Shown here: piece after piece, positions 1 through 64,000 of the stretch
Layout: each line of letters starts with the position of its first letter
Position numbering within the stretch: position 1 is the stretch's first letter
Source: Lineus longissimus
Taxonomy: Eukaryota > Nemertea > Pilidiophora > Heteronemertea > Lineidae
Reading direction: 5' to 3'
Assembly (NCBI RefSeq): GCF_910592395.1
Contig: NC_088326.1
Span: forward strand, 6,515,001 to 6,579,000
DNA length: 64,000 bases
Translations under genes and position numbers: made by a program
Notes under the pieces: model-generated
The model's database searches: none
What the model saw: the letters and a program-made list of their open reading frames with translations, nothing else
Told to the model about the DNA's origin: nothing

Positions 1-560
1 TACATGATTGTCACATGCGTGAAATATATTGTCATGGATGGGCATTGGGAACGAAAAGAATTGCTGTTATCAGCTGCATTGGTAGCGATTGCTTTAGCTG
101 ATTTTCAGAAACTGACAGGAGTGAGAATGTTGATATAGTGTTGAAAAAATATTTTTATAACATACATTGCATTCAAATAACACTAAGAAGTAGACGAGTA
201 CTAATTTCGCACACTTGAAAATATATGGACATTGACTGTCACTGGTAGTGGTAGTAGAGTAATTACATGCCATCAGCAGCACTAATTCAGACAGTTTTCG
301 CTGTGCTTCAGTAACTGATTGGAATGACTAAGTTTGATTGTGCTGAAATGATACATAATAACGTACATTGCATAAACAAAATGATTACAAGATTTGTACT
401 GTCTTAAAATATATGGACAGGGACAGTCACTGGAAGTTTGACATGCCATCAGTTGCACTGCTCCCGACAGTTTTCACTGTGCTTCAGTAACTGACTGGAA
501 TGACTAAGTTTGATTGTTCTGTATTTGCCTCCATTTGGATTTTGTGAACAAAAGTTACTA
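1..560. repeat. Local tandem duplication, ~190-bp unit, two diverged copies
   Basis: A unit at about 157-345 recurs at about 358-517. Shared landmarks in order are ACATACATTGCAT/ACGTACATTGCAT, AAATATATGGACA, GTCACTGG, ACATGCCATCAG, GACAGTTTTC, CTGTGCTTCAGTAACTGA and GGAATGACTAAGTTTGATTG. The copies differ by substitutions and small indels, so the duplication is not recent. No reading frame is conserved between them and I see no gene here. Confidence 0.7.
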
Positions 561-3465
561 ACCTTGTGTAATTGAAGTGTCGAATTCGCCTTGGTCGAAA
601 TGATAATACAGTAAATAAATCTATTGAATGTTGCTGAAAAGAAAACATTTACTACGTTAGAAGCCATATACATGATAACACCACCACCACCATTATCAAT
701 ATCATCACAAGTCAACTGGGGAATTTGTGTGATATTTGTTCAAAACTTGCGTATATGGTATTTGCAGGTCTATTGTATTGTAACATATTTTTCACTTTCA
801 AAATTAACTTTTTTACTAGAAATTATGAATCAATACTAACCGTAAGAAGCGTATGAAATTACAGAAGGCCTTCGTCGAAAAATGTAATGTACTTGAACTC
901 ATTCGTGTCATTAAACCTGAAAGCAGCACAGCATAACAGTGAAATTACCGTGACATCAATGGATGTCAAACTAACGTAGTGACGTGAATTTGAATTCGAA
1001 GTGCACAATTTCACAATTAAGGTTTTGAACACATTGAGAACTGAAAAACTTCATACAAATGCTTTCACACCAATGATATGATTGTGGCGCTCCTGATGAG
1101 GTATCGCCCTCTGCTAAGCAGCTTTGGTCGTAACCAGGGTAAATGTTTTTTTCAAGTGATATGAGCGATGCAATACCTTAGTTACCACCAGCGCCACGTA
1201 GCAGTCAATGAAGTTGTGCTGGTACCCCATTAACGTCATGCTTCAAATTTGAAGAAATTAATATTACCTTCATCAAGTACGTAATATTACACCAGGCCTT
1301 TGTCGAAAATGTAGATCTCGAAGTCTAACTGTAATGAAAGAAAACATCAATGTGACAATATGGTCTACTATTTATGAGGGGGAGAACGGGTATTTTCGGG
1401 ACACTGGGATGGGCCGAAAATAACTGTCGGGATTCGGGATAGACACCCTTATTTTAGCGGGATTCGAGACAAGCCGTGTTTTGCGTCACGATTCGGCTAA
1501 AATTGCATATTGGGAAACGGGATAAGCCTTTTTTCCTAACGGGACGTCGAGACAGTTACCACCCCCCCCCTTCCCCGTTCCCACCCTCATGACATGTAGC
1601 ATTGATTGTATTGTAGGCCTATTGTTACTCACAATCTATTTTTTTGTAATTGATACTGGTAGTATCAATGTGAAATATGCCACACGTTGGGAGCATGCAA
1701 GGCCTAGTACAATACACCATCATCACAATCAAATATTTCAATAATACACTGTCAACGAGAGTGAATGTTCAACCATCAATCACGTGCATTGTAGTGTAGC
1801 CTACTAGACCGGCAGCCCAGGGCCCTCGGGTTAGTTGAACTAGGTACATCCCCCATGACGGCTTGCGCCCCGCTGACACGACGAGCACATGGCTGAGCCA
1901 ATCCATCGCCTATACACTACTTTACAAAAATCGACACCTACTGAAACTTTCACTAATTATTCTCGGAAATGTACTTTATCGTTACATCAATAAATGCACA
2001 TTCGAATTTCAAAACTACCACTTATTTTTGCCGTGAAACTGACCTGAGTTATCGAAACACCGTCACTACGAAAAGAGGAAGAAGCAGGTCCGCATTTATC
2101 GAAATATTGCTAAATATAATTGTCAAAATGTCGACCAAATTACCAATTAAATCACAATAAACTTATCAAATGTTCACTCATGCCTTTGGGTCAAAAAATA
2201 CTGATTTTTCAATCATTCTCAATTTTACAAATCACCAATCACAAAAAGAAATAATGATGCAATTACCCAAAATAGATGAGATTTGACCACTGGTATAATT
2301 CCGCCATCTTGGATATCGGCATCGTCACCACCACTTCAAATTCTAAAGTCTTATTCAGGCCTAATATGTGTCACCTGCTGTGGTAAACTGGCTTGTTTTA
2401 TCAATAAACAAAATATGATCTTTGTAAATAAAATCGGAGATCTTCTGGTGTGTTTTTATGTGAATTTATTACGAACTATCAATGCAGCGCAGGGCAGCCA
2501 TCGTGTTCTCATGCGTAGTGGCGATGCGATAGCCATCCGCAGCACTGCTTTTCAAGATGGTGGCAATTGCCCAGTGCTAGAGGCGTTGTAAGGAAAATTG
2601 AGAACAGGCCCCTAATGAATGAACTCTCAACGATATCGATATATTTTCGTAATTCCAGCACAACTGTTCAACAATGAACGTCCACCGACAATCCCACTTA
2701 ACGAATATTAATATCAATTCATATTATGTATCTTAAAACGCTTTTATTTCATTTTGAAAAGAGTTATCGAGTGAACGATGACCTCCTACCGTACCCTAGA
2801 AATAAACAGCCAAAATGACCACAAAAACACCTTTTTAGAAAAAAACAGCGATTTTTCGAAATAAATGTCATCAGAGACGAAACTAGACACTAATTTAGCT
2901 AGGTATGCACAGTAATAGTACCTGAAGTGATCGATTTCAAGGAGAAAATACACTGAAAACAACTTTTCAGGAACAGAAATAAGATCACATTGTGAATAAT
3001 AGAACTAACAAATCATAGCCATTAAACAGCATAGTTAAGGTGTATAAGTAATTTTTTTCTGGGATGTATGTTAAAAAACTTTTTTTCGACCCTCAAAATT
3101 TGTATAGGTGGCGCCACCCATTTTTTGGGGGGTCGCGACATGTCGCGACTCATTTTTCATATGATCCAGCCTAATTTCTTTATTTCTCCATCGAATTTAT
3201 TGAAATTTTCAGCAAAAATCAGTATCTATAGGTCAAGTTACATGAGCAGAATGGTTTATTTTTGATTTTTCTTGAGTAATTAATGAAAATAAAGCTTCAA
3301 AAATTTTCTTGACCCCCTCCAGAAAACCCCCCCCCCCTACACCTCTTGAGGTCATAATTTAAAAAAATCAATTTCGCTCATGTAATTTGCAGCAATGTTA
3401 TAAACATTTTGACACATACTGAGCCCATTTCTAACAACATTTAAATTCTGTGGAGTAGATTGAAT
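561..3465. other. No recognisable gene; AT-rich intergenic sequence
   Basis: I find no protein family, RNA gene or well-formed splice structure here. The reading frames present are short and lack codon character. A GGGA/CGGGATTCGGG-rich patch at 1375-1570 ends in a poly-C run; a weaker relative of it lies at 15280-15350. A phrase like GGCCTTCGTCGAAAA at about 867 recurs with changes at about 1296. Confidence 0.55.
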
Positions 3466-3670
3466 TTTTTTTTTTAATTTTTTTTTTTTTTATAAACATT
3501 TATTAACTCAAACAAAAGAGCCTACAAAATCCCGGCTCTAGGATTTACATAAGTGTATTATTTTCCTTCTTTTTGGTAGGGATCAGAACTCTACCAATAT
3601 TTTACAGTCCTCAATCTTAAGAAAGTCATTAATATAGGTATGCTCAAAATCTGGTAATGTTTCCCTTCTA

Positions 3671-6600
3671 TCATATACCCAAAACAAAGCCTGTAGGTGA
3701 CTTTTCAGTAGAAATTTGAAATTTAGTTGAGCAGAGCAGATCAACTTTTAACTCATTATATTTAACACTGTTTCTTAGATCCCAAATAACCTTTCTGCAT
3801 ATGCCAAGAATGTAAAAGAATTTCTTATCTAATACATTGTACCAGTTAATTTTCAGATCCTGGTGTATGAGGTTTTGTGTATCAATTCCAAATAATGTGC
3901 ATACCCAGATAACAAAAGTTTTCACATTTATACAATTTTTGAACAAATGCACCAAAGTTTCTTCTTCATTACTACAGAACGGGCAAAGGACGTTTTCATT
4001 ATCAAACCACAACGACTTGTGCCCATGTGCCACGGAACCGATGACCGTGGCACACATCCTGACAAGATGTGCGAGATTGGCAGCTCTGAGAAAAGACATC
4101 TGGCCAGAAGGTACCAGCCTACAAGACCAGCTCTATGGAGACCTCCAACAGCTGCGAAACACCATAGAATACATCAGAAGATCAGACTTGACTGTCTAGA
4201 GCGAACGAGAAGAAGAAGATTATCAAACCATAATTTCAGTTTATCTCCCAATGGTAGAGCCTGATGGTATGACTTCCATAGAAGTTGTTTTATTTTCCTA
4301 TCCAAATCTGATTCTTTTAACATTTTCCACCAGTTTTTATCGTCTCCACATATCTCATCATATGTTCCAATCTTTTTTTCCATGTATTTTTTATACAGTG
4401 CTTTACAGTTCAAACTATAGCATTCATTCCAATACCAGGTTTCTAAGTAATTTATATGGACAAAATCCTTTTCGGCGTCCAAACTCTGCCTAATGGTGGT
4501 TACATTAAAAATTCCTTTGTTTATGCCTGTTTTTATTTTCCTATACTCCTCCTCAAGACCCCTCGGGTTTCTTTGGAAAAAGATTGGGAATTTGTTTTTT
4601 ATCTCCTGAAAATTGATCCAAGAGTTTGACTCTTTATCCCATATATCATTTACTTTCAAAATTCCTGATTGGATCCAAGTAGCATTGTACAGTGAGTTGA
4701 TACCATATCTAATGTCCGGATTCAGCCAGATGTATTCTTCGAGTACTGTTTCAAGATGGCTGGGTATTATTCTTTTTATTTCTATGAATCTCCATGTTTC
4801 TAGAGTATCAACATAGAGTTTGGGGACATTATCATTTTTAACATTCTTGAGTAGAATTGTTATGACCTGCAAGGTCTTGAAACCTTTGTCAAAATTCTTC
4901 ACGTAGAATGCACCAAGTTAGTCGCATCATTTTCCTTCTGATTTTTTAGTATGCGTAAAAGCCACTTTAACTTTAAGCATTTACATTGTGCTTCTATGTC
5001 AGTCATCCCTAAACCACCACAGTCCACAGGGGTGTAACATTTATTCCGATTTACTTGTCTTTTTTTCCCCCATATGAACTCCCATATAGCTTTCTTAATT
5101 TCTTCTAATATGTTGGTAGGTGGTGCTGTCACTGTTGCCACATACCACAGTTTAGATAGCGCAAGAGATTTTACAATTTGGGTTTTACCGTAGACTGTGA
5201 GATCTCTGTGAGACCAAAGGTTTAGAATATTTTTGACCTTCTTGATGATTGGTTCCCAATTTTCCTTACTCATATCTTCATTGCCAACCCATACTCCTAC
5301 CATTTTTAGCTTTTCTTCTGTACTCAGGCCTAATTCTTCAATGAATCTGTTTGACCCTTTCAATTCCCTACAAAGTAAAACCTTGGTCTTATCTTTATTT
5401 AATTTAGATTTTGTTGCTTTACTGTACAGATCTAACAATTTTAGTAACTCTTTGACTGATACTATATCACGTAGGAAAAGGTTAGTATCATCTGCATAAG
5501 CCTTTACTTTAGACTCTGTACCATCAGGCATTATGAGTCCTTTAATACGATTATTTTTCTTTATGGCCAATGCTAAAGTTTCCGCCACTATCACATAGAG
5601 TATTGGTGATAAAGGACAGCTTTGTCTTACTCCTCGTGTGAGTCTGAACGTCTCAGACATGAATCCGTTTGTATTTATTTTACTTGTGGTATTCTCATAA
5701 ATTACTTTTATCCAATTAATCAGATTATCACCAAATCCAAATTTTTTGAGACACCGGGCTAGGAAATTTCTGTTTACTCTATCAAAGGCTTTGCTCTGAT
5801 CAATGCTTATCATTGCTAAAGGTTTTTTTTAATTTGTTTGCAAAGAAAACTGCATCTTGTGCAAAAATTATGTTATCAAATATTGACCGGCCAGGAACTC
5901 CACACGTTTGGTCTTTTGCAATTATCGTATCAACTACTTTCCTAATTCTGTTTGCGATGCATTTAGTAAGAATTTTATAATCTACGTTAAGGAGTGACAT
6001 TGGTCTCCAATTTTTAATATCTTCTCGGTCACCGTTCTTATATAGGAGAGTTATAATTCTTCACTTTGACTTTCCGATAAATTCCCACAAATGGCCGCAT
6101 TGTTAAATACTGTTTGTAGATCATCTTTTAAGATATCCCAAAAGCAACTATAGAACTCTTTGGACAGCCCATCGCTCCCAGGTGCTTTATTATTTTTTGA
6201 AAGACCCCAGAGCTTTATCCATTTCTTCAATTGTGATGTTTCCTTCACAGCTAGTTTTTGCTTGATTGTTTAAACTTTCCTTGATACAATTTAGCAACAT
6301 ATCTTGTGCGTCTCTATCGACTGGGCCTTCCTTATATAATTCTTGATAAAAGTCCACCTGGGTATCTAAAATCTCCTCAATTTCAGATGTTACTTACTGT
6401 TCCATCCTTTCTTTTAATGCTGGTAACGGTTTTATTTTTTCCTTTATAATTTTCTAATTTAAGGAAGAACTTGGATGATTTTTCCCCTTCTTCATACCAA
6501 TCTACCCTACTTCTTTTAATACCCTCCAACCGTTTATTTTCCATAGTTCCTATAATCCCTTTGATGTGTTCTAGTCTTTGGGCTTTTTCACACGATGGTT

Positions 6601-7654
6601 TTTTGTCATATTCCCCCAACATAATCTCTAATTGATTTGACAGGTTTTTATGTATAGAGTTTCTAACTCTACTTAACTCTTTACTTCTCCGGACTGACAG
6701 TTTTTTTTAATTTTCTCTTTACCTACATCCCACCATTTTAAGACATCTTCTCCTGCCCATGGTTTAAATTGTCTATGTTGAGCCCACAACTCTTTTACTT
6801 TATTTTTGAACTGTTTGTCATTCAATAATGAATTATTGAATTTCCAGATTCCTTTTCCTCTTTTAACTTTTGATAAAGAAAGAAGCCTAACGACCACTGG
6901 AAGGTGGTCCGACAAAATACTTGGCAGAATATTGCATTTGCCCACATTGGCCACTAAAGAATTTTGTATAAGCCATCTATCTAGCCGACAGGCGACATTT
7001 CTATGTTCATTACGCCTGTCAATTTGTCTCCATGTGTATTGCCTTTTTTCTGGATTTATCTTCCTCCAACAATCAGTTAAACCGTACTTGGCCATTATGG
7101 TGAGTAGTTGTTGACTTGATTTGTCCTTACATAACTCGAAAGGACTTGATTTATCCTTCTGGTCAGTAACACAGTTAAAATCACCTGTCAAAATTAAGTT
7201 GAAATCACCATCTATCTTATTTAATTTGGCATCTAAGTCTTTGCTTAGTTTTTCAAAGTATATTAATCTTTCTTTTACACTGTCCGCTGGGGCATAGATA
7301 TTGACCACTATTGACTTTTTAAATTCCTCACAGCCCATTGCTAAGTCGGCAATGATCGCCCTACCATCATGTAAGAGTAATGCTTCATTAACTATAAATT
7401 CCTCGGACTTTTTAATCAAAACAGCTGTTCCCCCTCTTCTCGAGGTATTGCCATTCCAGAAACAATCAAAGCTACTCATCTCAGTACTCCACTTATCAAT
7501 AATGGAGGCATCACTATGTGTCTCCTGTAAACACATTACTTGGCAAATTGACGATTTTTTTAACATCAAAAACCTTTGTACGTTTTTTTGTATCTCTTAG
7601 GCCTCGCACATTATACGTAAGAAGCCCAATATTATCACTATCAATGCTTGCCAT
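3671..7654 (-). pseudogene. LINE ORF2: AP-endonuclease + reverse transcriptase + C-terminal zinc finger
   Basis: In the family this protein nicks the target and reverse-transcribes the element RNA. I chose the ATG at 7652-7654 because the frame after it reads a typical endonuclease opening (N-VRGL) that runs, after one frameshift near 7565, into CLQETH (about 7530), RRGGTAV, TGDFN (about 7180) and SDHLP (about 6915). A linker covers about 6620-6250. RT motifs follow: IDQSKAFDRV (about 5800), a variant QSCPLSPILY box (about 5620) and the catalytic YADD (about 5495). The C-terminal CPFC-H-C finger sits near 3985. Breaks occur around 6660, 6380, 6250, 6050 and 5810, and a foreign 0.2-kb insert lies at 4010-4218 inside a repeated LWFDN peptide. 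Not functional. Confidence 0.88.
4010..4218 (+). mobile_element. 3' fragment of a second LINE inserted in the Tx1-like ORF2
   Basis: On the plus strand the insert encodes the last ~60 residues of a LINE ORF2: a Cys/His stretch ending in TVAHILTRC, then ALRKDIWPEG and a stop at about 4199, followed by a short AGAAGAAGAAG tail. The 12-bp string ATTATCAAACCA occurs on both sides (3998-4009 and 4219-4230) and is the target-site duplication. The host peptide LWFDN is accordingly encoded on both flanks. This is a textbook 5'-truncated insertion by target-primed reverse transcription; the donor family (RTE/Jockey/CR1-like tail) is not certain. Confidence 0.85.
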
Positions 7655-7943
7655 GGTACTGACTTGACTCTAACACTATATCATGCATCACTCTGAGTAT
7701 AAACATTGTGAATATAAAAATTATGAAAACGGTTATAAAATTTGACATACAAAACAAATAACATATTTACATCCGAGTATTCGATCATACATGTACGGTA
7801 AGTCCTATTTGGATCGAAAAAGTCTATAATAGTCTGACATACAAAACAGATAACATATCTACATCCGAGTACTCGATCATTAGTCCTATTTGGATCGAAA
7901 AAGTCTAAGTGTTTAGATACACTGCACTATAATAGTCTGTTCA

Positions 7944-8875
7944 TTATTTCTTAGTCTTTATCTTTTTGTTTTGTTTTTTACTTGGTGTACTATGACTATG
8001 ACTAGATGGATCCATCAAAAGGCTTATAGTGTCCTCCAGGGTTCGGATTCGCTTTCGATTTTCGGAATCTTGGTCCATTTCCTCCTCCGTTGTTTTTGTA
8101 TTCGTTTTTGCACTGGTCAATGGTTTCGTTTTTGCACTGGTCAATGGTTTATCCTCCTTGACCACTCCGGTTTGTTCTTTCGATTTTGCATCCGTTTCGT
8201 TTACTAATTCTCGTTTGTTTTTGTTTCCCGATACAGGTTCGTCAGTTTTAGCTGTTGCTGCTGAAGGGCCCTGGTGGTTTCCGGACTCTCTACAATGTCT
8301 TTTTAGATGACCTTTCCTACCGCAGATAAAACATTCCTGTGCCTGAGGGCATTCCGGTCCCTTGTGCCCCATCTGCTTGCAAATGTAGCAGGGACGGGGG
8401 TTGGGACATTTATTTGTGAAGTGAGATACAGACTTACATTTTTTGCATGGTTCGCGTTGCCCATCATAGTCTATTTTGATCTATACACCTCTCGCTACTT
8501 GTAATGTTTTGGGGATGTTCGCAGTGATACACATCTTTACCTCTATTTTCCCATTTAGAATTTTTGTTCCTTCATGACACTTACGTTCAATGTTCTTTAT
8601 TTCTCCAAATTGAGACAGTAATCTACAAACTAACTCGTTGCTTACTTGGCATGGAACGTCAGTTATGCACACTGATTTGATTGATCTGGTGTTTTGGTGT
8701 ATATCATAGCAGGGTACAACCTCGTCTCCAAGTTGTATCCCTTTTTCGAGTAAGTCCTTGAAAGTATTTTCATTGTTTAGCGTTACTATCCGAAAACCGT
8801 TTGGACGCTTCACCAGCTGCACAATGTTTTCCCTGTCCTCTATTGCAACAATCAAATCTGATGCGGATACCCATG
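7944..8875 (-). pseudogene. LINE ORF1: RRM-like region + three CCHC zinc knuckles
   Basis: This is the nucleic-acid-binding protein of the LINE, upstream of ORF2 on the same strand. About 8870-8490 encodes an RRM/gag-like segment. About 8450-8300 encodes three zinc knuckles in a row: CKKCKSVSHFTNKC, CYICKQMGHKGPEC and CFICGRKGHLKRHC, each with the C-x2-C-x4-H-x4-C spacing. A Lys/Thr/Ser-rich hydrophilic tail ends near 7944. An in-frame TAG lies between the RRM-like part and the first knuckle (near 8483), and an in-frame TGA at about 8877 separates it from the SGNH segment upstream. It is therefore broken. Three knuckles behind an RRM-like part is the arrangement I know from Tx1-type ORF1. Confidence 0.82.
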
Positions 8876-8879
8876 CGTT

Positions 8880-9094
8880 TCACGGTCTACACTTTAACGT
8901 ATTTTGCAGCTGAAGTTCATCAATGCATGGAGAACCCTCACCTTTTGGGGAGGATCCCCAACTCTTAACAAGTCTACGTGTACCTATATTCCTATCTATG
9001 TGAATTGTGTCCTCATAGACAGCATCGTCAACTTCTCCATTTTTAAGAGTAAAAGCAGACTCATTTTCGAGAAATAGCACTTTGTTCTGTTCAC
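8880..9094 (-). pseudogene. SGNH-hydrolase-like domain, C-terminal piece
   Basis: This frame carries the last conserved block of an SGNH/GDSL-type fold, with the Asp/His region appearing as YEDTIHIDRNIGTRRLV (compare the usual DGxHLNxxGTxxL). Read backwards across the insertion 9098-13046 it joins in frame with the piece at 13050-13302, sharing one copy of the ATA target duplication. It ends at an in-frame TGA (about 8877) directly before the RRM-like part of the LINE ORF1. It could be the N-terminal domain of that ORF1 or a separate upstream ORF. Confidence 0.72.
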
Positions 9095-9097
9095 ATA

Positions 9098-9231
9098 TAG
9101 TCCAGTCAATCTAGCTAAATTCTCACCAAACCCACCACTAATTGCAACAGAAACGAAACCTGTTGAAATGTGTTCATGTTCCTACCCTTGATAATATATC
9201 AAAAGTCCCATGAAGCATTTGGAGTGGAACA
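9098..9231. repeat. Left terminal inverted repeat of the nuclease-like element
   Basis: It begins TAGTCCAGTCAATCTA right after the ATA target duplication and ends near TTGGAGTGGAAC. It pairs with 12918-13046 with scattered mismatches and a few small gaps. Divergence between the two arms indicates an old insertion. Confidence 0.78.
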
Positions 9232-9615
9232 TTTTCTTTTTCGCAGTCGAAGATAGCATCATATAATCAATATTTTCGAAAGGTGTAGTATAAAAATGGC
9301 TGTTTCTCTGCCTGTGGTAAGGCTATCATCAAACTTCTGGTGTCTATACCTATGTTTATAGGGTCTATCCTCCACATGCAAGGGTTGTTTAAATGATGTA
9401 GGGGTTCCTTATGCCATTTGTGAGGGTTACCCTTCCCCTAAACCCCCTCATAGCGAAGTCCCGGAATTTTTGTGAAAACAAAAAAAATCAACAATTACAA
9501 TGATTGCTCCCTATTCGTCTGCATCAATAGATGACACCACTTTACAATGAATAGATTTCTGATTAGACAATATAATGATTGTCAAGATTTTAGCAGTTTC
9601 GCCAAATAATGTTAT

Positions 9616-12321
9616 ATGCAGATGGTTCACAAGGGGAACCACCCAGCCCAGGCATCAGTGATGTTTCTCCCAATGATTGACATGAATCCCAGCGACATGA
9701 CGTGTGTGAATACAACCCTTCATTTTGTTGCAGAACATGCCAGGCGTTATAGGGTAACACCAGCGCTTACTTTCGACCAGCCTTTATGGTGGAAGGCAAT
9801 GTCGATTGTTGAAGGTGCTCAAGAGGACAGTCCTCTGCATTCATTCATAAGACTAGGTGGGTTTCACACTCAGATGAGCTTCCTTGGTAGCATAGAACAC
9901 CTAATGTCTGGATCAGGTCTTCAGGATATTCTTGAAGTGATCTTTGCAGGAAACACAGTTTCTCACATAATCAGTTGAAAAGCTGTTGCGCGGGCCATCC
10001 GTGGTCACTTTCTTCTTGATTCAGTACTTCACTCACTTCTCCTGAGCAACATGTTTGACACAAAGTTGCATCCATCGAGTGACATTATTCCACAGGAGCT
10101 GGAAGTGATAGCGGACCTCAACCATGACCTGTGTTATGGCAATGCTACCCTGCTTGAAGTCGAATCTTCTGCTGATTTACAGACCCTACAAACGCAACTT
10201 GATACATATACAGCATCTCTCGAGTCAAAATCCAGCGCTCAACTATGGTTGAGCTAAATGGAAATGATAAACATCTTGATGGCTTTCATACGATCGGAAA
10301 GAACCGGAGATTGGGCGCTCAACCTCATAACACTACAAGAGAGATGCTACCATACTTGGCAGCAACTGATCATAACCTTTATACCAAATCCTTGTATGTG
10401 TACCTGGAGAAGATGATCAAGTTGGCAGACACCCATCCCAATGTTCACAGACAATTTACCCAGGGGCTGCATGTCGTCAGGAGGAGCGATCGGTTTTGGG
10501 CCGGGTTGTCTACCGACCTTATCATAGAGCAGGTGCTTATGAGGAGCCTGAAGACAAGTGGTGGACTCACGAGAGGGTATGACTGAAACCCAGCGACTTG
10601 TTTGGTGTGTCTCAAGACCAGCCTGCGCAGAGATGAACATTGCAATGCAGGAGCTAACATCAGTCAGCTACGAGACAAGTGAACAGCATAAGGACATGTC
10701 TCAAGCTCGACAAACAATGAACGCTGCTGATTCGGAGAAACTGATGGCCTTCATTGATTGGAGGTCGCCATTTGACACTGACTCCTCACTTCAAAATATA
10801 GTCAGTGGCATCGCAGCTGGACCAAAGGTTAACGTCGATCATGCAAAGGAGATTGGAGAGGCGATTGTTAATGGGATGGTCGGACAACCTGTGCTGAAGC
10901 ATTCTTTTAAGAGAAAAGCACAAGCTGTAACTTTTGACTCAAAGACTCAAAATAGGCGAAGACGAAGTTCAGATCGATCCTCTGCTTCTATTCCAAAGGC
11001 TTATCATCTGTGGAACGCAGACAGACAATCTGCCTAATGCTCTAACCTACGAACTCTGCCACTACCTCCCAGCATTGTTTGAATCTAAGGAAAAACTCCT
11101 AAAAGCTGTGAAACCACAACTAGCTGACGCTATCTGGTCTGAAATATCACAAGAACCATCACCAAGTCGGGACTTCAAATACATACTTGATGGAGGTGCC
11201 CTTCTTCATCGCATTCCATGGCAAGTTGGTGACACATATGGCAAGATACTACAAGACTACAACAAGTATGTGAAAAAGCATTATGGTCGGGCAGTTGTCG
11301 TAGGACAGCACACATCAGCGCCGAGCGGGATGTGAGGGCCGCAAAGTGACGTTCAATTCTTCCATGAAATTGCAACTGAAGAAGGCTGACTTTCTTTCCA
11401 ACCAAGAGAACAAGCAACGATTCCTTGATCTTTTGGGAGACACACTGGCTACGAGTGGATGTGAAATAGTCCATGCAGCAGGGGATGCGGATGTCATGAT
11501 TGTCCAAGCAGCAGTGAATGTTTCCGAAACCTGTGAAGCAGTGCTAGTGGAAGATGATACAGACTTGCTTGTTCTCCTTATTCATCTTGGTGATGGAAAC
11601 AAGCACAACATCTACTTCCGACCTGAACCAAAGAAAGGAGCGGCACTGAGGTGCATAGGGATTTACTCTATCAGACAGAAACTTGGAGAATGCATCTGTG
11701 AGAATATACTTTTTGCACATGCGTTCCTGGGATGCGACAGAACATCCAGGTTGTTTGGTATCGGAAAATCAGCTGGCTTAAAATTGTTAAAAGAAAACGA
11801 AACATTTCGTGCACAAGCCAAAGTTTTCAGAAATGCCAGGTCTTCCAAGGATCTTGTTATTGAAGCTGGAGAGAAAGCCATGACGATCGTACAGAAAGGA
11901 AAGCAGCATGACCACCTTAATACCATGAGACACCAGCGCTACCAGGAACTTGTCACCACCAGCAAAACAGCTGTCCATCCCAAACAGTTACCCCCAACAT
12001 CTGCAGCAACGAAATACCACAGCCTCAGAGTCTTTCATCGGGTTCAAGAGTGGCAGGGTAATACGCTTGATGCTGTAGATTGGGGCTGGAAGATATCGGA
12101 AGGGAGACTAAAACCAGTAATTTCGGACCTTGACCCAATCACTTCTCCTGCTTGTGCGATGTACCTGCAAGACAGGTTGTGGGACGCTACGCTGTGGCTG
12201 TCGCCGAAGTATGCCGCCACAGGAATGTACCACTGCATGTTCCGGATGTAGAGGAATTTGTCAAAACATGTCAAATAATGACTTGGACGATAAGGAAGAC
12301 AGTGGCAATGAAATAATGTGA
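9616..12321 (+). pseudogene. Decayed gene: XPG/PIN-nuclease-like core with a CRC-like Cys-rich tail
   Basis: I recognise this as a large uncharacterised protein family that is multi-copy in many invertebrates; its function is unknown to me. N-terminal blocks: VMFLPMIDMNP (about 9660), TFDQPLWWKA (about 9775) and LGGFHTQMSFLGSIEHLM (about 9855). Around 11460-11790 are HAAGDADVMIV, LVEDDTDLLVLL and HAFLGCDRTSRLFGIGK, whose paired acidic residues and following G-K helix resemble an XPG/FEN1- or PIN-type active site. The tail (about 12145-12270) has eight or more Cys in CTCKTGC...RCGC...CSGCRG order, like a tesmin/CRC metal-binding motif. Stops or frameshifts occur at about 9978, 10257, 10580, 11037, 11335 and 12200, and the family's N-terminal part seems missing. 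It lies wholly inside the inverted-repeat element. Confidence 0.72.
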
Positions 12322-12344
12322 TTTCACAAGTTCTTGCAACTATG

Positions 12345-12800
12345 GACCATATTCTGGAGTGTACTTTCGAGGGGGGGGGGGTACACCCTGAATTCGAGTA
12401 AAAGAAAATGCTTAAAGTAACTTTAGGTGCGTCGAAATGAAAGTTTTACCCAAGAAAAATTGGTAAAGATTCTTTGAGCACATTGAATAGCTGAGAATGT
12501 ATGGACATCTGTTATTCTGAGTTGTTACGCAATATGTTTGGGGTAGAGGTACCCCTATATAAGACCTAATGAATCAAGTGTCTGCCCTGTAAATACGTCC
12601 ATGTACAAGACGGTACCAGAAAACATGGGTAACGAAACCAAGATTGCTTGGAAATGATGTGTGGTTGTGAGGTTATGTGAATTAGTATCTTTGAGTTCTG
12701 ACGCAACAGGTGTGGGGTAGGGGTACCCATGAATATGTCATAAGGAATAATTCAACACCGATGTAAATACTTCGAAATGAAAGATTACCACAATTCACCC
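12345..12800. repeat. Subterminal ~190-bp repeats, right side of nuclease-like element
   Basis: Two diverged units follow the gene. Each contains a GTCGAAATGAAAG/TTCGAAATGAAAG block, a GAGTT-TGACGCAA-like block, GGGGTAG-GGTACCC and a GTAAATAC-TC block, roughly 180-190 bp apart (about 12430-12610 and 12610-12795). A run of 11 G follows at about 12371. Subterminal repeats are common transposase- or host-binding regions in DNA transposons, but no binding is shown here. Confidence 0.45.
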
Positions 12801-12917
12801 TGAAAAAATGTGTTTCTTCTGTCATTTGTTTCAAAAATGTGCCATGTTATGCCTTTTTCAATATTCTACACTTATGGAAAATGAGTTAAAACTGACCAAC
12901 ATTTTCCAACGAAATTC

Positions 12918-13046
12918 ACCATGTTCCACTCCAAGGACTTTATGGGACTTTTAGTATGTTATAAAGTACACCCATACCTATCAAATATGGGTGGTTTGGT
13001 TTCTGTTGCAATTGGTGGTGGGTCCTGCGGTATATTGACTGGACTA
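12918..13046. repeat. Right terminal inverted repeat of the nuclease-like element
   Basis: It begins near GTTCCACTCCAAGG and ends TATATTGACTGGACTA, directly before the ATA copy at 13047-13049. It is the reverse complement, with mismatches, of 9098-9231. Confidence 0.78.
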
Positions 13047-13049
13047 ATA

Positions 13050-13302
13050 CGATCTGCACAGTTTGGTTGACTTTGTGGGCATTTTCCACGAAAGTCTTAT
13101 CCAGTCTTGGCAGTATGCCAGATACAACTACCTGACATTCTGTGTTTTGTACGTCTGAACATTTCTTGTTTACCAGGTCAAAAAGTTCTTGGAAGTTCCC
13201 GGCAATTGTTACTGGTTGCTTATTGTCAATATCGTTTGATCCTGCTTGGATAATCAGTTTCTCAACGTTTTTCCATTCGTTTTCCTCAATATCCTCAACA
13301 GC
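13050..13302 (-). pseudogene. SGNH-hydrolase-like domain, central piece
   Basis: Minus-strand translation gives the central SGNH blocks: LIIQAGSNDI (the GxND block) followed about 40 residues later by VVVSGILPRLD and then a conserved N (VNQTV). SGNH esterase-like domains are known from ORF1 of several LINE groups. The piece is bounded by two insertions: the nuclease-like element ends at 13046, and the 1.1-kb repeat starts at 13303. Its frame is open throughout, so the insertions, not point decay, separated it from its neighbours. Confidence 0.75.
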
Positions 13303-13359
13303 CTTTTTAGCTCACCTCTTAGCAGAGGTGAGCTTATCCCATACCGTGGCGTCCGTCGT

Positions 13360-13424
<65 letters not shown>

Positions 13425-14432
13425 CGTCGTCCGTTAGCAGGGCACGTTTCGTAACTGTTAGAGCTATTGAGTTGAAACTTGGTACACATGTACCCTTATG
13501 TAATGACACCTTGGAGACCAAGTTTCGGTCCGATTTGTTTCATGGTTTGGCCACCAGGGGGCCGAACGTTAAAAGTGAAAATATGCAATATCTCCCTTAA
13601 TAGTAGTCGGGAAATTTTGAAAAAAATATGGTAGGTACTTCTAGCAAGGGTGCATCATATATCCTCCGGGTTTTTGATTTGACCTCCTTTTCAAGGTCAC
13701 AGAGGTCAAATGGTGTAAATTGGCCATTAGGATGTAACGATGGCACGTTTCTAAACTGCAATGACTATTGATACCAAATTTGGTACACATTTACCCCTTA
13801 GTCAGGTGATCTCAGGGACCGAAGTTTGGTCCAATATGATTCACCACTTGACCACCAGGGGGCAAAATCCAAAAACCTTAAAAATGTGATTATTCCTTAA
13901 CTTCTTGCCCGATTGCCACCAATTTGATATCATGGGTACATCTAACCACCATACAGTATATGTCACACAGGTTTTTAATTTGACCTTCTTGTCAAGGTCA
14001 CAGAGATCAAATGGCGTAAATTCGCCGTCAGGCCGTAACTATGGCACGTTTCTTAACTGCAATGACTATTGATCACAAATTAAGTACACATGTACCCCTT
14101 GGTCAGGTGATCGCAGGTACCGAAGTTTGGTGCGATCTGATTTGCCGTTTGGCCTCCAGGGAGGGGGCCAAATCCTAAATTCTTCAAAATGCCATTATTT
14201 CTAGTAATGACTTGCCCAATTGGCACCAATTTTATATCATAGGTACATCTAATTCTAACAACCATTCAATGTGTCACCCGGGTCTTCTTTGATTTGACCT
14301 ACTTTTCAAGGTCACATAGGTCGAATGTACTGTAAATTGGCCTACATCAAACCTAACACTACATGACACAATACCATGCTCTTTATCCATCTTTCCTCCA
14401 CATGAGGTGAGCACAATGGCCCTGGCCATTTC
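13303..14432 (+). mobile_element. 1.1-kb repeat, copy 1: hairpin + GTC microsatellite + three ~300-bp monomers
   Basis: It starts CTTTTTAGCTCACC and a 24-bp hairpin made by GCTCACCTC and GAGGTGAGC around TTAGCA, then a (GTC)n tract at about 13353-13436. Three tandem monomers of about 300 bp begin at 13442, 13744 and 14044 (each GCACGTTTC-TAACTG...GGTACACAT...CCACCAGGGGGCC...TTCAAGGTCACA). It ends GAGGTGAGCACAATGG and a short GC-rich tail. No target duplication is visible. Removing it joins two SGNH segments in frame. No coding potential; a non-autonomous element, possibly Helitron-derived, is my best guess. Confidence 0.75.
13353..13436. repeat. (GTC)n trinucleotide microsatellite
   Basis: About 26 near-perfect GTC units, interrupted by CCGTC variants at the edges. 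It sits just inside the left hairpin of the 1.1-kb repeat, a fixed position for this family. Translated, it yields only poly-Arg, poly-Ser or poly-Val/Asp frames, which are not genes. Confidence 0.95.
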
Positions 14433-14640
14433 ATTTACGTCCTCCATCTTTCCACCCCGAATACACGTGATCCTTGTAGTGTATCTGGGCATATACACAT
14501 GTGCATGCTTGATTACACTGGTACCAACCACGAAGATTTTTCGTGTACTTTCCTTCACCTGTACAGTTCTATCGTCGACTATCATATTGACCATATTGCA
14601 TACGTTCTTCTCTCTGCTTTCTGTTTTCATTCTCTGCATG
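14433..14640 (-). pseudogene. SGNH-hydrolase-like domain, N-terminal piece
   Basis: Minus-strand translation gives KIFVVGTSVIKH, matching the first SGNH block (hydrophobic strand, G-x-S nucleophile region), then a Gly-containing second block, CIRGGKMEDVN. Joining codon AAT (14435-14433) to GCT (13302-13300) gives a spacing of roughly 27 residues from GG to the GSND block, usual for the fold. Upstream of about 14560 the frame shifts; an alternative ATG near 14661 opens a short hydrophilic leader. This is the most 5' part of the LINE I can support. Confidence 0.7.
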
Positions 14641-14660
14641 ACTTGTATCGACGTTAGACA

Positions 14661-16626
14661 TCTTAAATTTCGGACTGAAAGGAGGAGTTTTGGTTTTACG
14701 CTTTATCATCAGATGGCAGCACCGTATTTCAGCTATTCAAAATTGTTGGCTCTCTTTGAAGCCTGTATCGCTCTCATTTGAGTTATTACGGTGGTTTAAA
14801 ATGTTTTATGGTGCTAAAGGGACCATTCTCAAATTTTGTCTGTTGGGGCTTGGGTGTCGCGGGGGGTCGCGGGTCACGAAAATATTTTTTTTTTTATTAT
14901 TCTTGGTGTTTTCTGTCAGAAATATGTTTGTGATACTAATCCTAACCATGTCCCTCAATGAATTACGGTGGTAGTTTTTTTATTTAATTTTTTTTAATTT
15001 TTTTTAAATTTTCGAAATCTTACCCAATACTCCCCCTTATACATTTTTCTGGTGAAACGCATTTTTGTAATGTCCCCGATAGCTGCGCTTATTTCAAATT
15101 TGGGATGGGTTTTGACGCAACGTCTAAAGATTGTGTCAATGATTTTATGAGGAATTGTTATGCTCCGAGTGCCTGCCGAGTGATTGGCACTGGTGTCTGA
15201 ATCGCTCGGACTCGTGAACAGTCAAACGAGAAATGTGTTAATAACATGTTTTGAGAGAAAACTACGGAAACCAGGGTAAAATATTGGGCTTGGATTTCGG
15301 GCTAGCTTGATTCGGGACAGAATATCGGGATGAAAACTCGGAATAGAAATATTCCGTCTAGTTTGACTCCAGCGCAGCGTTGCACAGTATGTGTAATGTG
15401 CGGAAAGTGATAGGATTGGCGTGTTGTCAGACGGCTTGTCATTGTTTTTTCGAAATTAAAGCTTTGCAATCCGACATCAAGGTTTGAATCTGTAAGTCGT
15501 ATTTTTAACTTTGGAAACTTGAAATGAGCGTTCCGGGATTTTGTAGATATGGCTTCAGTATCATATCTGCTTTATCGCTATGTCCTCTGACATAGAGATC
15601 GTGACCCAGTTCCCTATCAGCAACCATCTGTTCCGATAAGTTCACGTTGAACACTGATGAAGTGAATAAAAACGGGCTGTTATCACTGCAGCAAGTAGAT
15701 CATGTGCTGTTGACTTTATATACCTATATAACCAAAACATGTCTAGAACGACAGCGCAGTGTCCGGACAAGCCTGGGACACTTCAAACACTATATCAAAT
15801 CAATATCGACATTTCGCCGGCTCTATTAAGAAAATCGATAATTTTCAATTGTTTGCTGAGAATGTAGTCATGTTTACACCATATGTTGTTGGCGATCAGG
15901 TTCCTGTCTGCCGCGTAGGCTTCGGACTGCATGTGGCCGCATCCATATTGAAAAATATTCCTTTTTGTAGGATTTTAGATATAAAGGTAAGCATTGATTC
16001 GAGGGCGTGTCTGGTGGCGGAGATATCAACGCTGAACCCTTCTTTTGCTGTGATAAGTTGTTTCTTTAGTGGTAGAGGGGACATGACTGACCAGCCTTTT
16101 GAGGCAACCAGATTGCAGCATTTTCGAGATAGGAAAGAATCAATGGCATTCACGTGTCTTTGGTGGTGGTGGTGAGATATACAAATGTACGGTAAAATCC
16201 ATTCTGGGAGGTCAATGATCAGGCCTATGGCTTGCATGCAAGTCATCAATAGGCGTGATTTTGTTCCCCCAGGTTTTTAAGTATATGAGCTACATTTCTG
16301 GGGCTAGTATTCGTTTAAGACTTTGACATTCACAGAAGTTAAAATTGGATGGTGTACGTGCTGGGGTTGGACGGGACGCAGTAATTGCAGTTTGGGTGTG
16401 ATAATGTTAATTTCAGAGTGATTGGGGGAGGGTACACGCGAACTGCATTCATATTGAAGCTTTTCGAGATGTTCAAGTGACAATTAAGAATTTGGTAATA
16501 GCCGGTTCAATTGTGAAGAGACAGACATCGCCCTGTTAACAATTCGTCTGATGTTTGGCAAGTGACAAACTAGATTTTCATCCAAGGACGGTATTTGATG
16601 ATCAGAGGTGTATGTGAAACCAAGTA
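14661..16626. other. No recognisable gene
   Basis: This stretch has poly-T tracts (14887-14898, 14975-15010), a weak CGGGATT-rich patch at 15280-15350 and no supported coding unit. The short frames at 15647-16175 lack domain or splice evidence. Confidence 0.5.
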
Positions 16627-16756
16627 CATGCAGTGTCCTTATTGAGAAGTTTCCTGATAAGGGAGGTCAAATTGAATAGAAACAACCAACTTGGGATCAA
16701 AACTAGTGTCCTTAATGGAGAGGTGGTTGAGTCCACTAAGGGAGGTTCCGCTGTAA
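16627..16756 (+). repeat. Dispersed 'GTGTCCTTAAT' repeat, copy 1
   Basis: About 130 bp with the ordered phrases GTGTCCTTATTGAGA, GAGGTCAAATTGAATAGAAACAA, GGGATCAAAACTAGTGTCC and GGAGGTTCCGCTGTAA. The same order recurs at 38493-38635 and 43174-43323. Non-coding; the short internal unit GTGTCCTTAAT(A/G)GAGAGGT is itself repeated. Confidence 0.7.
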
Positions 16757-18980
16757 CAACATAATACATGCATTTTTTAGTTCAATTATAGTCTCGGGCC
16801 TAGTTCTCGCAAACTAATCCTTGAGCATTTACTTAGCCGCACACTGCATGAATTGTCTGTATGTTTCATTATGGCCGCTTTGACAGAATCCGAGATAAGA
16901 TCTACTTGGCCCATAGCCCAACACTTCCTTAACTTCAACTCATTCACCCAGTTTGCAAAATATCGATTTCTGACTGCCCTGTGTACGCTGAGGCCTGTGC
17001 AAAACGTCAAAGCAGTCGATTAGAACTAAATAAAAAAATCTATCAATGTAGGCCTACACGTTGCTTGGTATCATAATTCATTCAAATGTTTGCAGATGCT
17101 GATATTATACATTACTCGTAAAATCGATTTGCAGGCATTAATCATAGCGTATCAGTAAAAATGCCGCGTCTCTCCTTTGATTATGGAATACCCAAACCAC
17201 TACCAGGAAAGGCTGTCTTTGTTAAATAACATTAACGTTATCGTTTACACTATTTTTCATCATTGTATTAAACACATCCGATATCGTTATTGGATTATTA
17301 GCTATCATGACGTCACATGTACGTCATGACGTCAACTGTATGTCATAGGTACGTCATATACCATTTCTAATAGACTTAAAATTCCTATCCACTTGTTATT
17401 TTTTTATGGGGTATAAAATCAATGGTTTCAGAGATATGTGGCATTTTAGGTCAAAATTAGCGACCATATTGGATTATGCTAATTAGCCATTTTCACCGTT
17501 TCTGATTTTGCTAATTTTGGACGATAATGTTTAGTAGGGTTCATACAACAATTTCCGGCAAAGAAACCTTCTGTTGCAATTTGTTCCAGGTACACTCCTA
17601 TATTTTATACTGGACTAAACGTTTTCTTTCGGGGCACTGATCAGGCTCATTTCCACTTTTTGAAATGGCTTACAACTCATTGACTGGATTTGTGTGTTCT
17701 ATTGTCTTTGTTTTATCATAATGAAATATTTCCTCACAATTGTCTTAATAGTTAACTGTGGCCGGCTCGACGACTACCACCAATAAAAAATCGAAACCGG
17801 GTACTGAACTGATTTTATAAAATGTTCGGACGAGACACAATAAGTTAATGTTGCCTGGCTAAGTCATATGTTGAATTACTTTCAAGCTTCCATTGCTCTA
17901 AGTGGTAAGGTCGCGCTCAACAGTTTTCTCGAAAGTGCGTGACTTCAGGATGTTCTCTCAATTGCGAATGACACCCATTTCAAAATGCGCAGTGTTGTTG
18001 TACACCACTGGAAAGGCCGTGATCTCCTCTTTCTGCACGAACTCATCTCATTTATTTAATGAACACTAGTCAGTAATTTAGCGCAAAATTAGCTCCGAGC
18101 ACTTGAGGTTACCCCAAACTAAACATTTTAAACTAGATCCCCAAATAACCAAAAACCGCGATTTAAAAAAAAATATTAAAGGTAAATCCAAAAAATACCA
18201 GTTTTCACGTGAAAAATGCGAAAAAAAGTAGTTTAGTCTGCTCATTTTCGAAATATTTTGATTTTTGTCCAAAACAGGAAAAACACACAAAACTAAACAG
18301 TGCAACAGCTGATCACCCGGCCGACACACACCCTCCAATCCAATGAACGCCGACGCCGCCATCATGGCGATAATGTTTTCATTCTTTATACAGTGCACCT
18401 GGTTTCAGAAGTATTAATTAATATTATTTGTGACACTCCCCAACGGTTACATTGAATTGAACATGCACTCGCCATCAGTACCACATTGTATTATATTCGA
18501 GGAAGTATATAAACTACAAGCATGCAACATAAACTTCTGAAATGTACTAAGCAGAGGAACATATGGTGCTATTCCGACATCAATAGATATATACTATAAT
18601 GGCCATAACCGCCAAGAAATAAAATCGACATTTAGTTCACTATTATATCGTTTGATATTATATTTTGTTTAAGAGTAATATAGTCCTGGACACAGCTGCG
18701 GCAGTATATTGTTTGCCCCTATATCGGGTGGACCAAAAGTTGACCACAAGAAGCGCTCAATAACTCAAAAGATATTCACAGTATTTAATTAGTCTCCGGC
18801 TTTGAGCTGGAGACTTATGTATTAGGGTATTTTTCTCTCAATTCCAGCACACGCTCGTCGGCCCCACCTCGGCATTGTATCGGGATACATGGTTGGTCAT
18901 GTATCAGTGTATTGTACTGTGTCCACTACATGCAGTATCGCTTGGCCGCTCCGTCATTCGAACAAAAACTCGCCCAAAGT
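16757..18980. other. No recognisable gene; CRE-like sites and a small hairpin
   Basis: Two perfect TGACGTCA palindromes lie at 17308-17315 and 17327-17334, with further TACGTCA half-sites to 17356. A hairpin AGTCTCCGGC/GCTGGAGACT (one mismatch) is at 18791-18815. A GC-richer patch with ATGATGGCGGCG on the minus strand near 18355 could be a 5' exon, but no donor or downstream exon supports it. Confidence 0.45.
17308..17356. promoter_or_regulatory. Cluster of CRE-like TGACGTCA palindromes
   Basis: Two full TGACGTCA sites 19 bp apart plus two degenerate TACGTCA half-sites. The full site is the classic CREB/ATF motif. No gene start is identified nearby, so a regulatory role is only possible, and local duplication could explain the cluster. 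Confidence 0.25.
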
Positions 18981-19351
18981 AATAGCATTCCGCGAAGTTA
19001 CTATTTATAGCTCACAAGGTCATTTGCATCAGATATTGATGACGTTTTAGTCACATGACAGTCGGACGTTGACACTTATTTCTACGCATTTGAGCTTATT
19101 TCAAAGTCAATTATCTTTGACCCTGCATTATTTTTAGCATGAATGATAACATAGAGTCAGAGAGAGAAATATTCAGAACAATTATGTAGTATTTCCAACA
19201 CTCGGACATGTGCCATATTGAATTTAACTGCCCTAGTTAGAAAGCCTGAATCCATTGCGAAACCGCATGTTTGTCCGACATTGCCTGTAATTCAGCGATG
19301 GGGAAATAGAGGGCAGCAGCTGCAGTGACCTCATCATCGCGGAATGCTATT
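18981..19351. mobile_element. Possible MITE with 15-bp perfect inverted ends
   Basis: AATAGCATTCCGCGA at 18981-18995 and its exact reverse complement at 19337-19351 bound 371 bp without coding potential. A 15-bp perfect pair this close is unlikely by chance. I see no clear target duplication. Confidence 0.4.
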
Positions 19352-19433
19352 CTATTTGGCTCATCGACCCATGAACAGCCAAAATTGGTATTGGTTACTC
19401 TTCTTTTGTGAGTTATTTTCCAAATAAAGCTTT

Positions 19434-19513
19434 TGTGCTGTTTATTTTGGGAAATACTTTTCAGTTCTTAGCTTGTGCTGTTTATTTTGGGAAATACTTT
19501 GCAATTCTTAATT
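19434..19513. repeat. 40-bp tandem duplication
   Basis: TGTGCTGTTTATTTTGGGAA with the following ACTTT-CA-TTCTTA occurs twice, at 19434-19473 and 19474-19513, with a few differences. Confidence 0.85.
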
Positions 19514-20276
19514 AGGGGAGAAAATTATGTTAATGAGTCGAGTACCAAGATCTGCTAAATGAAATGAAAAGACAGAGTGTCGGGCGCTGGTGAATATTTC
19601 GAGAAACTTCCAAGAAATTGTGAGTGCTTCAAAACATTAAAGAGAGACTACAGGCAGGAGCAGTGTATTGTATCTCCGGCGCCACTTATTTCATTTCATA
19701 TTACTCTAATTCTCCGATCTTCAAACGGAACTACACCCCGGCCGCCACACCATATCTACCCCTGTACCACTTATCCACCACTTCCCTCATCCACAAACAA
19801 CAAGCCCCATCCAAACCCTCTGCACAAACTAAAGCCGGAGACCCCAGAGTCTGGCATGACTCAACTGACAATTCTTGTTGAAATTTAGCTTCTCAACAAG
19901 TAATCCCTTTGAAACATCAACTCAAAATACTTGAAAAATACAGGTTTGTGGCATAAGGTAAGTCTCTGTCAACTCCAATAGTCAATAGTCTCCAATAATC
20001 TCCAATAGTCTCCAACTTTTTCTTTTAATTACTTAGGATAAAGTTGTAGGACTAAACTGACAATGGTCACTAACAAAAGAAAATGTACTCACAATTTCTT
20101 GGAATATTGTCTGGTTACACCAGTTCTTTATTTAGAACATACGCGTCCTGTAGACACACTCACGGGTGCGTGACCGATTATAGTCGAATCAGAGTCTTTC
20201 AATATATGTATTTGTTAAAGATTCTAGCCTGGTCAAATTATTGTCGAAATAAAAATAAACTGAACACATGAATCGG

Positions 20277-21254
20277 CTTTTTGGCTCACCGTAGGGTGCC
20301 TATACAACACCGCTGTGCCCGTCGTCCAACGTCGTGTGTATCCTGTTTCCAATCTTAACCGCAAGAGCTATGAACTTGAAACTTCATACACATGACGCCC
20401 CAAGTCAGGTGACCTCTGACAATGAATTTCAGTCCAATCTGATTCTTGACTTGGCCACCAGGGGGCCAGAAGTGGAAACCTTAAAAGTGATGAGTGACTC
20501 GTTTTCAATAACATATTTATGGTAGGTTCTCTTAGCAAGGATACATTTCACATCGTACGAGTTTTTGATTCAACCTACTTTTCAAGGTCACAGAGGTCGA
20601 ATAGCGTAAATTGTCCGTTTGAGTGTAACTATGGCACGTTTCTTAACCGCTCAAGCCATGACCTTGAAATTTGGTACACATGACTCCCTAGGTCATGTAA
20701 CCTGTGACACCGAATTTCTGTCAAATCTTATTCTTCACTTGGTCACCAGGTTACCAGAAGTGGAAACCTGTAACGTGTAATATCTCTTCCATGAGTGACT
20801 CGTTTTTGATAACAAATTTATGGTAGGTTCTCCCAGCAAGGATACATCACAATTCCTACGGGTTTTTGATTTGACATACTTTTCAAGGTCACAGAGGTCA
20901 AGTGGCGTAAATTGCCCGTTTGAATGTAACTATGGCATGTTTCTTAACCGCTAAAGCTATGAACTTGAAATTTGGTACACATGACTCCCTAAATCAGATA
21001 ACCTCGGACACCGATCTGATTCACGACATGGCCACCAGGAGGCCAAAACTAAAAAGGTAAAAAGTGCAATATCTCGTTATTAGTGACTTGTTTTCGGTGA
21101 TATGTTATATATAAGTACTCCAAGCAACGATACATCACAGGTCATACCGACTTTGGTTTGACCTATATACTATGCATGAAGAATGTTTCTTAACCAGGAT
21201 AAATTCCTGTCCACCAAATATCTAGACGGTTTGCACAATGGCCCTGGCCGTTTC
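20277..21254 (+). mobile_element. 1.1-kb repeat family, copy 2 (three ~300-bp monomers, no microsatellite)
   Basis: It starts CTTTTTGGCTCACC and ends GCACAATGGCCCTGGCCG plus TTTC, matching the ends of 13303-14432. Three monomers begin near 20340, 20634 and 20935 (TTTCTTAACCGC-A-AGC-ATGA...CCACCAGG...CAAGGTCACAGAGGTC) and a truncated fourth starts near 21184. The long GTC array of copy 1 is absent, with only CGTCGTCCAACGTCGTG in its place. Non-coding. Confidence 0.7.
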
Positions 21255-21534
21255 ATTATTACTAATACTAAGACTTCTGAAGAGGGTTTTTCCGCAAACA
21301 CAAAAATGCACCCCCCGAAAGGTTTCTACGAGAAATGGCGCATGATGGTTTTTGAGTTTGTGAACACGGTGGGCAAAGGTAATGGGTTACCCGTGTCACA
21401 CAATGGAAACAAGGCTCTCCCATTACAGTTTTGGAGGGCTACACTGGGATAAAAATAAATGCAGACCTTACGCCCCTCAAAATGAACTAATCTGTTGTAT
21501 TTTTTATTTTGTGTCGTCATTTCCACTACACTCC

Positions 21535-23230
21535 ACTCCTGTCTTTCTTTCAACCTGTTACTGAGGATGAAATTAGAAGGGTGATCATGAAGTCGCCAAC
21601 AAAATCTTGTGCACTTGATCCTCTTCCCATCTTCTTAAAGAGGATGCGATTGCTGAAGCAATTTCTCCTGCAATCTGTAAGCTTGTAAACTCGTCAATTT
21701 TATCTGGTTCAGTTCCGGATTGTCTCAAATCAGCCAATGTCACGCCACTTCTGAAGAAACCTAGTCTACAAAGGGAGGACCTTAAAAACTACCGGCCTGT
21801 TTCCAACCTAAGCTTCATCTCCAAAATTTTGGAAAGGGTAGTTGACCACCAGTTACGTGACCACATGTGCGAAAACGAGCTTTTCGAATGCATGCAGGCG
21901 GCATGCCGGGCCAACCATAGTACCGAAACAGCCTTGGTCAAGGTTATGAATGACATCCTCTTGGCACTAGACAAAAAGCAAATGGTTGGTCTGGTATTGC
22001 TTGATTTATCTGCAGCATTTGATACTGTCAATCATTTGGTCCTCCTTGATCGTCTACGTGACAGGATCGGTCTGAATGGTACCGCTTTGGAGTGGTTTAG
22101 GTCCTACCTGACAAACCGGTCACAGATGGTTATAGTTAAAGGAGAGTCATATTTAGCTTTCAAGCTAGAGACAGGCGTTCCCCAAGGATCAGTCTTGGGC
22201 CCATTGCTTTTCAGCATTTACATGGCTCCACTGGGTGATCTGATTCGACGTCAAAGTATAAAGGTTCATTTCTTTGCTGATGATACTCAACTCTACATAT
22301 GTTTTGAGCAGACCGATTCAGTACAGTCAATCGGCAAACTTGAAGCCTGTATTGCGGAAGTTCGCCAATGGATGGCACAAAATTTCCTCAAGCTAAATGA
22401 CGACAAATCAGAGTTTCTTCTGATTTGTTCGAAGCATCAAAGGAGAAATTTTGCTGGCCATCCAACATCTGTCAAGATTGGTGACCAAAACATTGCTGCA
22501 GTCTCTTTGGCTAGAAATATAGGCGCGTTGTTTGACGAACATGTCTCAATGAACCACCATATACGATCTATCTGCAGGTCCAGTTATTATCACCTGCACA
22601 ACATTTGTCTGATCAGAAAGTTTCTGACTCCTGATGCAACTGCTACGCTTGTAAATGCATTCGTGACATCCAAATTAGATGGGCTGAATGCACTGCTGAT
22701 TGGTCTACCTCAACAGAGTGTTGCTTCATTGCAAAGGGTCCAGAATTGTGCAGCGAGGATGGTGACTGGAGTTGCAAGATCAGATCATATTTCTCCCATT
22801 CTCCGTGACATCCACTGGTTGCCCGTAGCCAGCAGAATTAAATTTAAAGTTCTGTTGCTAACATTTAAATGCATAAATAGTGTTGCGCCAGTTTATTTGC
22901 AAGATCTTCTAACAATGTACAACCCGTCCCGATCATTGCGTTCTTCGGACAGACTGCTGCTGGTGCAACCACGCAGCAGGATGGCTTCCTCTGGAGACAG
23001 GGCTTTTGCTTGTGTTGCGCCGCGCCTGTGGAACGGGCTACCACAGGAAATTCGTGCGTGTCCTTGTCTTCAAGAGAAAGCTGAAAACGTTCCCTGTCTC
23101 TTACTAGGCAGCAGTCTGTCAAAATAGCCAGCAGCTTATATTTTTTTGATTGGTTTCTCTGGTGTCTTTGATCACGTTTTTTTGTGGATATATGCACCTT
23201 AAATCCCAAATGATGGATTGATTGATTGAG
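21535..23230 (+). mobile_element. CR1-like LINE, 5'-truncated
   Basis: The plus-strand element begins somewhere near 21535 within the reverse-transcriptase ORF and ends at a GATTGATTGATTGAG tract (about 23215-23229), the short-microsatellite 3' end usual for CR1/L2-type LINEs in place of poly(A). I could not identify a target duplication. It lies directly downstream of copy 2 of the 1.1-kb repeat. Confidence 0.8.
21553..23127 (+). pseudogene. CR1-like reverse transcriptase ORF (partial)
   Basis: From about 21553 the frame reads VTEDEIRR and KSCALDPLP, then after a small frameshift near 21640 continues to a long open stretch from 21829. RT motifs are NYRPVSNLS (about 21790), LLDLSAAFDTVNH (about 22000), GVPQGSVLGPLLF (about 22175) and the catalytic FADD (about 22275; the family usually has YADD). 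The C-terminal thumb and LWNGLP block follow. A frameshift near 23050 destroys the usual last helix (FKRKLKTF appears in another frame). The endonuclease half is missing, so it cannot move itself. Confidence 0.88.
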
Positions 23231-23655
23231 GTAAGCACGTATTTCACTTATACATAGATAAACCGGTACATTTAGCCACCGTTGCGAATATCTTGAGACG
23301 CTTTTCCATTTCCCTGAGAATAGCTCTACGGGGTGCATATTTGTGTTGGCTAATCATAACCCTAAACGACGATCCAGGAGCACAAACACCTTTATTTTCA
23401 AGAGTGTCCCTTCTGTAAAGTTCAATATGGTAACTCATTGAGTTGCATGTCAATATTATCAAAAATATCCGAATTTTTTTACGATCTCTCTATACTATGT
23501 TAATATTGGGGTATATTTCATTATCTGGTATAATCGTTGGGATATTCAACGTTTAATAGCGAATCGTTTTTCGTTGGCCGTCCGATATTGTTTGCCCAAG
23601 TCTCAATTCATCTGAAGCAATGTCTTGATTTGGAATAACACGGATATTGTCTGTT

Positions 23656-24105
23656 ATGACTTTTGATCATCCACTTGCCCGGTTTTCCCGATAGTGGCGC
23701 CACATGACTGTCTAATCGTGAAAAATATGACAAGTCCAACAGTGGTTGTAGTATGTACCAGGCCTTATATCCATGAGTTATATGAAACAATTATTTAAAT
23801 AAAAAAGATTTATTTTGGCATAGTAAAGACTACACTTCACAAAACATATCTAACTGTTATACCCGTTGTATGGATTTTATTACGTCTTTGAAGAACGCAC
23901 ATAATAAAAATCCTTACAACGGGGATAAAAAGTTGGATATGTTTCTTTATGCCAAAATGAATCTTTTTTATTTAATTATATTTTTCATATAACTCATGGA
24001 TAAGGCTCGGTACATACTGCAATGACTGTTGGATTAGTCATATTTCACGGTGAGATGGTGGCGCCACTATCGGGAAAATCTGGCAAGTGGATGCTTAAAG
24101 GTCAT
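23656..24105. mobile_element. Palindromic (foldback) MITE, ~215-bp arms
   Basis: The whole 450 bp is one long imperfect palindrome. CATCCACTTGCC starts the left arm (23669) and GGCAAGTGGATG ends the right (24094). Further in, both arms share TTTTCCCGATAGTGGCGCCA, TATGACNAGTCCAACAGT, CCATGAGTTATATGAAA and AAAAAAGATT-ATTTTGGCAT, down to a centre near 23880. No ORF. The outer TGAC-TTT blocks pair as well, so borders are approximate. Confidence 0.72.
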
Positions 24106-24487
24106 CACCATTGCGTTGTCCTAACTGAAGAATTCTAGCTTTGAGAGCAAAAGTAATGCCAATGTGATATGGGCATTTTTGGCTATCCCAAATATTATTT
24201 CGGACTCAAGAACTCGCAGCGCCATATATGGATAGAGCATAAAAAGTGCATAATTAGTGCTCTTCCTATGCCCTAAGACCTTGAAATACAGTAACAGCCC
24301 GCAGTTCTTATGATAGATGGTGACACTGTAAATTTTTTTGTTTAATTGTTATTTGCTTGTAAGCTATTTAGTGTGTTATAGGCCCTTCAATTATAATTTG
24401 ATTCCATGGGGTGTGCGCTAACAACCTCAACCGACTCACTTTGATATTTCATCGATCAGCCAATCAAGTGGTCTTTCTTTTTTTCAG

Positions 24488-27400
24488 GATTTCCGCTATC
24501 AATCAAACCTCGTCCTGCTGCAGCCCAGAGAATGATGACGTCAGAGGCATGTCAGAGACAATAGCGGCCGCCAAGATCGACCGAGGAACGCAGTACGAGG
24601 ATATAACTCTGTCAAGCGATATCCTAAACAACCATATTTCACAAATAGAAGATAAGGATACAAGGATAGTGTCAAACCAAGAAGGAACTATAGGTGACGC
24701 TGATGCTGATAAAAGCACGCAGTGTGAGGATATTTCGGTCAGTTTACCCTGCTCCTTTGTTCTCGATACAATCGAGGAAGAAACAGTTACAACAGATAGC
24801 ATTTCGATCTGTAGTTCTGAAGACCCGGAAGACGCCGAATTCCGCAGACAGGAACAGATTTGCCTAAGTTTGTGCGCAGAACCAGAACAGGAAGGCGAAC
24901 ACGACATTGAAAAGTTCCATGTTCCAACTGTAGATTGTCAAAACAAAGAGCGTATTGTCCTTGCACCTGCTTTTGAAAACAATAATAATACTGAAGAACT
25001 CTTTTTTATAAATAGACCTAAAAATGAAGCCGAGTGTGAAGATCGTCACCTTGACTCTGACGTTTTTGGACATGAAGATGACGGTTGCATAATTGACAAA
25101 CTTGATCCAATTGAAGAACTGTCCGAGGTCGATTCGTTGGAATCATTTTCAACGCACGAGAGCGATTTATCACGACACGCAGATCGTTCACGTGATTCAG
25201 GAAAAGTAGTATTGGAGGAGTGCGCTGAGGACTTATGTGGAACATCGCGTAATTCACAAACACGTGACTTGTCTACTGGTGTGCCTTCAGAATTGGCAAA
25301 CAAAGAACTTGCCTCAGCGAGCATTGTTGAATACTCGCTCGATAGTTACCAAAAAGAAACCGGAGTTATAACTGAAATATCGTTTGAAAAAGGTCCTATA
25401 GACGAGACGCATCTCTGTGTTGAAAACGAATCACGATCTCTTAGCTCGGTAAATAGTTGTTGTTTGGACGAGACGGAAATTTCACTTAACACCCTCCCCT
25501 TTAACTCTAGCGAGAGTCTCACACACGACACCCTCCCCTTACACTCTAGTGAAAGTCTCACAATGGAATGTGAAGATAATGTTATGTCACCTAGCGAAGC
25601 CAGGTTGCCACCAGAGGGTGCAAAAACGGAACCTGAAATGAATGATGCAGATGCAGATGATACCCATTCGGTGGATTCGCTTGAAATGATAGAAACAGAG
25701 AAGCCTCCCTGGAAGGTGATCGATGAAACATCGCAAGTATCTCCCTCTGTGCACGAAGTCAATGTTGCTGAGAGAGACGATAAAAATGAATGTGTCAGCC
25801 AGTCAAGTTCGAGCGTTGCCGACAGCCTCGATTCCGATCAGGTTTTACTGAACGGCTCACGTCGATCGTTGTCGAGCACAAGTGACGACGGTGGAATCAC
25901 GCCGATTAAAAAAGAATCCAAGCTCCCGATTTTTATCGACAAACATCCAAAATTTAAAGGTTCAAATATTCCGAAACCAAGGACAATTCGGCCACAGCCT
26001 GCCCAAATAAGCCCCCAAAGTTTGGATTCCAATAAAGAAACATCATATATAAGTGCTGGTGCATGTACGACCAACATAACTAACGAACATTTGAATCATG
26101 ACGTCACTCATAATGAGAAGCCAAAATCACGTGCACCATCTGCCTCACCAAAACAACGAAGAAAAAGCTTAACCGGAGGTGATGTGATAAAAGAAACGGC
26201 GACGAAAGCGAATCTTCGGACGCGCCAACATACAAACGATCTGGGGGACATGCGACCCACCAAAGAGCCCTCTATTGAGCCACGTGAGACCCTGGCAAGC
26301 AGAAAACGAATCGCAGCAATCCAGAACATCAATCACTTGGAGCAAAAGGAGACGTCTGATGACTATTTGACGCCATTTCAACGCAAGGAACAGACGATTA
26401 AGGAGCTGAAACACGAATTAAAGGAGATCCAAAAAGAATTGGCAGAACGGGACATCCAGCTGCAGCTATTCGATGTTGAAAAGGAGAGAGACCTCGGTCT
26501 GCTAACCAAAGAAAAGGATGACATCATTGATGCTTTAACCAAGAAGTACGAACGCCTCCTGGAGTCTTTCAACGAACTACAAACCTCCCATGAAGACGTT
26601 CTTCGATTGGCGAATGATCTGGAGTTAAAGGTGCACAGTCTAAAGGTAACATTATTATTCTCTTTTTTTTATTCAAGGAAAATTGCAAGACGAGACCTAA
26701 ATATTTCAGCGCATTCGTCAGAATCTACACTGGCACGGTATTTTTCTATTGTGGACCGGGTATTTTTTCATACACGTTACTGTCTAACTTAAGGTACTTA
26801 TGCAATTAACAAAATCTTCATATAAAATTAACATTGATCACTGATGTAAATTCGAACCATTGGGAGAGTGCCACCTGGTTGAAACGCGATTCCTGTGACA
26901 ACCAAACTGATAGCTCATTGGCAGAAAAATCGCCTGAAAAACTATCAAGGATGTGGAAGTGGCATACATAAAATGAATTGTCGTTTTACATGGTTTGTGG
27001 AACAACTCAATGACCATTTACCATTCACCCATTTCCGATAAAGCCTTATGATTGGCTTATCACTGATGCACAATTCAACACATTTCTTTAGACAGTACAG
27101 CAGAATTAACTTTACTTTCTGCTATCGGAAATCCCTGAATGTGCAGAATTCTAAAACACCTTGATACAGCCAATACAATTTAAAGTATATACATGTAATG
27201 CATTGTGAGTCCACTGTGCCTCGTTTTGAAGGCAGCGGTTATCATAATCGCTTGGGTAGGTGCAAAATATGGAAGCAGTGAAAAAGCAGTCAAAATAACA
27301 TTCTTCTGTTTGATTTGAGTTGTTTTATACATTTAATATGCTAGTGTCATCATTGGTTGTCTCAACAAGCACCGCGAGGGTGGGATCTGTCATTTTGCGC

Positions 27401-28958
27401 TAAACCTATCGGCTGGCACTCGGTTTTGGTTTACATCCACCCTCGCGGTGTTTAGTGAGAAAACCAATACATCCGGTTTGGTATCAATTTCTCAAACCAA
27501 CACAATATGTTCCTGGGACCATGTTTATATACAATTTAAGAATCATATATATATAATTATGATGTTATCGATATCTACCAACAATAATCAATTAATTTTT
27601 AACAATAACTTCCCTTTCCATTATATTATTATGAGTTTGAATTTAAGAGGTTTGAATAGAGTTTTCAATGGTGAAGTTTAAAACTCATTTATTACCTCCT
27701 TTGTTTACACCACTCCAACAGGAGGAGATGACACAAAGAGAGGCAAGACATCAAGAAATGTATCTAGAGATGTACAACAAGGGAATGAATTCAGCCAAGT
27801 TTGAACGATTAGACGAGGTAGGTTTCTTCTTCTTCTTCTTCTTCTTACCCTCTTTTTCTCCTTGTTCTCCCTATTGGAGAACCCATGAGATGGATAGTTG
27901 TTAAATCCAGTCCTTGTCACCCAATCGCTGCTTCTGGATACAGGTTCTAGATTACCAAACTCTCCCCTTAATGGTAGACTATAGGCAAGGAGTACAACTG
28001 GCCATCTTCTGGTGACTTATATGCTCAGTAACGATACCGGGTCATGTTTAATTCAGCAATAACTATATAATCACTTTTGACTTACTGTGAGATGAGAGAG
28101 ACACCTATTGGTGGAACTTGCCTGACTGGATGCTGCCTATAGAGTCCCTTTAAAGCTGCTGGCTCTGTGCATTTCCCAGGATGCCCGTTGACAGGCATTG
28201 GCTAGGGGTAGCAGGGGCAAAGGAAATGTTCTCCACTCTCATTGTGTTGCAGATAATGTTGAAGTTTGCAGTGGCCGCTGTTTTGTCATAGTTTTGAATA
28301 ACTCCGGACCAATAAAGACAAAAATAATAAATTTACCAAATTTCGGTCAGATCTAGCTGATATCAATACGTTTTGTTTTCAGAGTGTCTTGGTCTTATTA
28401 CCAGTATTTTTCGATACATCAGGACCTGGGTTTCCACGGCCGTCATTTCTTTAAACCTTCGTCGAATCCATTGCTGATAGTTAGAACCATCTTCTCATAG
28501 TACTATAGTAAGAATGACCAAGCGCTGCAAATACATAGCGGTTCTGTTAATCCCCACCATGTGGCTATCAGTGTTGGTAACAGTAAGTTATTATTTTCCA
28601 GCTTGAAAAGATAGCAAAAGATGAACCAGACAAAGTGACCGTCAAGGAACTTTTAGAGAAGCTGAAAATAACCGAGGCGGAACTGGGATACTGGCAGAGT
28701 CTGAAGCGTCGCGACATCTATGCCGAGTCGGAAAAACCCGAAACCGAAGCGGCTGCAACACTGCGCTTCCTGAAGGACAGCATGTTCCATTATGTCACGG
28801 ACCCGAAGGAATCCGAGTCGCACTTCCGAGCGATGATTCAAATCTTCGGCTACACGCCGGTGCAGATGAAGAGCATTGAGAAGATCATGTCGGGTGATAA
28901 GAAACCCAAGAAGACGTTCACAAAGGCTAAATCTGTTGAACGCAAGAATAGTAAGTGA
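24488..28958 (+). CDS. Acidic coiled-coil protein with GRIP-like C-terminus, at least three exons
   Basis: Exons: 24488-26645, 27722-27817 and 28602-28958. Exon 1 follows a good acceptor (TTCTTTTTTTCAG) in phase 2, so the true 5' end lies upstream; an internal ATG is at 24549. Donors AAAG|GTAACA and GAG|GTAGGT and acceptors CCAACAG and TTTTCCAG all join in phase 0. The first ~620 encoded residues are Glu/Asp/Ser-rich and probably disordered. A coiled coil starts near 26367 (RKEQTIKELKHELKEIQKEL) and continues into exon 2. Exon 3 ends with a helical block, LRFLKDSMFHYV...FRAMIQIFGYTPVQ, that resembles the Golgi-targeting GRIP/GRAB type and recalls the quick-to-court family. A Golgi or microtubule-linked scaffold is inference only. 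An alternative GTAAGT donor overlaps the stop, so further exons are possible. Confidence 0.72.
27345..27475. repeat. Hairpin repeat with CACCGCGAGGGTGG arms, copy A (in intron)
   Basis: CACCGCGAGGGTGG (27370-27383) and its exact reverse complement (27437-27450) form a 14-bp stem that extends outward with mismatches (GGTTGTCTCA... against GGTTTTCTCA...). A related sequence lies at 35600-35740. It sits in intron 1 of the coiled-coil gene. Confidence 0.5.
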
Positions 28959-29897
28959 GGTTGAGAGTGGCAATTAAAATCCGATGATTGTACTGCCAAT
29001 TTCATATGCATTTCAATACGTGATAATCATATCCGCTTGATATTCTCTTGATCAAAACGTACCTTTGTATTGACCAGAAGCCTGCACAACTCTAAAGGCA
29101 TAGAATGTTTACCTTGTCCGGTATGGCGAGAAAAACGTTTACCATAAACGTTCGTCTGATTTTTCTCGGGCCAGGCAATACCTATTTGGTACATGTACAT
29201 GATGGTTTAGGCTGTATAGCTTAGTGCAACATATTCATTTCGGGTGATTAACCCTCCTTAATGTTTGTCGTATGTTGAAAATGTGTGTCTGCAACCAAAG
29301 CTCGGACCGATGGACGAATTCGAAGAAGAAGAATCAGTGCCAAAACAAATCAAATGCGCACACTCAGAACACGTCAAAAGGCCAAGGCCGACCTCGGACA
29401 ATGCCTAGAGACACGGCGATCCTTCGTTCAAGGTGAAACGCATGCCTGGTCATCGTTTATTCAGATAGGTAGTGGTCTCAGTAGGTGCCCCGGCCGCCCC
29501 TCCCCTCCCCCTGTCATCCGTCGGGACTGTGTTTTCCAGTGAAAGAGGGTCATTCGGCTGGCGAACAATATCTTTCTTACGCAATTTTCTGATTTCAGAC
29601 TTCGCCGGCTCAATTGCAGAATCCCTGACAAATTTTTAAAAAACGTTGATCACTGCCAAATGGTTGTATGGCTAACCCTTCCCAAAACCCTTCCATGAAA
29701 CATTTGTCAGGGATTCCACGATCAATTTAGTCCTATATCGGTTTGTCCGTGGCTGTGTTGCCTTGGGTTCACGATGTAGCCTGTGGGGTCATCACTCTCC
29801 ATTGGCTGCGTTATAACGACGTCGTGTGTTTAAATTTTACTGAGGTGTCGAGTTCCTTCTTCTTCTTCTTAGCGTTCGATTTACTATTTATGGCTAT
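28959..29897. other. Downstream of the coiled-coil gene; possible further exon
   Basis: No firm gene. The interval 29303-29434 could be an exon: it follows AACCAAAG and ends at a GTTCAAG|GTGAAA donor-like site. One frame reads an acidic peptide (MDEFEEEESVPKQ) ending in TAG at about 29407, but its phase does not fit the candidate donors in exon 3. Confidence 0.3.
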
Positions 29898-29946
29898 AGG
29901 CGCCTATATCATAAAGCATGATATAGTTCCATTAGTGCTAATGGCA

Positions 29947-31139
29947 GGGTGTCTATAAACCGAAGACCAAAGACCGAAGACCGAAGATCGAAGATGGAAG
30001 ACCCCCCCAAAACTATAAAACGAAGATCCCCCCAACTATAAAAGGAAGACCCTGATGTCAACTATAAAACGAAGATCCCCCCAACTATAAAAGGAAGACC
30101 CTGATGTCAACTATAAAACGAAGATCCCCCCAACTAGAAAAGGAAGACCCTAATGTCAACTATAAAACGAAGATCCCCCCAACTAGAAAAGGAAGACCCT
30201 GATGTCAACTATAAAACGAAGATCCCCCCAACTATAAAAGGAAGACCCTAATGTCAACTATAAAACGAAGATCCCCCCAACTATAAAAGGAAGACCCTAA
30301 TGTCAACTATAAAACGAAGATCCCCCCATCTATAAAAGGAAGACCCTGGTGGTTTTAGACCCTCAAGTTCAGTTACTGCAGACTTGCACGTCATAACACG
30401 TGACTGAGCATCTGTATTTCAACAAGCAAGCTAGCCTGAGTGCGGCGTAGTGACATAGGAGATCAGATCATACACACACATGCACATAGAAACAGCTTCT
30501 GGACGAAGCTGAGGGCTGGCTATGATGAGTACAGTGAGAAACTAGGTCATATTGGAGCACGGCTGCATGGTAACAGGTACGGGGCTCCCCGCCTTATGTA
30601 AACTGTGCCACTAAGCTGCTAAGGCTAGACACGACTGGTGTAGTACCCGGTACACTTACTTTCTCAAATCATTAATGTAGCATGGACCGAAAATGAAAAC
30701 AAACTGTGCAGTAACTGAACATGAGAATGAAAACCATCAGGGTCTTCCTTTTATAGATGGGGGGATCTTCGTTTTATAGTTGACATTAGGGTCTTCCTTT
30801 TCTAGTTGGGGGGATCTTCGTTTTATAGTTGACATTAGGGTCTTCCTTTTATAGATTGGGGGGATCTTCGTTTTATAGTTGACATCAGGGTCTTCCTTTT
30901 CTAGTTGGGGGGATCTTCGTTTTATAGTTGACATCAGGGTCTTCCTTTTCTAGTTGGGGGATCTTCGTTTTATAGTTGACATTAGGGTCTTCCTTTTCTA
31001 GTTGGGGGGATCTTCGTTTTATAGTTGACATCAGGGTCTTCCTTTTATAGTTGGGGGGATCTTCGTTTTATAGTTTTGGGGGGGTCTTCCATCTTCGATC
31101 TTCGGTCTTCGGTCTTTGGTCTTCGGTTTATAGACACCC
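29947..31139. mobile_element. Foldback element: inverted 7+7 arrays of a 49-bp repeat, 9-bp duplication
   Basis: The ends are GGGTGTCTATAAACC and its reverse complement GGTTTATAGACACCC. Each arm holds a GAAGACC-type leader and then seven units of about 49 bp (GGAAGACCCTGATGTCAACT then ATAAAACGAAGATCCCCCCA and ACTATAAAA) at about 29998-30350 and, inverted, 30735-31075. A unique spacer of about 385 bp without an ORF separates them. CTAATGGCA flanks both sides (29938-29946, 31140-31148), a perfect 9-bp duplication like those of Mutator-type and Drosophila FB elements. Any mobility would need a transposase in trans. Confidence 0.88.
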
Positions 31140-31965
31140 CTAATGGCATCCTGATGACGGTCACTTTAAGAGCAGGGCATATCAAGAAGGTACCTTTAAA
31201 ATATCTAGGTTAATGGTAACATTTAGCAGCGTTTCAGGTAGTGCTTTTATCCTGTCTTTTACTAATAGGGCAGCTTTAAATCTAATGGAAGGTTGGGGTT
31301 CCTTTAGCCGACCCATATACCGGATTTGCGATGCGTAGGTAAGCATCTCAAACGTGGAGACTATCGCGAACGCTTGAGAAACTGTTTACATATTATTATA
31401 ACAGCAGTTGTGCGGCTAAAATACGTAAAATCGGCCATCTGTGTGTATGTTGGTGTGGGGTCAGTCGGGGCAGGCAAAGGTAGGCATTTTGTCATTACTC
31501 GGGTAGAATATTTAATAGTATTTATCTTGGTCAGTTATAGACGGGACGGGACGAATTTACAAAATACACCTGATGATATAACTGAATAAATTGCAGTTGG
31601 TTCCAAATAATTGATTAAGTCGTTACCAAAATAATTTTTTTTAATTCAATTAACTAATAATTAAATTGGCCAAAAAATATCATTGATCTGTTTATTAGTT
31701 TCATTACTAACATTCTAGAAGGAATATGATTCAACTAGAACCGGTGTAATGTTTTTGAGTGTTTCTGTTTTTGAGTGTTTCCCCTCATTGTTTGGGAACG
31801 CTCAAAAATAGATTGACGAGTTTTTCTGTGTATCCCCCCTATTGAAAAGTCATGGTCTCTCTAGCTGCCTATTGTTTGGAAACACTGAAACATGGGGAAC
31901 AACCACAGATGTTACACCGGCTTAGCGTTGCCCACAACATCGGGATGATTTCTTTTCCTTTGCTA

Positions 31966-32247
31966 TTTTATCGTGTCATTCCATTAACTTTAGCAGCCCT
32001 TCGAATCTAAGGTGTACCATTATGATAGTGCATAAAAATATGTTCAAACGCGGTTTTCAATTTCTTTGCAGGTAGTAATTTCACATCAAAATATCGTGGT
32101 AGACGAGTACATTCCTACATCCAGATCCGCTAATTACGGTACAAGCACAAAATCGCAAACCGCGTTTGAACATATTTTTATGCATTATCATAATGGTACA
32201 CCTTAGATTCGAAGGGCTGCTAAAGTTAATGGAATGACACGATAAAA
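31966..32247. mobile_element. 91-bp near-perfect inverted repeat (hairpin MITE)
   Basis: 31966-32056 (TTTTATCGTGTCATTCCATT at the outer end) and 32157-32247 are near-perfect reverse complements around a 100-bp spacer. There is no coding content. Arm identity is much higher than in the surrounding Harbinger remnant, so it is younger than its host element or has been homogenised. Confidence 0.8.
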
Positions 32248-32375
32248 ACGCTATATGAAAGTATTTAATGACGTGGCATTACCGTGGACTTAAATCCTTC
32301 CATTAAAGTATCATAATGGAACCTCATTAAAAATCGTTATGATATAGGCGCCTGGCCTATGTCTCTTATAAACCT

Positions 32376-33935
32376 GGGACCTGTTTCATAAAACTTTTTA
32401 ACAGACTTTCTTCAAGGTACCATAAAGGAAGGATATAACGTCTATTTAAAGCTGCATATTAAAAGCGTTTCATAAGTCGTTTTTTCTCTGCCATTACATT
32501 AAATTTAAAAGGCCTGCCATTAATAAATGATTGTATGGTGTACCTCATTGGTGAAATAAAATACCTCGAACGCAGAGTGATTTATTGTGTTGAGATTCGT
32601 AATACATGATCGGGCCGTGGCAAAATGTGTCGATTTCAGTGTCTTTGGTTCCTATACACTATATGAATGCCCTTTCGACATACGAAACTTCCTTTCCATG
32701 CATTAACTCTGTGTCTCGAGGAGGAAAGTCATCATCCCCTGCGTCATCATCAGAGTCCTCGTCATCATCGTCATCGTCATCTGAATCCTCCACTAAGGGC
32801 AATCTATCCCGGACAGCAATGTTGTGGAGCAGGCAGCAGGACTGAACAATAATGCTTGCCTTTTGTGGTGTGTATTGAATCTCCTTGCGTAGGCATCTGA
32901 ACCGTTGCTTTAGGAGACCGTTGCAACGTTCTATGATGCATCTGGCTCTTATTTGCATCCGCTGGAATGCCCTTTCCTGTCTGGTTTGGGCATTGGCAAG
33001 AAGTGTCAAAAGCAACCTCTTCCAAGGATACATCGAGTCTCCCAACATCCAACCATTCGGTGGATTGTTTTCAAATGTCTGGCCAAGGGCTGAACTGTGG
33101 AGAACGAAGGCGTCATGAGACCCTCCTGGAAAACGTGCCACACAGTTATTTATGATCATGTCCCAATCACAAACTAGCATGGCATTAATGCTGTGGTATC
33201 CTTTCCGATTGATATACACGTTTTCGTTGATGTGAGGCTTGCGTATACGACAATGGGTCCCATCGATCGATCCAATTACTCTTGGAAAACCCGTGTTATA
33301 AAAAAAATTGGTTTTGACCTTCTGGAGGTCCCTCTCGAAGTGAACGTGTTGGTCAATGCGTGCTGCAAACGCGGATGACACAGCGCAAATACACCTCGAT
33401 GCTGTCGCAATACTCACATGGTGAATATCACCGATACCAGATTGTTCATGCCCGGTTGCGAAATATCGTAATGCTATACACACTTGCAATGATACTGGGA
33501 GGGCGTCATTTCTCTGAGTAGGATGCTCCAACTCCTCCGACAGCTGACGACAAAAATGAAACATATGTTCTTCGGGAAACGATATCTCTTGATGAATAAA
33601 TCATCTCTCATGGAATCCAGCGGATTGAATCGATCCCTGAATACCCGTTCTCGTCGAAGATTTCGCCTATTCCGTTCCTGAATCAAGCGCAACATGATTC
33701 CACGTTTACCCTGGACGAAGTCCTCGCGTCTAAAGGAACTCTAGACTACCTTCAGGTTTAAAGGAACCGAATAAAATAAAGACAGGATAAAACCACTACC
33801 TGAAACACTCTTAATGGTAACATTAACCTAGATATTTTAAATGCACGTTTATGAAACGCGTTCTTCCTTTAAGGAGTGACTTTATCCTAGCATTAGGGCT
33901 AAAGGCACTTTAATAGGCTTTATGAAACAGGTCCC
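32376..33935 (-). mobile_element. PIF/Harbinger DNA transposon
   Basis: Terminal inverted repeats GGGACCTGTTTCATAAA (32376-32392) and TTTATGAAACAGGTCCC (33919-33935) enclose 1560 bp with a transposase on the minus strand. The 3-bp flanks (CCT and TTG) do not match, so the expected TWA-type duplication is not visible. The family normally also has a second Myb/SANT-like protein; none is present here, so the copy would depend on another element. Confidence 0.83.
32659..33695 (-). pseudogene. HARBI1-like DDE transposase, one frameshift
   Basis: From 33564 the frame is open for 301 residues to the stop at 32659. The catalytic triad is visible: D101 in GSIDGTHC, D176 in MLGDSMYP and E212 in IIERCNGLLKQRF, with the usual RYFATG helix before it and SCCLLHN after it. 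The C-terminus has a long Asp/Glu run (about residues 257-280). The N-terminal ~45 residues (LRRERVFRDRFNPLD) are in another frame at 33695-33570 and join at a frameshift near 33570, around the RFP-(E)-HMFHF region. Apart from that shift the protein looks complete, so the copy is relatively young. Confidence 0.87.
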
Positions 33936-34569
33936 TTGCTGTCGTCTCTTGTTCCTCCCTTCCCTTGATCCCAAGAGCTTGGTCTCCAATGATGAACCGT
34001 ATGGCCATGTGGTCAATCTCTCAGTATCCCAGAGAGTGGGCAATTATCTGGAGTACATGCTCTGGTGTCTGATCAGATTTGTCGCACTGGCACCTTCCGG
34101 ACTCAACCATGTTCATCCTCTCGAGTTGCTGACTTCGGAAGAGTTGGTACAATTTTGTTTCAGTTTTATTAATTGATCATGATAGTTGATGAAAGTTGTT
34201 GGTATAGTCTAAACGGCTATTTCGCGGTGCAGAGCATGGTAACAATGTACACATTAAGCGTGGTACTGATTTACGAGACATAAAATGTGATTAATATTTC
34301 AAAACCTCATGTGCATGCAAAACACTTGAAGTTTTCGAAATTCCTGTTAAAGGAGTTAGTCCTAAATAATTTACTGCATTAAGCCATCGACATAGTTTTT
34401 GTCAGTTGAAAGTACTTAATGTCAGATTAGTTTTGGTCTAAGTGGCGAATCCGGTTATGAATGCCAACTGCATGAATAGAGTAACGTTGGCGTTGATGTT
34501 TTTCATACCGGGTCAGGTGATAGAATCTGTTCAACAAAATAGTATTTTTGTAATTTATCATTATCGAAC

Positions 34570-35356
34570 GGGTGTCTACAAAACTAAGACCTAAGACCAA
34601 CAAAACTAAGACGCTCCACCTATAAAACTAAGACCCCCACCTTCAAAACTAAGACCTACAAAACTGAGATCCCACAAACAAAACTAAGACCCCCCAACTA
34701 CAAAACTAAGACCTACAAACATATTAAGGCTCTCAGGGTAGGCCATCCTTTTACTAGACGTGTATGCATGCAGTCGGTCTGTCATCATGGGTTAAAATGG
34801 AGTGTAATTACGATAGGCATGTGGTAAATGGGAATAACATTACATTCCAACAAGTATTTGATGCAATAGCAGTGCCACTGTTGATGTTTCCATCATGCAC
34901 AAAACACACATTGTCCACAATTTGTTTTACACAGTTTAGCCTGAGGAGTTAGGGGTTGCTCTATACCCGTTCAGTAATAAGATTTCTGGCAATAGGGTCT
35001 TTGCATCCTTTAAAAGGAAATCATGCAGTGTTCACTGTTACTCTCCGACTCTGCCCTGCTGCCATGATTGCGAAACAGCTCCCGATGGATTCCACTTTTT
35101 TTTTTAAATTCTCCGTCTTGTTGAATTCTGATATGAATTCAGACATCAAAACATTTTCCTAGTTCTGCTAACAGGATTATCTTGCTTGAATACAATTAAG
35201 TGTCCATCATATTCCAACTTCATTACTCAAACAAGGGGAGGGCAGAAAGATGCCCTGATTTCCTCAGGATGCCTGGGACCTAGTTCATGTAGTTTTGTAT
35301 GCAGGGGTCTTAGTTTTGTAGGTCTTAGGTCTTAGGTCTTAGTTTTCTAGACATCC
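34570..35356. mobile_element. Second foldback element, GGGTGTCTA end, ~10-bp duplication
   Basis: The left end GGGTGTCTACAAAACTAAGACC pairs with the right end (read inward GGATGTCTAGAAAACTAAGACC). The arms hold degenerate ACAAAACTAAGACC repeats at 34577-34725 and 35305-35345. ATTATCGAAC (34560-34569) and ATTACCGAAC (35357-35366) are a 10-bp duplication with one mismatch. The terminal GGGTGTCTA is shared with 29947-31139, but the repeated unit differs, so these are sister families. Confidence 0.75.
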
Positions 35357-35599
35357 ATTACCGAACCTATTCCGACTGTGAACACTGAATGCATTGTACA
35401 TAGACCAGTTAATGAAGAGTGCCTTATTTCTTTCTGTCAATAACACATTTTATAGGGTCTAAAAACAACGAGAAAACAAGTCAGCAGTGGATACATACTT
35501 GAACTTGTACTACAAGTCCATGAATATCGCAACGGACACCCACGAAGGATATGATGCTTTGGGGCAGTTCCCCTGCTTGGTTAAAGGAACGCCGAACTG

Positions 35600-35740
35600 G
35601 TGGTATCGGTTGTCTCATCAACACCGCGCGCGTGGAGCTAAAATCTAGACAAAAACCGAGGCATAGCCGAGGTATTGGCGGATAATTCAGCTCCACCCGA
35701 GCGGCTTTGGTGCGACAGTCAATACCGACAGTGAAGTATC
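35600..35740. repeat. Hairpin repeat, copy B
   Basis: GGTTGTCTCATCAACACCGCG opens a segment whose inner GTGGAGCT-AA and TT-AGCTCCAC arms (about 35630 and 35690) form a stem. The opening and the CCGAG-AT-GCCGA block resemble copy A at 27345-27475. Confidence 0.4.
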
Positions 35741-38492
35741 AATTTCTATTCTAAAATATATCTCCAATTAAACAGCGGAAAATGTGGTTTGAGATTCTTT
35801 TGACAGCTTCTACATTTTGCACCAACTCAAGCGGTTATGGTTGCATAACCAAACCGCTGAATTCAAGACGAGGCTCTCTTTTTCGCATGGTGCATTTACA
35901 CGGTAAAGTGTCATTCGTTCTAAATCCAGGTATTTTAGAATTTTTAACTACTTTTTGTACAATGTTCCAAGAGGGCAAATCAACCAAGTTACAGCAAAAA
36001 AACCTTGTTGCTTATTGTGAGTTAGTGCGATTGACCAGTATAGGCCAACGTTATCAAAACTAACAAATATATCATTCCCTTTGTGGTTACTCTCCACCAA
36101 AAATGCATCATCTTATGACGTAAAACAAGTTGTTTATAACGTTGAGCTTATTAAACCGTTGCACCAGTTGTTAAAAAGGTTTTTTAACAGCTGACAAGGT
36201 ATATACGGCTACATATGTACATGCACATTTCATCGCATGTTAACAGGAAAATCCTCTTCATTATACTTGTTAGTGTGACTTGCGTTCTACATGTTAGGAA
36301 AAATTAACAGATAGTGTTAAGGAACCAGTCCAAAATCACCTTGAAACAAGTCAATAATCTTATACTTCAGTTAATACGGAAAAGGTGATATGTAATGTGT
36401 GACGCCAGATCCGAGTACCATGCCGAACGTCGATGACATTCGATATGGGTGCAAGTGATTATATATTTATGCATTAAATCGAAGACTACGTTATTTCTGG
36501 TTAAAGTGGTTGTGGTCCATATTAAACATTGTATGCTGATTTATAATTGTGAGGCTATCTATTACACCATTTAGTGTTGTTTCAAACGATTTGGTGAAGG
36601 GGCATACTTTATTCGTGTACGGCACATCTGCTTAATTCCTAGCTATACTTTTTAAGTGGACATCAATGAAAAGTTGAAAGCATAAATTAGTGCAGATATT
36701 TTAACAAATGGTGTTCCATAGCTGCATTAGTATGTTTTTTCGCTATATTATCATATGAATCGAAGAGCCTTTGATGTTGCTTACAGATCTGGAGATGCAT
36801 TCTGAGGTCGCTTGAAGCCCATTTTTGGATTGTTTTATATGCATATCTTTAAACGCGATGTCATTAGAAGTTATCTGCGACGATCTAACAAACAGTTCAA
36901 TTTTCGTTTTCGTTTTTGTGTCACTTTAAAATAATACCACATCCCCAAGTTTCTGGTAGAAACATTCTGGTAGAAATTTATATAAGTCACTAATCAGGTG
37001 GTGATTTTCGGCTACCTCGCGTTTTTTCTCTCCCAAGGTCCGCTTCCACGGACTTACATTACAAGACTACTCATTGTCATTGATGGAGACATAGGGATTT
37101 TATCCGCCAATCATATCAAATAGTTCATGTTTCATTTTTTCATCTGTGAAAATTTTATGCCTGTATTTATGCCTCCAGAAGAAAGAGTTTAAATCCACCG
37201 TGAAAAAAAAATTCTGAATGTAAAACTGAACAGGGAAATTTTACGTCATGATGGAATGTCGTAACGTTCAACGCTGGTGTGAAGTAGCCGACGGACACCA
37301 CCTGATCGCCAATTTAAACGACATTAACTTGTGAGACATGCCCCCAGCCGTTGGGATGGGCTTTAATCGGAAACTCCTTTCACCATGTTTACCCGATGAT
37401 TAATCATTAAAATGCCCAAAAATGCAATATTTCAAACACTTTAAAAATATTAGTTTTAGTAAAGCAGACCTTTGAAATAAACGAGCATTCGCTGTAGATA
37501 TTCCTAGTGTACTCTGTAGAAAATACCGCTGCAGTTTAATTAGGATTATCGCGCACAGATAAGTATTTCGATGAAGGTAAACGCATTTTTACTGCTCTTT
37601 TTTTCTTTGATTTTATGATTGTTATGGGTGCGCTGTTAATTTATGCTTTATTGATTGATACTAGTCTAAGGGCTTCCATATGAATAAATAAAATACACGA
37701 CCCAATATAGTTTTTTTCGTCAGTTATTGATAATGTAATACTTCAGAATGCTGGAGAATCGATTCCACTCTTTGCCGAGAATCAGACAAGGAGAAAGTTT
37801 TCTTTGATAACGATGGAAAAACTGTTGTGTAGGAGTCTTCCAATGAAATAACCTTCTTCTAGCATATTTGCATCATTTGGAGGAAAATGCACCGACGGTG
37901 TGTGCTGTTGTTAGCAAACAAATTGCAGCCCCCCCCCCATGAACTGTTGTACTAAATGTGCACTACATATCACACCCGGTGTTCAATCTTAAATCTCAAA
38001 AATTAGTACATTATGATGTAATATTGTCCAAGTTACCAGATTTATACAGGTTATTCTATTTAATTTACCGTTTGACTGTTTTCCTGTGATGCTTTCCCAG
38101 GTACGTTTTAAATATCGAGGGTATAAAGTCTCTCAGTAAGTGGGAAGATTTTCAGTCTTTCGGGAACTGATTCTCCAGGTTGAACTATGGCCAGAGTCTG
38201 GATTATCCAACTCAGAGTGACTCTATGTAGTGTGTTGTAGGAGGTAGAGCGTGAATGACTGTCAACCAATAATTCTTCCATTCTATCTCATGACCGAGGG
38301 TAGTGAAATCAAGGTCACTAACTCATATTTTTTCGGTTTCATACAGGGTCCTAGAAAACCAACAACATTTTGCGTGGATGAAACTTATAACTGTTTCCGA
38401 AGCACAACTGAAAATTTCTGGTAGCCACAACGCTATTTGATTGCATGTTCAAAAACAAAAAAAACGGGCGTCAATCCAGACATGAGATAAAA
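35741..38492. other. No recognisable gene
   Basis: AT-rich, with short frames only and no domain, splice or inverted-repeat structure that I can support over 2.7 kb. Confidence 0.5.
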
Positions 38493-38635
38493 GGACACCC
38501 TCGGGAGTGACAAGTACTGTCCTTAATAGAGGGGTGTCCTGATGAGGTCAAATTAAATAGAAACAATATGGATCTAGAAGTAGTGTCTTTGATATCGAGA
38601 GTGTCCTTGATATGAAGGTATCCACTGAGGGATAT
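38493..38635 (+). repeat. Dispersed 'GTGTCCTTAAT' repeat, copy 2
   Basis: Phrases GACACCCTCGGGAGTGACAAG, GTCCTTAATAGAGGGGTGTCC, GAGGTCAAATTAAATAGAAAC and GTATCCACTGAGGGA follow the same order as copies 1 and 3. Confidence 0.65.
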
Positions 38636-40114
38636 TATAAAGTCGTGTTATATAGTCTCGCTATGTTAGTTTGCTTCATACGGGGATGTTGAGAACAGCG
38701 ACTTATCAAGGATCTTTATACGTATACGGATAAAATTCTGTAGAAAGGGGAGGAATGTTGTTTAAACTTCTCTCCGTATACTAATATAAGAATCCGTGAA
38801 AAAGTCCTTGATCTCAACCTCCCTAATGTCTCCCAATCTGACTTAACAATTCTAATAGATGATAACGCAACGATAACTTAATACATTAATAGAACACGCG
38901 AAATTTGCCGAATGGAAAACTCCCCAGCCAATTTATTTGTAGATATATCGTATTCTAACCGACATGCGGACAAGCTCATTATTCTCTATAACACTTGCTA
39001 ATTTGGCTCATATAAAAGAAGCATAATCCTAAAATACAGTTGAGGATGACGAAGGAAACAATGGACTATTGTAAATGACTGTGTGCACGGACTGTGTGCA
39101 CATCATCTACCATCCTGAATGGCATTTTTAAGTTGCTTATTTTATGTAATGATGAATTATTGATCAGGTTAGGTGAAAATGATTCAAGAGTACCTACACC
39201 TCTATCATAGCTGTCTTCGACTCTTTTGGAATCGATAAGGATCTCTCTGGTGCGTGCCAGTTTAGTGTCGGTGTAGTTACTATATAATTTAAAGACGCGG
39301 TTGCATTGAAACTATACGAGCAGCAACAAATGTGTAAAGATTTTAAAAACTCAACATAGAGTGTAAACCTTAGATGACAGCAATATGCAAGCGGTCAGGC
39401 CAAACTAATTTGCAGATGACTCTAACTTGATCCCATGATATTATCTACCGGTTATCAATTTCATTGGCCTCGAAATTAAAACGCATTCATTCAGGGTCTG
39501 CTATAACCGGAAATATGGCAACAAGTCATTCCATTCCAGTGTCGCATAAGTGACACCACTAGTGGGTGATAACCACGCATGCCCCAACCCCCCCCCCCCC
39601 CCGCACATATGTGTTGAGGTCTCAGTCTAATGCATTGCAATACCCAGCCTGCGGATGAGGTTTATTGTCGAGGTAAGTCATGTTGTTTGGTTCACAGGAC
39701 TGCGACATTTTGCTTAATTGTTACCAAAAAGGAATAGGGCGAAAAGGGAGTATGGGCAACATGAAGTTGTCGGCCACCCAATTGATAAACCGTACCTGTC
39801 AAGTGAGGTTCGACTGCCAAAACATTTCAAACAATTGGGTGGCTGACTACTGTATGGTGTCCCCAGAATACTCCATGATTCTCCCAACACGTCCCAAAGC
39901 CACTGACTGCAAAAACTGTTAGAAATGTCGTCAAGTTTCTCGGTATCAATCTTTCGCAGTGACAGTGTGACAACCCCCCCCCCCCCCCATCACATGTGTT
40001 AATTTTCGTAACGATGATTTTGATATAAAGTGCAAACGAAAACGCAATTTCTACAACATGAACTTGAAAACATTTCGTTTTGATAGTACAATTAAAGCAG
40101 ATCGTAATTCTATA
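38636..40114. other. No recognisable gene; two poly-C tracts
   Basis: Runs of 13 or more C occur at about 39589-39602 and 39976-39988. No supported coding or RNA gene. Confidence 0.5.
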
Positions 40115-40312
40115 TTATCAGCATTAAAGCTGAACTGCATGCACAAAACCAAAGCGCCCCATTCGGCAATAGTAAGAAATTCAAACAATCGAAAGGTCCT
40201 TCTGAACATGGAAGAGAAAAAAATCAAAATCTTCACCAGGGATTCGAACCCGGGAACTCGGGCCCATAATACGAACGCTCTTACCGTCTGAGCTAAGGTT
40301 TTCTTGTGAACT
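40115..40312 (-). mobile_element. tRNA-derived SINE, copy 1
   Basis: On the minus strand it opens with a tRNA-like head: A-box-like TAGCTCAGACGG and a perfect B box GGTTCGAATCC (about 40249-40239). A body follows containing TTGTTTGAATTTCTTACTAT, TGGGGCGCTTTGG and GTGCATGCAGTTCAGCTTTA, which recurs on the plus strand at 41110-41347. The T-stem has a mismatch and no good anticodon stem forms, so it is a SINE head and not a working tRNA gene. The internal boxes would be the RNA polymerase III promoter. Confidence 0.72.
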
Positions 40313-40333
40313 GCTGCTAGCAAATACATCTTA

Positions 40334-40858
40334 GGGAGCGTCCATTAAGTACGTACGCACGAAAATGCCAATTTTGGGACCCCCTCCCCCCCTGTATGCA
40401 CCTTGTACGCATTGCCTCATACCCCCTCCCCCTGTACGAGCGTACGCCTATAGAACCTTGAATTCCCTAGCAGACGAACAGACATAGTACCTCATTTTGC
40501 TACATTGTGGCGCCACAATCGGATTGGCGTCGTATTGGCAAGTCGACTGCGGAATTTTTCTCCGACGGCTACACGCATTACCGCGAAAAATTGCTAAAAC
40601 ATTGTAGTCGGGTAACATCCGAACCCAGAAGCGTATGAGTTCACACATCTTGTGAAAAACAAGTATGATTATCCAAATAAGAATAAGAAAGAGGAGAAGA
40701 TTATTATGATAATATTTATTTTTTATTTGTTCAAAAAATGGTTCTTGGGTTGCGTACGTACGCAAGACCATTAACCCCCCTCCCCCCTGTACGCATAGTG
40801 TACGGATTTCATAGACCCCCCTCCCCCCTCAGTGCGTACGTACTTAATGGATGCTCCT
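40334..40858. mobile_element. MITE with 26-bp ends and TTA duplication
   Basis: Inward ends are GGGAGCGTCCATTAAGTACG and AGGAGCATCCATTAAGTACG, both continuing TACGCAC. TTA flanks both sides (40331-40333, 40859-40861), as expected for PIF/Harbinger-type integration. Subterminal CCCCCTCCCCCCTGTACGC blocks occur on both sides. No transposase. Confidence 0.8.
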
Positions 40859-41109
40859 TTATATGAATGGCGATTATGCTTTATTTTTGAGAGATGAACC
40901 AGCAATTTTCTCAAGTACATGTCATAGAAGAAGATACCAAGACAAAGGTGAACATTGCTAAGAGAAAAAGTAGACTCCGCATACATAATCACGCACAGCA
41001 AAAAAAAAGACTTTCTTCCTGCAGTTGCCCACTGGAAGCCGCTCAAAGATGTTGAACAAAGATTACACCCAAATGTTTGCACATTCTATAAAGGCGTATA
41101 AAACGACAG

Positions 41110-41347
41110 GCATTTCAAGCTCGAGTTCGAGTCCCGATGAGAGGACCTTTTTATTTGTTTCCTTCCAGAATTCTCTGCGAAGGTCCGCATCGTCCCACGG
41201 CTTGCTGCTTTGTGAACTCAAGCGCAACGAAGCATTGGAGGTCTATCATGTTTCAGGCCGTATTCAGAAGGGCCGTTCGGTCGTTTGAATTTCTTACTAT
41301 TGCTGCATGGGGTGCTCTGGGTTTGTGCATGCAGTTCAGCTTTAAAA
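41110..41347 (+). mobile_element. tRNA-derived SINE, copy 2
   Basis: It has a degenerate B box (GAGTTCGAGTCCC near 41122) and then the body shared with copy 1, ending GTGCATGCAGTTCAGCTTTA. About 100 bp between the tRNA-like head and the body is absent from copy 1, so the copies represent subfamilies or an insertion/deletion. Confidence 0.65.
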
Positions 41348-41493
41348 TAGCTTCAATGCACGATGTCTTTAGGGACTATTTTGTATCACTACGCGTGTGC
41401 AGGGTGATGCGCATGTTTACAACAATGCAAACTGAGTAATGATAGTCAACCTGCTCCCGTTCTGATATCGGACACGTAACGGGCAGGTCTGAA

Positions 41494-41548
41494 GCCTAAA
41501 TCATGGAGGTATTATTAATTATTCTTAATAATACCTCCATGCCTAAAT
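41494..41548. repeat. Perfect 17-bp palindrome flanked by GCCTAAAT direct repeats
   Basis: CATGGAGGTATTATTAA (41502-41518), a 6-nt loop TTATTC, then the exact reverse complement (41525-41541). GCCTAAAT occurs at 41494-41501 and 41541-41548. It looks like a 40-bp hairpin inserted with a 7-8 bp duplication, or the remnant of a larger foldback. It is not a bacterial-type terminator. Confidence 0.8.
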
Positions 41549-42149
41549 GAATGAAACCTGAAGCATTATCCCTAAACATTAATTAAAAGCCATGTTAGTC
41601 AAGAAATGGTCAATATACATTTCTGAACCATAAACCTTCATTTTCTAATCATTATGTACCTTATACAGAATAAGTTTCTTCTGTCAGTTTCACGAGAAAT
41701 AAGCATACACGCAAAAAGACAATGGCTTTGATAAGTTGTCATAGTTTCGCTTCAAATGGCTTGTTCTTGTTGATCACACTTTGTCCGTTTCTCTGTGTCT
41801 GTTGAATCTGCCCATAAGTCTTGCGCAGAGAAAAAATGATTCACATTCACGAAATATTTTTAGTTTCGATCGCGCTTTCGCACGAGACTTCACTTTCGCT
41901 AGCACCATAGGTTGTCACTTCAAACAATAGCGTTCGTTAAACCTGACAGTCGTAACATAGTAGGTGGTAAAGAGCTCGTTGGATTGTCTGTTATATTATA
42001 TGTAGATATGCAGTATTCAACAATTCGATGTTTTGGGGGTGTATATATACGATTTTAATTCAGATGAGAGAGATTTACAGATTCACAGCGATTGCTGTAG
42101 GATATTGTATGCCATACAAATACCTTCATTGGACAGGATAGACGAAGCA

Positions 42150-42222
42150 ATGGTTGGAGTATTTTGCATCATGATATTATGTGCTGGTATCTTGATCGTT
42201 TTGGCTACCGTCTCAGCCGAAG
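42150..42222 (+). CDS. Signal-peptide exon of a secreted SUEL-lectin/mucin gene (putative exon 1)
   Basis: The ATG at 42150 starts MVGVFCIMILCAGILIVLA followed by TVSAE, a clear signal peptide with a hydrophobic core of about 17 residues and a small-residue cleavage region. The exon ends GCCGAAG|GTAAGT in phase 1. The next compatible exon on this strand is at 50173, about 8 kb away, with the same entry phase; that link is inference from phase and domain logic. TATATATA lies about 100 bp upstream (42042-42050). A MITE is inserted 12 bp into the intron. Confidence 0.6.
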
Positions 42223-42234
42223 GTAAGTATATTT

Positions 42235-42389
42235 CAGGGGCGTATCTAGCGTGGGGGCAGCGGGTAAATACCCTAAAAGTCTCGAAAAAAAGGTGTTTTA
42301 CCCTGGTTCTGGCGGAAAAAATTCAAAAAAGCGTCATTTTTGCGCCCCCCCCCCCCTCCGCGCCGACAAGAAAGCTAGCTATGCCCCTG
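42235..42389. mobile_element. 155-bp MITE with CAGGGGC ends, 5-bp TATTT repeats
   Basis: The left end CAGGGGCGTATCTAG and right end CTAGCTATGCCCCTG are inverted with one or two mismatches. TATTT flanks both sides (42230-42234, 42390-42394). CAGGGG ends recall hAT elements, which normally give 8 bp, so classification is open. Confidence 0.65.
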
Positions 42390-42718
42390 TATTTCAGGGG
42401 TTCACTTAGATACTGCTTGGCACACATATTCTTTGGTAAAATCCGGGTTCACTTAGTTTTGGATTTAGGCTGGGTTTACATATGCTGTATTTACATTGAG
42501 TTCGCGTTGTCAAGTCGTCATCCTCAGGTCGTGACATGTCATGTTTTAAACCTCACGAACATGCTCTTGACACGCAACATGTGATAAGTGACAATGTGAA
42601 TAGTATGTAAAGCCAGCCTCGGGGTAGCCGCTATTTGGTATCATGTTTTTGCCAATAAATGAGTCATTCTGATAAGAATGGTCATTGTCCTTTTAATAAG
42701 TTAGAAATAAGATACACA

Positions 42719-42830
42719 GTCTCCATAAGGGGCCATTCCACATTAGCATATGCAGGTCTCCATAAGGGTCAGTCAAAACTGGCGTCTGCAGGTCTCCATA
42801 AGGGGTCAGTCAAAACTGGCGTCTGTAGTT
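42719..42830. repeat. ~37-bp tandem repeat, three units
   Basis: GTCTCCATAAGG starts units at 42719, 42756 and 42793. The last two share GTCAGTCAAAACTGGCGTCTG, and the first has a different 3' half. It lies just outside the left end of the Mutator-like element. Confidence 0.7.
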
Positions 42831-43173
42831 CTCCAAATGGGTGAGTTTTGAACTTGACGCTATGGAGAACGCGTCACCCAGCTTCTGATTGGTCAAGGAG
42901 GATGACGACAAAATATAAACATGTAACACATGGCTATTTTATCACATAATTTATTCAATTCGTTATACAGGTCACATGATTATGTGAGTGTTATTTTTAG
43001 CAATGTCACGTGCGTTTTTTTACATTTTGAAAATGATTTTTCGAAGTTGGGATTTATGTCATTTCTCTAATTTTTTTCACTGCTTTTTTCAAGCAATATT
43101 GGACTGAATTATGTACAGGTTTTTTTCAAACTAATTTTGGGAGAAAGTTCAAGTTCATTCACCTCTTTGTTAT

Positions 43174-43323
43174 GGACACCCTTGGGACTGACAAATGATA
43201 TCCTTAAAAGAGGCGTCCTGATTTGAGAGGTCAAAGTCAATTAAACAGTTCGGACCAAAACTAGTCTTCTAATAGAGAGATGTCCTCAGCAAGAGATGTC
43301 CATTAAGGGAGTTTCCACTGTAG
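43174..43323 (+). repeat. Dispersed 'GTGTCCTTAAT' repeat, copy 3 (inside the MULE)
   Basis: GGACACCCTTGGGACTGACAA, GATATCCTTAAAAGAGGCGTCC, GAGGTCAAAGTCAATTAAAC, CCAAAACTAGTCTTCTAATAG and GTCCATTAAGGGAG follow the order of copies 1 and 2. Its place within 42851-49034 means it either moved with the MULE or landed in it later. Confidence 0.65.
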
Positions 43324-43856
43324 TAGTAGCGGTAGTTGTTCACAATTCTTCCTGTTGGGCATTTTCATTTCCAGAGAAAATATCCGCAGAAACTGTGAAG
43401 TGCCAAATAAAAAGACGGATTGAATTGTAGATATTAAGATATTTTTTATTCATATTGTCATAGATTCCGGGACGAATTCTCCTTTCACGCCGCTCACCCG
43501 CATGCACGAAGTCGACACATTCGCTGAGGTATAATACAACTTGTAGCTAGGCCTATCTGTTGTCCCGCTTATGTCCAATCAGGGCTCGCGGCCCTTGATA
43601 TTTTCTTTGCGTTCAATAAAGGGCGTAGGTTCGTTTGGATCTGCGCATTTGCCATTGAGGAATCGACGTGTTCAGTTCTGTTTTTCGTTACGTTAACCAG
43701 TCCATGTCCCCTCGTGTGACGAGTATTTCGGCCGTCACACATATCATGTTACCATATCATCATTACAACAAATAATTCGAATTCGAACTGTCATTAAGTC
43801 TACTTGCTCTACAAAAAGTTACCAAAAGTTTATGTTTTCAGGAATACTGTAATTTC

Positions 43857-45600
43857 TTAGTGCCTGCACACTGGGCATAAATATCTATTTTGGCAATTTA
43901 ACAATGAGTAAAATTGAGTGATTCCAGAGTGATTCCAGACCCCACATCCACAGCACTGGTTCATACTTGAATCACAGTTGGCAGTACTTGCATAGCACAA
44001 GGCACAGATCTTTGGCTTCTCTGACATGTCTGAAGGAGAAAAAAACTTTCTAAAATTACCGTCTTTAGACCTTCTTTTGAGATTCTGATATCTTTTTTTA
44101 TTTTGTACCTTCTTCTTTGTACTGAAAAAAATGCCGGCTTTGCTTTGAAAAATGGGAATTGGCAGTAATCTTAGTCTTCTTCTCAAGGCTGTTTTTAACA
44201 TCAATGTGCTCAATCATTTTTAAGACTACTCCTACAGCATTAGCAGAATTCAAATGCTTCAACATACTCTGGCATTTGCTGAAACCTTGTCCAACACCTC
44301 TAAGAATTCCCTGACCCTAAACCTAACATACTTTTTCATGGGCCAAATATCTGTCTTTTTTTCTGTTGTACATTCTGACACAGGGTTTGTTCTGCAACAG
44401 ATAGGTCATCTTCAATGAAATCCCCTATTGGCATGACATTCAAATCTCTACTCATATGGACCGCATGAATGTGCTTGCACGCAACTGCGTGAATTAATGC
44501 ATCAATGCAAGTGCATGAATAATGATGAACACAGATCGAACAAATCTCACATCGAATTTTGCAGGTGCAATCAGTTTCTAATTCTTTCACTTTATATGTT
44601 ACATCATTGCTTTTGGAAGATTTGACATGCCATGCTTGTTTCTCATCTATCGTAGACACAGTAGAAACCTCAACAATTTTCTCTTGTCTGTTTCTCATCT
44701 CACTTATTCGGTGAGTAATCTTACCCTTGTCAGATTTAATCAGAGCTTCAATAGCCTTATCCCTAGCAATTTTGAGAAGAGTGACAAGAACTTTATCAAC
44801 TCTTTTGTTCATTTTCTTCTCCAAACAGTTGTATTCCAATACCCTATGAAAGGGCTCAGCGTGCATGTTTTTGTTAGCACTAGTACCGCCACGGAAACAA
44901 GAGGCCCATGGTCTGATTTTTTGGTCTTGACTATAATTCTTTTGAAAATATGCTCTGAAAGCGACTGGAACTTTTTCAGAACACAAGAAGTCTTGGAGAA
45001 GTTTTCGGAAAGCTGCTTCTTCAGTTTCATAATGTAAAACCTTCAGATAGTCATACACCTGCTGTTGTATATCACAGTCCTTTATCGAAATGCTCACTTG
45101 TTTTTTCCATGTCTTGTCAACATGCGAAGAGCAAAACAACCTTTGCCGTGGTTTGGAGAAGACCTGGTTCCAAGCATTATACGAATTATTCACCTGGTCA
45201 CTCATGACAATACCTGTATCAATATTTACACAAAAAAATACTGAGAACTTTAGTATCTTCTCTGTTAGAAATTAGCCAGACTACAGGGATACCTTCTCAA
45301 AACTCATCAAGTACCATAACAGTAGTGAGGAGGAAATTATACTACGTCAAACCATGAGTAGCATCCATACAAATGATATTACTACCATGTTTCAAAAACA
45401 TCTCTTGTTGAAATCTTGTATGAATCCCTGTGTCTGGAAAAGGACACCAGAAAATAATGAACCAATGGAGTAAAACTAAAACCATTAAGACCAGGTCACA
45501 TCATCTGTGGCATCCCTCTGACTGACTGACGTGACTTCTATTAGATGGAAAACGTGGTGAACTGTCAAAAAACGAATGTATGTTGTCATCAATGGTGTTG
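43857..45600 (-). pseudogene. MULE transposase: catalytic core, SWIM finger, PHD-like finger
   Basis: The minus-strand frame from about 45450 reads a MULE core: CMDATHGLT (45371-45345), then TAG (45342-45344), NFLLTTVMVLDEF, TGA (45297-45299) and GIPVVWLISNREDTK. From 45205 an open frame continues through MSDQVNNSYNAW and CSSHVDKTWKK, typical blocks after the core, to a SWIM finger (SCTCIDALIHAVACKHIHAVH, about 44530-44460). After a shift near 44335, GILRGVGQGFSKCQ leads to the FFSTKKK block and a Cys/His finger, CALCYAS...CCGCGVWNH...CPVC (44010-43860), of PHD type. The DDE-type core would cut and join DNA; SWIM and PHD likely bind DNA or chromatin. At least two stops and two frameshifts. 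Exons further upstream lie at 45957-46640. Confidence 0.82.
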
Positions 45601-45956
45601 TGGCCAATCTCAAAATCAAAGACGTCATTACATAAATAGTTTGCACTCCATACAAGCTATTGGCCGATTGTCTTCTTTGGATTGGTCATGTTGCTTTCTC
45701 TTCCTGTGGCACCAAAGACTTTGCCACGATGCGAATTTTTGGGGACAGTCACTTCATTGATGCTTGATCTGAACAAAGAAATTCAAGCATCAATAAATGC
45801 TTGCCAGCTACACTATATTGCAGTGTCTAGAATAAGCCCCAGGGCTGAAAACACTGCGGTTTTCAATAGATTATTTTTTCCGGGGCTATAAAACACCTGC
45901 CTTTGCAAGTATGATATTTAACATGATTAAATGAGAGCAGTACAGTAGTTTCTCAC

Positions 45957-46131
45957 CTGATTCTTTTCATTTCCGTCTCCTTTTGCTTGTGGAACGTCAA
46001 GCATTGTACCACTGGAGGTAGCTCGTACTTCATGAGCAACTGTATCCTGATTTTCTCCACTGAATTGGTTTGATGGTTTGTGCAGCATCGCAGGTACGAT
46101 TATAAACGTGGTGAGCCAGTTTTTCCTGAAT
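45957..46131 (-). pseudogene. Internal exon of the MULE gene
   Basis: Bounded by acceptor CTTATTTCAG and donor AATCAG|GTGAGA. Two frames look protein-like in different halves (EKLAHHVYNRTCDAAQ first, GENQDTVAHEVRATSSG later), which suggests a frameshift. No domain recognised. Confidence 0.45.
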
Positions 46132-46252
46132 CTGAAATAAGGAGACATGAAATTCATCAAACCAAAATTCTAAATTAATTAATTCATATCATAATTGGAA
46201 AATTGACAAAACAGTGTTAAGCGAAGTTCCCTAAATCAAACAAACCACTGAC

Positions 46253-46394
46253 CGATTGCAAGTGACAATAGTAGTGTTACTCTTCTCGGCTTAGCTTGTG
46301 CAATATCTACTTTTGCTGGTTGAATGAAAGTTTCTTCGTGTGGTATGTCAAAGGTTGATTTCTTGGCAGAAGAATGATCTTGAGCCCATTTCGC
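46253..46394 (-). pseudogene. Internal exon of the MULE gene
   Basis: TATTTTTAG acceptor, open frame AKWAQDHSSAKKSTFDIPHE to VTLLLSLAI, then donor ATCG|GTCAGT. It joins in phase 0 with the exon ending at 46519. Codon-like and uninterrupted; no domain recognised. Confidence 0.55.
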
Positions 46395-46518
46395 CTAAAA
46401 ATAGATTAAAAAGATGCTCACCCTCCATAGGACTGTCTCCATAGGTGACAAGGAGTATCTATGTGGCCCTGGTAAATCGTTGATCTAATCAATCATGCTA
46501 TTTCACAAAATGTCTCAC

Positions 46519-46640
46519 CTGTTTTTCAAAAGTTATTGTCCTTTTGAGTTGATCCGGCTTGCTCCTCACCACTTGGGCATATGTATGTTCAGGAAAAGGG
46601 GCTGCTTGGCCTGGCTTGGGTATCTCCTTTAAGCTAACAT
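46519..46640 (-). pseudogene. Internal exon of the MULE gene
   Basis: The frame NVSLKEIPKPGQAAPFPEHT to KRTITFEKQ ends at donor CAG|GTGAGA in phase 0. The 5' border is not clear. Pro/Lys-rich, possibly a linker between the protease and the transposase core. Confidence 0.5.
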
Positions 46641-46740
46641 TGTGAACGTCTATTTTCCCTGGCACGAATCAGGAACTTACAACACACCGGAGACACTTTG
46701 CGTTCCTAGTCGGGTTACTGAGGTAGCAATGTCTCATACT

Positions 46741-47328
46741 TCATGGGCCATAAAGGAAATCAAAAAGCCTCCGGTCAAAGGTGGCAATTGCAGGCATGAC
46801 CAGCGCCACCACACCACAAACACTGCTGCATGACTGGAGACGAACATGTCTACAGTGACGGCAATTATGATATTGTCCTATTGGCGTTGGGGTATGGCAA
46901 ACTACTTTTGTGAAATTGCCGGGTCGCTGAGATATTGAAGAAAGTTGTATAATCATGTAGCCTTGCCAGCAGACCATCTGGCGCACCCCATGCCAAACTG
47001 TCACAGTACAGAATTTCATGTGTAGACAGTTTCAAAACAGCTAATGTCCAGTGGTTGCCAGACTGGATATCATTTCCAATAAAGACTGAATTGTCTGGCA
47101 ACCTCCCAACATTAACAACGAACAGGAGCTGATCGATGTCCCTGACACTAGGATGCCTCTTCATTATAGCAGTCATTCTGGTTGATGCAGCTGTAGCATT
47201 TAGGCAGAAGCATAATGTATGGTCTTGGCTCAATGTCATCTTGGTAAGTAAGTATACCATGTGAGAAGTTACCAGCCATCCATCACTTCCTGGATCACAA
47301 AGGTGTGCCATCTCTTCTGGTGTCACAC
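46741..47328 (-). pseudogene. Ulp1/SENP-type C48 cysteine protease domain in the MULE
   Basis: The exon begins after TTACTTCAG at 47329-47330. The frame gives GSDGWLVTSHMVYLL, RDIDQLLFVVNVG, then SGNHWTLAVLKL with the catalytic His (about 47053) and ILYCDSLAW with the catalytic Asp (about 47002). After a frameshift near 46900 the other frame supplies LQSCSSVCGVVALV, placing the Gln/Cys of the active site near 46835-46816. His-Asp-Cys order and spacing fit C48 peptidases that cut ubiquitin-like proteins such as SUMO. Ulp1-like domains are known in some plant MULEs (Kaonashi type) and other transposons. Here it lies upstream of the transposase, on the same strand, inside the same TIRs. Confidence 0.78.
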
Positions 47329-48190
47329 CTGAAGTAACAAGACACAGAATGGCTGAGACAAATAGATTAACAAAGGTTGGTTTAGCTTGAAGTAACAAGA
47401 CACAGGATGGCTGAGACAAATAGATTAACAAAGGTTGGTTTAGCTTGAAGTAACAAGACACAGATTGGCTGAGACAAATAGATTAACAAAGGTTGGTTTA
47501 GCTTGAAGTAACAAGACACAGGATGGTTGAGACAAATAGATTAACAAAGGTTGGTTTAGTTTGAAGTAACAGGACACAGGAATGTTGAGACAAATAGATT
47601 AACAAAGGCTGGTTTAGCTTGAAGTAACAAGACACAGGATGGTTGAGACAAATATATTAACAAAGGTTGGTTTAGTTTGAAGTAACAAGACACAGGAATG
47701 TTGAGACAAATAGATTAACAAATGTTGGTTTAGCCTGAAGTAACAAGATACGGGAATGTTGAGACAAATAGATTAACAAAGGTTGGTTTAGCTTGAAGTA
47801 ACAAGACACAGGATGGTTGAGACAAATAGATTAACAAAGGTTGGTTTAGCTTGAAGTAACAAGACACAGGATGGTTGAGACAAATAGATTAACAAAGGTT
47901 GGTTTAGCTTGAAGTAACAAGACACAGGATGGTTGAGACAAATAGATTAACAAGGGTGGTTTAGTTTGAAGTAACAAGACACGGGAATGTTGAGACAAAT
48001 AGATTAACAAAGGTTTTTTAAACTTGAAGTAAAAAGACACAGGATGGTTGAGACAAATAGATTAACAAAGGTTGGTTTAGCTCTAAGTAACAAGACACGG
48101 GAATGTTGAGACAAATAGATCAACAAAGGATGGTTTAGTTTGAAGTAACAAGACACAGTAATGTTGAGACAAATAGATTAAAGAATTATA
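47329..48190. repeat. 58-bp tandem repeat, about 15 units, inside the MULE
   Basis: The unit on the plus strand is GCTTGAAGTAACAAGACACA, GGATGGTTGAGACAAATAGA, TTAACAAAGGTTGGTTTA, repeated to about 48190 with point variants. On the minus strand each unit carries TTGTTACTTCAAG, nearly the same as the acceptor TTGTTACTTCAG used by the protease exon at its right-hand edge. It lies in the intron between the 48202-48381 exon and the protease exon. Confidence 0.9.
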
Positions 48191-48201
48191 TGTCCACATA
48201 C

Positions 48202-48381
48202 CATAGCCATGCAGGGATCATCTCATGTGCATTATTGTTCCAAATCAAATCTTTGAATGTAGCATAATAGACTCCATTTAGGGGGTCGACAACTCCACTC
48301 GGCGCCCTACAGGATTTAAACCATTCTTCTTCTTGTCGCTGCTTAAATTTAAATCATTTCTTCGTAGTAAAGTGCTACCTC
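48202..48381 (-). pseudogene. 5' exon of the MULE gene
   Basis: A strong acceptor (CTCATTTTTTTCAG) precedes EVALYYEEM, then a frameshift, then RQEEEWFKSCRAPSGVVD and LNGVYYATFKDLIWNN up to donor GCTATG|GTATGT. The aromatic-rich frame is clearly coding. I recognise no domain; it may be the N-terminal part of the protease-bearing protein. Confidence 0.6.
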
Positions 48382-48904
48382 CTGAAAAAAATGAGATAAA
48401 AATAAATTTATGAAATAAATTATATTTTCATAGGCCAAACTGAATTGGTTGTCTTGTTATAGAGAGACGCCACCGTTGGTTGTCTTTTCGCCACCGTCTC
48501 CTCCTTTCCCTGAAATGAGAACTGTCTCCACCCATGGTCGACGAGTGTTATGTCTTCTCCATCCCATGGACTGACAAGAGTCAGAGACATGAAACATCTC
48601 CAAGGGTAGCCTACAGCCATAGGCCTACATACAATACATCGACTACACCATTTGACTCTACAGTACAGGCTCTACATGCACTTTTATCGCTGTCAACTCA
48701 TGAACTGGGCTGTCAAATGACACATCGCCCTCGTGTCTCCGTGTTACAGCTACTTTCACTTTCACTTGCCTATTGTGCGGATTCAAAAGTCCATATTTGA
48801 GCGTTAAAGGACACTAAAGTGTAAAAATTAGGCCATAAAACTATCGAAATTCCCGCTGGAAAACTTTACAACAATCACGTGATAGGTACTAAAAACAAAA
48901 GACA

Positions 48905-48940
48905 ACTTACGTCTTACGTCTTACGTCTTACGTCTTACAC
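48905..48940. repeat. (CTTACGT) heptanucleotide repeat at the inner edge of the MULE right TIR
   Basis: Five near-perfect CTTACGT units followed by the end of the terminal inverted repeat. The left TIR lacks it. Confidence 0.85.
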
Positions 48941-49043
48941 ATGTGATAATTAGCCATGTATTCTATGTTTACATTTTGACATCATCCCCCTTGACAAATC
49001 AGAAGCCGGATGACGCGTTCTCCCTAGCCTCAAGTGAGTTTTG

Positions 49044-50172
49044 TGATTCGATCAAAAGCATGAACTACCCATGTATTGATATCGGTTGACCCAATACAAA
49101 CGTCTCGAACTTTAACACCCAATATCTCAATTATCATTGAATGGAATATTCTAAAAAAATTACCTGCATGAATAATACAGTATTTGTGCCCTAATCCATG
49201 ATAAGTGTTTCGGTTACACACCTTAAAGGGAATATGCTGAGAGATGGTAAAAAATGGTACCAAAAATTGCAATTCCTGAAAAAATGATTCTAATAAGGCC
49301 TGTATGACAAAAAAATAAACTAATATAATTTTGTATGTCCGATTAGCATCTACTTTCTTACAGAGCAGCAATATAACAGCTTATTTATCAAAACATTTGG
49401 GTTCATCTGCTTGGCTGCAACAACATACATTGTATGCAGAATGATGACAGGTGTATCTTAATGAGAATTGCTGACAGCCGTTACCAAATCATACGGTATA
49501 ACCTTAATGATAATTGATAGTACATCTTTGTATATATAGATTAGTAGTAAATATTCAAGCAAGTTTCGTGAAAGTTGATGGGTTAGAGATTAGTACCGTA
49601 GAATGATTGGTAGTGTTGGGACGAGCAATTTGCAATGAATTATCCCGCTCAACACATAACAGAATTTCTAAATACAGATGGGCAGTTTTTGGCCTTCTTC
49701 TTTAGCTGGCATGCGATCACTAATCATTCTGCAAAAGCCAAAAGTGTTTTGTGGCGCTCAATCGCTGCAGCAACTTTAAGTTCTGTGGCATTGAGTCACA
49801 GTAAGGCCCTGTGATCATATTATTGTTTTAATTTTGTTGACCATTATAGCGAGACAAACCAGTGATTTAAAAACTCCATTCTGGCATCAAGTCTCAAAGA
49901 TTGAGGCATTTTTCCGGAATTGTAATTTTTAGGGCATTTGTCAAATTTTGTTTTCGCTATAGCAGATTAGTCTATTCGACGATGAATATAAAGTCATACT
50001 TTCCGATTATTCTATGAGATTATCACTTTATAGATATCCATCAATTGAGATATCGAGTGCTATAAAAACACTTTTAAAAAGTACCATGCGTTTTCCTGAG
50101 CCATCCGATATTGATTTATATATGTATATAAACACGACTGATAATAAAATACTTTATCTCACATTGCTGAAG
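49044..50172. other. Intron sequence, no recognisable gene
   Basis: AT-rich sequence between the MULE and the lectin exon. No conserved frame, repeat pair or RNA gene found. Confidence 0.5.
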
Positions 50173-51063
50173 AAGGAAGTGACCAGGTGACGTTGATAGC
50201 GGATGTCTGTGACGGTACTCCTCATACGCTGCAGTGTCCTGATGGCAAGATATTCGTCTATGTCTCGGGGGATCATAACTTTGCCAATAGTACTTGTCTT
50301 AATAGTAAAGAACCAGACCCACCCTGTAACATTGAAAAGGAAAAATGGGACTACTTTTCACACTGCGTGGGGAAAACAGTTTGCTTAATTGACATAAATC
50401 AAATAGTGACGCAGGAAAAAAAGGCTAGAAAGCCTAAATGCGCCGTTGATTCGCATGATACATGGCATCTTCATCTCGCTATGACGGCAATTTGTCTAAC
50501 GCCACCAACCACAACTACCCTCACAACTACCACACCATCGACTACGCCTACTCCGACTACCACAACAACCTCTTCAACGACAACACCCACCACAACCACA
50601 GCGGAGACTACCACGACAACACCGCCGACGACTACGACAGCCACCGCCCCAAATATATCAACCACTACAACACCTGCTACATCTACTCTTACTCCGACTA
50701 CTACCAGCGCTACGACTACCTCCACCACTGACAGATCAACTAGTATATCTACTCAACCTATAATTACGACTACCACTGTGCCATCGTCGACTACCACTGC
50801 GCCATCTACGACTACCACTGTGCCATCGTCGACTACCACGGCGCCATCTACGATTACCACTGTGCCATCATCGACTACCACTGCGCCATCTACGACTACC
50901 ACTGTGCCATCGTCGACTACCACTGCGCCATCTACGACTATCACCTTGCCATCGACGACTTCCACTACGGCATCTTCGACTACCACGACACAGTCTGCAA
51001 CAAGTTCAGGAAAGCCTGCCCCGACAGCGACTACCAAAAAACGATGTTCTACGAGAAAAACAG
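50173..51063 (+). CDS. SUEL/galactose-binding-lectin-like domain + Thr/Pro mucin region (exon 2)
   Basis: The exon starts at 50173 or 50176 (tandem AAGAAG acceptors, both in frame) and ends ACAG|GTAACT in phase 1. About residues 10-105 form a divergent SUEL/RBL lectin: VCDGTPHTLQCPDGKIFVYV, C in STCLNS, FSHCVGKTVCLIDINQI, and a late LAMTAICLTPP. The spacing and the Cys pattern fit the fold that binds rhamnose or galactose in sea-urchin egg lectin and latrophilins, but the usual DPC block is not seen. About 170 Thr/Ser/Pro residues follow, with ~14-residue repeats (VPSSTTTAPSTTTT) encoded by 42-bp tandem units at about 50766-50960, a likely O-glycosylated stalk. Phase 1 on both sides suits a shuffled extracellular module. 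The next exon downstream is not identified. Confidence 0.75.
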
Positions 51064-51138
51064 GTAACTACAGGGTGTTAATTCGAAACATTGCCCCGTC
51101 GTAGTCAATTAGCCAGGTTAAAAGCAAGTATTGCTTAA

Positions 51139-51473
51139 AGGGAACTGGAACCGCCGAGCGATTTATTCAACTTTTCGACTTTCACCGCCCGAGAAAGTCA
51201 AACTTCCAACTTCCTGTTCGAGTTCAGATTTGTAGCTCCGCCCCCAGTGCCCGAGCATGCGCAGTTCAATTTGTTATTATTGAGAATCATATGAGAATCA
51301 CGTGAGTCATGCGATCTTTCATTCATGAGTTTTCGTAGTAAATTCCATAGTAGTGACGTCACTCAATGATTGACAGCTAGGCGCCATGTTTCATTCATGC
51401 CTCGTTGTGATCACCCGATACGCGGGAAATGAAAACGAGGTCATACGAACTGGCTTGGCGGTTTCCGTTCCCT
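51139..51473. mobile_element. 335-bp MITE with TTAA duplications
   Basis: TTAA (51135-51138) then AGGGAACTGGAACCGCC on the left; GGCGGTTTCCGTTCCCT then TTAA (51474-51477) on the right. TTAA targets are used by piggyBac and Kolobok families. No ORF. Confidence 0.75.
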
Positions 51474-51477
51474 TTAA

Positions 51478-54370
51478 TAAATGCTACAAGCTTTTACGGG
51501 TTCATCCTTCGACCTACTTTTCAAACTCACAGAGATAAAAGTTCGAAATTTTACTGTTGGGTGGCACGTTATATGACGTGGCTATTTGATCGAAAGTATC
51601 TTGACTTTGTGTTTTGTCCGACAAGAAACTCGCCAGGCACACTCTTTAGTTGGGGTACCTCCGGAATGCGCAGATATAAATTTTTTGGGCCATTTTAATC
51701 CTTTTTCATAATCTGTTGTAGGAGACTCCCGCCAGAGAGCAGCACTTGATAATGTCAGTGCACTGCCATACTATTTGGCTAGGTGGCAGAACCTAACATA
51801 ATAACACACAGTAGTCAAGACAGCCAGTAGGCCTTCCTCCTCGATGTATATACTGCAGATTGGTGATACATGATATCATAGATTTATCTGGCTAACCTGC
51901 TCATATTTGCCTGGTATTACAACAATATTTAGCCTGTGCAGTGCATGTTTCTTGCCGGTCAGAAAATAGTTTTGGACCACATATATTGTCAACGTGGTTT
52001 TAAAGCCGCTTCCTCAAGCATTCCCGCGGAATCAGTCGCCAAGAGAAGGAGGATTATCCAGTCATGGGGTAGGTGGTGGCGTATTAATTCAGTACGTATC
52101 TTCCTGACATTTCAAGTATGAAAAATATTCTAGGACAAAAATATTTGCCAACACGCAAAGTTCCATGTCATAATTTGAATCTAAGTTTATCACGTGCCGG
52201 TCATCATGTAGGAACAGTCTGTCCTGAAAAGATTGTCGATGAGAGGGTTTTGATGGGGTGCATAGTGGGGAGATTTATCTAAGCACTCTCTGCAAGGGTA
52301 CCAAGTTTGAGCCTGATCGGACTTTGAATATGGCTACGAGGCCCCCATCTTCAACATTCCAATTTGCCCTGAATCTCATGAACGGGAGACGATAGGATGT
52401 TTTACCATTGCTTTAATATTTCTCTGGTTTCCCTCTCGAATTTCTGACCGAACGGCAAGCGATCTTGAAAATGGCCTTTTGCCCTCTGTGATCTTTGAAA
52501 ATAGTCAGATTGAATGCTTTATGATATGGCGCGTATCTTTCCCGGCGGTTACGAAACGCAGGACGCAGGGCATCCTGCAGCACCCTGCAAGATGGGGCCC
52601 GTCTCAACAGATGCAGAAAATGAAATGAGAAACTTTGGGGACCAGATCTCAACATATTCAGAAAATGAAGGGGTCACAGTACCTATAAGTATTGCAATCT
52701 CCTGAACCTATAACTTGTGGTATCAAAAACTTTTATGATCAGGGTATGAAAAAGGCCTCCCACTGTTTTTTCTAACATGTTGGGAGTTCATAAAGTGCCT
52801 GCAATCAAAATATATCCAGATGAAACAGGTCATTCCATACTAAGTTGAGGATTTGAATCGCAGCAAGTAGTATGTGTGATACCTTGCAATAACACAGCAG
52901 CACATACCATCATTGCCTGGATTCAATATAATCAACAGAGCCATGGTAATACACTTGAAATGAGAACACTCTGCAGGAGGTAAAGCTGTAACCCTGTCTA
53001 TTTTTATAAACAAAGTCTAAAGTCTTGGGTTTTCTGTCCAGATGAAAAGGGGGACATCTCATGAAAAATAAACTAATTTGGAAAACAAGAGTGGCAACTT
53101 TGCAATAAAAACCCATCTCCACAGTATTCATCGACAGTAAACATACATAAAAAATAGAACTAGAGACCTGGGCCCGATTGATCAAAACAATTTTCAGATA
53201 TATCTTGGCGCTAACTTAAATTGGCGTTTAAGTCATTTTGCCTTAACTGAAGGTGTTAACGCCAAAAAGATAGATTTAACGCCAAGGTATATAGCTCTTA
53301 CTTTAGTTTTGAACAACCCAGCCAAGGGTAATGAGAGACACGTAAGCACCATAGCTGTCAAGTGGGACACTGCTCCCTTAACATATAATTGGCTGCCTTT
53401 ATTGTGAATCCCCTTGGATCCCTTCAAAACCCTAACAAAAAACAAACTCCCCTTTACCCTTCACACAACTGCCCTTTAAAGTGATGCTATGATGTGATTT
53501 ACAACTTTGCGGAAATACGTCCGTTTTTAATTGTTGATCACAAATGTAAAGCTCAAATTTTCCATTTTTGATTAGATTTATTATAAAATTGCTGAATGTA
53601 AACCACCGCGACCGCGAAAATGTTCATGTTGTGACGTCATCAACGAAAACGGCATCGAAGCGAGCCGTCCGGGTGGGATTAAACCATAAATTTCTAGAAA
53701 ATGTGCATTTCGATTCGAAAACCTTACCGATTTATGAGAAAGTGACATAGTCATTTGTCAAAAACAGCTAAAACATTATATGGTGAAATTTGACACGAGT
53801 TACCCTTTTAAAACGTCAAATTCTCAACAGAGCCCACTTTAGAAAATCCCAACACAAGTCCCGTTAGACATTAAATCCCTCAACAAAACTGCTTTGATAT
53901 CTGACCCCTCTACACAACTCCCTTTTAAACACTAAACCCCTCAACGCAACTCCCCTTTAAAACATCAACCACTTCAACAGAATTCGACCTTAAAATGCCA
54001 AACCCTTAATTATAAACACAACAACACCTAACATAGCTCCCCTTTAAACATAACTTCCCTCAACACAACTCCACAACACCAAACCCTCAGCAAGTTACCC
54101 ATTGGGTAGCCGACATGACATGTGGAGGCCTATCTGAGTTCCCTTCTTCTTCTCCGTATAAAAAGGGGCCTATTGCTGACTAATTACTTGGATACAATTC
54201 TTGGTGTACAGACAACAATTCGGAATATGAGCATTAACTTTAATACTGATAGTAACTATGCCCTACTCTTATTATAATTATTGCATCCATTTGTGATTTC
54301 GTATCATTATGTATACGATGATCATCTGCAGCTTCGATAATGACTTAGATTCCTTGACCCATAATCCCCT
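51478..54370. other. No recognisable gene; degenerate CTCAACACAACTCCCCTTTAAA-like repeats
   Basis: Short decayed units such as ACAACTCCCCTTTAAA recur at 53440-53480 and 53800-54100. The interruption 53480-53800 could be a TTAA-type MITE (TTTAAAGTGATGC on the left, GTTACCCTTTTAAA on the right), but its ends pair poorly. No gene found. Confidence 0.4.
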
Positions 54371-55460
54371 GGGCCCATATTCATAAAAGCCTGCTAAGCC
54401 TAGTTGGCGACTATTTTTGACCCTTGCTCTCAACTAAGCACAGTTGAATACTAAGTGTTATTCAAAAAAACCCGCTAAGCTCAGTTTGGTGCGAAGTTGT
54501 CTGCTAGCTTTAGAGGTGCTCTGGGGTAGTCACAAGTTGGCAACTAAGTTTGTCAATTCTACCTTGGAGTCAGAGGCAAGATGAATTCAGAAGCTGGCAA
54601 AATTGCATCGTGTGAAGATAAAAGAACGGGATATTCAGAGACCAATATTTTTCAATGCAACTATGTTCTGTTCATTCCCCCAATGACATATTCCATAAAT
54701 TTGAGCATTATCACATGTTGAAATCTTGACATTTTGAGCGAAGTCATATATCATTGTAATCATACTAGTTTTGATATGTTTCTGCCTCTACAGGTGATAT
54801 TTTGATTTGATGTTTTAGGCATGCTCATGTTGCCCCCTCTAGTATTCAATGACATTGAAAAATCCTTAAATATCAAGGAATATCAAAATGTCAAAATTAT
54901 GATAATTTCTATACAATATCGATCACGAAAATTAAATGAAAATTTCTTTTTACTAAAAGTATTAGAAGTAACTCCATTTTCCAGCAAAACAAAAAAACGT
55001 GGACAAAACAAAATTTAATCAACCGGGTATATCTTTTTTATTTTGGGCCCTTTTTAATTCCCAAAATCAAACTATCAAACCCTGCAACATTAAAAAAAGC
55101 CAATAGGGAAATAATAGACAATTCCAACCATATGCTGCAAACTGAATCAAAATCAGGTCATCTTATGCGGAGTTTTAGAGTTTTCAAATTATTTTAGATT
55201 TTGATATTAGGTCGAAAGGCACACAAAAAATGCTTACATGCCATCCCCTATTGAAAGAGAAACTAATGCGCCTAATTGTTGTATGTGGTTTGGGACAAAG
55301 GTCAAATGTCTTGCTAACCAGTAACAAAATCTTAGTTAACAACTACCTGGCAATGTTCTTAGCAGGTTTTTATAAATAGGAAAATAGCAGCATACTATGG
55401 AGCAACCAACTAGGCATTTGGCAGTCTGCTAGTTTAGCAGGGTTTTATGAAAATGGGCCC
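54371..55460. mobile_element. ~1.1-kb non-autonomous element, GGGCCCATATTCATAAAA ends
   Basis: GGGCCCATATTCATAAAAGC at the left and, inverted, GGGCCCATTTTCATAAAACC at the right, followed on both sides by CTGCTAA-C. The CATAAAA core resembles the Harbinger ends at 32376 and 33935. No ORF of note. Confidence 0.65.
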
Positions 55461-56164
55461 TGGTTGACACCAACACCACCTACCAAGCATTGGCGAGGAA
55501 TGTTCCAGGTGTGTAAGGATTTGCTGGTAGTGAGTAACAACAAAATATGCTAGATTACATGATCAGGCTAGGCCCAAAAAGTGTGACCTCTGCACTCCTT
55601 TTCATACATACAGCCGTAAAGAGCGGCGCATGGCCAACATTTCGAGAGGTCATGATCGTAACGATACAATTACCAGGAGGAGTTCTAATGGCTATTTGAA
55701 TTTCCCCTGTCCAAAATTTATGCAAACTTTTAATATGGGTGCGAGCTTTAAAAATGCATGAACGCCAAATAGGCAAGAAGCTACTATTCATGCACTTCCA
55801 GCTATCAAAAAAATGTGGTTGCGTTTATTCAGCGATTTGGTTCTCCAATCCCAAATTTCGGGTGCTCTCTCGCTAACAAACAACGTGTTACGAAGGTAAG
55901 TTCATTTCTTCATACAAACGATGCCGTCCTAGTCTCCGAAAGTCCCAATCATGACTGGATGTATGTATTTCATCTATAGTAAGTTCAAATATTATTTTTC
56001 TCCGAACTAGGGTATAGTATGCTTTGCTCACAACTGACTCCGATCAACTGGTCCGATCAACTCTCAACAAAAAGCAAACTCCAAGAAAATATATACGAGA
56101 CAGAGTGGATGGGTTTTAGTGCATCTATTCCTTTAAACATTATACAGTGACAATGTGGACCTAT
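55461..56164. other. No recognisable gene
   Basis: No supported coding, RNA or repeat structure between the preceding MITE and the first X unit. Confidence 0.45.
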
Positions 56165-57038
56165 AATATGTAAAGAGCAAGCTCTAGTGAACTCACACAA
56201 CTGTTTGACATGGGGGAGCCCCCAAACCCCCGTCCTTCTGACATATTTAGCCAGTACATTGGGGGATGAGTCCCCAAACCCCTTCCCCGTTCTCTGAAAG
56301 TGACAGGTTTTAGTCAGTACATTGGGGGGAAGGCACCCCCCCCCCCCCCCCCCATTGGACTCTAAAAATAGAATTCCTTGGAGAGGCTGAACAATAAGGC
56401 CCCATAAAGAAATAGTCCCCGTCCCGGTAGCTGTCTCATAACTGCTGACAGAAGCAGCTCTTTGTGGTGAAAAAATAATTGAATGCATGTCATGACACCC
56501 AGGAGCTTTTTCTCATTTCTGAAACAGTTGCATGGTTGGAATGAATTTCCAAATCAGTCCGTCAAATCTCTATGCAATGAAAATTGAAATGTCACAACTC
56601 TCTCCACCGACGTTGTCCTGTATGTCCTAGCAGACGATTTTTAAATAAATGATGTGATGGATATACTTGTAGATTGGAATGAATTATTTCTTCAATGATA
56701 TGAAATTTGAAAACCCTCTGACATGTCTGAGTACAAAAATGCAGAGGCAAGACACATCATGCATGTCATGTCACCCAGGAGCTTTTTCTCATTTCTGAAA
56801 CAGCTGCATGGTTGGAATGAATTTCCAAATCAGGCCGTCAAATCTCTATCCAAATGGAACTTTAAGACCACTCTATATTTGTGCAGTAGTGTTAAAACTG
56901 ACTTCTTTGAAGTAAAGTACGTAAATCGAGAAGAAGAGCACATTTTCTTTGTCTGCAATGAAATGTCACAACTGCCTCCGCCGACGTTGTCCTGTATGTC
57001 CTAGCAGACGATTTTTAAATACATAATGTCCCACACCC
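56165..57038. repeat. X half-unit 1 of a ~1.18-kb tandem array
   Basis: From AATATGTAAAGAGCAAGCTC to GATTTTTAAATACATAATG and TCCCACACCC, it matches 60741-61610 almost base for base, including a poly-C run. It contains an internal duplication (about 56505-56640 and 56770-57010). A short frame (LSKWNFKTTLYLCSSVKTDF) is conserved between copies but is not a known protein. The Y half that should follow is displaced to 60429 by the recombinase elements. Confidence 0.8.
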
Positions 57039-59736
57039 CACGTGACTTCATCGACGAGTGTGCGAAATCCTTTTGTTCAGCCTCATTCAGCCTTTTGTCG
57101 CCTCCTTGGTCGGTCGACTGGCTTCCCCTCCTGTCCATTTTGCTTTTCTCGGATTTTCGACCACAGTATTTTGTGTCTTTCCTCTCAGGCTTGCCTGAAT
57201 CTCACGGCTCTTTATCTATCTTTCTTCGGGTCACCCTAGGGAGCTTCTTCGCTCGGCTAGGGGGGACGACATCGTAGCAAACCATTGGGGGGCGTGCTCG
57301 AGCCAGAGATATGAGATATATATATGTAACTGTCGCCTTGGGAGTCTTGCGTAGGCTCGCCAGTGAGCACAGTGGAGATGAATCGGGCGTTGCAGTTCCT
57401 CTCTGAACGCGCCGATAGGCGATTATATAGGGGAAGTCACGCTCGACTATTTTTTAGTCTGATTCGAACTCGAAAATTTTCTACAATTTTACATCGCCAA
57501 AGCCAGACAGTGCACATATATATATTGGGCAAGCTTACGTCAGAGTCACTCTACGAGCTGTCAGTTCGCCCTTGCGTAATTTTAGAATTTTCGGGCGATT
57601 CCTCGCCATGCGGGCAAGAGCAAAATTTCTAAGCCGGCATTTGTGTCCCTTGTTTCGTAAGTACAAAGCCTAGAGTTCCTAAACCCATGTCAGATAACAA
57701 GGAATAGCGCCCTTGTTTAGCTCTTTACTTCCACCCGGGGTAACTTCCCTAGTGATCTTTTTCACGTGGGTGGGGGGTTGAGAGCTTTCTGTCCTTCCTA
57801 AATGTAATCTCTATTTGTTTTGCAGAATCAACGCTTTAGAGCGTATAACGTGCCAACATGGGAACTAAAACGCCATTTGATCCGGTGTCAGTTTCGCGCT
57901 CTGCAAGGTTCTCGCAAAGCTGGGTAAACCTCAAGGGACAGAAAGCCCAACTCCCCGCCCAATTTTGCCCAAAATTTGAGGACGTTTTTTCCCGGCGGCT
58001 GAGCTTTGATGTAAATAGTATTGCGCTAAGAGACCCAGATAATTTCGTTGCCGGCCAGTTGCACGAGCATGCCAGTTCTTGGGATGAAATTCTTCCCCCT
58101 GACGACCCTATGTCGCAACAGTACAGCCACTGGCTACATAATGGAGGGGACATAGAGCCATTTTTTAAGCATTTCAAGGGAAATTTTAAAGGGCAAGCAT
58201 TTGACTCTCAGCGCCCGCCTTCTGAGTCGTTCCCAAATTCGCCCTCCTGTGCTAAATTTGCAAGCTTTATTGCATCAGAGTTGGAACAAAGAATAAAGCC
58301 ATCTTTAGAGAATGCGGTAGAGGTACTTCCTATTGTGACATCCTAGGCGCGGGAAACCCGGCGGCATCTCCGCTCGTTAATTCGTACATAAAACATATAG
58401 CAGGGGAGCAAGCAAGCGCTCAGGTTGTTCCCACTCAGGCCAAGCCAATGTTTCTCTCAAAAATTATCAAAATTGCCGCCTATATTGATGATCAAATAAC
58501 TCGTAGTAACCTGTCGCCAAGGCAACGTTTCGCTCTACATAGAGATCAAGCTTATTTCAAACTTCAATTCTTTGCGGGAGATCGTGCCAGTGATTTAGGC
58601 AGAGTCGCAAGCCAACTTAGACGTGTGCGGCGATTCACGGACAACTCGGGTGTGGCGATATCGCACTCCTTCACAAAGGCGATTAGGGGGGCTACCGGCG
58701 TTTGCAACACTTTCACGGTTACGCGCTGTGCCAATGTTGCTACCTGCCCGATTGCGGGTCTTGACCGTTATGCAAGCTGGGCTCGTTCATGGGCGGTGGA
58801 TCTCTCCTTAGGTTATCTCTTTAGAGTGGTATCGGAAAATGGTACCGTCTTATTAATAAATAAACCCGTATAATACACTACTATGTATCATCGCCTGATC
58901 CATTTCCTACGTACCCTCGGCATATACCAGGGTGAGACCCCTCACAGCATGAGAGCGGGTTGCTCTATCACCCTAGCACTTTCTGATACGCAGCAACCTC
59001 TACACACTCTCGTGAAAGAACGCCACCGACACGATCGCCACCGACACGATGAGGCACGTGGGTTGGTCGACAAGAAAATCTTATGCTTATTACACTAAGG
59101 AAGGCTCGTTGAAGCGAGCTATCGCCGTTGCCCGTAGTTTGGCTAGCTCCTCAAGTGCACCACTCAGGCTGGAAAGAGAGTTCGAGCAGTATGCATCCTT
59201 TAATGCCTTGCCGCCAGCGCTATATAATTTTCACGCAAATCTGATTCAGCACAAAATACGATTAGATTGTAAGCGCTCATTCAATTACATTAGTTCCTTA
59301 ATTCAATGATATGAATGCATACATGTTCACAACGAGGACTTCTATATCACGGTAATCGCAGGCCCCTAAACCAAAACTCTTCATCAAGTTCTAGCTTCTA
59401 TCATCATTCTCACTAAAGTGATTTCGCTAATAATACGTTTTGCGTTTGCATCATGTTAACTCCCGTTTCTGTAGCCGTATGTCACGTATATACATGTACT
59501 CTTGGTTCAAAGGAATAAAAGTATCTCTGTATAAGATATATCCGCCTTGTATAATTTTTCTTTCACGCGTTGGAGAAGCTATAGGAGTTTTGGGAGTGGT
59601 GGGAGTGTTGGAATAGGAATGAGTGAGATTTTGCCTGGCGCATTCGAAATTGAAGGAATGTCGTGCTCATTTCCTCCCAATACTCTTCCTCATGAGCACA
59701 CGATTGGATGGAGTCACGTGGGGTGCTATCACACCC
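57039..59736 (+). mobile_element. Tyrosine-recombinase (DIRS-like) element E1
   Basis: It starts CACGTGACTTCATCGACGAG right after host CACACCC (57032-57038) and ends GGAGTCACGTGGGGTGCTAT plus CACACCC (59730-59736). The ends are inverted relative to each other (CACCCCACGTGACT on both). Inside are the start of a DIRS-type polyprotein and a tyrosine recombinase; the reverse transcriptase and RNase H expected between them are absent. A shorter element with the same ends (E2) follows directly. Confidence 0.75.
57858..59309 (+). pseudogene. DIRS-like ORF: N-terminal leader fused to a tyrosine recombinase, RT deleted
   Basis: 57858-58346 encodes a leader (MGTKTPFDPVS to FPNSPSCAKFASFIASELEQ) that I recognise from DIRS-type proteins, where it precedes the RT. 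After a stop at 58344 the frame GAGNPAASPLVNSYI (about 58350) opens a tyrosine recombinase: FAGDRASDLG with the first Arg (about 58580), a long middle, ETPHSMRAGCSITLAL with HxxR (about 58940), and MRHVGWSTRKSYAYYTK with the catalytic Tyr (about 59075). A stop at 58873 and a frameshift at about 59045, next to a 15-bp tandem duplication, break it. The protein would have recombined element circles with target DNA. A Crypton origin is less likely because of the leader. Confidence 0.72.
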
Positions 59737-59744
59737 CACGTGAC
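59713..59744. repeat. 13-6-13 palindrome at the E1/E2 junction (candidate recombinase site)
   Basis: GTCACGTGGGGTG (59713-59725), spacer CTATCA (59726-59731), CACCCCACGTGAC (59732-59744). The arms are perfect reverse complements. It is made by joining an element end to an element start, as in a circle or a tandem. The geometry equals that of simple tyrosine-recombinase crossover sites. Confidence 0.7.
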
Positions 59745-60428
59745 TTCCTCGACGAGTGTGCGAAATCCTTTTGTTCGGCCTCATTCAGCCTTTTGCCCCG
59801 AGAGGGGAGGAGAATGGCTGCTCCCCAGCTGTCCCGTTCGAGGAGACAAGACAACAATTGATTTTTTAAGCCTTTAAGCAGTTAAATTGTCAATGTTTGA
59901 CCGCGACGCATCAAATACTGCGTGGGGTTGTGAATCTGAAATTTAGATTATGTTATTCCGGAGAGTCGGGCAAGTAAATGGTGAAAAATAAACTGGTAGT
60001 TGACCACGGAAATTTTTTGATAATCGACAAATTAGACAGACTTTGATATTTCCACTCTTTTCAGCCAACTGGCAGAAAAACTCAAAACACGCCCCCTATT
60101 ACCCAATTAGCAAAATTCGAAATTAATTTTTTTTTTCATCAAATAATTTCTTTATATCTGTAGACTTGCCACACCAAATATATTTTCAGAACCTCTCCAA
60201 ATATGTACTTGAGAGTTAAAAACATGCACTCGTCTAATTGATAGGCCTAGTTCATACATTAGAGATAGCGTCGTCAGCTTTCTTGAGACGTTTGCTTTGC
60301 CCACCCACCCACCCTAGATCTCCGTCCTTTCGCTTTTCTGCTTTTGCAGATGTCGTGCTCAGTTCCTCCCAATACTCTTCCTCATGAGCACACGATTGGA
60401 TGGATTCACGTGGGGTGCTATCACACCC
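59737..60428 (+). mobile_element. Short tyrosine-recombinase-type element E2 (non-autonomous)
   Basis: It starts CACGTGACTTCCTCGACGAG and ends with the same ~75-bp tail as E1 (TCCTCCCAATACTCTTCCTC, ATGAGCACACGATTGGATGG, TCACGTGGGGTGCTAT) and CACACCC (60422-60428). Only about 690 bp, no recombinase. It sits head-to-tail behind E1 and ends at host Y unit 1. Confidence 0.72.
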
Positions 60429-60740
60429 GCACTTGAGTGGCGCCGGTGTGAATAAATCTACTTGTGTGAATGGTCAATGGCTCATGACGTCATGAAATAA
60501 TTGCGTCACGAGGAAGGAAACAATGGGAATCACGTCCGACGTGGTAACTGTGGGTGCGGTGCGTCATGAATGCAGGATCGGCCAACGCGCGGCCCGTATG
60601 GCATGCGACAAACTGTACCGGAACCAGAATTGTCATGGGTCTGCACAATTTTTTTCAGATTCGATGGACATGATGGATATATGAATTTTGTTTACACTTT
60701 ATACATACGTAACCATTACACTCACTACGTTGTGTGAGTT
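60429..60740. repeat. Y half-unit 1 of the tandem array
   Basis: From GCACTTGAGTGGCGCCGGTG to TACGTTGTGTGAGTT; it matches 61611-61913 apart from small deletions. In the unoccupied unit it directly follows the X half. Confidence 0.78.
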
Positions 60741-61610
60741 AATATGTAAAGAGCAATCTCTAGTGAACTCACACAACTGTTTGACATGGGGGAGCCCCCC
60801 AAACCCCCGTCCTTCTGACATATATAGCCAGTACATTGGGGGATGAGTCCCCCAAACCTTCTCCCCCGTTCTCTGAAAGTGACAGGTTTTAGTCAGTACA
60901 TTGGGGGGAAGGCCCCCCCCCCCATTGGACTCTAAAAATAGAATTCCTTGGAGACGCTGAACAATAAGGCCCCATAAAGAAATAGTCCCCGCCCCGGTAG
61001 CTGTCTCATATCTGCTGGAAGAAGCAGCTATTTGTGGTGAAATAATAATTGAATGCATGTCATGACACCCAGGAGCTTTTTCTCATTTCTGAAACAGTTG
61101 CATGGTTGGAATGAATTTCCAAATCAGTCCGTCAAATCTCTATGCAATGAAAATTGAAATGTCACAACTGTCTCCACCGACGTTGACCTGTCTGTCCTAG
61201 CAGACGATTTTTAAATAAATGATGTGATTGATATACTTGTAGATTGGACTGAATTATTTCTTCAATGATATGAAAATTGAAAACCCTCTGACATGCCTGA
61301 GTACAAAAATGCAGAGGCAAGACACACCATGCATGTCATGACACCCAGGAGCTTTTTCTCATTTCTGAAACAGTTGCATGGTTGGATGAATTTCCAAATC
61401 AGTCCGTCAAATCTCTATCCAAATGGAACATTATGACCACTCTATATTTGTGCAGTAGTGTTAAAACTGACTTTTTTGAAGTAAAGTACGTAAATCGAGA
61501 AGAAGAAGACGTTTACTTCGTCTGCAATGAAATGTCACAACTGTCTCCGCCGACGTTGTTGTCCTGTATGTTCCAGCAGACGATTTTTAGATACATGATG
61601 TCCCACACCC
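60741..61610. repeat. X half-unit 2 of the tandem array
   Basis: Counterpart of 56165-57038, including the GTGACAGGTTTTAGTCAGTA block, internal duplication and the terminal TCCCACACCC at 61601-61610. Here it runs straight into Y, giving the empty insertion site. Confidence 0.8.
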
Positions 61611-61913
61611 GCACTTCAGGACAGTGGCGCCGGTGTGAATAAATCTACTTGCGTGAATGGTCAATGGCTCATGACGTCATGAAATAATTGCGTCACGAGG
61701 AAGGAAACAATGGGAATCATGGTAACTGTGGTTGCGGTGCGTCGTGAAAGCAGGATCGGCCAGCGCGGCCCGTATGGAATGCGACGAACCAGAATTGTCA
61801 TGGGTCTGCACAAATTTTTTCAGATTCGATGGACATGATGGATATATGAATTTTGTTTACACTTTATACATACGTAACCATTACACTCACTACGTTGTGT
61901 GAGTTATAACCTG
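61611..61913. repeat. Y half-unit 2 of the tandem array
   Basis: From GCACTTCAGGACAGTGGCGC to GTTGTGTGAGTT, a near copy of 60429-60740. Downstream to about 62060 is a strongly diverged partial X unit with GGGGGAGCACCCCCGAACCC and AGTACAATGGAGGGGAA. Confidence 0.75.
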
Positions 61914-62393
61914 TTAATATGTAAAGTCAAGGACTTGGTGAGCCCCCCCCCCTTTAGGTCGGGGGAGCACCCCCGAACCCCCCTACGATAGTGTAACGTT
62001 TTTACCCAGTACAATGGAGGGGAAACCCTCCCCCAAACCCCCCCATGTTGGGACCATCCATAGTTCCTTCCGACACTTACACATTTCATTTGTGATGTAT
62101 GAATAGTTGTTTGGCCTACTACGCATTTTGCATGGTACAGTTTGAAAATAGACAGGTTTCGCAGGCATTACGAAGAGCTCCGTACGATGAAGTACGAATA
62201 ATGTAAAATGTATTTTACAGATGATTTATCTGATTATTTCCCCTACTCCTACTGTAACTAAGACGGTATAAAGGCCGAAATCATTTACTAATGACGCGCA
62301 AATGAATCAGTACAGAGTTGAAGTACTTCGTTGTGAAACCTACCTATTAGTTCACTCGTTTGATCCTGATGTACTGATATCAATGAGGATATG

Positions 62394-63398
62394 TATGGCA
62401 AGCCAAAGCGGAAAAAATGCAGTACGTATAGGAACACAAATTTAACGTCAGGACCTTTAATTTTTTATCTAAATTCTCCTTTTTCAATACTTAAAAAATT
62501 CATATCATGAAAAAATTGAAGAGCCTACCATAGAATTAAAGTTTTTTCCTATTGGTTTCGTCTTTTCATCCGTTAATTTTCCCATAAAGCGTAAAAAATA
62601 TCATGTCAAAAAACTTTTTCATACAAGAATTTTTCATTTCGTAAAAATATTTTTTCATAATAGAAAATGTTTCGTTTAGGAAAAATATTTTATCATATCA
62701 GAAATTTTTCGTTCAGTAAAATATTTTTCACATCAGGAGCACGTGATCAGTTAGGAGCACGTGACAACAAAATTTGCTGACGTCATGTTTTGGTACTTTC
62801 GTAGCGTAGCGGTCGTGATCTAAAATTAAAAATCGAAAATGTCTCGCCGCGAGGAGATACAATAAGAATTGTATTTCATCATCTGGATGTCGTCTTTGTG
62901 TCATTTATACCATGTATATTCCCGGTACACGACTTAGATTTCGGGAGGAATTGAATGATACAGGAGGATTACAATATGAAGCATGGAATCATTTTTGCAA
63001 CACGACAATAGTACCAAACAATTTTTGCGGTCAAGTGCTCCTGGAAGGTCACGCGCTCCTGGTATGAAAATGTTTTTACTGAACGAAAAAAGTTCTGATA
63101 TGATAAAAATATTTGTATGATAAACATTTTTCTGTATATAAAAAATGTCTTTACTAAACGAAAAAAAAAATCTTTTTACAGAACGAAATATTTTTAACAT
63201 GATCGATGATAGTTTACGGATATGAAAATATGAAGACAAGATGAATAAAAAGCCCTTTTAAAAAAATTTATGATATGATTTTGTTTTAAAGTATGGAAAA
63301 AAGGAGATTTAAATAAGAAAATGAAAGGTCCTGACGTTAAATTTGTGTTCCTATACAAACAAATGAAGTCCTGCATTTTTTCCGTTTGGCTTGCCATA
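62394..63398. mobile_element. ~1-kb foldback element with ~370-bp arms, 6-bp GATATG repeats
   Basis: TATGGCAAGCCAAA starts and TTTGGCTTGCCATA ends it; GATATG flanks both sides (62388-62393, 63399-63404). Near the ends both arms share TATAGGAACACAAATTTAAC and GTCAGGACCTTT. The inner arm consists of AT-rich units with TTTCGT/TTTCATATC-like phrases up to GGAGCACGTGA at about 62760 and, inverted, near 63040. The centre has no supported ORF. Confidence 0.75.
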
Positions 63399-63404
63399 GA
63401 TATG

Positions 63405-64000
63405 GTGACTGGCAATAAATACTAGTAAAGGTTTTGGTCATCCAACGTTACCATCAACCAAGGTTACCATCAATCAAAAGTGTCTAACAGGCCAACAACA
63501 CGTCGTACGGATGAATGTGATGAAAGTGTGAACGTGAGCAGGCACGATGCCCAATGCCGCACCCCCCGATCCGCGTCTGACAACACGATGGGTGGTCAGT
63601 AAAAGCTGCCCCGCTTTTCAAAAGGTGAATATTATTATGTTAGGTATAACAACTTTGAATATATAAGAAAGTACCGTTGATCAGTACATGACAAATACAA
63701 CTGAATTGCTTCTTAGGAAATGAATATGTCAGTAAATCTAAATAGTGAAATGTGACTAAATAAAATTGACAATTCGGCAAACCAAACTATTCTACAGAAC
63801 AATGGAAATCCCAAATAACTAATATAAAGACTGCTAGATAAGCCATTAAGTTGATCTGACTTTGATGATTTTTCCGTATGGACCCCCCCCCCCCCGTTTT
63901 AGTCCTTTTGGTGAGTCCATTTAATCAAGATTGCATAGGGATTATGAGGTATTAGCCATTCAGTTTGTGCATCTCGGGAATATTTCCTCCCAACTAATGA
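63405..64000. other. No recognisable gene
   Basis: AT-rich, with a short local repeat (GGTTACCATCAA-CAA near 63450) and a poly-C run near 63885. No coding or RNA gene. Confidence 0.45.

Follow-up and report, generated by a model that had tools for sequence, protein, structure and literature searches.

A truncated AcademX-like transposon in Lineus longissimus and full-length relatives encoding a predicted DDE transposase with an XPG-like nuclease domain

Results

Borders of the element and its insertion site

The window, the 64,000-nucleotide stretch of the Lineus longissimus genome analysed here (contig NC_088326.1, positions 6,515,001 to 6,579,000, forward strand), contains an element of 3,949 bp at positions 9098-13046 that is bounded by imperfect terminal inverted repeats (TIRs) of about 200 bp, with the trinucleotide ATA duplicated on either side (9095-9097 and 13047-13049). 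The left TIR (9098-9300, plus strand, about 203 bp) starts with TAGTCCAGTCAAT and the right TIR (12851-13046, minus strand, about 196 bp) finishes with ATTGACTGGACTA; both were delimited by the end motif and by end-to-end alignment, and their outer tips are exact inverted copies. Alignment of the pair gave 141 identical positions in 212 gapped columns and a score of 107; 20 shuffles reached 37 at most. Across the 391-Mb host genome, the 13-base end motif was counted 89 times and its reversed-letter control 11 times. The TIRs proposed in a preliminary description of the locus are thus real, but longer and more degenerate than the roughly 130 bp given there.

Removal in silico of the element together with one ATA produced a single minus-strand frame of 159 amino acids spanning the junction, in the same frame as the neighbouring ORFs of 132 and 178 amino acids. 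This rejoining of an interrupted target frame supports the borders and bears out the earlier proposal of a precisely bounded 3,949-bp element with 3-bp duplications. The interrupted ORF is on the minus strand (8481-9094 and 13050-13311). It encodes an SGNH-like stretch in addition to CCHC zinc knuckles and, judged by its sequence features, looks like an ORF1 of a retroelement. A run of CGT trinucleotides lies beside the element, from about position 13351, and gives rise to long ORFs of arginine runs.

The gene remnant

Comparison by tblastn with a homologue of 1,443 amino acids (P0054) indicated that the element encodes the equivalent of residues 529-1437, distributed over three frames on the plus strand, and that residues 1-528 are missing. 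Positions 9613-10947 correspond to residues 529-976 of P0054 and are what is left of the DDE transposase domain; this remnant contains frameshifts, with six stops if it is kept in one frame, and retains the regions of the second Asp and of the Glu, the region of the first Asp being absent. An XPG-like domain begins at 10946-11302 (residues 978-1096, YILDGGALLH...) and continues at 11304-12137 to residue 1385, as judged by tblastn and by the predicted fold of another homologue, P0107. Two sequence blocks previously likened to a nuclease active site, EDDTDLLVLL and GCDRTSRLFGIGK, were both found in this second part by reading the window sequence (11550-11579 and 11730-11768, plus strand). The Cys-rich tail was also recovered, in a shifted frame, at 12136-12300 (element positions 3039-3203; residues 1388-1437), and corresponds to a CXC (Tesmin/TSO1-like) domain, for which profile matches are present in homologues.

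Since residues 1-528 are lacking and several frameshifts break what remains, the element is a dead copy; an intact host gene was rejected as an explanation because the gene is truncated and broken. A sibling of 4,013 bp (L011) is 93.8% identical to the window element and begins at the same P0054 residue. In a tree of 33 rows, from which the long-branch rows P0190, P0214 and P0220 were left out, the window copy grouped with P0054 and then with an intact copy from the same genome, with SH-aLRT values of 100 at both forks.

Other copies in the host genome

A genome-wide protein search returned 126 scored matches, some of which are pieces of one copy. Two full-length copies on contig 16, L009 and L010, measure 5,778 and 5,792 bp and are 98.9% identical; both carry broken genes. 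Their left flanks are the same over 12 bases and their right flanks nearly so, and they were therefore counted once. They lie 0.4 Mb apart, and, from the likeness of the 12 flanking bases compared, the simplest reading of the pair is duplication of a chromosome segment and not two insertions.

An intact element of 5,922 bp (C4:13119332-13125253) contains one open frame of 1,524 codons, which yields 1,503 amino acids when counted from the first Met. Among the genome matches, open frames of 1,524 amino acids were found at three places, of 1,488 amino acids at two and of 1,478 amino acids at one; more distant matches had frames of 1,596 (four places), 1,639 (two) and 1,397 amino acids (one). The three copies with 1,524-residue frames lie on three contigs. 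Their last 3,007 bp are 99.9-100% identical, yet they are flanked by different duplications (TCT, CTT and TAT), a combination that indicates recent movement. L057 (G000:C3:12741500-12748700) represents a sister family that is distant but has the same architecture, and its frame of 1,596 amino acids is intact; matches of equal score and frame length at four places suggest recent activity in this lineage too.

Domains of the full-length protein

The full-length relatives encode one protein of about 1,500 amino acids, predicted to comprise, in order, N-terminal zinc fingers, a winged-helix-like region, a DDE domain with a large helical insertion, a nuclease domain of the XPG/EXO1/FEN1 type and, at the C-terminus, a CXC domain. 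The XPG-like and DDE domains lie in a single frame in the intact element. The read-through protein of L010 retrieved 239 homologues at E <= 0.001, and those named among the 120 matches listed came from corals (Porites), gastropods (Littorina, Patella), bivalves (Mytilus, Mercenaria) and a sea cucumber (Holothuria). When residues 600-1500 of a sister-family protein served as the query, 102 proteins were retrieved from the 7,986 candidates scored, those with the most words in common with it; there were named matches from Capitella, a coral, fishes and a sea spider; P0093 and P0105 were common to both lists. Database names of the homologues include 'Tesmin/TSO1-like CXC domain-containing protein' and '5'-3' exonuclease'. 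Of eight further sister-family matches (P0156-P0159, P0176, P0178, P0179 and P0192), seven are records from the sea spider Nymphon striatum in which the family is fused to ankyrin, USP16/45 or KRI1 and the remaining one is a fish protein named tdrd12; they are gene-model chimaeras or fusions.

Active-site residues of the XPG type are almost invariant across 39 homologues. The predicted fold of P0107 matched Rad2/XPG nucleases at 9-14% identity among the matches listed, which cover mainly residues 733-1073; with a broader alignment (A2) the match to EXO1 was weaker (E 0.38), and Pfam scans of the window pieces and homologues found no XPG family. Searching the PDB with just the piece from the window gave no match at E <= 1. 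Relative to EXO1, FEN1 and XPG, which make up the Rad2/XPG family, the predicted nuclease differs in being a domain of a transposon protein and not a stand-alone repair enzyme.

Upstream of this domain, the full-length copies have a predicted domain with an invariant D, D and E, the equivalents of D440/D443, D596 and E859, at the strand, strand and helix positions of an RNase H fold with P-element-like topology. Used alone, Foldseek produced no match to this DDE-domain model at E <= 0.001 among 235 in the PDB; the match to the P element came from a second aligner, at 10-11% identity. Pfam searches with 29 proteins detected mainly DUF6589 (10 of 29, E <= 0.1), which overlaps the DDE region (residues ~430-905 of P0089), and this overlap suggests that DUF6589, a family of 'unknown function', may be a transposase catalytic domain.

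These features bear on the earlier suggestion that the nuclease-like protein is the mobility enzyme by itself, an XPG/PIN recombinase working without DDE chemistry. The near-invariance of the XPG active site would suit such an enzyme, as would the Pfam scan of the window's protein pieces, which yielded nothing above the cut-off and so no transposase. However, the part that is absent here was lost in a truncation also present in L011, and the predicted DDE domain is present upstream in full-length kin. A nuclease-only recombinase was rejected on the latter ground, and we regard it as very improbable. 'No standard transposase', as the element was initially characterised, thus reflects truncation, and the apparent transposase-free class arose because a truncated copy was read.

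Ends and target-site duplications

Fifteen coding copies were tried for ends of this kind; they were chosen by an exact end motif or an intact frame and do not form a random sample of the 126 matches. Both ends were located in 13, and identical 3-bp flanks in all 13; C10:7059k and C20:8505k had one end only. In the first end-subfamily the duplications were ATA (window), TAT (L011), AAT (L012), TGT (L009 and L010), CTT (C20), TCT (C4), TAT (C19), CAG (C7) and TAA (a second copy on C4), and in the second, with ends TAGTAGGGTCAAT, TTG, TTT and TTT. The chance of matching flanks is about 1 in 64 per copy and does not account for 13 of 13. Three short non-coding pairs of the motif (L013, L014 and L015) had matching 3-bp flanks in no case.

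The placement of family members between such TIRs, on which the preliminary description had made its proposal depend, held for 13 of the 15 coding copies tried. It also bears on whether a host nuclease gene, or a fragment of one, was captured as cargo between the TIRs of an unrelated transposon. Domains of the XPG type are common among host repair enzymes, which would provide a source for such cargo, but the protein recurs between TIRs that are related to one another, in both end-sequence subfamilies and with duplications of 3 bp, is heavily multiplied and, in the intact element, is read in the same frame as the DDE domain. Because gene and TIRs go together in every one of the 13 two-ended copies, the cargo explanation was rejected; we give it hardly any weight, less even than the recombinase without DDE chemistry.

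Discussion

Assignment to the Academ superfamily

The nuclease of AcademX elements is of the XPG type. The combination of DDE and XPG domains matches a published group of transposons; the family is thus of a known kind, and the undescribed class at first envisaged is unlikely. In PMC10045372, target-site duplications of 3 or 4 bp in AcademX and of 9 or 10 bp in AcademH are tied to an encoded nuclease and helicase, respectively, and PMC9587614 counts Academ as one of the superfamilies that have a DDD/E transposase. The elements described here resemble AcademX in combining a DDD/E transposase with a nuclease, whose activity is predicted, and in their duplications of 3 bp (13 of 13 two-ended copies). 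They share with AcademH the superfamily, according to published accounts, but differ from it in the nuclease and the short duplications (PMC10045372); no helicase family appeared in the Pfam results for the homologues scanned, and the DDE domain is followed by a predicted nuclease fold. The full-length copies (5,778, 5,792 and 5,922 bp) are close in size to the curated Academ elements of bivalves, whose mean length is 5,565 bp in PMC10294476; there, Academ is reported mostly from bivalves, with a few ORFs in Capitella. The accessible portions of PMC10799480, PMC9783078 and PMC9004415 contained nothing decisive for Academ identity.

We conclude that the window element is very probably a dead, 5'-deleted copy of an AcademX-type element, a cut-and-paste DNA transposon in the Academ superfamily, a likeness drawn from published descriptions; it differs from AcademX as described in being a shortened, non-autonomous derivative. 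Transposases of the P element, hAT (Hermes) and Transib-RAG show about 10% identity. They are not known to carry XPG or CXC domains, and the duplications of the P element and hAT are of 8 bp, unlike the 3 bp found here. KolobokE, KolobokP and KolobokD are likewise DDD/E transposons with an accessory nuclease, but these nucleases are lambda-exonuclease-like, His-Me finger or DEDDh enzymes and the duplication is TTAA, as given in PMC9587614.

An undescribed DDE and XPG superfamily standing beside AcademX might have assembled the same domain plan independently. Such a reading could draw on the fact that the AcademX assignment was made from published descriptions, on the predominance of DUF6589 in the Pfam results and on the fact that this term was not met in the literature searched. 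Against it, the elements match the published Academ and AcademX descriptions in the length of the duplication, the class of the transposase, the partner nuclease and overall size, and two deeply split lineages have one architecture in common; we consider independent assembly unlikely, and the assignment to AcademX is preferred.

A possible role for the nuclease in transposition

For a transposon of the AcademX type, the zinc fingers and the CXC tail may help in recognition of the TIRs. The DDE domain would cut the ends and join the 3' ends to the target, chemistry suggested by the fold and the invariant D-D-E, with the 3-bp stagger shown by the duplications. The XPG domain may cut a branched or flap intermediate, for example the non-transferred strand or 5' flaps at the joined ends. 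The window copy, lacking the region of the first Asp, could not have moved itself; together with L011, which has the same start residue and a different duplication, it points to mobilisation in trans, presumably by a full-length relative. Tentatively, and at somewhat less than even probability, AcademX-type transposases may be two-nuclease machines, in which the first cut and strand transfer fall to a P-element-like DDE domain and the fused XPG/FEN1-type domain makes an obligatory, structure-specific second cut (of the non-transferred strand or a flap) that shapes the 3-bp stagger. We know of no DDE transposase for which such a two-nuclease pathway has been shown.

The findings explain a set of heavily multiplied, uncharacterised invertebrate proteins as transposases, and the nearly identical, recently moved full-length copies provide material for studying the role of the fused XPG nuclease in transposition.
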